Part shown: positions 1 through 49,135 of the stretch, one piece after another
How positions within the stretch are numbered: position 1 is the first letter of the stretch
Layout of the letters: each line of letters starts with the position of its first letter
Origin: Bernardetiaceae bacterium
Lineage (GTDB): Bacteria > Bacteroidota > Bacteroidia > Cytophagales > Bernardetiaceae
Length of the DNA: 49,135 nucleotides
NCBI GenBank assembly: GCA_020832465.1
Contig: JAFIER010000147.1
Location: 1-49,135, forward strand
Direction of reading: 5' to 3'
Notes under the pieces: generated by a model
What the model saw: only the letters and a program-made list of their open reading frames with translations
Told to the model about the DNA's origin: nothing
Databases searched by the model: none
Translations under genes and position numbers: made by a program

Positions 1-24
1 GAAAGAGGGGATATAAGGGTGTAG

Positions 25-66
25 GTCAAGTTGGTAAATCGACTTAGGTAGTCTCAGCACTCACAT
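25..66 (+). repeat. Dispersed repeat family 2, copy A
   Basis: This stretch starts GTCAAGTTGGTAAATCG and ends CACTCACAT. It aligns without gaps to the reverse complement of 34781-34822 at about 33 of 42 positions, and to 2966-3006 at about 32 of 41 with one gap. It lies 3' of the symporter gene, which reads on the minus strand. I see no coding potential. It may be the end of a small non-autonomous element; the other end was not found here. Confidence 0.55.
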
Positions 67-110
67 TTTAAAAAATATAGCCCGAAGTTCCAGCTTAGGA
101 AGTGGATTAT

Positions 111-130
111 AACGAAGCTGGTGCTTCGTT
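111..130. repeat. Short hairpin with GAAGC/GCTTC stem
   Basis: An 8-bp perfect stem, AACGAAGC with GCTTCGTT, closes a TGGT loop. The same core (GAAGC, loop TGGT, GCTTC) recurs at 22285-22302 with a different outer base pair. Both sites lie near a TATAGC motif. Confidence 0.5.
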
Positions 131-132
131 AC

Positions 133-177
133 TACAGGCGCACTAAGGTTTTTTTGAAAAACCTTAGTGCGCCTGTA
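133..177. terminator. Strong hairpin 3' of the symporter gene
   Basis: A 21-bp perfect stem with loop TTG lies 15 bases past the symporter stop codon. The left arm reads TACAGGCGCACTAAGGTTTTT. On the minus strand there is no long U tract after the stem, so it may be a terminator or a 3' stabiliser. Its shape, with a long perfect stem, 3-nt loop and A/T-rich apex, matches the hairpin family seen across the window. Confidence 0.6.
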
Positions 178-191
178 TGTGAGGTGTTGTG

Positions 192-1436
192 TTAGACTTT
201 TAGCGTCTCACCTTCTGTTTTGGCAATGATAACAGCGCCACAGCTATCGCTCCATACGTTTACCGTAGTTCTACACATATCCAAGATTCTATCTACGGCG
301 AGAATCAGCCCGACCCCTTCAAGTGGGAGTCCGACTGCGGTTAGGATTACAGTAATCATAACTAATCCAGCCATAGGTATGCCTGCTGCCCCAATAGAAG
401 CAAGCAATGCCGTTGCGACAACGAGGAGCTGATCACCTACTCCTAAGTTGATACCATAGGCTTGTGCAATAAACATCGCAGCGACGCATTCATAAAGTGC
501 CGTGCCATCCATATTGATTGTTGCACCGAGAGGTAGCGTAAAGCTCGATATTTTGTTTGAGACTCCACTTCCATTTTCTACGGAGTGCATAGACATAGGC
601 AAAGTTGCGCTAGAGGAGGAGGTAGAGAAAGCCATAAGTAATGCAGAGCGCATAGCTTGAAGATGCCTCCAAGGATTTGCCTTAGCTACAATACGAATAT
701 AAAGAGGTAGAATAACAAAAGCATGAACGAATAATGCCAGTAAAACTGTAATCATATACTTACCCAGACGACCGCCCACGGCAAGTAGTGCGTCGTTATT
801 ACCAGCCTGCTCTGCAACGACTTCGGCCACGATACCAAAAACACCAAAAGGTGTAAAAAGAATGATAAACATGGTAATTTTCATCATTACGTCAAACGCT
901 CCGTTGAAAAAATTGATAAGTGCGTCCTGCTGCTTATTGTCTTTAACCTTAGTGATGAAAAAACCAAAAATAATAGCGAAAAAGATAATAGAAAGCATGT
1001 CTCCCGTTCCAAATGCTTTAAATACATTTTCAGGGACAATGCGCAAAAGCGTTTCTGAAAAACCTACCTGCGTAGCATCAACCTCGCCTACGGACTGCTC
1101 AAAGCCCAACTCTGCGCCTACACCTGGACGTATAACATTGACAAAAAGCAAGCCTGTAAAAATAGCTAATACACTGGTAGACAAGTAATAAAGTATTGTT
1201 TTTGTACCTAAACGTCCTAAATTATCTCCAGTACCTAAATTTGTAATTCCAGAGATAATTGAACTTAGTATTAAAGGTACGATGACCATCTTGAGCCCGC
1301 GTAAAAAAAGTTTACCCATCCAAGCGACATATTCTACACTCTCATGTGCGAAGTATCCAAATAAACCGCCAAGGAATAAAGCGATTAAAATCTGCCAATG
1401 TAAAGCCAAGCCTAGAAAACGAGGAGTAGCACTCAT
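192..1436 (-). CDS. Dicarboxylate/amino acid:cation symporter (DAACS family)
   Basis: An inner-membrane secondary transporter of the GltPh/GltP/DctA family, 414 residues, the usual length. Visible signatures are the serine-rich re-entrant loop STSSSSATLP (about residues 271-280), NMDGT in TM7 (308-312), the second re-entrant loop around AAGIPMAG (350-357), and TM8 with D386, R389, T390 and N393. In GltPh the Asp and Arg of this D-x-x-R-T-x-x-N motif bind the substrate amino group and side-chain carboxylate. Their conservation favours an acidic amino acid or C4-dicarboxylate driven by Na+ or H+. It is monocistronic on the minus strand, with a strong hairpin 15 bases after the stop. The ATG gives the expected short cytoplasmic N-terminus before TM1. 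The exact substrate cannot be decided. Confidence 0.93.
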   Translation of the reverse strand: MSATPRFLGLALHWQILIALFLGGLFGYFAHESVEYVAWMGKLFLRGLKMVIVPLILSSIISGITNLGTGDNLGRLGTKTILYYLSTSVLAIFTGLLFVNVIRPGVGAELGFEQSVGEVDATQVGFSETLLRIVPENVFKAFGTGDMLSIIFFAIIFGFFITKVKDNKQQDALINFFNGAFDVMMKITMFIILFTPFGVFGIVAEVVAEQAGNNDALLAVGGRLGKYMITVLLALFVHAFVILPLYIRIVAKANPWRHLQAMRSALLMAFSTSSSSATLPMSMHSVENGSGVSNKISSFTLPLGATINMDGTALYECVAAMFIAQAYGINLGVGDQLLVVATALLASIGAAGIPMAGLVMITVILTAVGLPLEGVGLILAVDRILDMCRTTVNVWSDSCGAVIIAKTEGETLKV

Positions 1437-1791
1437 AATGTTGTTGTTCTTTAATTCTGTTTTATACTAAAAACCCTCGAGGATTTTCAATGACCTGTGA
1501 GGATTATATATTTGAATCCGAAAATTAAGAAAAATTAGTAGTAAAACAAAATACTGCGTCGTTATCAAATAGCTGCCGTAGTTCAAGAAACGTCTTAAAA
1601 GCATACCAACAAGATTTCTTTGCAGCATATTATTTTTCAAGGCATGTTAATAAATATCAAAAGGCAAGAAAAGGTAAGCATACAGCAAGGTTCTTATTTT
1701 TTTTGGGTCAAGGCTTGTAAATGATATTTCATGCAGAAATATAGTTTCTAAGCCTTTTTTGGATAAGCCTATCTATAAGATTGTTGTGTAT
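1437..1791. other. Gene-free gap of 355 bp
   Basis: No supportable gene. It should hold the symporter promoter, reading leftward. A short imperfect direct repeat is visible, CCTCGAGGATT at 1475-1485 and CCTGTGAGGATT at 1494-1505. The rest is A/T-rich sequence without clear structure. A GTCAAGGCTTGTAAAT motif near 1707 resembles repeat family 2 only weakly. Confidence 0.4.
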
Positions 1792-2931
1792 CTACCTACC
1801 TTGAATTTTAAGAAACTGATGCCAAGTTTTGAAATCTGACCATATCTCGTCATCAAAATCTGTGGGTTTGTTAGGTCGCTTGCCTTGATTATTTTGCATC
1901 ATACTCGAATCAAAAATAGCCCAGCCAGAGTAGTAAGCAAATCGCGTAAAGGCTGTGGGGAAATCATTGTTGGATTTAGAGGCATTTAGGTGAGCTTCTA
2001 AGGCTATAAAGCTGACTATTCTGCGTTCTATTTCTTCTTGCTCTTCGCTATAAGTTTCTATAAAAAACTTATCTAACACGTACTGCTGCGGTTCTTTTTT
2101 ACGATAAAAAAAAGAATTATTGTCATATTCATAACGTAAAAATGCCCAGTCTGAGCTATTGATAAGCAAATAATGCGGTTTTTTATGGGTTGATTTTTTT
2201 TCTCGATAGGTTATTTCGTATAGCAAATCATTGTTTTGCTCATAGATTTTATGGATTTTGAAGTTGTATTTTTTCAAATCTTTTTTTGTAAAAATAATTT
2301 TTCTCAGGTCATAGTTTCTGATGTTGTGCTTTTGATTGTAAAATAAATTGATGTATGAAGGGTCTATTGATTTTGGAGAGCCATAGAGTTTGCCTCTAAA
2401 ATTGTGGATAGCAAAACTCCATTTGCTTTTACGTTTTTTTTGGTACAAGCTAATAATTGTCTCACGTTCGGCGTAGGGATAATCGCCATTTACAAATTCT
2501 TTTTCACGTAAAAAGCCTTTGTAAAGCACCGATTTTTTGCCATAATTTCGATTGACTTTGCGCAGAGCACGCTTCACGATATCTTCGGCAGTAAGAGGCT
2601 TATCGCTCACGATTATTTCAGAAATTGCGCATGCTGACGATTCAAGTGCAATATGTAACGAATCCTGTCCTATGGCTACTTTTTTGTTGCGATAAGCGAC
2701 ATGAGAAACGGTAATAGAATCTGGTCGCACATTTTGAGGCAATACGAAATAGCCCGCAGTATCTGAGATAGCAAAAGCCATTGTATTAGCTTTGTAATAA
2801 ATGTGTGCACCAGCAATGCCTTCTGCTGTTGTTTGATTTGTAATGACACCGCTAATAGGAGTTTGCGCTTTAACTGCGCCCCAAAGAGTGCATGATAGAA
2901 ATAGTAGGCTGAGATACAAATATTTTTTCAT
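1792..2931 (-). CDS. Exported CarboxypepD_reg-like domain protein
   Basis: A 379-residue protein with a clear signal peptide: MKK, a hydrophobic stretch, and cleavage after VKAQ. The first ~85 mature residues look like a carboxypeptidase-D regulatory-like beta-sandwich (ISGVITNQTT, GIAGAHIYY, SDTAGYFVLP). The segment TAEDIVKRALRKVNRNY that follows is typical of Bacteroidota cell-surface proteins in which this domain precedes a large C-terminal region. The Lys/Tyr-rich C-terminal ~270 residues I cannot assign. The ATG at 2931 was chosen because an upstream in-frame ATG at 3039 would add 36 residues before the signal peptide and run through a 24-bp hairpin. Function unknown; probably periplasmic or outer-membrane associated. 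Confidence 0.8.
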   Translation of the reverse strand: MKKYLYLSLLFLSCTLWGAVKAQTPISGVITNQTTAEGIAGAHIYYKANTMAFAISDTAGYFVLPQNVRPDSITVSHVAYRNKKVAIGQDSLHIALESSACAISEIIVSDKPLTAEDIVKRALRKVNRNYGKKSVLYKGFLREKEFVNGDYPYAERETIISLYQKKRKSKWSFAIHNFRGKLYGSPKSIDPSYINLFYNQKHNIRNYDLRKIIFTKKDLKKYNFKIHKIYEQNNDLLYEITYREKKSTHKKPHYLLINSSDWAFLRYEYDNNSFFYRKKEPQQYVLDKFFIETYSEEQEEIERRIVSFIALEAHLNASKSNNDFPTAFTRFAYYSGWAIFDSSMMQNNQGKRPNKPTDFDDEIWSDFKTWHQFLKIQGR

Positions 2932-2965
2932 TTTTTTGTTGTTGCTTAAATTCTGGGGGTTGTAT

Positions 2966-3006
2966 TTCAAGTTTGTAAATTGGCTTAGATGGTATCCAGC
3001 ACTAAC
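2966..3006 (+). repeat. Dispersed repeat family 2, copy B
   Basis: The segment around TTCAAGTTTGTAAATTGGC matches copy A at 25-66 at about 32 of 41 positions. It runs directly into the long hairpin at 2989-3039, so the two elements overlap here. Confidence 0.5.
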
Positions 3007-3039
3007 AGTTTTTTGAAAACTGTTAGTGCTGGATACCAT
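2989..3039. terminator. Very strong perfect hairpin between fabF and next gene
   Basis: A 24-bp perfect stem closes a 3-nt TTG loop. The left arm begins ATGGTATCCAGCACTAACAG and the inner part is the family core CACTAACAGTTTT. It sits about 160 bp past the fabF stop and about 60 bp before the next start on the same strand. It is likely to end or process the acpP-fabF transcript and is a member of the 3-nt-loop hairpin family. Confidence 0.65.
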
Positions 3040-3200
3040 TATTAAAGTTGTCGTACAGCAGTTTTAACACAGTTGCGTTAGTTATAAAAAAAAGAGACAA
3101 GGCATTTTATTGCGCTATCTCTTTTTAAGTTTTGCCTATTTTATTCGAGGGTGTGATAGGCTTAGTTGTTAAATATCAGACATTTAGACTACTTTACTAT

Positions 3201-4457
3201 CTACCCTTCGTATTTTCTTAGAAGTACAGATGCGTTATGTCCACCAAAGCCAAAGGTATTGCTCAAAGCTACCTTTACTTCTCTTTTTTGGGCTTTATTA
3301 AATGTAAGGTTTAGGTCTGCGCTAATTTTCTCGTCTAGTTCAAAATGATTGATTGTAGGCGGTATAATACCTTTATGAATGGCCAGCAAAGATGCGATAG
3401 TTTCGGCTACACCAGCAGCACCGAGCAGGTGCCCTGTCATAGATTTTGTAGAGCTAATATTGAGTTTATTAGCGTGCTCGCCAAAGACATCTACTATGGC
3501 TTTAATTTCTTGAATATCACCTAATGGAGTTGAGGTTCCGTGTACGTTTACATAATCTACTTCTTCGAGTTTTATACCAGCATCATTGATAGCATCGAGC
3601 ATGACCGACTTTGCGCCTAATCCTTCGGGGTGTGGTGCTGTGATATGATAGGCATCAGCGGTGAGTCCTCCTCCAATGACTTCGGCATAAATAGTGGCTC
3701 CTCTTGCTTTAGCGTGTTCGAGCTCTTCGAGGATAAGTGCTCCTGCACCTTCTCCCATTACGAATCCATCTCTGTGCTTATCAAATGGTCTTGAAGCGGT
3801 TTTTGGGTCATCATTTCTTTCAGATAGGGCTTTCATTGCGTTAAAACCACCGACCCCTGCGGGCGTTATGGTAGCTTCGGAACCACCGGTTACGATAACA
3901 TCAGATTTACCCAATCTGATATAGTTATAAGCATCTATGATAGCATTTGTAGAAGAGGCGCAGGCTGATACTGTTACGAAGTTAGGCCCTCTGTATCCGT
4001 ATTTAATAGAGATGTGGCCGGCGCAGATATCTACAATCATTTTAGGGATAAAGAAGGGGTTAAACCGGGGTTTTCCGTTTCCTGTGGCGAATCCACCGAC
4101 CTCTTCTTCGAAAGTAGTTATACCTCCGATACCAGACCCCCAGATAACGCCTGCACGCTCTGGTGCAATATTTTTACCTGTTTCTAAACCAGCGTGCTCT
4201 ACGGCTTCGGAAGCAGCTACGAGTGCATACTGTGTAAAAATATCCATTCTGCGCGCTTCTTTGCGGTCTATATGGTTTAGGGGATCAAAGCCTTTGAGTT
4301 CGCAGGCAAATTTTGTTCTAAAGTGGGTCATATCAAAATAAGTAATTTCTGCGGCACCACTTATACCTTTTTCAAGATTTTCCCAATATGTTTCTAAGTT
4401 ATTTCCTATAGGCGTAAGTGCGCCCATACCTGTTACGACTACACGTTTGAGTTCCAT
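3201..4457 (-). CDS. fabF: Beta-ketoacyl-ACP synthase II
   Basis: Condensing enzyme of fatty acid elongation: it joins malonyl-ACP to acyl-ACP in the cytoplasm. The 418-residue product matches the family length. The thiolase-fold catalytic triad is visible as C166 (VSACASSTNA), H306 (NVHGTSTPLGD) and H343 (SMTGHLLGAAG), plus the FGFGGHN gating loop at 403-409. The start at 4457 (MELKRVVVTGMG) was chosen because the ORF extends 48 residues upstream through a non-conserved segment encoded by an AAAC microsatellite. It lies about 215 bp downstream of acpP on the same strand, the standard acpP-fabF pair. The rnc gene that often follows fabF in Bacteroidota is not here; a long hairpin and an unrelated gene follow. 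Confidence 0.97.
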   Translation of the reverse strand: MELKRVVVTGMGALTPIGNNLETYWENLEKGISGAAEITYFDMTHFRTKFACELKGFDPLNHIDRKEARRMDIFTQYALVAASEAVEHAGLETGKNIAPERAGVIWGSGIGGITTFEEEVGGFATGNGKPRFNPFFIPKMIVDICAGHISIKYGYRGPNFVTVSACASSTNAIIDAYNYIRLGKSDVIVTGGSEATITPAGVGGFNAMKALSERNDDPKTASRPFDKHRDGFVMGEGAGALILEELEHAKARGATIYAEVIGGGLTADAYHITAPHPEGLGAKSVMLDAINDAGIKLEEVDYVNVHGTSTPLGDIQEIKAIVDVFGEHANKLNISSTKSMTGHLLGAAGVAETIASLLAIHKGIIPPTINHFELDEKISADLNLTFNKAQKREVKVALSNTFGFGGHNASVLLRKYEG

Positions 4458-4501
4458 AATATTACCTACAATCTTTATAATGTAAATGTTAAAATATTTG
4501 T

Positions 4502-4521
4502 GTTTGTTTGTTTGTTTGTTT
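4502..4521. repeat. Tetranucleotide microsatellite in fabF leader
   Basis: Five tandem GTTT units on the plus strand (AAAC on the coding strand) lie between acpP and fabF, about 45-65 bp upstream of the fabF ATG. Such tracts can vary in length by slippage. It is outside the chosen fabF reading frame, so any effect would be on the leader. Confidence 0.75.
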
Positions 4522-4672
4522 GGTTCTTGCCCTAAAGTCATAAAGACTTGAGAATAGAGAAAAATTGAGCATAAAGGGAGTTTATTTGACCTTTTATTCA
4601 AGTCAGTAGCTCTTCTTTATCGCTTTTTTGATTTTCATATCCTCAAGTCTTTACTATGGCATACTAAATCTT

Positions 4673-4918
4673 TTACGAATTAGCTTTCAATTGCTCTTCA
4701 ATGTAAGCAATAGCCTGACCTACTGTAGCTATGTTTTCAGCTTGGTCATCGGGGATACCGAGGTCGAATTCTTTTTCGAATTCCATGATTAACTCTACGG
4801 TATCGAGCGAATCCGCTCCTAAATCATTAGTAAAGCTTGCTTCAGGAGTTACCTCTGAGGCTTCTACGCCAAGTTTTTCGACGATGATGTTCTTTACTTT
4901 TTCTGCAATTTCTGACAT
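4673..4918 (-). CDS. acpP: Acyl carrier protein
   Basis: An 81-residue acidic four-helix carrier protein that holds fatty acyl intermediates on a phosphopantetheine arm. The attachment site is S37 in [11 protein letters not shown], and [12 protein letters not shown] forms the helix II-III region. Length and charge are typical. It is the first gene of the acpP-fabF pair. Start ATG at 4918; the upstream leader has no obvious Shine-Dalgarno sequence. Confidence 0.98.
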
Positions 4919-5079
4919 TTGAAATTTATTTTTGAGTGACTAAATAGAAAATAAGCACGAAATACATAAGTTTATATATTTTCGGCTATAGAATCAACTG
5001 CTTTGCAAATTTAGATGCAAGTTTACACAATTTTTTGCAAATCCCAATATTTTAAAGCGAAAAAAGCAAAACAGATTAT

Positions 5080-6417
5080 TTACTCGGTTGTATAATCAGC
5101 TAATGCAAGCAGTGCAAAGTAACTGATTCCAAATAAGTTATCATCTTTATAAGCTAATTTTTGTGTATCAAAGGAAAATTTAGAAAAATAACTTTCCTCG
5201 CTTTTTACAATATTTTGAATATGTTGCTGGACGAGCACCTTATTTAATTTTTTATTGTTCAACACAAAATCTTTCTTACTTCCCAGCTCACGGAAAAACT
5301 CATCATTGGATAGGCGCAGGTACAGGTGCATCAGTCTCCTTGTCGGCGAAGGCAATCCAAAATTAAACAAGCTATAACCTGCTATATATTCCAAGATAAC
5401 AGGTATCAAATGTTGCTGTGCGCTATTTTGATACCATTGAATTGCTTTGAGTTGGCTATTGAGAAACTGTGCAATTTTTTGCTGATAAGCGGGTTTGGCA
5501 ATGCCAAATGTGGACTTTGTAGCATAAAAATTATTATTCAGTTCCTCGTCAGAGGCGTTATATAGGTTTTTAAGAATTTTCTCAACTTGTTTATTTTTTT
5601 CGTTTACAGTACTTCCATCTTTACTAAAAAAGTTTTGATGTGCCTGCTCTATTTGGCTTAGTATTGTGCCCTCTGGTGTCAATAAATAATCAATTTTATA
5701 AAGTGCATTGAGAAGCACGTAAGAAACCGCACCATCAGCATTTTCAGCCCATAGCGGTTTTGCTTGCTCGAAAGCTTGCTCGAGCCATTGATGAAAATAA
5801 TGTTTTTTGATGGCGACCTCCGAGGGCGCAAGTGCGATAACGTGGGGATCGTCTGCGGATTTCAAATCTCGGAATTCCTCGAGCAGTAGGTCATCTTGCT
5901 GGTCGGCACGTGTAGCAATTTCTCTTAGGCCATTGTATAGCTTACCGGGGAATCCGTCTTCTGTAAGTGTTGTAAATCTCATGCATATTGCGTCATCGTT
6001 GAGTGAAAATGCGCTATAAATAAGCTCATAGTTCATTTCCATGAGTTTTCTATGCAATGCTAAATTTGGATTAGGCGAAATAGCTACCCTTACTTGGCCA
6101 ACGAACTCCTGCCTATTTGCATATCCCTGAATTTGTTTCGAGCCTTGATAAATTGAAAAGCGAAGGGAAAAATCTTCTTTGCCCTTTTCTTCAAAAGAAA
6201 AGCTCACGTTTTCCTCTTCGTCATCGAGCAGGTAATGAAAAAATTCTATGTAAGATTGCAAATAATTTTCTTGTTCGAAGTGCATAATAGCACGGTCCCA
6301 AGCATCGTGTTTTTCTGGCGATTTGTGCGCATCAGAATAGCGTCCGAAGCGAACTGAAAGTTCCTCGTCGGCAACTTGTGGATTGCCAAAAATAGAAGAA
6401 AATATTCGTTTAAGCAT
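5080..6417 (-). CDS. Unknown cytoplasmic protein, 445 aa
   Basis: I do not recognise this family. The product has no signal peptide and no membrane segment. An N-terminal basic patch (MLKRIFSSIFG) is followed by an acidic alpha/beta region (about 40-180: ENVSFSFEEKGKED, FSLRFSIYQGSKQ, then a loop rich in N and P). That region is loosely reminiscent of YbjN/type III-chaperone-like folds, which is a guess from its pattern of short strands and an amphipathic helix. A mostly helical C-terminal half rich in Q, N, K and L follows (about 190-445). It is preceded by a composite repeat element and transcribed in the same direction as acpP and fabF, but 160 bp away. Start ATG at 6417. Confidence 0.75.
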   Translation of the reverse strand: MLKRIFSSIFGNPQVADEELSVRFGRYSDAHKSPEKHDAWDRAIMHFEQENYLQSYIEFFHYLLDDEEENVSFSFEEKGKEDFSLRFSIYQGSKQIQGYANRQEFVGQVRVAISPNPNLALHRKLMEMNYELIYSAFSLNDDAICMRFTTLTEDGFPGKLYNGLREIATRADQQDDLLLEEFRDLKSADDPHVIALAPSEVAIKKHYFHQWLEQAFEQAKPLWAENADGAVSYVLLNALYKIDYLLTPEGTILSQIEQAHQNFFSKDGSTVNEKNKQVEKILKNLYNASDEELNNNFYATKSTFGIAKPAYQQKIAQFLNSQLKAIQWYQNSAQQHLIPVILEYIAGYSLFNFGLPSPTRRLMHLYLRLSNDEFFRELGSKKDFVLNNKKLNKVLVQQHIQNIVKSEESYFSKFSFDTQKLAYKDDNLFGISYFALLALADYTTE

Positions 6418-6499
6418 ATTTTATTTTTTGAAATCTACCCTTCAAGCACAAAGCTATGAAAAAGTAAACTTTATTAAGCACTTTATAAAAAATTGTTAA

Positions 6500-6640
6500 G
6501 CCAATTTCATACCTCTATACATTTTTCCATAACGTGGGGGTTGCAGCCCCCAGAGGCTATGGAAAAATGAGCTTAGAAATAACATTTCTCTGAGAAATGT
6601 TATTTCTGGCTGCCGAATATCTATGTAGTATGAGCCAATT
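6500..6640 (+). repeat. Composite hairpin element, copy 1, with flanking 7-bp repeat
   Basis: The element runs about 6507-6633. Imperfect terminal inverted repeats begin TCATACctCTATACAT (left) and, on the reverse strand from the right end, TCATACTACATAGAT. Inside are hairpin B (6520-6569; arms CATTTTTCCATA / TATGGAAAAATG with an inner GGGGG/CCCCC stem) and hairpin A (6575-6607; 15-bp arm AGAAATAACATTTCT, loop CTG). GCCAATT flanks both sides (6500-6506 and 6634-6640), as expected for a target-site duplication. The other copies are at 17748-17858 and 29522-29638. Confidence 0.7.
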
Positions 6641-6715
6641 TGTACACTACACTGTGTTTTTATAGTTTCAGAACAAACATTTTTTGTGCGATATTATTTT
6701 TAAGTGTTACGGACT

Positions 6716-9700
6716 TTAAACTCCTATCAACGGCAATCGGATATAAAAAACAGTACCTTCGCCTACTTCTGTTTCGAACCAAATTTCACCTCCGGCGTGT
6801 TCAACTCCTCTTTTAGCTACGGCAAGTCCAATACCTGAACCGGTGGATTTAGTAGTAAAATTAGGTAAAAATATTTTAGATGCAACCTCTTTATCAATTC
6901 CTTTTCCGTTATCTCTAATGGTTATGAGGACTTCCTCTTGATCACCTTGTAATTCTATATGAATATGGGCTTCTCTATCAGTAGGTGTAGCCTGTATTCC
7001 ATTGATAATCAAATTTGTAAGAATACGCCCCATGAGCTTGCTATCTCCTCCTACGATAAACTCGCCTTGGTCTATGCTTGCACTTAGGCGCACAGAGCCG
7101 TCGTTTTTGTAAAGCAAAAAGCTATTTTGTAGTACTTCTGATACATCAAATTTTTCATTTTTAGGGATGGGCATTTTGGCGAAAGCCGAGAATGACGATG
7201 CTATATCGCTGAGCGTATCAATCTGCCCTATGAGTAATGATACGGATTTTTGCAGTGCTTTGTTTTCTTTCCCCAAAATTCTATCCAAATGTTGTAGTGT
7301 GAGACGCATAGGAGTGAGCGGGTTTTTTATTTCGTGTGCGACTTGCTTTGCCATTTCCCTCCATGCTGATTCTTTCTCACTGCGTGCGAGAGCGGCCTTG
7401 CTTTCCTCGAGTTTCAAAAGCATTTGATTATACTCGTTTACGAGGAGACCTATTTCGTCCTTAGAGCGATATTCTAAAGGTTTATTTTCTTGGCTCAATG
7501 AAGTTCGCTGTATTTTTTGCGTAAGCAGCTTCAATGGCTCTGTAAGAATGCGAGAGGCGAGGTAAGAAAATCCCAATAGTGCGATAAACATTCCTGTAAA
7601 TACGTTCATTATGGTCGTCAATATTTCTATAATTTGCTGTTGGGCGCGCTGCTGGGATTCAAAAAATGGAAGTCCGATTACGCCGATAGTCGTTGCTGAT
7701 TGGGGGGAGCGTAGGCTTACATAAGCGGAGCTAAACTCTAAACTACCGACGGATTCGTTCAGGATAGTGCGTTGCTGATTGCTCTCGAGTAGGCTCGCTA
7801 CCGCCTCTGGATTGAGCCGCCTAATAAGCAAGCCATTGTCATAAATGACGGGCTGGCTCGAGACCAGCAGTTTGCCCTCCGCATCAAAGAGGTTAATCTC
7901 TGTTTGGGTTAGCTTGGCAATCTCGATGAGCTGCTCGAGTAGCCTATCACGAGAGAGTTTGCCCTCTATATAGCGTTCTAAATCTAAGGTCAGGTTCTGA
8001 CTCACGTTCTCGGCTTTTTCGTAATAAGCCTCTATGATTTCGTTTTTATTTTCAGAATTTAGCACACTGATAATCAGCACACTAATAAGTAAAACGGGCA
8101 GAAAAAATGCCATATTCAAATAAAGCTGAATGCGCCCTGTGAGGTTGAGACGCAGGCTACGCTTCTCTACGGCGAGGCGATATATGGCAGTGAGGCTCAA
8201 AGTTGTGAGCGTCAGAATCAAAAACAAAAAAGAGATATTCGAGAACACACGCTTTAATGGATATACAGCAGAAGCAATGACAATAAGTTTGTCGTTTTTG
8301 CTCAGTATCAAATAAGTTCGGCTTTGATATGAAATCAATGCTTTATCTTCGGTTTTATAATTTAAAAATTTTTCATACAGGGCTTTGTCCAATTCAAAAT
8401 TGCCATAGCTATATACCATTGCTTCGTCTGAAAAAATAGCATAACTAAAGGCATCTTTACCAGAGGGCGCGGCAAAGCGTTGGTCTAGAAGCAAATTAGG
8501 ATATACGCTATTGGGAATAATTTTTTTCAATCTTAGGTCTAAAATAAGTCTACCACCAGCAAGGCTCTGCTCTGGTTCGATGTGCAAAAAGCATAAATAA
8601 CGCTTTGTTCCACTGCTAATGTCATTGATAAAAAAGATATTAGGATATTCCGTTGCCAGCTCGGGGATTGCCCATTTTTGTTCGAGCGAATCGTAATGAG
8701 CTACGCCCTCTTCGTATGGCGTACCGGCACCATTGAATAGCAATACACTCACTTCGTATTTATCAAAATAATTACCGAGGTAGAAGCGTCTAATTTTTTT
8801 AGAAATAACATCTTTTTGTAGCAAAGGGGCTATCATACGACTTCGAATCAAGGGGTCTTCTTCGATGCGCTGCAGTGCTTCGTGCATGAAATACTCGCCT
8901 GGTAGGTCGTTTTCTACCAAAATTTTATCAGCAAATTTTTCCTTTGTAATTCTATCCCTACGCTGCTCAAACTTATAAATTGTATAAGCACCCAAAATAG
9001 CACAAAGCATAGAAAAGGCAAATAAATACAAAAAAGTTTGATAGCTCAAACTGCGCTCCGAGAGCCTTACTGGCATCAAAAATCCAATCCACATATAGAT
9101 AATATGCAAACTAATAAGCCATACTATTTCGTCCCATGAGAAATCAAAAAAAGAAAACAGTGGCGTAGCAAAAATCATCAAAGCCGTCCAGAATAAACGT
9201 CTCACACGACTCACGCCCGCACTCTCAGCAGCATAAAAAGCGGCGTGCATGACCAAAAAATAAGTCAGCGAAACAAGCATAAAAATAGCATAGCACACAA
9301 TGCGCAATAGCGAAAAATCAAGACTTTCACCAATATCTAAGGAGAGTTGGGAGTTGATATATAAGCTTTTTAGCGTAGAAAAATGATAGCCCAAGGTCAG
9401 TAATCCCAATAAAAAATAAAAACTCAAACCCAGCTCCTGCCACCTATAAGATAACTTACGCAAATAAGAAACAGCCAAAATGCGCCGCCCATACCGACTC
9501 CAGTAAGCTGCCAAGAGCAATAGAGCTAAAATATTGAAAAACAAATCGCCTAATGAAGGGGCAAACTCCGAAGAGGCGTAATAATCAGAACGAAAGAGCG
9601 GAATATCCATGCCCGAAAAAGGCAATTCAAAATAAAGCATCAAACCGCGCAAAAGTAAAAGGTTGGAAGCCATGACGATAAGCCCTAAAAAAGGACGGTT

Positions 9701-10417
9701 TGCACGGAGCAAAAAGCCCATAGAACGGTAAAGCTGTAATACTGAAAATATAATGGCTAACCACATAAAAAATACAGCCGTGTGTTGCTGACGTTTATCA
9801 TACTGATAGTCAGTAGGAAATATCAATGAAAACAGCGGTTGGTTGCTCAATCCATATACTGTATGGAGGCTCTCCGTATTGTCAATATTCAAACGTAAAA
9901 CCCTTTTATTGGGAAAAATATCTAAGTTATAGCCCCCCTTAAGATACTCATTATTGATTTTGGATTCGGTAAAAAGCGGTATCAATGCCACAATATCGAT
10001 ATAACCACGTGGGGTCATAAGTGAGGTTTTGCGAAGCACAAAAGTACCTTTTCTTGTATCTATGGCATATTCATCAACGCCATTTTGAATATACTCGCTC
10101 GGCATTTCATACTCACAATTAGACCAATATACTAAATCTCTATCGCGATACACATATACCCAATGTTCAAAATTGCGATGCAAATGGCTAAAACGTACCT
10201 CGCCTTGTACGTCTTCAAGTGCGTTGCGTAGCGTATTGATTTCGCCATCTGCACGTTTGAGCGAGTGCTTGAGGTTGCGGCTGACCTGCTCGGTGTACTC
10301 TTCGTAGTTTTGCAAACTCACAAAAAAATACCGAAAAGATAAGCTAAAAAGCAAAGCTACAAAAGCAATAAGCAGATAGCCATAACGACTATAAATATTT
10401 GAACTGATAAATGCCAT
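6716..10417 (-). CDS. NtrY-like transmembrane sensor histidine kinase
   Basis: A 1233-residue membrane sensor kinase. After TM1 (about 5-27) and a short periplasmic loop comes a multi-TM block (about 200-470) with hydrophobic segments such as FFMWLAIIFSVL and LYLFAFSMLCAILGAYTI. A second extracytoplasmic region, further TM helices near 740-800, a Cache-like loop and a last TM (about 925-950) follow. HAMP is at about 954-1005. HisKA has the H-box VAHEIKNPLTPMRL with phospho-acceptor H1028. HATPase_c shows N box NLIINGIQATP (about 1134), DNGKGID and GSGIGLAVAK. Family knowledge places such NtrY-type kinases with a response regulator; none is adjacent. The start at 10417 (MAFISSNIYS) was chosen because the alternative ATG at 10447 overlaps a hairpin arm. 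The LRR gene lies 102 bp upstream on the same strand. Confidence 0.9.
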   Translation of the reverse strand: MAFISSNIYSRYGYLLIAFVALLFSLSFRYFFVSLQNYEEYTEQVSRNLKHSLKRADGEINTLRNALEDVQGEVRFSHLHRNFEHWVYVYRDRDLVYWSNCEYEMPSEYIQNGVDEYAIDTRKGTFVLRKTSLMTPRGYIDIVALIPLFTESKINNEYLKGGYNLDIFPNKRVLRLNIDNTESLHTVYGLSNQPLFSLIFPTDYQYDKRQQHTAVFFMWLAIIFSVLQLYRSMGFLLRANRPFLGLIVMASNLLLLRGLMLYFELPFSGMDIPLFRSDYYASSEFAPSLGDLFFNILALLLLAAYWSRYGRRILAVSYLRKLSYRWQELGLSFYFLLGLLTLGYHFSTLKSLYINSQLSLDIGESLDFSLLRIVCYAIFMLVSLTYFLVMHAAFYAAESAGVSRVRRLFWTALMIFATPLFSFFDFSWDEIVWLISLHIIYMWIGFLMPVRLSERSLSYQTFLYLFAFSMLCAILGAYTIYKFEQRRDRITKEKFADKILVENDLPGEYFMHEALQRIEEDPLIRSRMIAPLLQKDVISKKIRRFYLGNYFDKYEVSVLLFNGAGTPYEEGVAHYDSLEQKWAIPELATEYPNIFFINDISSGTKRYLCFLHIEPEQSLAGGRLILDLRLKKIIPNSVYPNLLLDQRFAAPSGKDAFSYAIFSDEAMVYSYGNFELDKALYEKFLNYKTEDKALISYQSRTYLILSKNDKLIVIASAVYPLKRVFSNISFLFLILTLTTLSLTAIYRLAVEKRSLRLNLTGRIQLYLNMAFFLPVLLISVLIISVLNSENKNEIIEAYYEKAENVSQNLTLDLERYIEGKLSRDRLLEQLIEIAKLTQTEINLFDAEGKLLVSSQPVIYDNGLLIRRLNPEAVASLLESNQQRTILNESVGSLEFSSAYVSLRSPQSATTIGVIGLPFFESQQRAQQQIIEILTTIMNVFTGMFIALLGFSYLASRILTEPLKLLTQKIQRTSLSQENKPLEYRSKDEIGLLVNEYNQMLLKLEESKAALARSEKESAWREMAKQVAHEIKNPLTPMRLTLQHLDRILGKENKALQKSVSLLIGQIDTLSDIASSFSAFAKMPIPKNEKFDVSEVLQNSFLLYKNDGSVRLSASIDQGEFIVGGDSKLMGRILTNLIINGIQATPTDREAHIHIELQGDQEEVLITIRDNGKGIDKEVASKIFLPNFTTKSTGSGIGLAVAKRGVEHAGGEIWFETEVGEGTVFYIRLPLIGV

Positions 10418-10442
10418 AATATGGGTTGCGAATTTAGGAGTT

Positions 10443-10476
10443 AGCACGCCTATTTTTCTATAAACTTAGGCGTGCT
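10443..10476. other. Hairpin in the kinase gene leader
   Basis: A 10-bp perfect stem, AGCACGCCTA with TAGGCGTGCT, extends imperfectly through AGTTT/AAAAA. It lies in the 102-bp space between the LRR stop and the kinase ATG at 10417. It could attenuate readthrough or stabilise the transcript ends. Confidence 0.5.
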
Positions 10477-10519
10477 CGAACTGCATAAAGCCCCGTAATT
10501 TTGTGCTTGGGTAAATTGA

Positions 10520-13177
10520 TTAAAACAATAAATCTGCTACTGGAAAAGCGTCTCGGAGCTGCTTCTGGGCTTCCATGCTTATATTACAATTTTTAAGGTA
10601 TAAACGTTTGATTTGCTTCAAAGATTTTAATGTTTTGATATTATTTTCAGAAGAAAAATTTGCATTTGGGTTATCGCTCAGGTTTAGGCTTTCGAGATAT
10701 TTAAATTTGGGCAGTAGCTCCATCAGTGCTTCATAGGCTAATTCTGGATTGCTGGCCAGGTTTAAATCGCGCAAAGCGGGTAGTGCATTGGGCTTGAGCT
10801 CAAAAGACTTTAAAGCATTTGAAGCAAGCGATAGGCTTTCTAATTTTTTGAGCGAACTGAGCTGCTCAAAAATTGCTGTAAAATCTAAATTAGCACAATT
10901 ATCCAAACCGATAAAAGTCAGATTTTCTAACTTAGCCAAAGAAAAATTCATTTTGTTAATGACATTTTCAGATAAGTTGAGGTACTCGAGGCTTGTGAGT
11001 TGTGACAAATCTGATTCAATTTCTTGGAGTTGGTTATAAGAGAGATTCAAATATTTGAGTTGTTTTAGTCCGGCGAGGTCTTCTTTGAGGTTTTCAAGTC
11101 CGTTGTACTCGAGGTTGATATACTCGAGGTTTTGGAGTTTTCCAAAGCCTTCGGGGAGTTTGACGAGTGTGTTATAATACATCTCGAGGTGTTGCAAGTT
11201 TTTGAGTTTGACAAAGCTCTCTGGGAGCCTTGTTATGCTATTCATAGAGATTGTTATTTTTTTGAGGGATTGCAAAGCACCTATGCTTTCAGGTAGTTTT
11301 TCTAATTGGTTTTCGCTTAGATATACAACCTCAAGGGCAGCGAGCGTACCAAAAGACTCGGGCAATTTTTGTATTTGGTTAGCGTGCAAATCGAGGCGTT
11401 TGAGTGCGGTAAGGGCACCAAAAGACTCGGGCAGCGTATTGATTTGATGGTTAGCAAGTATGAGTGTACGGATATTTTTGCATTTTCCGATATTCTCGGG
11501 TAGGCTCTCGAGGCTATTTGCTGCTAAGGTAAGTGTATGAATTTTAGAAGCATTGCCCAAATCTGCTGGGAGCTGCTTGATTGCATTATTTTGCAACAGC
11601 AAAACCTCTAAGTTAGCGAGTTTACTAAGACTTTCGGGCAGGCTAGCGATTTGATTATATGCAAGTTCGAGGGTTTGCAGTTTTTGCAAATTGCCTATTT
11701 CTTGGGGTAGTGCGTTCAATTCATTATGCGAGAGCATTAAATTTTGCAAGGCTTTAAGCTCTGTTATGGCGTTTGGCACTTGTGCTATTTGGTTGTATTT
11801 TAAATTGAGCTGTTGTAAATTATTGATTTTTTGCCATTCTTTGCCTATGTCTCTGAGTTCGTTATGCGAGAGGTCAAGCGTTTTGATTGTTTTTATTTCA
11901 AAAATCTGCTTGGGCAATGTTGTCATTTTTGCATGTGTAATTTGTAAAGTATGCAATTTTGAGAGCTTGGCAAGTGGCTCGAGTAGTTCTGGATTGATAG
12001 GCTTACCTCCTGCTATAAACACTTCGAGTGCTGTGAGTTTGCTAAAAGTTTGTGGTAGGCTTTTTAAAGGCGTACCGAATAGGTTTATTCGGCTTAGCTT
12101 TACAAGCGCGCCGATGGCGTTAGGGAGCTCTATTAGGGGGTTATTAGCGAGGTTTAGCTCTTGCAAGTTGTGGAGTTGGGTAATCTCTTCGGATAGTTCA
12201 TGTAGCTTATTATAGCTTAAATCAAGTACCCTAAGATTTTGGAATGCTTTAATATTCTCTGGCATTGCATCGAGTTTGTTATATGCGATATCGAGGTGTA
12301 TGAGCTTGGGCATATTTTTTAGTTGCTCGAGGGCTTGCGTGGCTGTTTGGACTTGATTTTCATCAAAATCTAAACGCAAAACAGCAATATTTAACTTTTC
12401 CCATGCGTTACTTGTGGTGTCGATTTGGTTTGCATTGATAGCGAGCGTATCGAGTTTAGGCATTTTAGCGAGTGTCTCTGCGGCTTTTTCCATACGCATA
12501 TCTGGGTTTTCTGTAATATCTAATGCCTGCAAATTTTGTAGCATCAAAAAAGCAAAAGGCACTTCTGCGAGGCTATTATTTCTCATTTCTAATGCACGCA
12601 ATTTGGGCAGTGCGATAAGCTCTGGTGTAAGGTCTTGGATTTGATTATCTTTGAGGTCGAGAATTTCTAAATTTTTGAGTTTGCCAATGCCTTTGGGCAC
12701 GCTCTGAAGTCTATTATTTCGGAGTCGTAAGTATTTGAGTTTTGGCAATTGTGCAAGCACTTCGAAGGCTGCTGTCCAGTTCATATTAGGATTATCGCTA
12801 AGGTCTATGCTCTCGAGCGTTTGGCATTGCTTAAGGGCGTGGGGCAACTTGAGAAAGTGAGCCGAGTGTAAGTCTATATGTGTTAGTGTTGTCGTATGCT
12901 TTATGGCATTCCAAATAGGTTCAAATCCATCAGCATCAAGACTATATACATTAGCGATGCGCAAGCTACATAGTTTGTCAAACCATAGCAATTGCTCTGC
13001 TTTTTTAATATCGTCATTTGTAAGCTCGAGTTTGCTTACCGTTTGTGCATCATTGATAGCTTCGCTTAGTGTTGGAAAAGGAATTTGTGGGTCTTTTCGT
13101 TCCCACCAAGACTGCGCCTGTAATGTTGTTTGTATTGCCAAACACAACAAAAAACCTATGAGTACTTTGATTTTCAT
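10520..13177 (-). CDS. Exported leucine-rich repeat protein, 885 aa
   Basis: A signal peptide (MKIKVLIGFLLCLAIQTTLQAQ) is followed by leucine-rich repeats through almost the whole mature chain. The repeat unit is about 23 residues, pattern LPxxIGxLxxLxxLxLxxNxL (for example LPQEIGNLQKLQTLELAYNQ), as in the bacterial/Ras-like LRR class. The first and last few units are less regular. No GTPase, kinase or sorting domain is present, so it ends as a pure LRR solenoid (final ...AFPVADLLF). It is presumably a periplasmic or surface scaffold for protein contacts. It stands directly upstream of the NtrY-like kinase on the same strand and a shared transcript is possible. A -7 box (TACTTTTG at 13217-13210) lies just upstream of the ATG. 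Confidence 0.9.
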   Translation of the reverse strand: MKIKVLIGFLLCLAIQTTLQAQSWWERKDPQIPFPTLSEAINDAQTVSKLELTNDDIKKAEQLLWFDKLCSLRIANVYSLDADGFEPIWNAIKHTTTLTHIDLHSAHFLKLPHALKQCQTLESIDLSDNPNMNWTAAFEVLAQLPKLKYLRLRNNRLQSVPKGIGKLKNLEILDLKDNQIQDLTPELIALPKLRALEMRNNSLAEVPFAFLMLQNLQALDITENPDMRMEKAAETLAKMPKLDTLAINANQIDTTSNAWEKLNIAVLRLDFDENQVQTATQALEQLKNMPKLIHLDIAYNKLDAMPENIKAFQNLRVLDLSYNKLHELSEEITQLHNLQELNLANNPLIELPNAIGALVKLSRINLFGTPLKSLPQTFSKLTALEVFIAGGKPINPELLEPLAKLSKLHTLQITHAKMTTLPKQIFEIKTIKTLDLSHNELRDIGKEWQKINNLQQLNLKYNQIAQVPNAITELKALQNLMLSHNELNALPQEIGNLQKLQTLELAYNQIASLPESLSKLANLEVLLLQNNAIKQLPADLGNASKIHTLTLAANSLESLPENIGKCKNIRTLILANHQINTLPESFGALTALKRLDLHANQIQKLPESFGTLAALEVVYLSENQLEKLPESIGALQSLKKITISMNSITRLPESFVKLKNLQHLEMYYNTLVKLPEGFGKLQNLEYINLEYNGLENLKEDLAGLKQLKYLNLSYNQLQEIESDLSQLTSLEYLNLSENVINKMNFSLAKLENLTFIGLDNCANLDFTAIFEQLSSLKKLESLSLASNALKSFELKPNALPALRDLNLASNPELAYEALMELLPKFKYLESLNLSDNPNANFSSENNIKTLKSLKQIKRLYLKNCNISMEAQKQLRDAFPVADLLF

Positions 13178-13209
13178 ATTTATTATTTTATGAATAGTGT
13201 AATTACCAA

Positions 13210-13217
13210 CAAAAGTA
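13210..13217 (-). promoter_or_regulatory. Candidate -7 box of the LRR gene
   Basis: On the minus strand the sequence is TACTTTTG, a full match to the Bacteroidota -7 consensus TAnnTTTG. It ends 33 bases before the LRR ATG. No good -33 TTTG is seen 19-21 bases further upstream, so confidence is limited. Confidence 0.4.
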
Positions 13218-13444
13218 CGTATTTTTGCCTTAAATATCTTATTTATGCACTACGAACTGCAAAGATTTACCTAAAAAGGGTGCTGTCCTTGTCGTTATCA
13301 AAATGCTGTTTGTTTTAACTTTCAAATTGCATACTTAAAATATTTGAAAAAAATGCTTGCATATTGCTTAAGCGTATTCAAATTTTTAGTATTATTGAAT
13401 TTTAATCGCTAAATTTAGGTATTCACACGCAAACTTATTGTTTT

Positions 13445-13789
13445 ATGGAATTTCAAACCGATATTAGAGAAAATATATTGTATGTCGATATTTCTGGTGA
13501 TTTATTAGGTATAAATCGCGAACAGGAATTATTGAATTTTGTACAAGAACAAATTCAAGAAGATGTCAAGCACTGCGCAGTAGATATTTCGCAAGTCGGT
13601 TATATGAATAGTACGGGTTTGAGTTTTTTAATTCGTTTGCTAACTCGTTTTCGTAATCAAGGAGGGGATTTAGTATTAGTTAATCCTTCTGAGCAGGCTC
13701 GTAAATTGCTTGTTATTACGAAATTGAATAATATATTTTCAGTTTGCGACTCTAATTCAGAGGCTATCAAAGCGCTGAAATCCGTATAA
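13445..13789 (+). CDS. STAS-domain anti-sigma factor antagonist
   Basis: A 114-residue single STAS domain of the SpoIIAA/RsbV type: beta strands (ILYVDISGDL), a helix, then the switch loop DISQVGYMNSTGLSFLIRL with the candidate phosphorylatable S56 and a conserved Gly, and a final strand/helix (GGDLVLVNPSEQARKLL). In known systems a kinase phosphorylates this Ser, and a PP2C/SpoIIE phosphatase removes the phosphate to release a sigma factor or another target. No anti-sigma kinase is adjacent; a SpoIIE-type phosphatase is encoded 24 kb away at 38201-42007. It opens a rightward gene group followed by dppB-like permease and holB. A hairpin follows the stop. Confidence 0.9.
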   Translation: MEFQTDIRENILYVDISGDLLGINREQELLNFVQEQIQEDVKHCAVDISQVGYMNSTGLSFLIRLLTRFRNQGGDLVLVNPSEQARKLLVITKLNNIFSVCDSNSEAIKALKSV

Positions 13790-13792
13790 AAC

Positions 13793-13843
13793 AGAACCCA
13801 GCAAGTTGTTGTTGTTCTTACGACACATTTTATTGCTGGTTCT
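13793..13843 (+). terminator. Hairpin after the STAS gene
   Basis: Arms AGAACCCAGCAA and TTGCTGGTTCT pair over 11 bp with one bulged C across a 28-nt loop, starting 4 bases after the stop codon. There is no T run, so it may be an inefficient terminator. Confidence 0.45.
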
Positions 13844-13925
13844 AAAATCTAAAATGTGCTAGTATTTTATTATTTGTGTTTAAGGACTTGAAAATAGGTC
13901 TGTATTCGCATTTAGCCCAAGCAAT

Positions 13926-14984
13926 ATGTTACAATTCTTACTAAAAAGGTTGTCTTATGGTATATCAGTCATTTTTGGGGTGATAGTAATCGTTTTTTTC
14001 GTTTTCCATGCCCTTCCAGGCGACCCGGCCAAGATGGTAGCTGGTCCGAATGCCTCTACTGAAGACATCCATGCCATTCGCCAAGATATGAACTTAGATA
14101 AATCGTTGCCCCATCAGCTATTTATCTATTTCAATAATCTAAGCCCTATATCTGTGCATGAGCATAGTGTTGAAAATGCTAAAAAATACGAATACTATGA
14201 TTTGTTTACTATTAGCAATTACGCCTTAGTGGTCAAAGCCCCTTATTTTGGGCGTTCTTATGGTAAGCATGGCAAACTTGTTTCTACTTATCTTATAGAC
14301 CATCTAAGCGGCACTTTATGGCTTGCTTTTTCAGCTATGTTTTTTGCTAGTTTTTTTGGCGTGCTTTTCGGGATTATCGCTGCTTTAAAGCAAGGCAGTA
14401 CAATTGATACATTCTTGGTTAGCCTGTCGGTGTTAGGTATTTCCGTGCCTTCATTTGTATCTGCAAGTGTTATTTCTATGGTTTTTGGATATTATTTGAG
14501 TCAATATACAGGGCTTAATTCCGTGGGTTCACTTTGGGAAACAGATTCTGTTATGGGCGAGCAACTTGTGCTCAAAAATATCATTCTACCTGCACTAACA
14601 TTAGGCATACGCCCCTTAGCGATTCTGACCCAGCTTACACGCAATGCGATGTTAGATGTGCTGAGTAGGGATTTTATTCGTACAGCAAAAGCTAAAGGTT
14701 TGCGATACCGCACGGTTATATTCAAGCACGCACTCAAAAATGCGCTTAATCCGATTATTACAAGTGGTTCTACATGGCTCGCTTCATTGCTTGCGGGTGC
14801 TTTTTTTGTAGAGTATGTATTCAATTGGAAAGGTCTGGGTTATATTACGATAGAAGCCGTTAATAAATTAGACCTCCCCGTCGTGATGGGTGCAACAGTA
14901 ATTATCGCTGCTTTTTTTATTCTCATCACGATTATTGTCGATATAATTTACGCTTTGATAGACCCTCGTGTTGTCTTGAAGTAA
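13926..14984 (+). CDS. ABC transporter permease, DppB/OppB type
   Basis: A 352-residue inner-membrane permease of the peptide/nickel uptake family (BPD_transp_1). N-terminal MLQFLLKRLSYGISVIFGVIV with ALPGDPA is the family hallmark. About five further helices follow, with an EAA-type loop for ATPase contact at RTAKAKGLRYRTVIFKHALKNA (split across about residues 255-276) and a final helix ending IDPRVVLK. A ~60-residue extracytoplasmic stretch after TM1 (ISVHEHSVENAKKYEYYDLF) is longer than in Escherichia coli DppB, but similar insertions occur in Bacteroidota. No partner permease, ATPase or binding protein is encoded nearby, so it is an orphan subunit here. The next gene starts 32 bp downstream on the same strand. 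Confidence 0.9.
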   Translation: MLQFLLKRLSYGISVIFGVIVIVFFVFHALPGDPAKMVAGPNASTEDIHAIRQDMNLDKSLPHQLFIYFNNLSPISVHEHSVENAKKYEYYDLFTISNYALVVKAPYFGRSYGKHGKLVSTYLIDHLSGTLWLAFSAMFFASFFGVLFGIIAALKQGSTIDTFLVSLSVLGISVPSFVSASVISMVFGYYLSQYTGLNSVGSLWETDSVMGEQLVLKNIILPALTLGIRPLAILTQLTRNAMLDVLSRDFIRTAKAKGLRYRTVIFKHALKNALNPIITSGSTWLASLLAGAFFVEYVFNWKGLGYITIEAVNKLDLPVVMGATVIIAAFFILITIIVDIIYALIDPRVVLK

Positions 14985-15016
14985 AAATTGATTTAATCAA
15001 GTATAAAAACTGACTT

Positions 15017-15400
15017 ATGGCTAAAAAAGAAGAATGGCAAAGCATCAAAGATATACTTTTGAGCTTAGATACACAGCAGAAAAAACGCAGTTATTTTGTA
15101 CAGCTTGCCAACTTACCGCATCGCATTACTTACTTGCAACCAAGCGTAACGGCTGGTGGCGAGCAGAGCAATCAAGTGCGTGTATTTGTCGAGGTAGAAG
15201 AACTTTTTTTTGTCGCTATTATCAATATTCCACACCGTCGTGGACTCAAACCCATACTCAAGCAAATTTGTAAAAAAGGCTTTGACTATTTGGTACGCAA
15301 CGAAGACGATATACAAATCTATAGCTTAGAAGTAAAGTATCCTGAGGAGATTTTGAGTTCGTACCGCAACGGTTTAGAGAAGTTTTGCGACGAGTTATAA
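15017..15400 (+). CDS. Small cytoplasmic protein of unknown function
   Basis: A 127-residue soluble protein that I cannot assign. It starts with a basic, helical segment (MAKKEEWQSIKDILLSLDTQ). A beta-rich middle (ITYLQPSV, VRVFVEVEELFFVAIINIPHRRG) and a final helical region (LKPILKQICKKGFDYL) follow. It lies between dppB-like permease and holB in the same direction, with short spacings (32 and 59 bp), so co-transcription is likely. Overlapping shorter frames in this stretch were rejected as shadows. Confidence 0.7.
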   Translation: MAKKEEWQSIKDILLSLDTQQKKRSYFVQLANLPHRITYLQPSVTAGGEQSNQVRVFVEVEELFFVAIINIPHRRGLKPILKQICKKGFDYLVRNEDDIQIYSLEVKYPEEILSSYRNGLEKFCDEL

Positions 15401-15459
15401 GTATAAAACAAAACCTTAGTATTCTTCTTTAACAAAGCGAACTGTATTCCCTATTTCTC

Positions 15460-16578
15460 ATGCAATTTTCGGATATTATTGGGCTTGAAAAAGTCAAAAC
15501 AACCTTAGTAGAAAGCTACAAACAAAATCACGTAGCCCACGCCCAGCTTTTTGTAGGCAACGAAGGCTCTGCCAACTTAGCCTTAGCATGGGCTTATGCT
15601 ACTTATTTGAATTGTCAAAACAAACAGGCGCAAGATTCCTGTGGTTCTTGTGCAAGTTGTGTGCGTATGCGCAAGCTCGTACACCCTGATATGCACTTTA
15701 TTTTTCCCGCCAAAAAGCCCGTTAAAACAGATAAAAATCTTGCTACACGTGAAGATTTTCAAAAAGCTTGGCGTAGCTTCCTTACCGAAACACCTTATAG
15801 AAACCTCTCGCAATGGTTGCACTACTTAGGCCTTGAAAATAAACAACTCGGCATTTCAGTAGAGGATAGTCGTGAAATTGTAAAAAAACTCTCGCTCAAG
15901 CCCTACGAAAAAGGCTATAAAGTAATGCTCATGTGGCTACCCGAGGTTATGAACATACAATCGGCAAATGCACTACTCAAAATTTTAGAAGAGCCGCCTG
16001 GAAAAACTATCTTTTTACTCGTCTCGAATAATCCTCAAAAATTGCTTATCACGATTTTATCTCGCTGCCAGCAGTTGCGTGTACCCGATTTTTCTGACGA
16101 GCAAGTCAAATATTATTTGAAAGAACGAGGCACTGAAGAAACACGGGCAGCACAGATAGCCGCCATTACAGAAGGTAATCTGATAGAAGCCGTACGCCTA
16201 AGCCAAGATAATAGCCAAGATTATCAAATTTGGTTTCGCGATTGGCTACGCCTTTGTTATAAAAATCAGTATGCAGAACTTATCGAGCTCGCCGAAGCAT
16301 TTCATAAGCTCGGCAAGCAAGAACAAAAAAACCTTTTGCAATACGGACTCACTATTTTTCGTGAAGCTATGATTAGTCGTTTTGCTGACCCCGTTCTTAT
16401 GCGTACAGATGTTACAGCAAAAGCATTTGTAGAAGGATTTGCAAAAGTCGTCAATGAGCGAAACCTCGGCGCTCTAAGCAAACTCTTCGACGAGGCTTAC
16501 TTTCATACAGAAAGAAATGCCAACGCCAAAATATTATTTTTGGATACATCTATACAGCTATCTATGCTTATTCGTTAA
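15460..16578 (+). CDS. holB: DNA polymerase III subunit delta prime
   Basis: Clamp-loader subunit of the replicative polymerase, an AAA+ protein of 372 residues. It contains HAQLFVGNEGSANLALAWAY (residues 27-46), where the Walker A position lacks the catalytic Lys, as expected for delta prime, which does not hydrolyse ATP. A Cys4 zinc site follows (C52, C61, C64, C67). NALLKILEEPPG is at about 169-180 and the sensor SRC motif at 200-202. The C-terminal collar region is helical. It is the last gene of the rightward STAS-permease group. Fusion or truncation is not seen. The symbol is by function; annotation often reads 'DNA polymerase III subunit delta prime'. Confidence 0.93.
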   Translation: MQFSDIIGLEKVKTTLVESYKQNHVAHAQLFVGNEGSANLALAWAYATYLNCQNKQAQDSCGSCASCVRMRKLVHPDMHFIFPAKKPVKTDKNLATREDFQKAWRSFLTETPYRNLSQWLHYLGLENKQLGISVEDSREIVKKLSLKPYEKGYKVMLMWLPEVMNIQSANALLKILEEPPGKTIFLLVSNNPQKLLITILSRCQQLRVPDFSDEQVKYYLKERGTEETRAAQIAAITEGNLIEAVRLSQDNSQDYQIWFRDWLRLCYKNQYAELIELAEAFHKLGKQEQKNLLQYGLTIFREAMISRFADPVLMRTDVTAKAFVEGFAKVVNERNLGALSKLFDEAYFHTERNANAKILFLDTSIQLSMLIR

Positions 16579-16727
16579 TATCCTTAGGCGTTTTAAAAAA
16601 AACAGGATTGATATGCTGTTTTTGTCTCTTTTTTGTGTTATATTGTGTTATAGTCATAATGTAAGAGTAGCGTGCAAACAATTTTTGAACCACTGTTTGT
16701 GTTGAAATTGGCAACCCTCTACGAATG

Positions 16728-16817
16728 ATTATCGCGTTTATGCCTCAGCAACACCAGGCGTTCTGGCAGAACTCTTAGTGCTGAGGCGTAATAAGCTAGC
16801 AAAACAAACGTGATAAT
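16728..16817 (+). repeat. Long nested inverted repeat between holB and NUDIX gene
   Basis: The outer stem pairs ATTATCGCGTTT (16728-16739) with AAACGTGATAAT (16806-16817), with one G-U. The inner stem pairs TATGCCTCAGCA (16739-16750) with TGCTGAGGCGTA (16779-16790), with one G-U. The tip contains CCAG/CTGG, and the AGAACTC on its right side resembles the hairpin at 34628-34669. It could be a structured RNA or a diverged mobile repeat. Confidence 0.55.
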
Positions 16818-16897
16818 GTCTATGGGGGTCTATGGGGCATTTCATAATTCACTCGGAAGCATAATCCTATGTAACTAAGGCCACTACGCTCGCCGTG

Positions 16898-16945
16898 TTG
16901 GGGCTCCGAAGCAAACACCAACTAAGTAGTGTTAAAATGTACCCA
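16898..16945 (+). repeat. Segment related to repeat family 2 (tentative)
   Basis: The segments TTGGGGCTCC and AACTAAGTAGTGTTAAAAT match, in order and with a small gap, the reverse complement of about 34706-34746 (TTGGGACTCC and AACTAAGCAGTTTTGAAAT). The match was made by eye and is only partial. Confidence 0.35.
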
Positions 16946-17000
16946 TGTCTATTGATTTACATTGATTTACAAAAATATTTACTTTTAAAGTTGTATCCTG

Positions 17001-17696
17001 ATGTCAGAACTACTATTGCAAGATAAAACCATATTTTTAGATAAACTCTCCCATTGCCTCAAAACACCAGAGGCTCATCTTAATTATATCGAAAAAGAAA
17101 CCGTATATAATAACGCCCATTTAGAAATGGCATCTACGGTGCGCAACTACCAAGGAAAAGCAAACTTTGAGCTGCGCCCACAAACCCGTATTGCAGCTGT
17201 ATTGTTATTGCTATATCGGCATAAAGATGCGTGGTTTTTTCCTACTATTCTGCGCCCACAGAGTAATAATATTCAAAAACATGGGGGGCAAATAGCACTT
17301 CCCGGCGGGGGAATTGAGCCAGAAGATAAAGAGGATTTAATTACAACAGCTTTGCGCGAAGCCCATGAAGAGATTGGAGTTACTGTGCCGCGTAGCCGTG
17401 TGATTGGCAAACTAAGCCCACTTTATATCCCACCAAGCGATACGATTGTAACGCCTGTAGTTGCTTATCTTTCACAAAAACCCTTATACAAACTCGATTA
17501 CGATGAGGTTGATAAAGTTTTTGATATTCCGCTCAATACGCTTTTTATAGAAGAAAACAAGAAAATTACAAATATGCGATTACCCAATGATATACTTTTG
17601 GAGGTGCCTTATTTTGATGTTATGCCTAAGCCTCATTTGCTTTGGGGTGCTACGGCAATGATGCTCAACGAATTTGTAAGCCTTGTAAAATCGTAG
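17001..17696 (+). CDS. NUDIX hydrolase, CoA pyrophosphatase type
   Basis: A 231-residue soluble enzyme. The Nudix box is seen as GGGIEPEDKEDL followed by TALREAHEEIGV (about 102-126), with the metal-binding REAHEEIG core. Just before it, LRPQSNNIQKHGGQIALPGG (84-103) matches the CoA-pyrophosphatase subfamily signature (LLTxR ... HxGQIxFPGG). Such enzymes split CoA or acyl-CoA into phosphopantetheine and 3',5'-ADP. A related nucleotide diphosphate substrate cannot be excluded. It is convergent with rsmG; a composite repeat element lies between the two stop codons. It is monocistronic behind a 421-bp gap. Confidence 0.9.
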   Translation: MSELLLQDKTIFLDKLSHCLKTPEAHLNYIEKETVYNNAHLEMASTVRNYQGKANFELRPQTRIAAVLLLLYRHKDAWFFPTILRPQSNNIQKHGGQIALPGGGIEPEDKEDLITTALREAHEEIGVTVPRSRVIGKLSPLYIPPSDTIVTPVVAYLSQKPLYKLDYDEVDKVFDIPLNTLFIEENKKITNMRLPNDILLEVPYFDVMPKPHLLWGATAMMLNEFVSLVKS

Positions 17697-17747
17697 CCAG
17701 ACATCATCATTACCCTTAAACCATAAAAATTAGGGGCTTAGTGCTGA

Positions 17748-17858
17748 AATACACCGCTATAAATTTTTCCATAGCATGGGGTTTGCAAACCCCACGCTAT
17801 GGAAAAATGTTATTGCTAAAAATTATAACTGCCTCCTGGCTAATGTATAGCAGTATGA
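17748..17858 (+). repeat. Composite hairpin element, copy 2
   Basis: It lies between convergent genes. Hairpin B is well kept (17763-17808): ATTTTTCCATAGC pairs with GCTATGGAAAAAT around the 18-bp palindrome TGGGGTTTGCAAACCCCA. The right end GTATAGCAGTATGA matches the element terminus, and the left end is AAATACACCGCTATAAAT. Hairpin A is decayed: GTTATTGCT remains but its partner arm is lost. No flanking duplication is obvious. Hairpin B could also act as a bidirectional terminator. Confidence 0.65.
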
Positions 17859-17864
17859 AAAAAC

Positions 17865-18506
17865 TCAAAAAGGGATATAAACTACCTTTTTAGTATCAAA
17901 GAACTCTTCTTCAAAAAAATCTTGAATAGGATAAAACCTTACGTGGTGCTTAAAATCCTTAAATTCCTCTTTTAAATCCCCTCCTTTGAGATACAAAATG
18001 CCGTTTCTAAAATCACTTTCAGTGGTTGCCCTCGGTTTTTTAATAATACGCTTGCGCACCCAAGGATAAAATTTTTGAATTTCGGTAACTGCACGTGCTA
18101 AGACAAAATTATAAGAATCTTCTAAATTTTCTACACGTGTTTGTTGATATTTGACATTTTTAAGTGCTAAAGCCTCTGTAACGGCCTCTACAACTTTGAT
18201 TTTTTTGGCAATAGAATCTACAAGCATAAAATCAGCTTCTGGATATAGAATAGCTAAGGGTATGCCAGGGAAGCCACCTCCTGTACCTACATCTAAGATT
18301 TTATCACCCGCTTCAAAATCTACAATTTGAGCAATAGCTAAGGAATGCAATACGTGTCTTTCATAAAAATTTGCCATATCCTTACGAGAAATTACATTGA
18401 TTTTACTATTCCAATCATCGTAAAGTTTGTAAAGTGCGGCAAACTGCTGTTGTTGCTGTTCGCTCAAATTGGGAAAATATTTGTATATTAAAGATACTTC
18501 TATCAT
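17865..18506 (-). CDS. rsmG: 16S rRNA (guanine-527-N7)-methyltransferase
   Basis: SAM-dependent Rossmann methyltransferase that modifies G527 of 16S rRNA, 213 residues, typical for RsmG/GidB. SAM-binding motif I is DVGTGGGFPGIPLAILYP (72-89), with an acidic residue at the end of strand 2 (MLVDSIAKK, D97) and the conserved LARAV segment (about 133-137). The C-terminus (FFDTKKVVYIPF) is lysine/aromatic-rich. It is convergent with the NUDIX gene and divergent from the aspartoacylase-like gene, with about 105 bp between their starts. Confidence 0.95.
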   Translation of the reverse strand: MIEVSLIYKYFPNLSEQQQQQFAALYKLYDDWNSKINVISRKDMANFYERHVLHSLAIAQIVDFEAGDKILDVGTGGGFPGIPLAILYPEADFMLVDSIAKKIKVVEAVTEALALKNVKYQQTRVENLEDSYNFVLARAVTEIQKFYPWVRKRIIKKPRATTESDFRNGILYLKGGDLKEEFKDFKHHVRFYPIQDFFEEEFFDTKKVVYIPF

Positions 18507-18610
18507 ATTTTGCTTCTTTTTTTGTATATTCGAGCTAATGTATCAAAATAAATGGAAAGTAAAACACGTATTTTTAAATCATAAAAGCAAATAAAACAAG
18601 CAAATAATTT

Positions 18611-19606
18611 ATGCAAAACGAAAACACAGTGCAAGAAGGCGAGGCTATTCGCATTCGAAATACGTCAATTTATCCGGGAGAGCATGTACAGATTAGTTTG
18701 GAAATTGCAAAATTGCCCTCGCGTACGCCTATAGAAATTCCTATCTATATTTATAGGGCAAAAGAACCTGGACCGGCACTGCTGCTCACGGCAGGTATGC
18801 ACGGCGATGAGATTAATGGCGTTGAGATTGTACGCCAAATGATTGCCAATAAACTGACTATTCCTAAACGAGGGAGCGTCATTGCAATTCCTTTGCTGAA
18901 TGTATATGGATTTTTAAATTTTTCACGAGAAGTGCCCGATGGCAAAGACATCAATCGCAGCTTTCCGGGAAGTCCGACAGGCTCCTTAGCAAGCCGTGTG
19001 GCGCACGCTTTTTCAGAGGAGGTATTACCGATTATCGATTTAGGAATAGACTTTCATACGGGCGGCGGGAGCATCAACAACTATTCACAGATTCGCTGCG
19101 TATTTGGAGAAGGAAATAATGACGAGCTTGCCCGTGTTTTTGCGCCTTCTTTTATTATCAATGCCAAACTTCGAGAGCGGTCGCTACGGCATACAGCGAC
19201 AAAAATGGGTAAAAGTATTTTGGTTTACGAAGGGGGCGAAGCTTTGCGATTGAGCCGCTCTCCCGTACGTGATGCCATACGTGGTACGCTTAGACTCATG
19301 CACCACTTAGATATGATTGATAGAGAAGATTTGCGTGAAATGCCTGATACATTCAATCAAATTGAACCTATCTATATACAGCGCAGCCGTTGGATACGAG
19401 CCAAAGCAGCGGGAATTTTTCGTACTTATGCACGTAATGGCTCTTTTATCGAAAAAGGACAGATACTGGCAACCATTACAGACCCCTTTGGAGAGTTTAA
19501 AGTCAATGTCAAAGCTACGGAAGATGCCTATATCGTAGCCGTAAACCATCACCCCGTAGTAAATCAAGGTGATGCCCTTTTTCATATTGGATTTACACAC
19601 GAATAA
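18611..19606 (+). CDS. Succinylglutamate desuccinylase/aspartoacylase family protein
   Basis: A zinc-dependent carboxypeptidase-like deacylase (M14 clan), 331 residues. Zinc ligands are H64 and E67 in TAGMHGDEING and H149 in DFHTGG. DINRSFPG (113-120) carries the Asn-Arg pair that binds substrate carboxylate, and YEGGE at about 206-210 supplies the catalytic Glu. The C-terminal ~70 residues form a lipoyl-like beta domain (GIFRTYARNGSFIEKGQILATI), common in AstE/AspA-like proteins. The substrate is probably an N-acylated amino acid or peptide; neighbours do not narrow it. It is monocistronic, with a 361-bp repeat-rich gap downstream. Confidence 0.88.
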   Translation: MQNENTVQEGEAIRIRNTSIYPGEHVQISLEIAKLPSRTPIEIPIYIYRAKEPGPALLLTAGMHGDEINGVEIVRQMIANKLTIPKRGSVIAIPLLNVYGFLNFSREVPDGKDINRSFPGSPTGSLASRVAHAFSEEVLPIIDLGIDFHTGGGSINNYSQIRCVFGEGNNDELARVFAPSFIINAKLRERSLRHTATKMGKSILVYEGGEALRLSRSPVRDAIRGTLRLMHHLDMIDREDLREMPDTFNQIEPIYIQRSRWIRAKAAGIFRTYARNGSFIEKGQILATITDPFGEFKVNVKATEDAYIVAVNHHPVVNQGDALFHIGFTHE

Positions 19607-19762
19607 TAAAAGGTGGTAAAGCTATTTTATAAGCCCGCCGCATCATTTTAGTGTACAATTCAAAACTACGCGGTTTGTGTTTGGTCGGGGTACTTTATTT
19701 AGACTTACAAATCTAAAAGACAGCAAACACGGCGTATTGACCCGAGAATTAACATTTATTCA

Positions 19763-19795
19763 AGAACTAACAGTTTTCGAAAAACTGTTAGTTCT
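19763..19795. repeat. 15-bp stem, 3-nt loop hairpin
   Basis: The left arm is AGAACTAACAGTTTT, the loop CGA, and pairing is perfect. It is nearly the same as the hairpin at 45669-45701, in which the third pair from the loop inward (T-A) has become C-G on both sides. Confidence 0.65.
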
Positions 19796-19895
19796 GAAAT
19801 GATCCAAGTCGATGTACCAGCAGCCTGACGCCCCCCCTTCTACCTTTGTTAATGTCCCTTATTTCTAAACCTGCAAGCTTGTAAAAATCAAAAGA

Positions 19896-19925
19896 TTTGC
19901 GTATAATTGACTTTTCGTAAATTTA
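19896..19925 (+). promoter_or_regulatory. Candidate promoter of the M61 peptidase gene
   Basis: TTTG (19896-19899) and TAAATTTA (19918-19925, one mismatch to TAnnTTTG) are separated by 18 bp, 43 bases upstream of the ATG. It is plausible but not an exact consensus. Confidence 0.35.
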
Positions 19926-19968
19926 TGAAAGTTGAATTTTCAAAAAACATAACAAAATTAATTGTATT

Positions 19969-21756
19969 ATGACTACAAAAAAACTATGCTTTTTACTTGC
20001 ATTTTTATTACTTTGCATACAGTCAATCTTTGCACAAAATATTCATTATAAAGTATCTTTTCCCGAGCCACATACGCATTATGTCGAGGTGCGTGTAGAA
20101 GTTTCGGGTTGGAAAGGCGAAGAAGCGCAAATGGCAATGCCAACTTGGGCACCAGGTTCTTATCTTATAAGAGAGTTTTCGCGACACGTTGAATCCGTTA
20201 GTGCCGAGACCCTCAAAGAAAAACAACCCCTCAAAGTAGAAAAAACAACAAAAAATAATTGGAAAATCAAAACGAAAGCACAGGATTTTGCATTTAGCTA
20301 CAGAGTGTATGCATTCGAACTTACCGTGCGCACAAGTTTTGTAGATGCTTCTCACGCCTACCTCAATGGCACAAGTGTTTTTATGTTTTTACGCAACCAC
20401 TTAGATAAAGCCGTTACTATCGAAATTGAAAAAAGAAAAGAATGGGCACATATCAGCAACGGACTAGAAATCATAGATAACGACCCTTATAAACGCAAAG
20501 CACCTAATTATGATGTATTCGTAGATGCGCCTTTTGAAATAGGCAATCAAGAAATTTTTGAGTTTGAAGCCGTAGGTATTCCACACAAAGTAGCCATGTA
20601 TGGCGGTGGAAATTACGATAAAGATAGGCTCACACAAGATATGATAAAAGTAATAGAAGCCTGTACAGATATATTTGGAGAAAATCCATGCAAAGATTAT
20701 ACTTTTATAGTACATAATTTGGAAAGTGGTGGTGGCGGTCTGGAGCACCTCAACTCCACGACCCTTCAAGCCTCACGATATTCCTACGACTTCAATCATA
20801 AAGGTTTCATGGGACTTGTCGCACATGAATATTTTCACCTTTGGAACGGAAAGCGTATTCGCCCTGTGCCACTCGGTCCTTTTGATTACGAAAATGAAGC
20901 CTATACACGCCAATTATGGGTCGTAGAGGGTATCACTGCTTACTACGACGAGCTACTGCTTGTGCGTAGCGGTATAAATGATGCGAATAGTTATCTATAC
21001 GCACTCTCACAATCTATTCAAGGTTTTGAAAACCGACCCGGTCGTAAAGTGCAATCCGTAGCAGAAGCGAGCTTAGATGCTTGGATAAAATTTTATCGCC
21101 CTAATGAAAACTCTGCCAACACTACAGTGTCTTATTACGGCACAGGTTCTATCTATGCTGCCTTATTGGATTTAGAAATCATACACCAAACCAATGGCGA
21201 AAAAAGTTTAGATGATTTGATGCGTGTAATGTATCAAAAATATGCCAAAACGTTAGACAGAGGTTATACCGAAGAAGAGTTTAAGAAAGAAGCTGAAACA
21301 GTAGCAGGTATTGAGTTAGATGATTTTTTTGAAAATTATATCTATGGCACAAGCCCCGTGGATTACAACAAGTATTTTGACTATGCTGGGCTAAAACTCG
21401 AAGTCAAAGAAGTCAAAAGCATACGCATTGGGGCAAGCCTATATGAACAAGATGCAGGACTCCTTGTCAGAAATATTAGCCGAGAAACACCTGCACATCG
21501 CGACGGGCTTAACTACGGCGATTTAATTACAGAAATTGATGAGAAGCCCATTACATCGCTAAGAGAACTCACAGCAATGCTCAATAAAAAACAAGAAAAT
21601 GATGTCTTGAATATCAAACTATTGCGAGATGGCATAGCATACGAAATCAAGCTTACACTCACCCCCGTCATCACAAAAACCTTCAAGCCTGCTATGCAAG
21701 ACGATATAAACGAAAAGCAAATCAAAGTATTGAAAAAATGGTTGGGTGAGTTTTAA
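19969..21756 (+). CDS. M61 family glycyl aminopeptidase with PDZ domain
   Basis: A 595-residue exported zinc metallopeptidase. The signal peptide cleaves after FAQ (about residue 23). An N-terminal beta domain follows. The catalytic M61 domain has HEYFH at 286-290 (HEYFHLWNGKRIRP), with E320 in WVVEGITAYYDELLL as third zinc ligand and GGGGLEH (255-260) in the substrate-binding strand. A PDZ domain lies at about 480-575 (AGLLVRNISRETPAHRDGL, GDLITEIDEKPI). Family members release N-terminal Gly or Ala. Its likely place is the periplasm. It is monocistronic and convergent with the small membrane protein gene, with a hairpin between them. Confidence 0.94.
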   Translation: MTTKKLCFLLAFLLLCIQSIFAQNIHYKVSFPEPHTHYVEVRVEVSGWKGEEAQMAMPTWAPGSYLIREFSRHVESVSAETLKEKQPLKVEKTTKNNWKIKTKAQDFAFSYRVYAFELTVRTSFVDASHAYLNGTSVFMFLRNHLDKAVTIEIEKRKEWAHISNGLEIIDNDPYKRKAPNYDVFVDAPFEIGNQEIFEFEAVGIPHKVAMYGGGNYDKDRLTQDMIKVIEACTDIFGENPCKDYTFIVHNLESGGGGLEHLNSTTLQASRYSYDFNHKGFMGLVAHEYFHLWNGKRIRPVPLGPFDYENEAYTRQLWVVEGITAYYDELLLVRSGINDANSYLYALSQSIQGFENRPGRKVQSVAEASLDAWIKFYRPNENSANTTVSYYGTGSIYAALLDLEIIHQTNGEKSLDDLMRVMYQKYAKTLDRGYTEEEFKKEAETVAGIELDDFFENYIYGTSPVDYNKYFDYAGLKLEVKEVKSIRIGASLYEQDAGLLVRNISRETPAHRDGLNYGDLITEIDEKPITSLRELTAMLNKKQENDVLNIKLLRDGIAYEIKLTLTPVITKTFKPAMQDDINEKQIKVLKKWLGEF

Positions 21757-21812
21757 ACTCATGCAGTGCATCAATGCACCCATCTAATGGCATAGGAACA
21801 TACCTTCTTATC

Positions 21813-21855
21813 AAGTCAGAAATAACTTTTTTTGAAAAACTGTTATTTCTGACTT
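21813..21855. terminator. Hairpin between convergent genes
   Basis: AAGTCAGAAATAAC pairs with GTTATTTCTGACTT over 14 bp, then an A/T-rich tip (TTTTT / AAAAA) with two mismatches. It sits 56 bp after the M61 stop. It belongs to the TAAC-core hairpin family and could terminate in both directions. Confidence 0.6.
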
Positions 21856-21960
21856 AATTTCTACTCGCCTTCTCATTTAATTAAATCTTTGATAATCAAA
21901 CTATTTGCAAAGTATGAGCACTCGTTTTCAGTTTATGCTCAGCACGCACACTGCTTAAAT

Positions 21961-22209
21961 TTAATCATCACCTTGTTGTTTTTTCTGCATGGCTTTTAGC
22001 CGTTTTTGGTAGGGGTCTTCCTCGCCTGGAGGTAGTACGAAAATGCCTTCGGGTAAGTCGTTAAGCAAATAACGCCCCGCCTCTTCTCTTTTGTAATCTC
22101 TATATGCAAAAATAAAATCTAATGGATTACGATTACTCATAATGGCATACACAAAGAAGCAAAATTTGAGAATAAAAAGTATGACAAATATCAATAAAAA
22201 TGTCTGCAT
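21961..22209 (-). CDS. Small membrane-anchored protein, 82 aa (DUF4834-like)
   Basis: One N-terminal transmembrane helix (MQTFLLIFVILFILKFCFFVYAI) is followed by a charged cytoplasmic tail with FIFAYRDYKREEAG and a Lys/Gln-rich end. Size and layout resemble the small DUF4834 proteins that are widespread in Bacteroidota; this is a resemblance, not a verified match. It is downstream of hemC on the same strand, separated by 154 bp with a hairpin. Function unknown. Confidence 0.7.
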   Translation of the reverse strand: MQTFLLIFVILFILKFCFFVYAIMSNRNPLDFIFAYRDYKREEAGRYLLNDLPEGIFVLPPGEEDPYQKRLKAMQKKQQGDD

Positions 22210-22284
22210 AAATTTTGTAGTCTATAAACAAAATAAGTAACTGAAGTTACGCACTTTGAAAAATAACATTTCTTTTAGTCTTTT

Positions 22285-22302
22285 CCGAAGCTGGTGCTTC
22301 GG
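22285..22302. repeat. Short GAAGC/GCTTC hairpin
   Basis: CCGAAGC pairs with GCTTCGG around a TGGT loop, followed by GCTATAGC. It shares the core with 111-130. It lies between hemC and the small membrane gene; a further weak pair, AACCCTC/GAGGGTT (22320-22326 and 22343-22349), lies next to the hemC stop. Confidence 0.5.
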
Positions 22303-22362
22303 GCTATAGCATATTAGGCAACCCTCGCATTTTTGATCATAGGAGGGTTTATAGCACTTTGC

Positions 22363-23382
22363 CTATTCTTCTTCGCTATCTATTTCGTCTTCGCTATCTA
22401 ACTCCTGCTCTTGCTGCTCTTCGGAGGTATGCGTTTTTCTGCTACTTTTAGCTTTTTTGATGCGCTCTAATATTTTATCCCCTCCTTGATTGAGCACTTC
22501 TTCTGCAACTTCGAGGGCAAGGTTTTCGCTTTCGCTTAAAGGCGCACTGCGTTTTACACGAATTTCTTTTTTGCCTGTAAGACTAATAACCCCACCATCG
22601 ATGTGTATTTGTTCGTCTTTGATTTGCGCCAAGCAAAAAACAGGTACGCTACACCCGCCTTGCAATCGCCTTAAAAAATAACGTTCAGCAAGAATGCACT
22701 GCTCGGTTGGGATATGATTGATGGCCATACGCACTTTTTCACGCAACTCGGGATCAAAGCTATTAGCCACCTGTACGGCTACGGAGCCTTGCCCAGCTGC
22801 GGGTGTAAAGACCTCTGGTGATAGCTCTTCGACGATATGCTCTGTAAATCCCATACGCACTACGCCTGCATAAGCCAAGATAAGGGCATCACACTGCCCC
22901 TCTTCGAGCTTGCGCATGCGGGTCTGCAAATTGCCGCGAATGCTTGTGGTACGCACCTGGTCATAATGCCGTTTGACCGTAGCTACCCGCCTTGTAGAAG
23001 CTGTACCTACGAGCCATTTTTGCCCAATGTCCAGTCTGAAATCGTGGTTATAACTCACGACTACATCATGTACTTTTTCCCTTTCTGTAAATGCAATAAG
23101 CGACAAATCCTCGGGCAGGTCTGAAGGTAAGTCTTTTGCACTATGTACTGCAAGGTGGATAGTTCCATCTCGTAGCTGTTCTTCGAGCTCTTCGGTAAAA
23201 ACACCTTTGCTTCCAATCTTAGCAATGCTTTTATGTAAAATACGGTCGCCTTTAGTCTCGATAGTAATTATCTCGGCTTGCAAGCCGCTTTTGCGCAATA
23301 ACTTCTTAACATGACGTGCCTGCCAGAGGGCGAGCTTGCTGCCTCGTGTACCGATTTTTATTTTTTCTGCCAAAATACACAA
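22363..23382 (-). CDS. hemC: Porphobilinogen deaminase (hydroxymethylbilane synthase)
   Basis: Third common step of haem/tetrapyrrole synthesis: four porphobilinogens are joined into hydroxymethylbilane, in the cytoplasm. It begins KIKIGTRGSKLALWQ. The catalytic Asp is D84 in HSAKDLPSDLP, GTASTRRVATV lies at 126-136, and the dipyrromethane cofactor is attached to C244 in RRLQGGCSVPV. At 339 residues it is about 30 longer than usual because of a very acidic C-terminal tail after residue ~305 (EEQQEQELDSEDEIDSEEE). The tail follows the normal domain 3 and looks like low-complexity extension. Other hem genes are not adjacent. Confidence 0.96.
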   Translation of the reverse strand: MCILAEKIKIGTRGSKLALWQARHVKKLLRKSGLQAEIITIETKGDRILHKSIAKIGSKGVFTEELEEQLRDGTIHLAVHSAKDLPSDLPEDLSLIAFTEREKVHDVVVSYNHDFRLDIGQKWLVGTASTRRVATVKRHYDQVRTTSIRGNLQTRMRKLEEGQCDALILAYAGVVRMGFTEHIVEELSPEVFTPAAGQGSVAVQVANSFDPELREKVRMAINHIPTEQCILAERYFLRRLQGGCSVPVFCLAQIKDEQIHIDGGVISLTGKKEIRVKRSAPLSESENLALEVAEEVLNQGGDKILERIKKAKSSRKTHTSEEQQEQELDSEDEIDSEEE

Positions 23383-23657
23383 TTTTTAAGTGAATGATAG
23401 CGATGTTCCCAAAATGGGATTTTTGTATCTTAACGCTGTCTTTTGCGAATTTTACGAAATTAAATGGAAAGTTAAAAGAAAATAGCCAAAAAAATTTATA
23501 GTAATTTTATTTTTTTTACTTTCCACCCCTTATTTTCTGTATGCAATTATCGTACATAAAGCCTTAAAATAGGCTAATAACGCGGTATTTATCGCAAAAA
23601 AAAGCTCAAAAATTATCGCATAAGCGCTATAATTTTTTTTTTTGCTTTTATTGATTT

Positions 23658-24254
23658 TTAACGGTTTCTTAATGCCGCTTTGATAAGCATCTCTTCCGAG
23701 GTGATCTCCGCTTCGCTGTTTTTGAGTGCGGCTCTGATGCTACGGTCAGCCGCAATTTTAGACATGCCTAAAGCCATAAGAGCCTCGAGTGCGCCCTGGT
23801 GAAAACCTTTAGCAGCACTAGTAGCCTCTGTGCTACTTTCTCCTGCGGGTATGACATCATTGATTTTGTCTTTAAGTTCGATGACAATGCGCTGTGCTGT
23901 TTTTGCACCGATTCCTTTTACAGCCTGCAAACGCTTATGTTCACCACTTGAAATAGCATCGCGGAGTTCGTTGCTATCAAGCGAAGATAAAATCATAAGA
24001 GCCGTAGCCGCCCCTACGCCCGAGACGCCATTGAGCATTAGAAATAATTTGCGCTCCGTTTGCGTATAAAAAGCAAAAAGTGTATGTGCATCGTCCCGAA
24101 TTTGAAGATGGGTAAAGAGTTTGTAGGCTTTGTCCTCTTCCAATTGTTCAGAAGTTTGTAGCGAAATGCGTAAATCATAACCAATGCCCCCCACCTCTAA
24201 TATGGCTTGCATAGCTTCACGGTGTACAATTTTACCTTTTAAATAAGCATACAT
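23658..24254 (-). CDS. ruvA: Holliday junction branch migration protein RuvA
   Basis: A 198-residue DNA-binding subunit of the RuvAB motor that drives Holliday junction migration. The N-terminal OB fold (MYAYLKGKIVHREAM, GGIGYDLRIS) is followed by two helix-hairpin-helix motifs, LMLNGVSGVGAATALMIL (about 72-89) and LQAVKGIGAKTAQRIVIELK (about 108-127). A variable linker leads to a C-terminal UBA-like helix bundle (ALEALMALGMSKIAADRSI) that contacts RuvB. Its start lies 8 bases past the stop of the DUF1275 gene on the same strand, so the two are probably co-transcribed. Confidence 0.97.
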   Translation of the reverse strand: MYAYLKGKIVHREAMQAILEVGGIGYDLRISLQTSEQLEEDKAYKLFTHLQIRDDAHTLFAFYTQTERKLFLMLNGVSGVGAATALMILSSLDSNELRDAISSGEHKRLQAVKGIGAKTAQRIVIELKDKINDVIPAGESSTEATSAAKGFHQGALEALMALGMSKIAADRSIRAALKNSEAEITSEEMLIKAALRNR

Positions 24255-24262
24255 AGGCGTTT

Positions 24263-25003
24263 TTAGTCGTGGTTTTTGTTTTTGTTTATAATGCTATAAA
24301 TGTTGGCTGCGTCAAAGAGCAAAGCCGTAAAAAGAATAGAGAGCGGGAATACAAAAGAATAAAATAAATATTCTGCGTAAAGCAAGCCTCCGACAATCCC
24401 GCCCGTAAGAAAAGAAACAATAATACTTACCTGTAGCAAAAACTTAGGGCTAAATTGTCGCCTTACTGTCGGATTTTTGATGTGCATAACTAAATTAGCT
24501 ACTGTAATTCCGAAATCTGTAAAAAGTCCAGTCAAGTGAGTAGTGCGCACTACTGCTCCGGAGACCATAGTAACCATAGCGTTTTGCAATCCCATAGCAA
24601 AGAGCAAGCTGCCCGCTAGGACCTTTACAGTCGTATCGCTATACTCTTCATACAAAAGCCGCTCGCCTTCGTAAGCTACAAAAATAAGAATAATAATCTC
24701 GATAATCAAGGGCAAAGTATGCGAAAAGCGAGGCTTCCATTTTCCTATTACTTGTATCATAATAGCCGAACAAAAAGCACCAAAAAAGAATAAAAAAAGC
24801 CATAAAAGTTGAAATTCTATTTCGCGCGTGCGCTCTGCTACAACTTCCGTCGCTAAAAGTGCAGCATGCCCTGTTACATTTGTAGTCAATACATTAAAAG
24901 CAAACCAACTGGCAGCGTTTACACTACCCGCTGCCGTAGTAAGAAGTACTGCTAATTTTAAATTATGAGAAAATACACGCTGCTTGCCTCTTTGTATAAG
25001 CAT
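24263..25003 (-). CDS. YoaK family (DUF1275) membrane protein
   Basis: A 246-residue polytopic inner-membrane protein with about six helices. It starts with KLAVLLTTAAGSVNAASWFAF and has NVTGHAALLATE, then GLQNAMVTMVSGAVVRTTHLTG; small-residue helix motifs and TTHLTG near the middle are typical of DUF1275/YoaK. The function of the family is not established. It is first in a two-gene unit with ruvA (8-bp spacing) and divergent from ugd. The ATG at 25003 gives the expected short N-terminus. Confidence 0.85.
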   Translation of the reverse strand: MLIQRGKQRVFSHNLKLAVLLTTAAGSVNAASWFAFNVLTTNVTGHAALLATEVVAERTREIEFQLLWLFLFFFGAFCSAIMIQVIGKWKPRFSHTLPLIIEIIILIFVAYEGERLLYEEYSDTTVKVLAGSLLFAMGLQNAMVTMVSGAVVRTTHLTGLFTDFGITVANLVMHIKNPTVRRQFSPKFLLQVSIIVSFLTGGIVGGLLYAEYLFYSFVFPLSILFTALLFDAANIYSIINKNKNHD

Positions 25004-25291
25004 AGTTTACCTATTCTATTTTGCATAATAAAAATTTTGATGGTTCACTGTAACTAATAAGCGTGAAGAATTGATAATGAAAATAAGCATTATACATCTA
25101 TTTAAGCCTACTATACAGCTACTTTTTTGTTTGTTTTAGAATAGGATATAAAAAACTTGCTTGCTTTTTATACGTTTTGTATAAGGCAAACTAGGCCGTA
25201 TTTGTTTGAATCAAAGATACATTTTAGTTTGACTAAGTCAAAATTTAAGCCCCTTTTTTAGAAAACATTAAATAAAAACCTGAAAAAAAAT

Positions 25292-25299
25292 TATATTTG
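25292..25299 (+). promoter_or_regulatory. Candidate -7 box of ugd
   Basis: TATATTTG is an exact match to TAnnTTTG, about 100 bases upstream of the ugd ATG. The -33 region is weak. The remainder of the 396-bp gap between DUF1275 and ugd shows no gene and no clear repeat. Confidence 0.5.
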
Positions 25300-25399
25300 C
25301 AATTAGGCTTTTTATTAGCCAAGATAATCATCCCCCCAAACGATTTGAAAAACGCTACATAAGCTATTTTATCTATTATAATTTAAAACACAAAAACTC

Positions 25400-26713
25400 A
25401 TGAAAATTGCAGTAGTCGGCACTGGATATGTCGGATTAGTAACAGGAACTTGTTTTGCTGATACGGGCAATCAAGTAATTTGTATCGATAATAATGCACA
25501 GAAAGTAGCCTCTTTGTGCGCTGGTAAAATTACAATTTATGAACCTCATTTAGAAGTTATCTTTGAGCGCAACATTGAGCAGGAGCGTCTTGGCTTTACA
25601 ACAAATTTGGCAGAGGGCATTGCCGATGCTGAAATTATCTTTTTAGCCCTACCAACACCTCCAGGCGAAGACGGTTCTGCCGACCTCTCTTACGTGCTGG
25701 GGGTAGCCGAGGAGCTGGGCAAACTGATGACTGAGTATAAAATTATTGTGGACAAGAGCACCGTACCCGTAGGTACGGCAGAAAAGGTAATAGAAGCGAT
25801 AGCTAAACACGCTGTTTGTGATTTTGATGTAGTCTCTAATCCAGAATTTTTGCGTGAGGGTATGGCAGTAGAAGACTTTATGAAGCCTGACCGCATCGTC
25901 ATTGGCTGTACGTCAGAGCGTGCCAAAAAACAAATGGAAAAACTCTACGCCCCATTCGTACGTCAGGGCAATCCTATTATTTTTATGGAAGAACGCTCGG
26001 CTGAAATGACAAAATATGCCGCCAACTCTTATTTAGCCACTCGCATTACATTTATGAACGAAGTCGCTAATCTTTGCGAGCGTGTAGGTGCTAATGTAGA
26101 TGACGTACGCCGAGGGATAGGCACTGATAAACGCATAGGTTCACGGTTTCTTTTTCCAGGTGTGGGGTATGGGGGCAGTTGCTTTCCTAAGGACGTACAA
26201 GCTTTAGGCAAAACAGCTAAAACATATAACTACGATTTTCAAATACTCGAGGCTGTCATGCGTATCAATGATATGCAAAGAGAAATTTTAGCTGAAAAAA
26301 TACTTACTTATTACGGTTCTGATATTAAAAACAAAACTATTGCCATTTGGGGCTTAGCATTCAAACCCAATACGGACGATATTAGGGAAGCGCCCGCTAT
26401 TTATATCATAGAACGACTTCTCTCGGCAGGTGCTAAAATTCAAGCCTTCGACCCCGAAGCGATGGAAAATATGAAAACACTCATGGGGCAGCGCATTGAT
26501 TTTAAAGACAACCCTTATGCCGCCCTCGAGGGTGCTGATGCTTTAGCAATCATAACCGAATGGTCAGTGTTTCGTACGCCTGACTTCGAAAAAATGCAAA
26601 AGGCACTCAAAACAAAGGTCATCTTTGATGGCAGAAACTTATACGCGCTTGAGCAAATGCAAGAGGCCGGCTTTTATTACAATAGCATCGGCAGAAATAT
26701 TATAGAGGCATAA
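25400..26713 (+). CDS. ugd: UDP-glucose 6-dehydrogenase
   Basis: NAD-dependent oxidation of UDP-glucose to UDP-glucuronate for surface polysaccharides; 437 residues, cytoplasmic. It has the N-terminal Rossmann GTGYVGLVTG (7-16), the STVPVGTAE loop (120-127), catalytic K205 in AEMTKYAANSYLA, and nucleophile C261 in GYGGSCFPKDVQAL. The C-terminal UDP-binding domain has WGLAFKPNTDDIREAP (about 315-330) and a conserved Arg near FDGRN. It is monocistronic, convergent with the MerR-type gene, with a bidirectional terminator between. UDP-N-acetyl-mannosamine dehydrogenases are relatives, but the motifs favour UDP-glucose. Confidence 0.94.
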   Translation: MKIAVVGTGYVGLVTGTCFADTGNQVICIDNNAQKVASLCAGKITIYEPHLEVIFERNIEQERLGFTTNLAEGIADAEIIFLALPTPPGEDGSADLSYVLGVAEELGKLMTEYKIIVDKSTVPVGTAEKVIEAIAKHAVCDFDVVSNPEFLREGMAVEDFMKPDRIVIGCTSERAKKQMEKLYAPFVRQGNPIIFMEERSAEMTKYAANSYLATRITFMNEVANLCERVGANVDDVRRGIGTDKRIGSRFLFPGVGYGGSCFPKDVQALGKTAKTYNYDFQILEAVMRINDMQREILAEKILTYYGSDIKNKTIAIWGLAFKPNTDDIREAPAIYIIERLLSAGAKIQAFDPEAMENMKTLMGQRIDFKDNPYAALEGADALAIITEWSVFRTPDFEKMQKALKTKVIFDGRNLYALEQMQEAGFYYNSIGRNIIEA

Positions 26714-26724
26714 ACACAAATCTC

Positions 26725-26758
26725 AAACCTATAAGGTCTGTTCAGGCCTTATAGGTTT
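26725..26758. terminator. Bidirectional terminator between ugd and MerR gene
   Basis: AAACCTATAAGG (26725-26736) pairs perfectly with CCTTATAGGTTT (26747-26758). The stem starts 12 bases after the ugd stop and ends 3 bases before the stop of the convergent gene, with T-rich sequence on one side. Confidence 0.75.
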
Positions 26759-26761
26759 TGC

Positions 26762-27646
26762 TTAACGCTCAAGATAGTCAATAAAATCTTGAATTTTGTT
26801 GAGAATCCAGAGGTTATCAGTGCCCTGAATATCCTGCCCCACGACTTGGCTACCCGTAACAAAAATTTTGATATGAGGAAAGTCTTTTGCTACGGTATCG
26901 ACATAATCCTGCACCTCTTCGAGAGGTGGATTGGTCGTAAGTACTGTAAAAAAATAATCGGGTTTATAAATTTTGTAAGCATCTTTAAGTGCCGTAAATG
27001 GTAAGTTTTGCCCGAGGTACACTACTTTATTCCCTCTTGATTTGATGAGATAGCAAGCAAAAAGCAAAGAAATTTCGTGTAGCTCATCTTCGGGAAGATA
27101 GAGCATATAGTTTTCTGCTTTGCCATTCTTGGGTGTTACCTGCCCATCAATAGCTACGATAATTTTTTGTCTAATAAGATTCGTAACAAAATGCTCTTGG
27201 GCTGGATTGATCGCATCTGTTGTCCAGAGGACTCCAATACGCATCAAAAAAGGAAAAATAATATGCACCATTGTCTGCTCAAAACCAATTTGTAGAATAT
27301 TCGTAACAATGATTTTCTCAAACTGCTCTTCATTAAACTCTATCATGGCAACAGTAAGCGCATTGATTTGCGATTGATAATCTGAAGCCTGCTCAAGAGT
27401 TTGATTTACTTGCATGCAGAGCTGCTCCTGCGACATTTTTGCAATCTTAGAGATTTTAAGTCCATGATTATTGAGCAAAGCTACATTGAGCATGCGTTTC
27501 AAATCCTCAGCATCGTAATAACGTATGTTTGAGTCTGTGCGCTTTGGCGAAACAATCTCATAGCGTTGCTCCCACATACGAATCGTATGGGCTTTGATGC
27601 CTGTCAGATTTTCTAAGTCTCTTATGGAATAAATATCTACTTTCAA
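26762..27646 (-). CDS. MerR-family regulator with cobalamin-binding domain (CarH/LitR-like)
   Basis: A 294-residue protein. The N-terminal MerR winged helix (YSIRDLENLTGIKAHTIRMWEQRY) binds DNA. The C-terminal half has a helical cap and a Rossmann-like B12 domain. Signatures are W141 followed after nine residues by E151-H152 (the CarH W-x9-EH motif) and ELHEIS with H190 as candidate lower axial ligand. In Thermus CarH the equivalents are W131, E141/H142 and H177. CarH His132, the light-induced upper ligand, is Thr here. The TTG at 27646 is preferred; an upstream TTG at 27694 would add 16 non-conserved residues. It is divergent from the subtilase gene. A perfect palindrome CGTATATACG (27714-27723) lies upstream and could be an operator. 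Confidence 0.85.
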   Translation of the reverse strand: MKVDIYSIRDLENLTGIKAHTIRMWEQRYEIVSPKRTDSNIRYYDAEDLKRMLNVALLNNHGLKISKIAKMSQEQLCMQVNQTLEQASDYQSQINALTVAMIEFNEEQFEKIIVTNILQIGFEQTMVHIIFPFLMRIGVLWTTDAINPAQEHFVTNLIRQKIIVAIDGQVTPKNGKAENYMLYLPEDELHEISLLFACYLIKSRGNKVVYLGQNLPFTALKDAYKIYKPDYFFTVLTTNPPLEEVQDYVDTVAKDFPHIKIFVTGSQVVGQDIQGTDNLWILNKIQDFIDYLER

Positions 27647-27713
27647 GGTAATATTATGTTTAGGTGATAGTCTCAGACAAATCAAAAAACTCAAATAAAA
27701 AATTTGCTATTTT

Positions 27714-27723
27714 CGTATATACG
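27714..27723. promoter_or_regulatory. Palindrome upstream of the CarH-like gene (possible operator)
   Basis: CGTATATACG is a perfect 10-bp palindrome 68 bases upstream of the regulator start and about 235 bases from the divergent subtilase gene. The rest of the 311-bp intergenic region shows only A-rich runs and the subtilase promoter candidate. Operator function is a guess from position. Confidence 0.3.
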
Positions 27724-27846
27724 TACCTTAAAGACTATTTTAAAATAATTTTGTTTAAAAAAACACGTTAAAATGTTTAACAAAAAAAACAAGCCCCAAC
27801 TTTTAGAAACAAGTTAGCCATCGAATCGAGTATAAACGAACATTTC

Positions 27847-27878
27847 TTTGGTACTTAACGTTATAAAAAGTATATTCG
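27847..27878 (+). promoter_or_regulatory. Candidate promoter of the subtilase gene
   Basis: TTTG (27847-27850) and TATATTCG (27871-27878, one mismatch to TAnnTTTG) are separated by 20 bp, the usual spacing in Bacteroidota, about 80 bases upstream of the ATG. Confidence 0.5.
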
Positions 27879-27957
27879 TGGTTATGCTTGAACTAACACG
27901 AATATTTTACACGCGTTTTAATATCTATTATTCATCAATTTATATAACGACAACATC

Positions 27958-29517
27958 ATGACAGAATTTTGGTATCCGATAAGTTATGTTGCCCTGCTTT
28001 TCTCGGCTGCACTTTGGTTTTATCTCAAAGAGCGTCAGCTTAAAGCGGGCTTGGCAAGCAAAGGCTTCTTCTTCTCTGCATTAGTTTATTTGCTTTCTTT
28101 GTTTTTCGACGGGGGAGGCTTGCTCTATCAGCTACTTGGAAAGCTTACGCCCGACCTTGTAATTTTTACGCTTGTAGTACTCGTACTCAACCGATTTGCA
28201 CCGCGCAACCGCGTTTTTTACTTTACCATTTTTGCCGTTTTTGCGGGCGTTAAAGTGCTCTTTTTCGACCCTGCGCGTGAGGCTACGGTTTCTTATTTCA
28301 ATAGCGACCCCCAAGAAGTTTCACACAAATTAGCCAGTGACGGCGAGCTTTTGGTAGATATTAAACTCACGCCCGAAGCACAAAAAGCACTCAAGGCAAT
28401 TATTACAAAGTATGATTTGCGCATGGAGCTTGCTTTTCCTCATATTAAAAACCCGCACCTTACTAGTCTAAACGAGTATTATACACTCGATGTGCCGACT
28501 GAGCGTCTCTCCGAGTTGGAAGAAATTAAAAACGCTTTGCGCAACTCGAATGCCATAGACCACTTAGAAGAAAATGAAGTGCTTAGCGTACCCGAAGACC
28601 AAACTGCAAAGCTCAAAACCCAACGTCGCCAGCCTAACTACGGCATTAACGACCCTGATTTAGAAAAACTTTGGGGATTTGAAGTCATGGAAGTCGATGC
28701 ACTTTATAAACTCATCAAAGAAAAAAATATTAAACCCAAGAAAAAGGCAAAAATATTTATTCTGGATACAGGCGTAGAAGCAGACCACGAGGATATTGCT
28801 GCTAATTATCTTAGCGTCGATGCTAAAAGTGATTATGACAAACTCGGACATGGCACACACTGCGCAGGTATTGCTGCTGCTGTTTCTAACAATCAAAAAG
28901 GAATTGCATCTTTTTCGCCCAATAACGAGTTTGTTACCGTAACAAGTGTAAAGGTATTGAGCGACTCAGGCTTTGGTTCACAAAAATCAGTCATTGATGG
29001 TATTATTAAGGCTGCTGATGAGAAAGCTGATGTTATTTCTATGTCTTTGGGCGGTCCTTCTAACGACTTGAGCCAGCGCGCTTACAACGAAGCTGTTCGT
29101 TATGCCAATGAAGCTGGTGCAATTGTCGTAGTTGCAGCTGGAAACTCCAACAAAAGTGCAAAAGGCTTCTCACCGGCTAACTCTAAAAACGTGATTGCCG
29201 TCTCAGCTATCGATGAAGACCTCAGCCGAGCTTCATTTTCTAATTATATCGATGAAGTAGAAATGGGCATAGCAGCACCAGGAGTACAGATATTTTCTAT
29301 ATTCCCTAAAGGGCAATACAAAGCTTTGAGCGGTACATCTATGGCTACGCCTTATGTAGCAGGACTGCTCGGGCTTATGAAGGCTATCAATCCGAATATG
29401 GATACAAAAACAGCCTATCAACTGCTGTCACAAACAGGTAAAGAAACAAAAGATAACATCAAAACAGGGTACTTGATTCAGCCTGCTAAGGCTATTCAAG
29501 CCATTAATTTTGAATAA
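27958..29517 (+). CDS. Membrane-anchored S8 subtilisin-like peptidase
   Basis: A 519-residue protein. Four hydrophobic segments occupy about 8-22, 36-51, 66-80 and 88-104. An inhibitor-I9-like propeptide region follows (about 130-212: LVDIKLTPEAQKALKAII). The catalytic domain (about 235-519) has D270 (FILDTGVEADH), H298 (GHGTHCAGIAA), oxyanion N396 (AAGNSN) and S461 (GTSMATPYVAGL). The catalytic triad is intact. A four-helix membrane domain in front of a subtilase is unusual; most are secreted with a simple signal peptide. Topology cannot be fixed from the sequence, so the protease side is uncertain. It is divergent from the CarH-like regulator gene, which makes control by it possible. Confidence 0.9.
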   Translation: MTEFWYPISYVALLFSAALWFYLKERQLKAGLASKGFFFSALVYLLSLFFDGGGLLYQLLGKLTPDLVIFTLVVLVLNRFAPRNRVFYFTIFAVFAGVKVLFFDPAREATVSYFNSDPQEVSHKLASDGELLVDIKLTPEAQKALKAIITKYDLRMELAFPHIKNPHLTSLNEYYTLDVPTERLSELEEIKNALRNSNAIDHLEENEVLSVPEDQTAKLKTQRRQPNYGINDPDLEKLWGFEVMEVDALYKLIKEKNIKPKKKAKIFILDTGVEADHEDIAANYLSVDAKSDYDKLGHGTHCAGIAAAVSNNQKGIASFSPNNEFVTVTSVKVLSDSGFGSQKSVIDGIIKAADEKADVISMSLGGPSNDLSQRAYNEAVRYANEAGAIVVVAAGNSNKSAKGFSPANSKNVIAVSAIDEDLSRASFSNYIDEVEMGIAAPGVQIFSIFPKGQYKALSGTSMATPYVAGLLGLMKAINPNMDTKTAYQLLSQTGKETKDNIKTGYLIQPAKAIQAINFE

Positions 29518-29521
29518 CTTC

Positions 29522-29638
29522 TCATACTACTATACACGCAGCAATAACATGGCTCAGAGCCATGTTATTGCTAAGCTTATTTTTCCATATCGTGGGGTTT
29601 GCAAATCCCACGCTATGGAAAAATGTATAGTGATATGA
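29522..29638 (-). repeat. Composite hairpin element, copy 3 (inverted)
   Basis: It starts 5 bases after the subtilase stop, between convergent genes. Read on the minus strand it has the same order as copy 1: end TCATATCACTATACAT, hairpin B (29579-29624, arms ATTTTTCCATA / TATGGAAAAAT with GTGGG inside), then AGCTTAG, hairpin A (29540-29572, 15-bp arm AGCAATAACATGGCT, 3-nt loop), and end GTATAGTAGTATGA. The differences from copy 1 inside hairpin A are paired substitutions. No flanking duplication is evident. Confidence 0.7.
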
Positions 29639-29665
29639 TCATTGCTAAGCCTTGATAATATTTGT

Positions 29666-29707
29666 AAAAATAGGCATTAGAAATACTCATTTCTAATGCC
29701 TATTTTT
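29666..29707. terminator. Bidirectional terminator, 19-bp stem
   Basis: The stem pairs AAAAATAGGCATTAGAAAT with its exact reverse complement around an ACTC loop. It is flanked by A and T runs, the classical layout for Rho-independent termination in both directions between the subtilase and pabB genes. Confidence 0.85.
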
Positions 29708-29813
29708 TGTTTGCTCACTCTTCTTCGTTGTAGGTAGGCAGCGCAATAATCGCTAAAAAAACAATGATTCTTTGAGCAGCCGATGTTGTTTTTTGATGCT
29801 TTTTGTGTAAATA

Positions 29814-31148
29814 TCAGTTTATACATAAAAGTTCTGCTTCTAACACAGCATAAATAGCCTCTGCCTTGAGCAGGCATTCTTCGTACTCGGCAGCGGGGTC
29901 GGAATCATAGGTAATAGCACTGCCAACTTTGAAGCAAAGTTTTTCTGTCTCTTGATTATAAAAAATACTGCGAATCAGGACATTAAAATCAAAATCTAAA
30001 TTTGGACTAATCCAGCCTAAAGCACCTGAGTAAGCCCCTCTTTTATGATTTTCGTACTGCTCGATGAGTTGCATAGATTTTATTTTGGGCGCGCCCGTCA
30101 TGCTTCCCATCGGAAAAGCCAAGCGAAGGGCATCAATCCAAGTGTAGTTTGTTGTATCCAAACGAGAAGCTACTGTAGATATCATCTGAAAAAGATAAGC
30201 AAACCCATAAATGCCAAACATTTCTTTGACTTGAATACTGCCTGTGTGTGCTGTGCGTGCCAAATCATTGCGTACTAAATCTACGATCATCATATTCTCT
30301 GCACGTTCTTTTTCGCTTGTCGCTAATTTTTGGCGTTGAATCTGGTCTTCTTTAGCATTTTGCCCCCGCTTAATCGTACCTTTTATAGGTTGGGAAATCA
30401 GCACATCACCTGTTTTTTTGAGAAAACGCTCTGGCGATGCACATATAATAAAATGTGCATCAGACTTAAAAAGTGCTGAAAAAGGCATAGGTGAGCGTCT
30501 CATAAGCGCACGAAATACGGCTAATGGCTCGAGCTTTACCTGCTCGGCAAAAAATTCCATACAAAAATTAAGTTCGTATATATCTCCTTCGGCAATATGC
30601 CCGCGTATTTGCTTTACTCTTTTGATATATTCCTCACGGCTCATGCTCGCCTCGATAGTTATAGATTTCTTAGCAGGATTTTGGCTACCAACTGCTTCTC
30701 TATCAATAGCTTTTAATAGCGAAGCTATGTCTTCACTACTGGATATCTCTACCTGCTGATTGGTAAAGGTAAGGCGGTGCTTAGGCACAAAAAAACAGGC
30801 ATCGGCGAAGTCCGTTCTATCGTTATGCTTACTTTCGAGTTTTTCTATGTAATTTTTTAAATCATATCCTAAGTATCCAAAAAGCCACTCGGTGTGCTTT
30901 GCTTGATATTCAGCTAATAGTGTAAAAGGATTTTGTGTAGCCGATATTACTTCTTTTGCCTGAAAAGCCAATACTTCTTTGAAAGCCCCCTCTGGATAGG
31001 CTTCTCCATTAGGAGTGAGATATACGGCTTGGTTAGCTTGTGCAAAGGCATAAGCCATTGCTTTATTTTTGAAGGATTGAAAGTCTTGAGAATGTTTAAA
31101 ATCGATAACTTGGGTTTGATACGGCATATACTTATTATTTTTACTCAT
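29814..31148 (-). CDS. pabB: Aminodeoxychorismate synthase component I
   Basis: Chorismate-utilising enzyme for p-aminobenzoate, hence folate; 444 residues, cytoplasmic. Typical motifs: PIKGTIKRG, DLVRNDLARTAHTGSIQV, FPMGSMTGAPKIKSM. The PIKGT motif has the Lys of chorismate enzymes, favouring PabB over salicylate/isochorismate synthases; anthranilate synthase TrpE is the main alternative, but no trp gene is nearby. The glutaminase subunit PabA and the lyase PabC are not adjacent. The ATG at 31148 is one base past the stop of the upstream outer-membrane gene, read TAGTATG, so translation is probably coupled. Starts further upstream would overlap the other gene. Confidence 0.9.
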   Translation of the reverse strand: MSKNNKYMPYQTQVIDFKHSQDFQSFKNKAMAYAFAQANQAVYLTPNGEAYPEGAFKEVLAFQAKEVISATQNPFTLLAEYQAKHTEWLFGYLGYDLKNYIEKLESKHNDRTDFADACFFVPKHRLTFTNQQVEISSSEDIASLLKAIDREAVGSQNPAKKSITIEASMSREEYIKRVKQIRGHIAEGDIYELNFCMEFFAEQVKLEPLAVFRALMRRSPMPFSALFKSDAHFIICASPERFLKKTGDVLISQPIKGTIKRGQNAKEDQIQRQKLATSEKERAENMMIVDLVRNDLARTAHTGSIQVKEMFGIYGFAYLFQMISTVASRLDTTNYTWIDALRLAFPMGSMTGAPKIKSMQLIEQYENHKRGAYSGALGWISPNLDFDFNVLIRSIFYNQETEKLCFKVGSAITYDSDPAAEYEECLLKAEAIYAVLEAELLCIN

Positions 31149-31149
31149 A

Positions 31150-32694
31150 CTAAAAACTCGAGCGCATATCAAAATAAAAACCGTGCATGCCATGGTTGTT
31201 AGCGGTGTATTCTAACCTAATGACCACATCGTAGTATGTAACGATATCGACTCCTGCGCCCACGCCAACAAGCCAAGTATTAGCCAAACGGTTATCCACA
31301 AGGCTATTGTTATTTTGTGCATAGCCCATATCGAGATACACTTTGGGAAATACAGCTATGGGCATTTTGGTAAACTGCTTAGGAATCACTCCCCACGGTG
31401 ATTTGAGTTGCACATCAGTATCTATGGCTTTAAAAGCTAAGGTATTTTTGGAGATAAAATGATGCTGACTTTCAATAACATTCAACTCAAAACCTCTAAT
31501 TACGTCTCGCCCGTAGCCAATACCTTGTAAATTGAAATAAGGTTGCTCTTCGGCAAAAGACATTTTGGTTATTAAAGCATTAGAGGCGTAAAAGCGTTTG
31601 GATAGGGGTGCAAAATTAGAGAAAAAAGTATTTACCGTAAGCATATTGATGTCATCATATATGCCTAATCCATCTTTTCTTACTTGCAGGCGCAATTCAT
31701 TACCTTTGAGCGGGTAGTTATTGTTATCGTGTTTGCGGTAAGCATAGGAATAGCCTAAGCTAAAAAAACGCTGGCGGGTCTGTCCTCTGCCAAAGTAATC
31801 TTCATTGAGGTATGCAATCGTATCTGCAATATTGCGGTCATTATAGGCTACATTCCAATAATGTTGGTCGAAGAATTGCCCTCTATAATGCAATCCTACG
31901 CCTGTATTGAATCTACTGAGCAAAACCTCATCAGAGCGCAAAAAGATAAGCGAATCTCTCAGTGTTTTGTAGTTTATGGTTTTGTTTTGCGCATAAGAAG
32001 CACTGACCTCTAATCCGAGCGTTCGTTTTCTGTTGATATAAGGAACGGCATAGCTCAAGTCAAAGCGTTGAGTAAAGCCGAGTTGTAATCGCATTCTAAG
32101 ATTTTCTTTGCGCCCTCTCATATTCTGATGGCGGAGGTTAAATCCATAATGAATACGGCGGAAGTCTAAATTATGATTGCGCACCCATTCGTTTAGGTTA
32201 CGGTCGGCGGGTTCCATAATGGGTAATGGAAAGAGGTAAAAACGCTCTTTAAGCACAAAAATTACTTCAAACTCATTGGCTTCAATTTCTTTGTAGTAGG
32301 CATCTACATGCGTAAAAAGTTGCGTATTAAAAATTTTATGTGCCTCCCACTCAAGCGTTTCGTGCAATTTGTCTCTGTGCAACATAAAAAAGGGCTTATC
32401 TACGATAAGTTCACGGCGCACGATATAGTCTTTTGTGATTCTGTTGCCCTCGAGCTGTACGCTTACGACCTTAATGCTATCTCGCTTGAGGTAGGAAGCA
32501 ATAGAATCTGGGCGGTGATGTACATGTTCTTTGCGCTTTTTAACGGCAATAATTTTGTCTTCTTTCTTATCTTGCGATTGCTTAAGCGGTTTCCATGTGC
32601 CTTTATCTTCCTGTGCAGATAGTGCAATGGGTAAGCATAGTATGCAAAAACAAATAAATGAAAAGTAATATATAAAGTTCGTATTTGACGGCAT
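31150..32694 (-). CDS. Outer-membrane protein, POTRA plus Omp85-type barrel
   Basis: A 514-residue exported protein. The signal peptide ends at LSAQ (about residue 28), followed by a charged linker (DKKEDKIIAVKKRKEH). A POTRA-like domain spans about 70-150 (IKVVSVQLEGNRITKDYIVRRE, with FEVIFVLKERF). The rest, about 180-514, shows alternating strands of a beta-barrel (LGLEVSASYAQNK, VVIRLEYTANNH) and ends in a C-terminal Phe (MRSSF), the usual BAM-recognised end. It resembles the bacterial surface antigen D15/BamA-related family; with only one POTRA it is unlikely to be BamA itself. Its stop nearly touches the pabB start, an odd functional pairing. Role unknown. Confidence 0.85.
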   Translation of the reverse strand: MPSNTNFIYYFSFICFCILCLPIALSAQEDKGTWKPLKQSQDKKEDKIIAVKKRKEHVHHRPDSIASYLKRDSIKVVSVQLEGNRITKDYIVRRELIVDKPFFMLHRDKLHETLEWEAHKIFNTQLFTHVDAYYKEIEANEFEVIFVLKERFYLFPLPIMEPADRNLNEWVRNHNLDFRRIHYGFNLRHQNMRGRKENLRMRLQLGFTQRFDLSYAVPYINRKRTLGLEVSASYAQNKTINYKTLRDSLIFLRSDEVLLSRFNTGVGLHYRGQFFDQHYWNVAYNDRNIADTIAYLNEDYFGRGQTRQRFFSLGYSYAYRKHDNNNYPLKGNELRLQVRKDGLGIYDDINMLTVNTFFSNFAPLSKRFYASNALITKMSFAEEQPYFNLQGIGYGRDVIRGFELNVIESQHHFISKNTLAFKAIDTDVQLKSPWGVIPKQFTKMPIAVFPKVYLDMGYAQNNNSLVDNRLANTWLVGVGAGVDIVTYYDVVIRLEYTANNHGMHGFYFDMRSSF

Positions 32695-32948
32695 ATTGAG
32701 TAGGGGGCGTTTCTACTGATTCTTTTGAGTTCGGTTTACAATAAACAGACCCAAAGTAATGGAAAAACGTTCGCAATAATGATTCTTTTAGTATAGTTTA
32801 ACGAGGTTTTATTTCTCGTTTGATTTGCGAAAACGTAAAATTAGCAACTTTATTTGAATAAAACCATAGTGTTTGACTATTTTATGGAATATTGATACTT
32901 TTTGACCTATTTATTAGCATGAGTTATGTTTCAAACTCTTATCAATTG

Positions 32949-33809
32949 CTACTTGAGGGCTAAATACATTTCGTATTGATTCACGCTGTTATAAAAATCA
33001 TTTTTTTCTAAGAAGGCAAGCATATCCGTATTTTCAGCACTTACGTTTAATGCACTCAAACGACTATAGCCTTCGTGATAAGCTTCTGCAAGCAAGGCAG
33101 TAGCAATGCCTTGACGGCGATACGCCTTATCTACCCATAATTGCGAAATATGACTATCCAAAGTGTTGAGTGACAAATAAGCGACTAAATTTTCACGATG
33201 CCAAACATAAAAAAAACGCTCCGCTGGATTGCGCTGTAAGACAGGCAGGCTATGCTGGAAAGAAGGCAATAAATGAGGCTCAAAACATATAGCCTGCTCA
33301 AGCTCTGGCAGTATGCTATCACTCGTACTTATTTTCAAAGGAAAAATATCCTTGTACAAGATAAAACTTTGCGGTGTACGCATAAAACAGCGCAAATAAC
33401 GCCGTACGCTAAAGCCCATTTTTTCATAAAAATGAATCGCTGGGCGATTGCCCTCTAAGACCTCCAAAAGACAACCCGAGGTTTGAGCGGGCAGTTCGTC
33501 TATTACCTTTTGATACATTACCTTGGCAATCCCACGCCTACGATAAGAGGGTAACAATCCCGTCCCAGCATTATAAGCTATAAGCTTGCCCTCATAATCG
33601 GAAAGTGCGGTAATAATAAAGCCTACCAATTGTTTTCCATCAAAAGCCAATACAGAATGCGCACCCACTACGCCCATACGCGCAAACCTGCGTTGCAAAA
33701 TAGGCAAAGTCAGGCGCAACTCCGCCCCGTAGTTTTTAAACGAATCTTTAAAGCAAACCAATAACGCATCAAAATCGCTTGTTTGAAAAGCCCTGTACTC
33801 CATTTTCAT
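32949..33809 (-). CDS. Tandem GNAT N-acetyltransferase
   Basis: A 286-residue soluble protein with two GNAT folds. The first (about 1-140) has the acetyl-CoA binding motif A in SYRRRGIAKVMYQKVIDE and the typical end NRPAIHFYEKMGF. The second (about 165-286) has AYRRQGIATALLAEAYHEG and DMLAFLEKNDFYN. Double-GNAT proteins are known, often with one degenerate unit; both motif A copies (Q/R-x-x-G-x-A/G) look intact here. The substrate is unknown. It is divergent from the lipoprotein gene to its right, with 137 bp between starts. Confidence 0.9.
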   Translation of the reverse strand: MKMEYRAFQTSDFDALLVCFKDSFKNYGAELRLTLPILQRRFARMGVVGAHSVLAFDGKQLVGFIITALSDYEGKLIAYNAGTGLLPSYRRRGIAKVMYQKVIDELPAQTSGCLLEVLEGNRPAIHFYEKMGFSVRRYLRCFMRTPQSFILYKDIFPLKISTSDSILPELEQAICFEPHLLPSFQHSLPVLQRNPAERFFYVWHRENLVAYLSLNTLDSHISQLWVDKAYRRQGIATALLAEAYHEGYSRLSALNVSAENTDMLAFLEKNDFYNSVNQYEMYLALK

Positions 33810-33829
33810 AGATAAAAAAAGTGAAATTG

Positions 33830-33861
33830 TTGTTTTAATCCTTGCTTTTTAAATACCTTTG
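33830..33861 (+). promoter_or_regulatory. Promoter of the 33947 lipoprotein gene
   Basis: TTG (33830-33832) and TACCTTTG (33854-33861, exact TAnnTTTG) are spaced 21 bp apart, 85 bases upstream of the ATG. This is the best Bacteroidota-type promoter in the window. Confidence 0.6.
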
Positions 33862-33946
33862 CAGTCTGAATGCTTTAAGGCACAAAAGTCAGCCTTAGCA
33901 AGATATTTTTCTTATCAATTGATTTTTACACAAAAAAAAGTAATTT

Positions 33947-34579
33947 ATGAAATCTATATGCAAGTCCCTAAGTTTTTGTTTAATTTTTTTGATGTTTTTT
34001 GTAGCCTGTAGTGGTGAAAAAAGTAGCGAAGAGCAAGCCGATACGCAAGGCTCTACTACAGAACAGCCCGAGTATGAAGCCTATATCAAAGCACAGATAG
34101 ATACTGTGCCTAAGATTTTTGGTGAAGTGCTACAAGGCAAAGACGAAGGCATGAATTTTTATCAAATTCGAGACAATGAAACAGGTAAGGGAAACGTCCT
34201 GCGAATTTCTTTTTTTAACGAAAAAGACGACGACCAAAATTACGAAGAGCTGTATTTGCAAGCACATAATATGATTATTACCGAATCAGCCCTGCCTATG
34301 ATGATTAAGCCTAAAAAACAGGAAGAAAATCCTAAAAATGGCATTTTGCGTGCAGGTTATAAAATTCGTAAAAATGGGCGTTTTTTCCGAGTGTACGAAC
34401 CCCGTGAGGATTTTTCTATGGTGATAGAAGAATTTGGAAAAGACTATATCAAGGGCTCTTTTAGCGGTACAATGCTTGCAAAAGACAACCCGCTCGAGCC
34501 AGATATTTATATTTCGAAAGGCAAATTTGCTATGCCTATCAAAGTTACAGATTATACAGCCAAAGAACCCGTCATGTAA
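33947..34579 (+). CDS. Lipoprotein of unknown function, 210 aa
   Basis: A lipoprotein signal peptide with lipobox FVAC and lipidated C21 (MKSICKSLSF..FFVAC) is followed by a short acidic linker (SGEKSSEEQADTQG) and a beta-rich domain of about 160 residues (YIKAQIDTVPKIFGEV, GKGNVLRISFFNEKD, FRVYEPREDFSMVIEEFGKDY). I do not recognise the domain. In Bacteroidota such proteins are usually periplasmic or surface-exposed on the outer membrane. It is monocistronic with its own promoter at 33830-33861; a hairpin follows the stop. Confidence 0.82.
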   Translation: MKSICKSLSFCLIFLMFFVACSGEKSSEEQADTQGSTTEQPEYEAYIKAQIDTVPKIFGEVLQGKDEGMNFYQIRDNETGKGNVLRISFFNEKDDDQNYEELYLQAHNMIITESALPMMIKPKKQEENPKNGILRAGYKIRKNGRFFRVYEPREDFSMVIEEFGKDYIKGSFSGTMLAKDNPLEPDIYISKGKFAMPIKVTDYTAKEPVM

Positions 34580-34627
34580 AACATAGTAAGTGCACTCACA
34601 AAAATCTGGTGCATAGATACCAACAAA

Positions 34628-34669
34628 CACTTCGCAATAACGTTCCTAAGGAACTCTCATTGCGAAGTG
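34628..34669. terminator. Hairpin after the lipoprotein gene
   Basis: CACTTCGCAAT pairs with ATTGCGAAGTG (11 bp), then an asymmetric interior loop, then GTTCC with GGAAC closing a TAA loop. It lies 49 bp after the stop, between convergent genes. GGAACTCTCATTGC on its right arm resembles AGAACTCTTAGTGC at 16769-16782. Confidence 0.6.
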
Positions 34670-34700
34670 TTTTGTGTTATGCTGTAGAGCTAGCCTGGCG

Positions 34701-34822
34701 GTTGTATTTCAAAACTGCTTAGTTGCTGTGTGGGGCGAGGAGTCCCAAGGCGGCAAAAGAGTGCTCTATTTTCTAAAACTGTGTGAGTTTTGAAATTACC
34801 TGAACCGATTTAACAACTTGAC
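34701..34822 (-). repeat. Dispersed repeat family 2, copy C
   Basis: Read on the minus strand it starts GTCAAGTTGTTAAATCGG (34805-34822), the best match to copy A. The two ends form an imperfect inverted repeat, GTATTTCAAAACT (34704-34716) with AGTTTTGAAATTAC (34786-34799), so it may be a complete element of about 120 bp between convergent genes. Confidence 0.5.
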
Positions 34823-34832
34823 GACTCTCTGC

Positions 34833-37046
34833 CTATAAAGAGTCAAAGTAGTTTCCAGATGTAGGTTTGCCATTGCTTTTACCTTCTTGTTTATCTTCGT
34901 TTTTTTGTGGCTTACTTTTTTGCAAATCGTCCTCTTTATCTTGATTTTCGTTAAAAGATAAGGATTCGTTTAAGACAAAATCGAGGTTTTGTTTATTTTT
35001 TTCTACCTCACTTTCAGGCTTAGCTTCTGCTGTATTTAGCTTTGTGGGTAGTGCAATAGGCTGTTTTTTTTCTTGTGTTTCGTTCGTTTCCTCTTTTAGA
35101 TTTTGATTATTATTTTTTCGTTTTTTACGCTTTTGATCTATGCGTTTGAGCATACTTGCAGTAATATTCAAAAAGTTGGCTTCGGTTATGATTCCGATAA
35201 GACTTTTTTTGCTGACAACGGGTAGGCAACCAATTTTTTTGCTACGCATAATCTTGATTGCTTCTGTAATAGTCTGCTCTGGGCTTACTGTTATGGGAGA
35301 TTTCATCATCAAATCATCGATACAGGCTTCACTGTGTTTTTGATGTTTGGCGGTTTTGTTGTAATGCCTGAGGATACCTCTTGAGCTAATAAGCCCTACA
35401 AGATGCCCTTCTTCATTTTCTACGGGCAGGTATCTGATGCGCTCCCAGTCCATAACATCAGCAGCAAACTCTGGTAGGTCTTTTTCACTAATAGTGATAA
35501 GGTCTGTACTCATAAACTCTTCGACGAGCATTTCAGAGGGTTCCCATTCTGTAATATCTTCTATTTCGGCAAGTTCCCAAGTATGTATAGGTTGGTTGCT
35601 TTTTTGTTTTTCGGAGGCCGAGGCTGTAATAGCAGTAATGACTTCTTCTCTGCTACTTTCTTTCATAAGTTTAGAAAAAGAGCCGAGCATCCATTGTGAG
35701 CCTGTTTGTCTGTTTTCAGTACGCGCTTCAATGATGTCCATGTACTTGCTAATTTCCTCTTTATTTACGCCTGCTTTTTGCAAACCTTCTTTTGCCATAG
35801 GAATTAACTCTTTTTTCAATAGCTCAATATTATTGATTTTTTTGCCACCCGCCCAAGTTAAATCTGCATCAACGCCATTTCTTGCAGCACGCATAAAATT
35901 AGCTTTGACATCATCAAATTCTACTTTTTCTGTAAAACGAGGGTGCACTTCGTCAAAAATATTCATAAGCCCTGTCCATAAAGCAGAGTTAGCGACTTCA
36001 TCGACGACGGTAGGTCCGGCGGGGAGCACTCTATTCTCTATGCGAAGATGGGGTTTGCCGTTAGGGCTTATTCCGTAACAGGGTCTGTTCCAGCGATATA
36101 CTGTTGAATTATGGATATTAAGCGCGCGGAGTTTTGGTGTTTTTCCTGCATCGACGCTCAAGATAGCATCATCTTCTATATCTGTGGTTAGCAAAACCCT
36201 AAACCTCATCATATCTTCACGGTACAAATCTAATATTGAGCCTTTGAGCCAGCTTCTACCAAACATTACTCTTGGGCTGCGTTCGCGTAAATGTTCAGAA
36301 GCGATGCGCGTATCTATTGTCTGCCTAAAAAGAGCAATACGGGTTTCGTTCCATAATCTTTTTCCAAAAAGCAAAGGGGAGTTGCTTGCAAGTGCCAAAA
36401 CGGGTGCGGCTATGGCTTGTGCTGTATTGTATTTACTCACAAACTCCTGGGGCTTAACTTGCAAATGTACCTGAAAGCTTGTATTACAAGCCTCTACAAG
36501 GGCAGTATCAAGTGTGATATTAAGCTCGTCTATACCTTCAATTTTGAGTTCGTACTGCTCCTTTCCCCTTAGCTTTTTGAGTGCGTCCATAAGTGCGCGG
36601 TAGCGTTCGAGGGGGGTAAGGTTATCGTCTGTAAGGTCGAACTTACGAATTGTGGGCAAAATGCCTGTCAGTAGATAATCAATATCTAAGGCTTGCGTAA
36701 CTTTATTGAGGTGCTCGAGTAGGTTTATGATTTGCCCTTCGAGCTGTGAGAAACAATCCTTAGAAAAAAGTATGGGTTTTAAATTGGCTTCTATATTGAA
36801 CCTCGCCAGCTCGGTCGTGAAGCTATCATTATTAAGATGTTGCAATACTTCTAATGCACGCGGTGCGGGTTTGCCGTGGTCATCAATAAGGCATATTTCC
36901 TGCTCGGCGCCAATGCGTACAATGTCATCTTCAAACCAGTTGCCCTCCAGCATAAGTTCTAAGGCTTCAATATCTTTGAGTAGATGCCTTGTAAATTCGT
37001 TCAAATCTGATTGACTTTTGGCAAGTCTTACTTTTAAATCACCCAT
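34833..37046 (-). CDS. Glutamate-cysteine ligase-like (GCS2) protein fused to CBS domains
   Basis: A 737-residue soluble protein. Residues about 8-480 match the GCS2/YbdK carboxylate-amine ligase family (RIGAEQEICLID near 48-60, FNIEANLKP, CNTSFQVHLQVKPQ). Two CBS domains follow at about 507-629 (EEFMSTDLITIS, DLMMKSPITVSPEQTITEA, IGCLPVVSKKSLIGIITEANF), then a highly charged, disordered tail (640-737). GCS2 enzymes form gamma-glutamyl or similar amide bonds with ATP; CBS pairs bind adenine nucleotides, so nucleotide-sensing control is an inference. The start at 37046 (MGDLKVRLAKS) was chosen since the 36 preceding residues in frame are hydrophobic, unlike the family, and overlap the divergent promoter region. 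Confidence 0.85.
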   Translation of the reverse strand: MGDLKVRLAKSQSDLNEFTRHLLKDIEALELMLEGNWFEDDIVRIGAEQEICLIDDHGKPAPRALEVLQHLNNDSFTTELARFNIEANLKPILFSKDCFSQLEGQIINLLEHLNKVTQALDIDYLLTGILPTIRKFDLTDDNLTPLERYRALMDALKKLRGKEQYELKIEGIDELNITLDTALVEACNTSFQVHLQVKPQEFVSKYNTAQAIAAPVLALASNSPLLFGKRLWNETRIALFRQTIDTRIASEHLRERSPRVMFGRSWLKGSILDLYREDMMRFRVLLTTDIEDDAILSVDAGKTPKLRALNIHNSTVYRWNRPCYGISPNGKPHLRIENRVLPAGPTVVDEVANSALWTGLMNIFDEVHPRFTEKVEFDDVKANFMRAARNGVDADLTWAGGKKINNIELLKKELIPMAKEGLQKAGVNKEEISKYMDIIEARTENRQTGSQWMLGSFSKLMKESSREEVITAITASASEKQKSNQPIHTWELAEIEDITEWEPSEMLVEEFMSTDLITISEKDLPEFAADVMDWERIRYLPVENEEGHLVGLISSRGILRHYNKTAKHQKHSEACIDDLMMKSPITVSPEQTITEAIKIMRSKKIGCLPVVSKKSLIGIITEANFLNITASMLKRIDQKRKKRKNNNQNLKEETNETQEKKQPIALPTKLNTAEAKPESEVEKNKQNLDFVLNESLSFNENQDKEDDLQKSKPQKNEDKQEGKSNGKPTSGNYFDSL

Positions 37047-37159
37047 ACGAATATTTTTAATTGATTTTTTACTAAATTGACAAACAATAAAAGTTTGTTT
37101 GCTAAAAATACAGAAAAAAAGTAAATAAACAAGATATTTGCACAAAAAAATCAAGACTT

Positions 37160-38197
37160 ATGCCATATTTCATATTTTACCCTTGCCAAACAAGAAAAGC
37201 CTATATAGGGCTACGTTTTTTGTTGTTTTTTATCATATCCTTAGGATACTGCTCAGCGCAGCAAACAGAGGCTTGGGCACAAAGCACAGCTACTGATGCC
37301 CACTTTCTAACACTCGAACGGCTTTATGCCAAAGGAAAGCATGAAAAATGCCGAGAAAAAGCCATTCAAATAAGCCGAAAAGATAAAAAAGCGGCTGCGC
37401 CCTGGCTATTTTTATCCATTTTATCTTTTGATGCTTACCGCGATGCACAGGGCGCAAGGCGTTCGAAATACCTAAATACGGCCATTCAGTATTTGAGAAA
37501 AGCACAAGTACTGGATAAAAGCAACCAGATAACAGTACATAAAGCCGATTTTAATACCGCAATAGCAACAGCCATAACAGCAGAGGCTGATGCCTATTAT
37601 AAACAAAAAAAAGAAAGTAATGCCTTAGCTTACTACAAACACCTTGACCTGCTTTTTGGTATCAAAACCGATAATTATCAGGCTATACTCCTTGCCGAAC
37701 GCAAAGCAAAAGAAAAACCTAAAGCACCGCCGCCTGCGCCCAAAGCTATAGAAAAAGTCTCGAAAGTAGATAGCTTAACAGCCATACGCAATTATTTGAG
37801 CGAAGAAGCAAAAAAATATGTCGGTGTACGGTATCGATATGCAAGCTGCTCGCCTTCAGCAGGTTTTGATTGCTCTGGATTTACCTCTTTTATCTATCAA
37901 AAAATTGGCATAGAGCTCTCGCGCAGTAGCCAATCTCAAATTTTTCATGGCGAAGAGGTTGCTGATTTTGAAGATATAAAAGTCGGTGATTTAATTCTTT
38001 TTCAAAATACACAGCGCAATCGTGGAAAAGGAAGGGTAAGCCACGTTGCTATGGTCATAGCCTGCGACGAGCAAGGTTTTGCTGTCATTCATGCTACCTC
38101 TTCACGAGGTGTAGTCATTGATAGCAGTAGTAGTTCCGTCTGGGAGAGCTATTGGGCGCCACGCATTTTACAAATACGTAGAATTATTGACGGATAA
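37160..38197 (+). CDS. NlpC/P60 family (C40) cell-wall peptidase
   Basis: A 345-residue exported protein. It has an N-terminal hydrophobic signal (about residues 18-33, ending CSAQ). A helical, TPR-like region follows (about 45-180: LYAKGKHEKCREKAIQISR, WLFLSILSFDAYRD), then a proline/lysine linker (EKPKAPPPAPKA). The NlpC/P60 domain (about 208-335) has catalytic C238 (FDCSGFTSFIY), H295 (RVSHVAMVI) and a third polar site at H311 (AVIHATSS). Such enzymes cut D-gamma-Glu-diaminopimelate bonds in peptidoglycan stems. It is divergent from the GCS2-CBS gene and convergent with the SpoIIE-type gene; only three bases separate the two stops. Confidence 0.92.
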   Translation: MPYFIFYPCQTRKAYIGLRFLLFFIISLGYCSAQQTEAWAQSTATDAHFLTLERLYAKGKHEKCREKAIQISRKDKKAAAPWLFLSILSFDAYRDAQGARRSKYLNTAIQYLRKAQVLDKSNQITVHKADFNTAIATAITAEADAYYKQKKESNALAYYKHLDLLFGIKTDNYQAILLAERKAKEKPKAPPPAPKAIEKVSKVDSLTAIRNYLSEEAKKYVGVRYRYASCSPSAGFDCSGFTSFIYQKIGIELSRSSQSQIFHGEEVADFEDIKVGDLILFQNTQRNRGKGRVSHVAMVIACDEQGFAVIHATSSRGVVIDSSSSSVWESYWAPRILQIRRIIDG

Positions 38198-38200
38198 AAA

Positions 38201-41200
38201 CTACAATCGGATAGCTATCCAGCTCATATCATCGCGCTGAGGTGCCTCTCCTTGAAAGTCATCAATATATGAATGAAGTGCTTCTTTTTGTAGATTTAGT
38301 GGTTGTGTGGATAGACTTTGAATCTTTTTTATAAGATTAAGCGAGCCAATTTTACGCCGTTCGGAGTTGTGCTGGTCTGGAATGCCATCACTAAAAAGAT
38401 AAATTGTCGTGCCGTTCTCGACGGATAAATTATGTTGCTCAAAAGGTCTTTTTCTGAGCTTTCTACCACCAATAGAGCGTCTTGTGCCTTTATGTTGCAC
38501 AATTGGGGCTTCGGGATTAGGGGCTTTTGTGTGCAAGTTTTGTTTAGCACCGGCAAAGCAAATATCGATATGATTTTGATTTGTTTTGATGCGAAGTAAA
38601 ATCAAATCCATGCCGTCGTCGTTGGCATTTTCACGCTGCCGCAGGGCTTCTTGGATATTGCTATCCAACTGCTCGAGGATTTGAGCTGGTTCGTGATAAT
38701 GTTTTTCGTTAATGATTTTATTGAGCATAAAAGTGCCTATCATGCTCATAAACGCACCCGGCACACCATGCCCTGTGCAATCTGCCAAGACTATAAATCT
38801 GTAATCATCTTTATCAGAAACCCAGTAAAAATCACCAGAAACGATGTCTTTGGGTCTGAAAACAATGGCATGCGCTGGAAAAAGTTTGTTCATTCTAGCT
38901 TCAGAAGGCAAAAAAGCCAACTGTATGGTCTGCCCATAGCGAATAGCATCTGTAATATGCTGATGATTAGCTTTCATAATGCCGTAATTATGCGCATTAT
39001 CTATTGCAATTGCAATATAAGAAGCTAAGGAAGTAAGCAATACTTTATGACTTTCTGAATAGGCATTTCGCTGATGACTTTGCACCGTAACGACACCTAC
39101 GCATTTTTGGTCGAGCATCAAAGGCTCATAAATCAACGCATTAAAATGCGAACCTACTTGTGAAGGGGTCGCCTCTGCAAGATTTCTCTTCGAAATATAC
39201 TGCTCATGTTGCGTATCAAAATCATTGATAAAAATGGTCTTTCTATGTTTGAAGCACCAAACTGCAAGACTATTCGGATCTTCTAAACGGTCATAATGGC
39301 TGGGCATAATTTCGCTGTTTTCGATAAAACCTTCAAAATGAATTTTATGCTCATCGCTTTCATATACACCAATACCAAATGCCTCGGCGGGCATGAGTGT
39401 ATTTATCATTTCATAAACCTTAGCAATTAAGGTTTTGGTATCCAAAATAGCTGTTATTTGCTGTCCGATATTGTTGAGCAAACTTACATTTTGATAGGCT
39501 TTTTCTATGCCTTCTTTTTGCTTTTGAATCTCTTCATTTGCACTTTGCAATCCTTCTGATTGCACTAAAATCTCTTCTTTCTGTTGCTCGAGCTCGACGT
39601 TCTTAAGTAAAATTTCTTGCGTGCGCTCCTGAATAACCTGCTCTAAACGTTCGTTTTCTCGTTTCAAACGGCGGTTGTTCCAAACAATCAAACCATAAAC
39701 CCCTGCGGCAGCAAGCAATGCGTATATCAAATAAGCCCACCACGTTCTGTACCAAGGCGGCAGGACAACAAATTCATAACTGCGCACTTCGCTCTCTACG
39801 CCATAAAGATTGCGTGCCCTGACTTCAAAACGGTAACTGCCTTCGGTCAAGAAACTGTATTCTTTTTGGAATGCACTGCTCCAGTCAGACCATTCATCCT
39901 CGAAGCCGACTAATCGATAGCGATATGTATTTTTGTCTTCTTGTGTGAGCGAAACTGCAGCATAAGAAAAACGAATCGAGTTATAATCATAAGTAATGCG
40001 GTCGGAGGTACTGCTCGGCGCGTGCCAATAAAGCGTAGAATCTTTGCCAATGGTTATCTCTCGGAAGGTGAGCTGCGGTTTTTGTTCATAGTTTTTAGTA
40101 TCTCTCGAAGGGTCGTAACGGAAAAGTCCTTCGCTCCCCCCAATCCAGACTATACCTCGCTCGTCGATATAAAAAGCAACGACAAACATCTCAGGAATAG
40201 TTTTAAACGGGGCTGAAACCCACACATAGCCCCCATCTTTTTGAGGTTCTAAATACCCGATTTCATTGCCTTTTTTATTTTCGAGTGGGCATATCCATAT
40301 TTTGCCGTCAGGTGTTTCTTGAATATCAAAAACTTCTTGTCCGTCTTTTCCAAAACGTGCGCCGAGTTTTTCGTAAGGTTCAAAAATATCTTTGTCGGCG
40401 TTGTATATATAAATTCCCTTTTCAGTACCCCAGACAATTTCTTCACCGAGATGAAAGGGGAGTAAGTTTTTGAGCGACGGAAAGCCCTGCTCTTCGCGGT
40501 AGTATTTGATTTCTAAGGGATTGCGCAGTGAGTCAGGATTGGGTACGACCTTGATGGCACCATTTCTAAATGTGCCACACCATAAGTTTCCTTCTTTGTC
40601 TTCTACAAGTCCTCTGATATTATCTTGCAAGCCTCCCCAAGTATTTGTCCAGCCCCAGCGGTCTATTTCCTCACGATAAGCCAACAAACTTATCGCATCG
40701 CCACCAGCTACATATATATGCTTAGGATTTTTTTTCGATTGATAAAAATCAAAAACGTGCTCTAAGGGGAGTAAAAAATTGGCTTTTTTGCCTTCTATTG
40801 CATAAATGCCACGTGATGTACCTACTAAAATTTTTGTTTTTCCGTTGATATTGAAGGATTTAATTATCCAAGATTGTCCTTTGTCTTCTTTGTTCTGAAT
40901 TTCTACGGGCTGTTCGCTCTCGAGGTAGTAAATATCTTGATGCGTGGTGATATACACCATACTATCGTGATACAAGACGGATTCTACAATATCGGGCAGA
41001 CCGCTGTTTTTGTTCCAATAGCTCAATGCAATTCCTCTATCGGCTTTAGCTACACCGTTTGATGTGCCAATCCATAAATCTCCTTGTGCATTTTCGCTGA
41101 TAGCATAAACGTGGTTGTTGTCCAAGCCCACTTTTTTATCATAATGTTGCAATCTACCTGTTTGCCTATCTATCAAAGCCGCCCCTTTTTGTGTCGAACC

Positions 41201-42007
41201 TAAAATAAGACTTTGGTCTTTATCAGAAAAAAAGCTTTCATAAACTCCGTTGTTTTCCATAAAATCATTGTGTGCTTCGCTCAACGGAATAGTAGTATTT
41301 TTTTCACTATCATAAAATAAAAAGCCATCTGCGTTGATGCAAAAATAGTAAGGCTCACCCGAAGCGATAACAGAAGCGGGTAGTTTGAAATTGGGAAATA
41401 CCGCACTCATATCTAACTTACTCACTTTTCCTTGACTAAAAGCAAAAAAATCTGCGCCATCACGCACGATATAGCGATTATCAAACAGAAAGCTCCCAGA
41501 AAAGCGATTGCTTATTGCGCGATACACATACATTTTTTGATTTTCTGTATGGTATTCAAAAATATGTTGGGGGGCTTGAAAATAAATTTTATTTTCTACA
41601 CTTTTGATGTTGATAACAAGCATAGTCATAGGAATGCTATCTTGCGCTTCGGGCGTAAGCAAATTATGAAATTGCTGCCTGCCTTTCTCATCACGCTCGA
41701 GGTAGCCAAACTCCTGCTCACCACCTACATAAATGCGCCCGTCAGCGGCTTGATGCAAGCTACGTGCCGTACCGCCATTGAGGTTGATTTTGCGCCAAGT
41801 GTGTCCATCGTATTCTAAAATGCCGCCACCTACACCCATATACAGCATACCATCTACGGCCTCGAGTGTGGACATAACCTGTGGTTCTGCACCATATACA
41901 CTCGGTAGATAGTGCTTTGCTAAAGGAGTGCCCAATTCTTGTGCAGTAACATTGCTAAATAGCAAAATTAGTATAGTAGTAATATTATATAGTAGTAGGA
42001 TACGCAT
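38201..42007 (-). CDS. Propeller-Y_Y_Y sensor with GAF and SpoIIE phosphatase
   Basis: A 1268-residue one-protein signalling system. A signal peptide (ending VTAQ) leads into a large periplasmic region of two-component-regulator propeller repeats (about 30-640, with units like GDLWIGTSNGVAK and GNLWCGTFRNGAIK). A Y_Y_Y domain (about 676-735), one TM helix (about 752-777), a coiled coil (about 778-840), a GAF domain (about 842-1002) and a C-terminal PP2C/SpoIIE phosphatase (about 1042-1268) follow. The phosphatase has GDFYW, ADCTGHGVPGAFMSM and FSDGIPDQ, the metal-binding motifs. In this family the output dephosphorylates a STAS protein; a free STAS gene lies at 13445. Convergent stop codons with the C40 gene lie 3 bp apart. 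It is divergent from the S41 gene. Confidence 0.93.
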   Translation of the reverse strand: MRILLLYNITTILILLFSNVTAQELGTPLAKHYLPSVYGAEPQVMSTLEAVDGMLYMGVGGGILEYDGHTWRKINLNGGTARSLHQAADGRIYVGGEQEFGYLERDEKGRQQFHNLLTPEAQDSIPMTMLVINIKSVENKIYFQAPQHIFEYHTENQKMYVYRAISNRFSGSFLFDNRYIVRDGADFFAFSQGKVSKLDMSAVFPNFKLPASVIASGEPYYFCINADGFLFYDSEKNTTIPLSEAHNDFMENNGVYESFFSDKDQSLILGSTQKGAALIDRQTGRLQHYDKKVGLDNNHVYAISENAQGDLWIGTSNGVAKADRGIALSYWNKNSGLPDIVESVLYHDSMVYITTHQDIYYLESEQPVEIQNKEDKGQSWIIKSFNINGKTKILVGTSRGIYAIEGKKANFLLPLEHVFDFYQSKKNPKHIYVAGGDAISLLAYREEIDRWGWTNTWGGLQDNIRGLVEDKEGNLWCGTFRNGAIKVVPNPDSLRNPLEIKYYREEQGFPSLKNLLPFHLGEEIVWGTEKGIYIYNADKDIFEPYEKLGARFGKDGQEVFDIQETPDGKIWICPLENKKGNEIGYLEPQKDGGYVWVSAPFKTIPEMFVVAFYIDERGIVWIGGSEGLFRYDPSRDTKNYEQKPQLTFREITIGKDSTLYWHAPSSTSDRITYDYNSIRFSYAAVSLTQEDKNTYRYRLVGFEDEWSDWSSAFQKEYSFLTEGSYRFEVRARNLYGVESEVRSYEFVVLPPWYRTWWAYLIYALLAAAGVYGLIVWNNRRLKRENERLEQVIQERTQEILLKNVELEQQKEEILVQSEGLQSANEEIQKQKEGIEKAYQNVSLLNNIGQQITAILDTKTLIAKVYEMINTLMPAEAFGIGVYESDEHKIHFEGFIENSEIMPSHYDRLEDPNSLAVWCFKHRKTIFINDFDTQHEQYISKRNLAEATPSQVGSHFNALIYEPLMLDQKCVGVVTVQSHQRNAYSESHKVLLTSLASYIAIAIDNAHNYGIMKANHQHITDAIRYGQTIQLAFLPSEARMNKLFPAHAIVFRPKDIVSGDFYWVSDKDDYRFIVLADCTGHGVPGAFMSMIGTFMLNKIINEKHYHEPAQILEQLDSNIQEALRQRENANDDGMDLILLRIKTNQNHIDICFAGAKQNLHTKAPNPEAPIVQHKGTRRSIGGRKLRKRPFEQHNLSVENGTTIYLFSDGIPDQHNSERRKIGSLNLIKKIQSLSTQPLNLQKEALHSYIDDFQGEAPQRDDMSWIAIRL

Positions 42008-42012
42008 AACAG

Positions 42013-42045
42013 CGAAAATACGAAAAGAAATTTAGAAAATGCAAA
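42013..42045 (-). promoter_or_regulatory. Candidate promoter of the SpoIIE gene
   Basis: On the minus strand TTTG (42045-42042) and TATTTTCG (42020-42013, one mismatch) are 21 bp apart. The -7 box ends 5 bases before the ATG at 42007, so transcription would start at or very near the start codon, implying a leaderless message, or a later start. Confidence 0.35.
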
Positions 42046-42165
42046 GGATTGTGTTTTTTTTAACTTTTATCGTAACTTTTTTTTCTATACGCTGAAAATC
42101 AGCAGGTGTCTGCTATGCTTTTGTTTGCGTATATCAATAGCTATATTTTTTGCCAACCTTAATTT

Positions 42166-42197
42166 TTTGCAATTCTAACAAAACCTACCTATATTGT
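42166..42197 (+). promoter_or_regulatory. Candidate promoter of the S41 peptidase gene
   Basis: TTTG (42166-42169) and TATATTGT (42190-42197, two mismatches to TAnnTTTG) are 20 bp apart, about 113 bases before the ATG at 42311. The 303-bp gap shared with the SpoIIE gene holds no other clear feature. Confidence 0.3.
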
Positions 42198-42310
42198 GTT
42201 TTTTATGAATTATGTCATTATTTTCCAACTTAGCGTACAACACTCACAAACTTCAGTCTCAGAACAACCATAAACACATATTTTATAGTATTCAAACCCA
42301 TATTATTCTT

Positions 42311-45300
42311 ATGCAAATTTTGATAAAAAATCTTGGTATGCTTTTGCTACTCGGATTTTATTTTTGTAGTGCATCACTTTTCGCACAAGATGCAAACACT
42401 TTGCGCCCACTTTGGATGCGCTATGCAGCTATTTCTCCTGATGGGGCCAAAATTGCCTTTACGTATCAAGGCGATTTGTATGTTGTCAGTAGCCAAGGGG
42501 GCAAAGCCTATCCGCTGACGCTGCACGAGGCTTATGACTATCGCCCCGTATGGTCTCCTGATAGTAAGCATATCGCTTTTGCTTCCGACCGTTATGGCAA
42601 TCATGATGTATATTTAGTAGATGCAGAAGGAGGTATACCGCAAAGACTTACTCTTCATTCAGCTGATGACTACCCTGTTTGCTTTACAGCTGATGGTAAA
42701 TCTGTTCTTTTCAACTCTTACCGTATGCCTGCGGCTACTGATGCAGCCTTTCCTATGGGTCGTTTTCAGCAACTCTATAGCGTGCCCATTTCAGGCGATA
42801 AGCTCCCTTCGATGCTACTCTCTGCTGCTACGGAATCTGGAAAGCTAAGCAAAGACGGCAAAAAAATGCTTTATTACGACATCAAAGGTTACGAAAATGA
42901 ATGGCGTAAGCATCATACCTCTTCTATTGCGCGCGATGTTGCTTTGTACGATTTTGAAAAAAATAAGCATACGCTCCTCACTACTTTTGAAGGCGAGGAT
43001 AGAGACCCGGTTTGGAGTCCGGACGAAAAGCACATGTATTATTTAAGTGAAGAGAGTGGCACTTTTAATGTCTGGAAAGCAGCTATTGATAAGCCTTCTG
43101 AAAAAACACAAATCAGTAAGTTCGAGATGCACCCCGTGCGCTTCCTTTCTATAGCCCAAAATGGTACACTCTGCTATGGCTATGATGGTGAAATTTATAC
43201 CCAAAAAGAAGGCGAGCAGCCCAAGCGCATCGAAATAGAAATTCGAAAAGATGCACGCAACAACCCGCGTGAGTTTAAAACCGTAGCGGGTGGCGCAAGC
43301 GAAATGGCACTCTCACCCAATGGAAAAGAAATCGCATTTGTCTATCGTGGGGAGGTCTTCGTAACAGCCATAGAAGATGGTATGACCAAGCGCATCACCA
43401 ATACGCCCGAGCAGGAGCGTTCCGTACATTTTAGCCCCGACGGCAAAAAACTTATATATGCAGGCGAGCGCAACGGCAGTTGGAACATCTATCAAGCAGA
43501 GGTAGAACGAAGTGAAGAAAAGTATTTTTACGCCGCTACACTCATCAAAGAAGAGGTGCTTATTCAAACTGAAAACGAAACCTTTCAACCGCAATTTTCG
43601 CCCGATGGAAAAGAAATCGCTTTTATAAAAGACCGCCAGACCCTGAGCGTATATAATATCGAGAGCAAAAAAATACGTACCGTTACAGATAGCTTGAGCT
43701 ATTCCTATTCAGATGGAGACCAGCACTATGAATGGTCGCCTGATAGCAAATGGTTTTTAGTTTCTTATAATCCCAATGAACTTTGGATTTCGCAAGCAGG
43801 GCTTGTTGATGCCTCTGGGGAATCACCTATCAAAGACCTCACTCGTAGCGGTTACTCCGATACAAGTCCGCGCTGGGGAATGAAAGGCAAAATGATGTAT
43901 TGGGCAAGCGACCGCAGCGGTTATCGCTCGCACGGAAGCTGGGGCGCAGAGTCTGATATATATGCCATGTTTTTTACCAAAGATGCTTGGAATGAGTTTA
44001 CAATGAGCAAAGCCGAGTATAAACTTTGGAAAGAACTCAAAGACCAAAATAAGGACAAAGAGGAGGACAAAGAGGACAATGACAAAAAGAAAAGCAAGAA
44101 AAAGAAAAAAGATGAAGACGAAAAAGACAACAAAAAAAGCGATGCCCTTGCCTTCGAGTGGGATGGCATCGAAGATAGAATCGCACGGCTCACAATTCAC
44201 TCTTCAAAACTCGGCGGTGCAGTGCTTACGCCCGAAGGTGATAAACTCTATTATTTGAGTAATTTTGAAAAAGGCTACGACATTTGGGTACACGATTTTA
44301 AAGAAAAGGAAACCAAGCTTTTTAGTAAGCTCGGTTCTTATGTTGCTGACATGGAAATAGACAAAGAAGGCAAAAACCTCTTTGTACTGGCAAGCGGTAG
44401 GCTACAAAAAATTGATTTGAATAGTGGCGCGCCCAAACCCATTAGCATAAGCTCCGAAATGGAGTACGATGCTGCCGCAGAGCGTGAGTATATGTTTGAG
44501 CACCTCTGGAGACAGGTACGCGAAAAGTTTTATCTCAAAGATTTGCATGGCACGGATTGGGATACACTCAAAGTAGAATACAAAAAATTCCTCCAGCATA
44601 TCGATAACAACTACGACTTTGCCGAAATGGCAAGTGAGCTACTCGGCGAACTCAACGCCTCGCATACAGGTAGTGGCTACCGTAAATACGACCCCAAAGG
44701 CGACCAGACCGCCGCCTTAGGTGCATTTTTTGACCCTACACACAAAGAGGCCGGTATCAAAATTCAAGAAATACTACCTAAAAGCCCACTACTCAAAGCC
44801 GATACTCAAATCAAAGCAGGTGATATTATTACAAAAGTAGATGGCACTGAAATTACGGCTGGCATGAATTATTGGCCTCTTTTTAACCGCAAAGCTGGCG
44901 ACCGCATGCTTTTAGAAGTCAAATCTGGTAGTGAAAGTAAGCAAGTCATTGTAAAACCCTTTTCTTGGGGTGCACAAACTTCACTGCTTTATGACCGCTG
45001 GGTAGCCTCAAGGCGTGATAGCGTAGAAAAACGCTCCAAGGGTCAGATTGGTTACGTGCACGTCAAAGGTATGGATAGCCAAAGTTTTAGAAAAAGCTAT
45101 AGCGATGCCTTAGGAAAAAATGCCACTAAAAAGGCACTTATCGTAGATACAAGATTCAACGGCGGTGGTTGGTTGCACGACGATTTGGCAACTTTCCTAA
45201 GCGGAGAGCAGTATTTTGAGTTCCGTCCGCGTGGGCGCAAAATAGGTATAGAGCCTATGACTAAATGGACAAAACCCTCCGTCGTTTTAGTCTCAGAGGG

Positions 45301-45604
45301 GAACTATTCTGATGCTCATATTTTTCCTTATGTGTATCAACATTTAGGCATTGGCAAACTTATAGGTATGCCCGTACCTGGCACGGGTACGGCTGTTTGG
45401 TGGGAAACTTTAATAGACCCAAGCCTATATTTTGGTATTCCGCAGGTTACAGTAGTGCGCACTGCTGATGGTAAATACATGGAAAACACCCAACTCGAGC
45501 CCGATATAAAAGTTAAAAATCCGCTCGAGCGACAAGAAAAGGGCATTGATTCGCAGCTCAATCGGGCTGTCGAAGAGTTGCTCAAAGAGGTCGATAAAAA
45601 ATAA
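42311..45604 (+). CDS. Tricorn-like S41 protease with beta-propellers and PDZ
   Basis: A 1097-residue exported protease. The signal peptide ends at SLFAQ (about residue 26). About 30-570 is two WD40/PD40-type propellers (AISPDGAKIAFTYQGDLYVV, WSPDSKHIAFASDR, FSPDGKKLIYAG). A low-complexity Lys/Glu/Asp linker (about 575-611) follows. Then come a helical S41 N-terminal region with ELNASHTGSGYRKY, a PDZ domain (about 810-880), and the S41 core (DTRFNGGGWLHDD; nucleophile S1000 in EGNYSDAHIF). The order propellers-C1-PDZ-S41 is that of tricorn-family peptidases, which in Bacteroidota are periplasmic. The start at 42311 was chosen because 33 upstream in-frame residues precede the signal peptide. 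A hairpin separates it from the M16 gene downstream. Confidence 0.93.
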   Translation: MQILIKNLGMLLLLGFYFCSASLFAQDANTLRPLWMRYAAISPDGAKIAFTYQGDLYVVSSQGGKAYPLTLHEAYDYRPVWSPDSKHIAFASDRYGNHDVYLVDAEGGIPQRLTLHSADDYPVCFTADGKSVLFNSYRMPAATDAAFPMGRFQQLYSVPISGDKLPSMLLSAATESGKLSKDGKKMLYYDIKGYENEWRKHHTSSIARDVALYDFEKNKHTLLTTFEGEDRDPVWSPDEKHMYYLSEESGTFNVWKAAIDKPSEKTQISKFEMHPVRFLSIAQNGTLCYGYDGEIYTQKEGEQPKRIEIEIRKDARNNPREFKTVAGGASEMALSPNGKEIAFVYRGEVFVTAIEDGMTKRITNTPEQERSVHFSPDGKKLIYAGERNGSWNIYQAEVERSEEKYFYAATLIKEEVLIQTENETFQPQFSPDGKEIAFIKDRQTLSVYNIESKKIRTVTDSLSYSYSDGDQHYEWSPDSKWFLVSYNPNELWISQAGLVDASGESPIKDLTRSGYSDTSPRWGMKGKMMYWASDRSGYRSHGSWGAESDIYAMFFTKDAWNEFTMSKAEYKLWKELKDQNKDKEEDKEDNDKKKSKKKKKDEDEKDNKKSDALAFEWDGIEDRIARLTIHSSKLGGAVLTPEGDKLYYLSNFEKGYDIWVHDFKEKETKLFSKLGSYVADMEIDKEGKNLFVLASGRLQKIDLNSGAPKPISISSEMEYDAAAEREYMFEHLWRQVREKFYLKDLHGTDWDTLKVEYKKFLQHIDNNYDFAEMASELLGELNASHTGSGYRKYDPKGDQTAALGAFFDPTHKEAGIKIQEILPKSPLLKADTQIKAGDIITKVDGTEITAGMNYWPLFNRKAGDRMLLEVKSGSESKQVIVKPFSWGAQTSLLYDRWVASRRDSVEKRSKGQIGYVHVKGMDSQSFRKSYSDALGKNATKKALIVDTRFNGGGWLHDDLATFLSGEQYFEFRPRGRKIGIEPMTKWTKPSVVLVSEGNYSDAHIFPYVYQHLGIGKLIGMPVPGTGTAVWWETLIDPSLYFGIPQVTVVRTADGKYMENTQLEPDIKVKNPLERQEKGIDSQLNRAVEELLKEVDKK

Positions 45605-45668
45605 TTCGTATTTCGGAAACACTGGCAAAGTTTGAAATTTTGCTGTTTCCATAATTTACTCAGTATCA

Positions 45669-45701
45669 AGAACTAACAGTTCTGTCAGAACTGTTAGTTC
45701 T
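45669..45701. repeat. 15-bp stem, 3-nt loop hairpin between S41 and M16 genes
   Basis: Arm AGAACTAACAGTTCT, loop GTC, perfect pairing. It starts 65 bp after the S41 stop and ends 27 bp before the M16 GTG start. It could separate the two genes or shape the M16 leader. One pair differs from 19763-19795 by a compensatory T-A to C-G change. Confidence 0.65.
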
Positions 45702-45728
45702 AATTTTGGAACAAAAATCAAAATAATT

Positions 45729-46973
45729 GTGATAGCATACAGCAAATTTACCTTAGATAATGGGCTTCGTGTGGTTGTTCACGAAGATGACAGCGTAGAG
45801 GTAGTTGTGCTCAATCTGATGTACGATGTAGGCTCGCGCGATGAGCAGGAGGACAAAACAGGCTTTGCGCATCTTTTCGAACATCTAATGTTTGGGGGGT
45901 CTAAGAATATTCCTATATTTGATAAACCGCTTGAGCGTGTTGGCGGCAATAACAACGCTTTTACCTCTCCTGATGTTACGAACTACTATACGGTAGTCCC
46001 TTATCAAAACATAGAAACAGCATTTTGGCTCGAGTCAGACCGCATGCTTTCCCTCTCTTTTGACCCACGTGTGCTCGAAGTACAGCGCAGTGTAGTCATC
46101 GAAGAGTTTAAGCAAATGTATTTGAATCAGCCTTATGGTGATATATGGCTCAAATTGCGTCCTTTAGCTTATGAAAAGCACCCTTACAAATGGGCAACTA
46201 TCGGCAAAGAAATAAGCCATATAGAGCAGGCTACAATGGAAGATGTAAAGTCATTCTTTTTCAAACACTACCGACCTAATAATGCAGTACTTGTTGTGGC
46301 TGGTAAAGTAAAACAAACGCAAGTAAGAGCCTTAGCAGAAAAATGGTTTGGCGAAATACCCGCTGGCAAGCCTTATGTGCGTAACCTACCTAAGGAAAAT
46401 ACAACAATGCCTAAACCACGTTTTTTGCGTGTAGAAGCAGATGTACCATTAGATGCAATTTATAAAGCCTATTTAATGCCTTCGCAATTAGACCCCGATT
46501 TTACAGCAACTGACCTTCTGAGCGACGTTTTAGGAAATGGTGAATCATCAAGATTACATCAAAAACTCGTCAAAGAGCAAGAACTTTTTAATAATATCAG
46601 TGCCTATATTACAGGTTCGTTTGACGAAGGTTTGCTCATGATTGCGGGTAAGCTCAATGAAGACGTGTCGGTAGAGCAAGGTAACAAAGCCATAGAGGAA
46701 CTTATTTTTGAATTACAAACTAAGGGAATATCCAAAGAAGAGTTAGAAAAAGTACAAAATCAAGCAGAAGCCACCGATTTGTTTTCGCAAGTGCAAGTGC
46801 TTAATCGTGCGATTGGTTTGGCTTATGCCACAGTACTCGGAGATACTGAAATTGTCAATCAAAATATTCAACGCATCAGAAGCGTCAAGCTTTCACAAAT
46901 GCAACGATTAGCAAGACAAGTTTTGAAAGCTGATAATTGTGCTACACTTTTTTATTGCAGAAAAACACAATAA
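45729..46973 (+). CDS. M16 family zinc peptidase
   Basis: A 414-residue single-polypeptide M16 (insulinase) peptidase. The inverted zinc motif HLFEH is at 48-52 (FAHLFEHLMFGG), with the third ligand near E125/E126 (VVIEEFKQM). The C-terminal half shows the M16 inactive domain (GESSRLHQKLVKEQEL). No signal peptide is seen, so it may act in the cytoplasm, or as a homodimer like the 45-kDa bacterial M16B enzymes; no inactive partner gene is adjacent. The start codon is GTG at 45729; no ATG lies between the hairpin and this point in frame. The product starts MIAYSKFTLDNGLRVVV, the usual N-terminus. Confidence 0.92.
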   Translation: MIAYSKFTLDNGLRVVVHEDDSVEVVVLNLMYDVGSRDEQEDKTGFAHLFEHLMFGGSKNIPIFDKPLERVGGNNNAFTSPDVTNYYTVVPYQNIETAFWLESDRMLSLSFDPRVLEVQRSVVIEEFKQMYLNQPYGDIWLKLRPLAYEKHPYKWATIGKEISHIEQATMEDVKSFFFKHYRPNNAVLVVAGKVKQTQVRALAEKWFGEIPAGKPYVRNLPKENTTMPKPRFLRVEADVPLDAIYKAYLMPSQLDPDFTATDLLSDVLGNGESSRLHQKLVKEQELFNNISAYITGSFDEGLLMIAGKLNEDVSVEQGNKAIEELIFELQTKGISKEELEKVQNQAEATDLFSQVQVLNRAIGLAYATVLGDTEIVNQNIQRIRSVKLSQMQRLARQVLKADNCATLFYCRKTQ

Positions 46974-46979
46974 TATAAC

Positions 46980-47015
46980 AGGAACTAACACTTTTAAAAC
47001 AAGTTGTTAGTTCCT
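46980..47015. terminator. Hairpin after the M16 gene
   Basis: AGGAACTAACA pairs with TGTTAGTTCCT (11 bp), then CTT with AAG after a one-base bulge, closing an A/T-rich loop. It begins 7 bases after the stop, between convergent genes. It is a further TAACA-core member. Confidence 0.6.
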
Positions 47016-47117
47016 GATTATTAAAAATTTCATATAGTAATACTACGATTTTTTCGTTCATAATTGGGTGTAAAGACCCAGTACAGCAGGGTAATACTAT
47101 ATTTTATGACAAAAAAA

Positions 47118-47603
47118 TTACTTCTCTTCGTACAAAAACTCTTGAAACATATCCTCAGAATAAGACAAATTAAAACGATCTTCTATGATACCAAAACCTA
47201 CTGTTTCTGTATCGTTCGGAAACATCACTTCGCCCGTATAACCACTAATTTCACCTTCTGAAAACTCTTGTTTTACAATTTTAAGTGGTATTTTATCCTC
47301 ATCAGCTGTACTCCAGTACAAAATTTCGATAATCTTAAAAGCCTCAGGATCAGATTTTATAGCTACCCACTCACTCGCTACGCCCGGACGAAAACCATCA
47401 GAACGGTATGTAGTAGTAACATACGCCTCATCGTTGTTATTTGTTGTCATCTGCGAAGCCGAATCAGGGTTTTCAGGTTTGCTTTCTACTATTTCAGTAT
47501 CAGCATTTTCCACACTATTATCAGTGTTAGAAGATTCAGACGAACTTTGGCAAGCAAAGCAAAGCATCAAACAAAATACAAGCAAAAAATTAAATCTCTT
47601 CAT
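47118..47603 (-). CDS. Lipoprotein of unknown function, 161 aa
   Basis: The signal peptide MKRFNFLLVFCLMLCFACQ gives a lipobox CFAC, lipidated C18. A Ser/Asn/Glu-rich linker (SSESSNTDNSVENADTE) leads to a compact domain of about 95 residues (YVTTTYRSDGFRPG, AFKIIEILYWSTADEDKIPL, KQEFSEGEISGYTGEVMFPND). I do not recognise the domain. It is convergent with M16; its leader carries an unusual hairpin and a direct repeat (47631-47687). It is probably periplasmic, outer-membrane anchored. Confidence 0.82.
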   Translation of the reverse strand: MKRFNFLLVFCLMLCFACQSSSESSNTDNSVENADTEIVESKPENPDSASQMTTNNNDEAYVTTTYRSDGFRPGVASEWVAIKSDPEAFKIIEILYWSTADEDKIPLKIVKQEFSEGEISGYTGEVMFPNDTETVGFGIIEDRFNLSYSEDMFQEFLYEEK

Positions 47604-47630
47604 AAGAAATAAATGTTTAAATTGTCAAAA

Positions 47631-47687
47631 TAAAACCAAGCATACTTTAAAAGGGTAGTAAAATCAAGCATAGACTACTACCCTTTT
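47631..47687 (-). promoter_or_regulatory. Interleaved repeat and hairpin in lipoprotein leader
   Basis: AAAAGGGTAGTA (47649-47660) pairs perfectly with TACTACCCTTTT (47676-47687) over a 15-nt loop. Interleaved with it are two 14-bp near-identical direct repeats, TAAAACCAAGCATA (47631-47644) and TAAAATCAAGCATA (47659-47672). It lies 28-84 bp upstream of the lipoprotein start and may be an operator, attenuator or promoter-proximal structure. Confidence 0.45.
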
Positions 47688-47875
47688 GCAGTATTTCAAT
47701 GTACAAATGTATGTATTAACAATCAAATATGACAAAAAATAAATCAAAAAATAAGCCCCTCGAGAGTTTGATGCACTTATTATGAGAATTAGTACGTGTT
47801 TATTGAGTGTTTGCTATGTTTTTCATTGAAAAATAATTATTTTTAGTTTTCTATAGATTACGAAACCCAACTAAA

Positions 47876-48706
47876 ATGGTAACAAAAAGTAAAAATTGGA
47901 TAATATTTCTTTTGTTCTTCGGTATTGCATTAGGCTGCGATAGCACAAAAGACTCAGAACAGACTTCTCAGTATAAGTCATGGAAAGAAAGTGATTTCTA
48001 TAAATTGTCTACTTTGCTCGAAAAACATAATATCGCTGTTGATACAGCACTAAATTGGTATCCTCTTGTTAAAATTAAAACGGAATTTTCTAGCGGTGGC
48101 TGGGAGCTTCATAGTCTGGACGTAGAGTTAGAAGAACAATATGGTAAACTTAAGGGTACGAATGACGAGTTTATTAGAGATATTATTAAACATTTTAAGG
48201 ATTTGAGATCTCTGAGTTTGCTAAATTTTTACTTTTCTGATACTCTTCCTGATTTCTCCAGTTTACCTAAGTTACAAGAATTAAAAATAGATCAAGGAGG
48301 CGCAAAAGTTATTCCATCAGACTCTCTGCCTTCCAGCATTGCTAACTTAGAACTCACATTTAGTATCCACGATACAATTATAAATATAAAAAAACTAAGT
48401 AAGCTTGAAAAAGCTTACTTAAAAGGAAAAAATAAATTTCCACAAGTTTTAGATTTTAGCATTTACCCTAAATCTTTGCGGAAGCTTATGCTTAATGGAA
48501 ATAATATCTCTAAAATTGAAAACTGCGATTACTTAGACTTAGATATTTTATCGATAGGTCCTGTACCTATAAGTTATAAAAACCATATTTTAAGCCAATG
48601 TAAAGATTTGGAAGTAGCACCTGATAGTATAACTCGCCGTGGACTTCCTGATAGTTACTATCTATTCAAAAGAAAAGGTTATGAAATAACTCTTCCTATA
48701 TATTGA
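47876..48706 (+). CDS. Lipoprotein with degenerate leucine-rich repeats, 276 aa
   Basis: Signal peptide with lipobox ALGC and lipidated C21 (MVTKSKNWIIFLLFFGIALGC). A charged helical region follows (WKESDFYKLSTLLEKHN), then imperfect LRR-like units from about 105 to 235 (LRSLSLLNFYFSDTLPDFS, LPKLQELKIDQGG, LRKLMLNGNNISKIENCDYL). The codon use is more A/T-rich than neighbours, by eye. It is probably outer-membrane anchored. The stop is at 48704-48706; an imperfect inverted repeat follows 55 bp later. Confidence 0.8.
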   Translation: MVTKSKNWIIFLLFFGIALGCDSTKDSEQTSQYKSWKESDFYKLSTLLEKHNIAVDTALNWYPLVKIKTEFSSGGWELHSLDVELEEQYGKLKGTNDEFIRDIIKHFKDLRSLSLLNFYFSDTLPDFSSLPKLQELKIDQGGAKVIPSDSLPSSIANLELTFSIHDTIINIKKLSKLEKAYLKGKNKFPQVLDFSIYPKSLRKLMLNGNNISKIENCDYLDLDILSIGPVPISYKNHILSQCKDLEVAPDSITRRGLPDSYYLFKRKGYEITLPIY

Positions 48707-48760
48707 TTGATATTTTGGTTATGCAACCATCACCCATTACATCCGCGATGCGTCCCTCTT

Positions 48761-48840
48761 TGTCAGAATCAAGATTTTCAAGATTTTGGGATTTACTTGA
48801 TTGCCTTAATCCTGAAAATCCTTGAATCCTGATTCAGACA
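48761..48840. repeat. Imperfect inverted repeat of the ATCCTGAAAATCC type
   Basis: The ends TGTCAGAATCAAGATTTTCA (48761-48780) and, on the reverse strand from 48840, TGTCTGAATCAGGATTCAAG match over about 31 bp with several mismatches, making an ~80-bp hairpin. Repeats with AATCCTGAAAATCC and GATTCAGAC motifs are, to my memory, common between genes in Bacteroidota. Confidence 0.55.
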
Positions 48841-48995
48841 ATAAGAAATTGTTTACAACGCTTGCAAGCGATTTTCAAGCCATTGTTTTTTTGAAATTTA
48901 TACGCCGTTAGGCGTTATATATTCGTAAAAAGCCTAACGAACATTTTGTATAAAAGGGGTATATGTGGGATATTCCATTTAGCTATCAATATATA
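48841..48995. other. Small nested palindromes near the right edge
   Basis: CGCTTGCAAGCG (48859-48870) is a 12-bp palindrome. ACGCC-GTTA-GGCGT (48902-48915) is a small hairpin whose right half could pair instead with GCCTAACG (48932-48939), giving two mutually exclusive stems. No gene is supported here. Confidence 0.35.
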
Positions 48996-49016
48996 GGGGT
49001 TGTGTAAAAAGTCTCC
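48996..49016 (+). mobile_element. Possible left end of an insertion sequence
   Basis: GGGGTTGTGTAAAAAGTC resembles the terminal inverted repeat type seen in several IS families (GGGTTGTG followed by AAAAGTC). It is followed by a new reading frame at 49090. The right end lies outside the window, so this cannot be confirmed. Confidence 0.35.
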
Positions 49017-49089
49017 TTTTTTAAAAAATAAAGAGTAAAAAGAGCTATATTGTGAAATACTACAGCCACAACACACTCCTCTTACTCTT

Positions 49090-49135
49090 ATGGACACAAA
49101 TATAGTAAAAAAATCTGAGATACGTTTTAAAGTTT
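49090..49135 (+). CDS. Start of a truncated gene, possibly a transposase
   Basis: ATG at 49090 opens a frame reading MDTNIVKKSEIRFKV up to the window edge, 15 codons. It lies about 75 bp inside the possible IS terminus at 48996. A transposase is the natural guess; the sequence is too short to show any motif. Confidence 0.3.
   Translation, partial: MDTNIVKKSEIRFKV

Follow-up and report, generated by a model that had tools for sequence, protein, structure and literature searches.

The window (i.e., the whole 49,135-bp stretch of DNA that was analyzed, contig C92 of a 4.60-Mb draft genome in 289 contigs) hosts three related hairpin-bearing segments. Copy 1 spans positions 6508-6632 from one terminal inverted repeat (TIR) to the other by direct reading. 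It comprises a left TIR (CATACCTCTATACATT, 6508-6523, plus strand, two mismatches in the first 14 bases), hairpin B (ATTTTTCCATA...TATGGAAAAAT, 6521-6568, plus strand, read from the sequence within an HMM match at 6508-6632), hairpin A (the 33-bp palindrome AGAAATAACATTTCTCTGAGAAATGTTATTTCT, 6575-6607, plus strand, from sequence reading and HMM search), and a right TIR with the end TAGTATG (6617-6632, plus strand). The copy is bracketed by a 9-bp target site duplication, AGCCAATTT, at 6499-6507 and, identical in 9 of 9 bases, at 6633-6641; the right TIR and the right duplication were delimited by sequence reading and the duplication count. The GCCAATT previously noted on both sides of copy 1 is part of this longer duplication.

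Copy 3 (29523-29637, minus strand) carries TIRs, hairpin B at 29579-29624, and hairpin A at 29540-29572, and it lies 5 bp past the stop codon of a subtilase gene (27958-29517); its flanks agree at 6 of 9 bases, with no clear duplication. Copy 2 (about 17750-17857, plus strand; HMM match 17752-17857) is decayed, retaining TIR remnants and hairpin B (17763-17808, hairpin B match 17764-17807); the AGCTTAG spacer is missing, hairpin A is degraded, and its TAACA core is gone. The original prediction that all three segments share the same order of parts therefore stands for copies 1 and 3 and fails for copy 2. No target duplication is visible by eye around copy 2, whose left end was too decayed for the duplication count. 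The hairpin A module also occurs in the window outside these segments, at 19763-19795, where the flank resembles by eye a decayed end of the frame M3 (see below), and in a region at 45659-45703 (minus strand; AGAACTAACAGTTCT-GAC-AGAACTGTTAGTTCT). The note had seen no transposase with matching ends in the window, and no transposase was found there: genome searches with PF01609 and PF01797 gave three matches each, none of them on C92, and none of seven window ORFs scanned with Pfam is a transposase. Rfam returned no match in the window at the gathering threshold.

The three segments are copies of a high-copy, ~122-bp non-autonomous element, here named M1, which has TIRs (CATACTACTATACATT), two hairpins, 9-bp target duplications, and no coding capacity. 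Further copies, on which the original prediction depended, are plentiful in this genome. Copy 3, used as a query against the genome's DNA, had at least 40 matches, itself included (40 of 489 first-look candidates were scored and all 40 matched; the best non-self E value among the matches listed was 1.1e-31). Genome-wide, the TIR CATACTACTATACATT occurs with up to two mismatches at 495 ends (252 forward and 243 reverse), compared with 9 (4 + 5) for a reversed-pattern control. We also used a 449-kb sample consisting of the window and 20 stretches of 20 kb taken from large contigs. An HMM built on 52 copies, part of them from this same sample, found 127 separate matches in it, namely 56 near-full copies, 11 left parts, 52 right parts (i.e., hairpin A, in some cases together with the right end), and 8 others; simple scaling from the sample would put the genome total at several hundred copies. 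Length is 120-129 bp in 42 of 73 well-ended copies, and in shorter copies a hairpin is missing altogether or has lost its middle.

Target duplications accompany M1 well beyond copy 1. Among 33 well-ended sample copies, at least 7 of 9 flanking bases are duplicated in 19 (0.85 for shuffled flanks), and the 9-bp duplication is exact in 6 (0.23 for shuffled flanks). Exact duplications at other lengths were absent from these 33 copies at 4-7 and 10-12 bp, with two at 8 bp. This count dropped 23 of the 56 near-full copies, window copy 2 included, for a diverged end or a cut flank. In a wider set of 73 distinct M1 copies, which includes loci picked by exact TIR match and is thus enriched for intact ends, at least 7 of 9 bases agree in 48 copies and all 9 in 25 (the shuffle was confined to the smaller set); the distribution of flank agreement is two-humped, with 6 of 9 or fewer in 25 of the 73. 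An empty-site search, in which the 73 joined flanks were compared with 667 kb of own-genome sequence, gave three weak junction-crossing matches (76-77% identity) that concern 2 of the 73 copies, two of the three belonging to one copy.

Placement is mostly intergenic. Fifty-two of the 56 near-full copies lie outside ORFs of at least 100 aa, which make up 82% of the sample. Convergent gaps account for 15 of 51 M1 copies versus 44 of 264 gaps, and in 21 of the 41 cases in which an M1 gap is bordered by a 3' gene end, that end is no more than 30 bp away. M1 would survive in intergenic DNA because insertions close to gene 3' ends are tolerated.

With regard to relatives, the own genome is the sole member of its genus in our 59-genome set, and the ten nearest genomes represent other genera of the same family. 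Of 291 genomes of the order, 39 (the own genome and 38 of 290 others) have TIR ends with up to one mismatch, with 277 ends in the own genome, 17 in G008, 15 in G154, 14 in G141, 11 in G054, 7 in G001, and 6 in G125; the remaining positive genomes have fewer than 6, and where a genome has just one or two, these may be chance matches. At the same threshold, the same-family genomes G002, G003, and G005 have none, which contradicts the outcome named as refuting a mobile repeat, that is, the same sequence in all relatives. Paired M1-type ends with a perfect 9-bp duplication occur twice in G054 and once each in G105 and G141, and in three M1-type frames of G008, 7, 7, and 6 of 9 flanking bases agree. 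The frames of these relatives hold other interiors, often palindromic by eye, and the M1 frame is therefore more widespread than its contents. M1-type ends were also seen beside or around other palindromes, of the GGGCAACCGCAAGGGT type, the GTGCCTTAGCGTC type, and the CCCCCTCTGGAGGGGG type (L149 in G125, L148 in G141, and L153 in G179). The idea that the M1 interior of every relative is that genome's own free-standing palindrome was unsupported by small samples: local-interior motifs number 1-4 each per 7-80 kb, part of these being the element itself (G054, G105, G179, G008, G001, and fragments in G141/G125), no own motif was counted for G154, and free-standing interior copies are clear only in the own genome.

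The original prediction had suggested looking for an autonomous transposase with the same ends, and one lies elsewhere in this genome. The PF01609 search of the whole genome found three DDE genes, and the one on contig C277 has CATACTACTAGACAAA on either side. This putative partner IS (C277:26832-28055, 1224 bp) encodes a 384-aa transposase, and its end shares 13 of 16 bases with the M1 consensus TIR. The protein matches PF01609 (E value 5.5e-22, 78.9 bits, cut-off 23), contains an exact YREK motif (Y271-x2-R-x3-E-x6-K285), and, among 14 listed NCBIfam families, scores highest against the IS4 model NF033591 (149.7 bits, just below the cut-off of 152; next best family, 67 bits). By these three features, the predicted enzyme belongs with the IS4 family. 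A protein search of the genome found a single assembled copy. Contig C277 stops at the last base of the IS, leaving the IS's own duplication beyond the contig; such an ending would be expected if the assembler had stopped at a repeat. The duplication length of 9 bp was thus read on M1 and on the composite described below, not on the C277 IS itself. Elsewhere, the only named relative of the transposase comes from a Phaeodactylibacter MAG (51% over 102 residues), a match that hints at Bacteroidota but falls short of placing the organism, and there is a broken relative in G004, a member of another genus (57% and 41% identity in two pieces), where CATACTACTAGACATT lies 27 bp past the matched region.

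Table 1 of PMC2266710 lists for the subgroup IS4Sa of the IS4 family a length of 1150-1750 bp, CA ends with T at position 9, a YREK motif, and a duplication of 8-10 bp. The C277 IS is similar in length (1224 bp), in its CA ends with T at position 9, and in YREK, and a duplication of 9 bp, as seen at M1 and at the composite, falls within the tabulated range (PMC2266710). Judged by the Table 1 features alone, with no tree, the C277 IS fits IS4Sa (PMC2266710). Unlike IS4Sa elements, M1 codes for nothing. An origin of M1 as an internal-deletion derivative of the C277 IS was rejected, as the two have only their outer ends in common.

A composite at C194:766-908 (143 bp) consists of 31 bases identical to the 5' end of the IS with a whole M1 directly behind them, and it is bracketed on both sides by the 9-bp duplication ATCCAAACC. 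Apparently, an end of the IS was used here together with an end of M1, which makes the composite a concrete case of end sharing. We regard it as indirect support for mobilization of M1 in trans, with the C277 IS4 element as probably the motor.

Collectively, it is very probable that M1 is a MITE whose ~16-bp ends are recognized in trans by an IS4-family transposase and whose hairpins are exchangeable, recombining modules. In the mechanism that we propose, the two inverted ends of M1 would be recognized by an IS4-family DDE transposase encoded elsewhere, which would act in trans to excise M1 and paste it into mostly intergenic DNA, with 9 bp of target duplicated upon insertion. Hairpins A and B would not define the ends; they would be modules that other MITE frames contain as well and that also occur outside any frame, and they may serve as sites of recombination between elements. 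The original prediction had left the choice between a MITE and a REP-like element, and the MITE half is borne out by the TIRs, the 9-bp duplication, the many dispersed copies, and the transposase with matching ends.

We analyzed the two hairpins in 33 of the 56 near-full copies (those of 112-136 bp). Pairing holds in 92.4% of the cells of both stems, compared with 88.0% in 200 shuffles (maximum 89.4), and double changes number 24, compared with 7.5 (maximum 14); the shuffle ignores relatedness, and related copies inflate these figures. Both stems are kept palindromic by paired changes, an effect that replication template-switching, instead of function, could also give. The hairpin A pattern (AGAAMTAACAKTTCT-NNN-AGAAMTGTTAKTTCT) matches about 932 sites in the own genome (932 forward and 934 reverse, which for a palindrome are essentially the same sites). 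Among the 59 genomes, G003 has 14 matches and the other 57 relatives have 0-1, and a reversed control matched 1 + 1 times in G008 and nowhere else. In G003, 12 of the 14 sites have a run of at least five T at the 3' foot, on either strand, like intrinsic terminators, which suggests where the hairpin A module may have come from. Hairpin B, with up to three mismatches, has 83 matches in the own genome and, among 11 family genomes, one each in G007, G009, and G010. Its frame in G007 and G010 is a different one, with GACTTTCGCAAATTC ends, and no frame is recognizable around the G009 match. The GACTTTCGCAAATTC-ended, MITE-like frame has near-identical flanks in the two genomes (L188 in G007 and L190 in G010).

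In the 449-kb sample, 101 strictly paired hairpins were found, 50 of them in M1, 5 in M2, 8 in M3 (the second and third frames described below), and 38 in other contexts; some of the last are decayed frames and four have another core, so that 34 of 97 lie outside frames once these four are removed. The four share the core AACTYTGACAAAG...CTTTGTCARAGTT (L105:9825-9857, L115:772-804, L116:3154-3186, and L121:7870-7902). Counted by frame in the same sample, hairpin A is present in 19 of 22 strict M1-M1 pairs, 13 of 13 M2 copies, and 8 of 15 M3 copies. A role of hairpin A as an uptake sequence was put aside: its half-words are near-equal in number (81 and 89 for the C form in the sample), as expected if half-words come as pairs.

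M2 is a second, nearly uniform MITE, with ends GGTAGTGTATAACAAGTAATGC and GGTAGTCTTAAAGATGTAATGC (L112:830, L121:6978, L114:3911, and 10 others). Its duplication is exact over 8 bp in 9 of 13 sample copies, and the genome contains 111 ends of its first type, with some copies beside or inside M1 sequence. The ten family genomes contain a single relative frame; it lies in G004, its ends are similar, its duplication is also 8 bp long, and its interior differs. M3 is a third frame, with the unequal ends GGGTGTACGACAACTTTGCTAAATT and GGGTGTACGTCAAGTTGGTAAATCGACTTAG (GGGTGTACG... ends), as at L118:14207-14297, L119:5687-5771, and other loci. It hosts up to two copies of hairpin A and sometimes an extra palindrome, GAAGCTCCAGCTTCG; 177 ends of its first type were counted in the own genome and none in the ten family relatives. 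In addition, there are five chimeric pairs with an M1 end on one side and an M3 end on the other, four of which have hairpin A in between. Two of these chimeras (L112:7228-7332 and L115:12036-12168) have clean ends and non-matching flanks, as expected of recombination rather than transposition. Recombination may be the route by which hairpins are exchanged.

The spread of hairpin A invites other explanations for how the frames came to share it. It could itself be mobile, a palindrome with MITEs and intergenic DNA as its insertion sites, as its ~932 genome sites and the sample hairpins outside the M1, M2, and M3 frames would allow. However, some of the 34 remaining hairpins are decayed frames, no uniform flanking duplication or insertion signature is seen by eye, and no dedicated enzyme was found, and we consider self-mobility of hairpin A rather doubtful. 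Common descent, in which one ancestral MITE changed its ends, would account for hairpin A being in many copies of all three frames and for its spread mostly within one genome, yet it is an unlikely source of the shared hairpins: the ends of M1, M2, and M3 look unrelated, the duplication length differs (9 bp for M1 and 8 bp for M2), the G004 M2 frame holds another interior, hairpin B sits between GACTTTCGCAAATTC ends in G007 and G010 and is frameless in G009, and M1-M3 chimeras exist.

Abundant intergenic hairpins are also what would be seen if M1 were made of REP- or BIME-like palindromes moved by a RAYT (Y1/HUH) enzyme, and the genome does contain three Y1_Tnp genes, one of which, on C105 (235 aa), is RAYT-like by eye. 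Y1 enzymes are not known to make target duplications, whereas M1 makes 9-bp ones. Moreover, a GTAG/CGTC tag is not visible by eye in hairpin A or B, and the small hairpins in the 205 bases that follow the C105 gene are of the CACCCTTTAGGGTG type rather than A or B. A REP/RAYT origin is thus very improbable and was rejected for M1 in view of its 9-bp duplications and its DDE-type partner, and with it the REP-like half of the original prediction falls away, the partner being of the IS4 family and the RAYT-like gene lying near other hairpins. The RAYT-like gene itself (L033, i.e., G000:C105, 1060-1764) lies by eye between DNA-methyltransferase-like and helicase-like ORFs; around it and the other two Y1 genes, a search for inward M1 TIR pairs with up to five mismatches found none. 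Finally, conserved structured RNAs or terminators at orthologous sites, favored by the compensatory changes in both stems, the placement near gene 3' ends, and the terminator-like T runs at the 12 G003 sites, are a highly improbable reading that was rejected on the Rfam result, the end counts of relatives (none in G002, G003, and G005, and presence in only 38 of 290 other genomes), and the target duplications, and hairpin B moreover has, by eye, T on its 5' arm and A on its 3' arm, opposite to the order in an intrinsic terminator.

The reading of M1 as a MITE with an IS4-type partner has precedents. The MIC231 and IS231-related elements of Bacillus are non-autonomous and are mobilized by an IS4-family transposase via shared ends. 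M1 is likewise non-autonomous and shares its ends with an IS4-family element, but unlike MIC231 it contains no gene, measures ~122 bp, has a very high copy number, and includes palindromes. In Nostoc, small dispersed repeats are nested inside other repeats, and the M1 hairpins would be comparable tiny repeats nested in others. The accounts of bacterial MITEs in PMC3733652 and PMC2817692, as far as they concern Correia/NEMIS, RUP, ERIC, and Nezha, describe non-coding, gene-adjacent elements of 70-300 bp with TIRs and strong secondary structure, traits that M1 shares. The same accounts trace Correia and RUP to IS630 (PMC3733652, PMC2817692), and M1 differs from these in its IS4-type partner, its 9-bp duplication, and hairpins shared with frames that have other ends. 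Like the REP, REPIN, and GTAG/CGTC palindromes covered there (PMC2817692, PMC3733652), M1 is abundant, short, intergenic, and kept complementary. It differs from REPs and REPINs with their RAYTs in having DDE-type TIRs and target duplications, no visible tag, and no RAYT seen flanked by its palindromes.

In a literature search that left subscription journals mostly outside its reach, no title or abstract opening described M1. M1 makes up a new MITE family, with an IS4-type partner, of a kind already known; the unusual part is the sharing and swapping of cores between frames. Bacterial MITEs are usually seen as derivatives of one IS. M1 looks like an IS4-derived MITE assembled from exchangeable palindromic modules, and its palindromic cores are common to two other frames in its own genome, to one frame in two relatives, and to the terminator-like hairpins of G003. 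We put forward, tentatively, that palindromes may be a currency between transposon families, with hairpins shared between frames that differ in their ends, halves swapped through these hairpins, conserved frames refilled with other interiors from lineage to lineage, and a hairpin-level spread on top of transposition. Given its abundance, M1 probably shapes hundreds of intergenic regions in this organism, and if the exchange of palindromes between frames is real, it would offer a testable origin for MITE interiors and for orphan intergenic palindromes.
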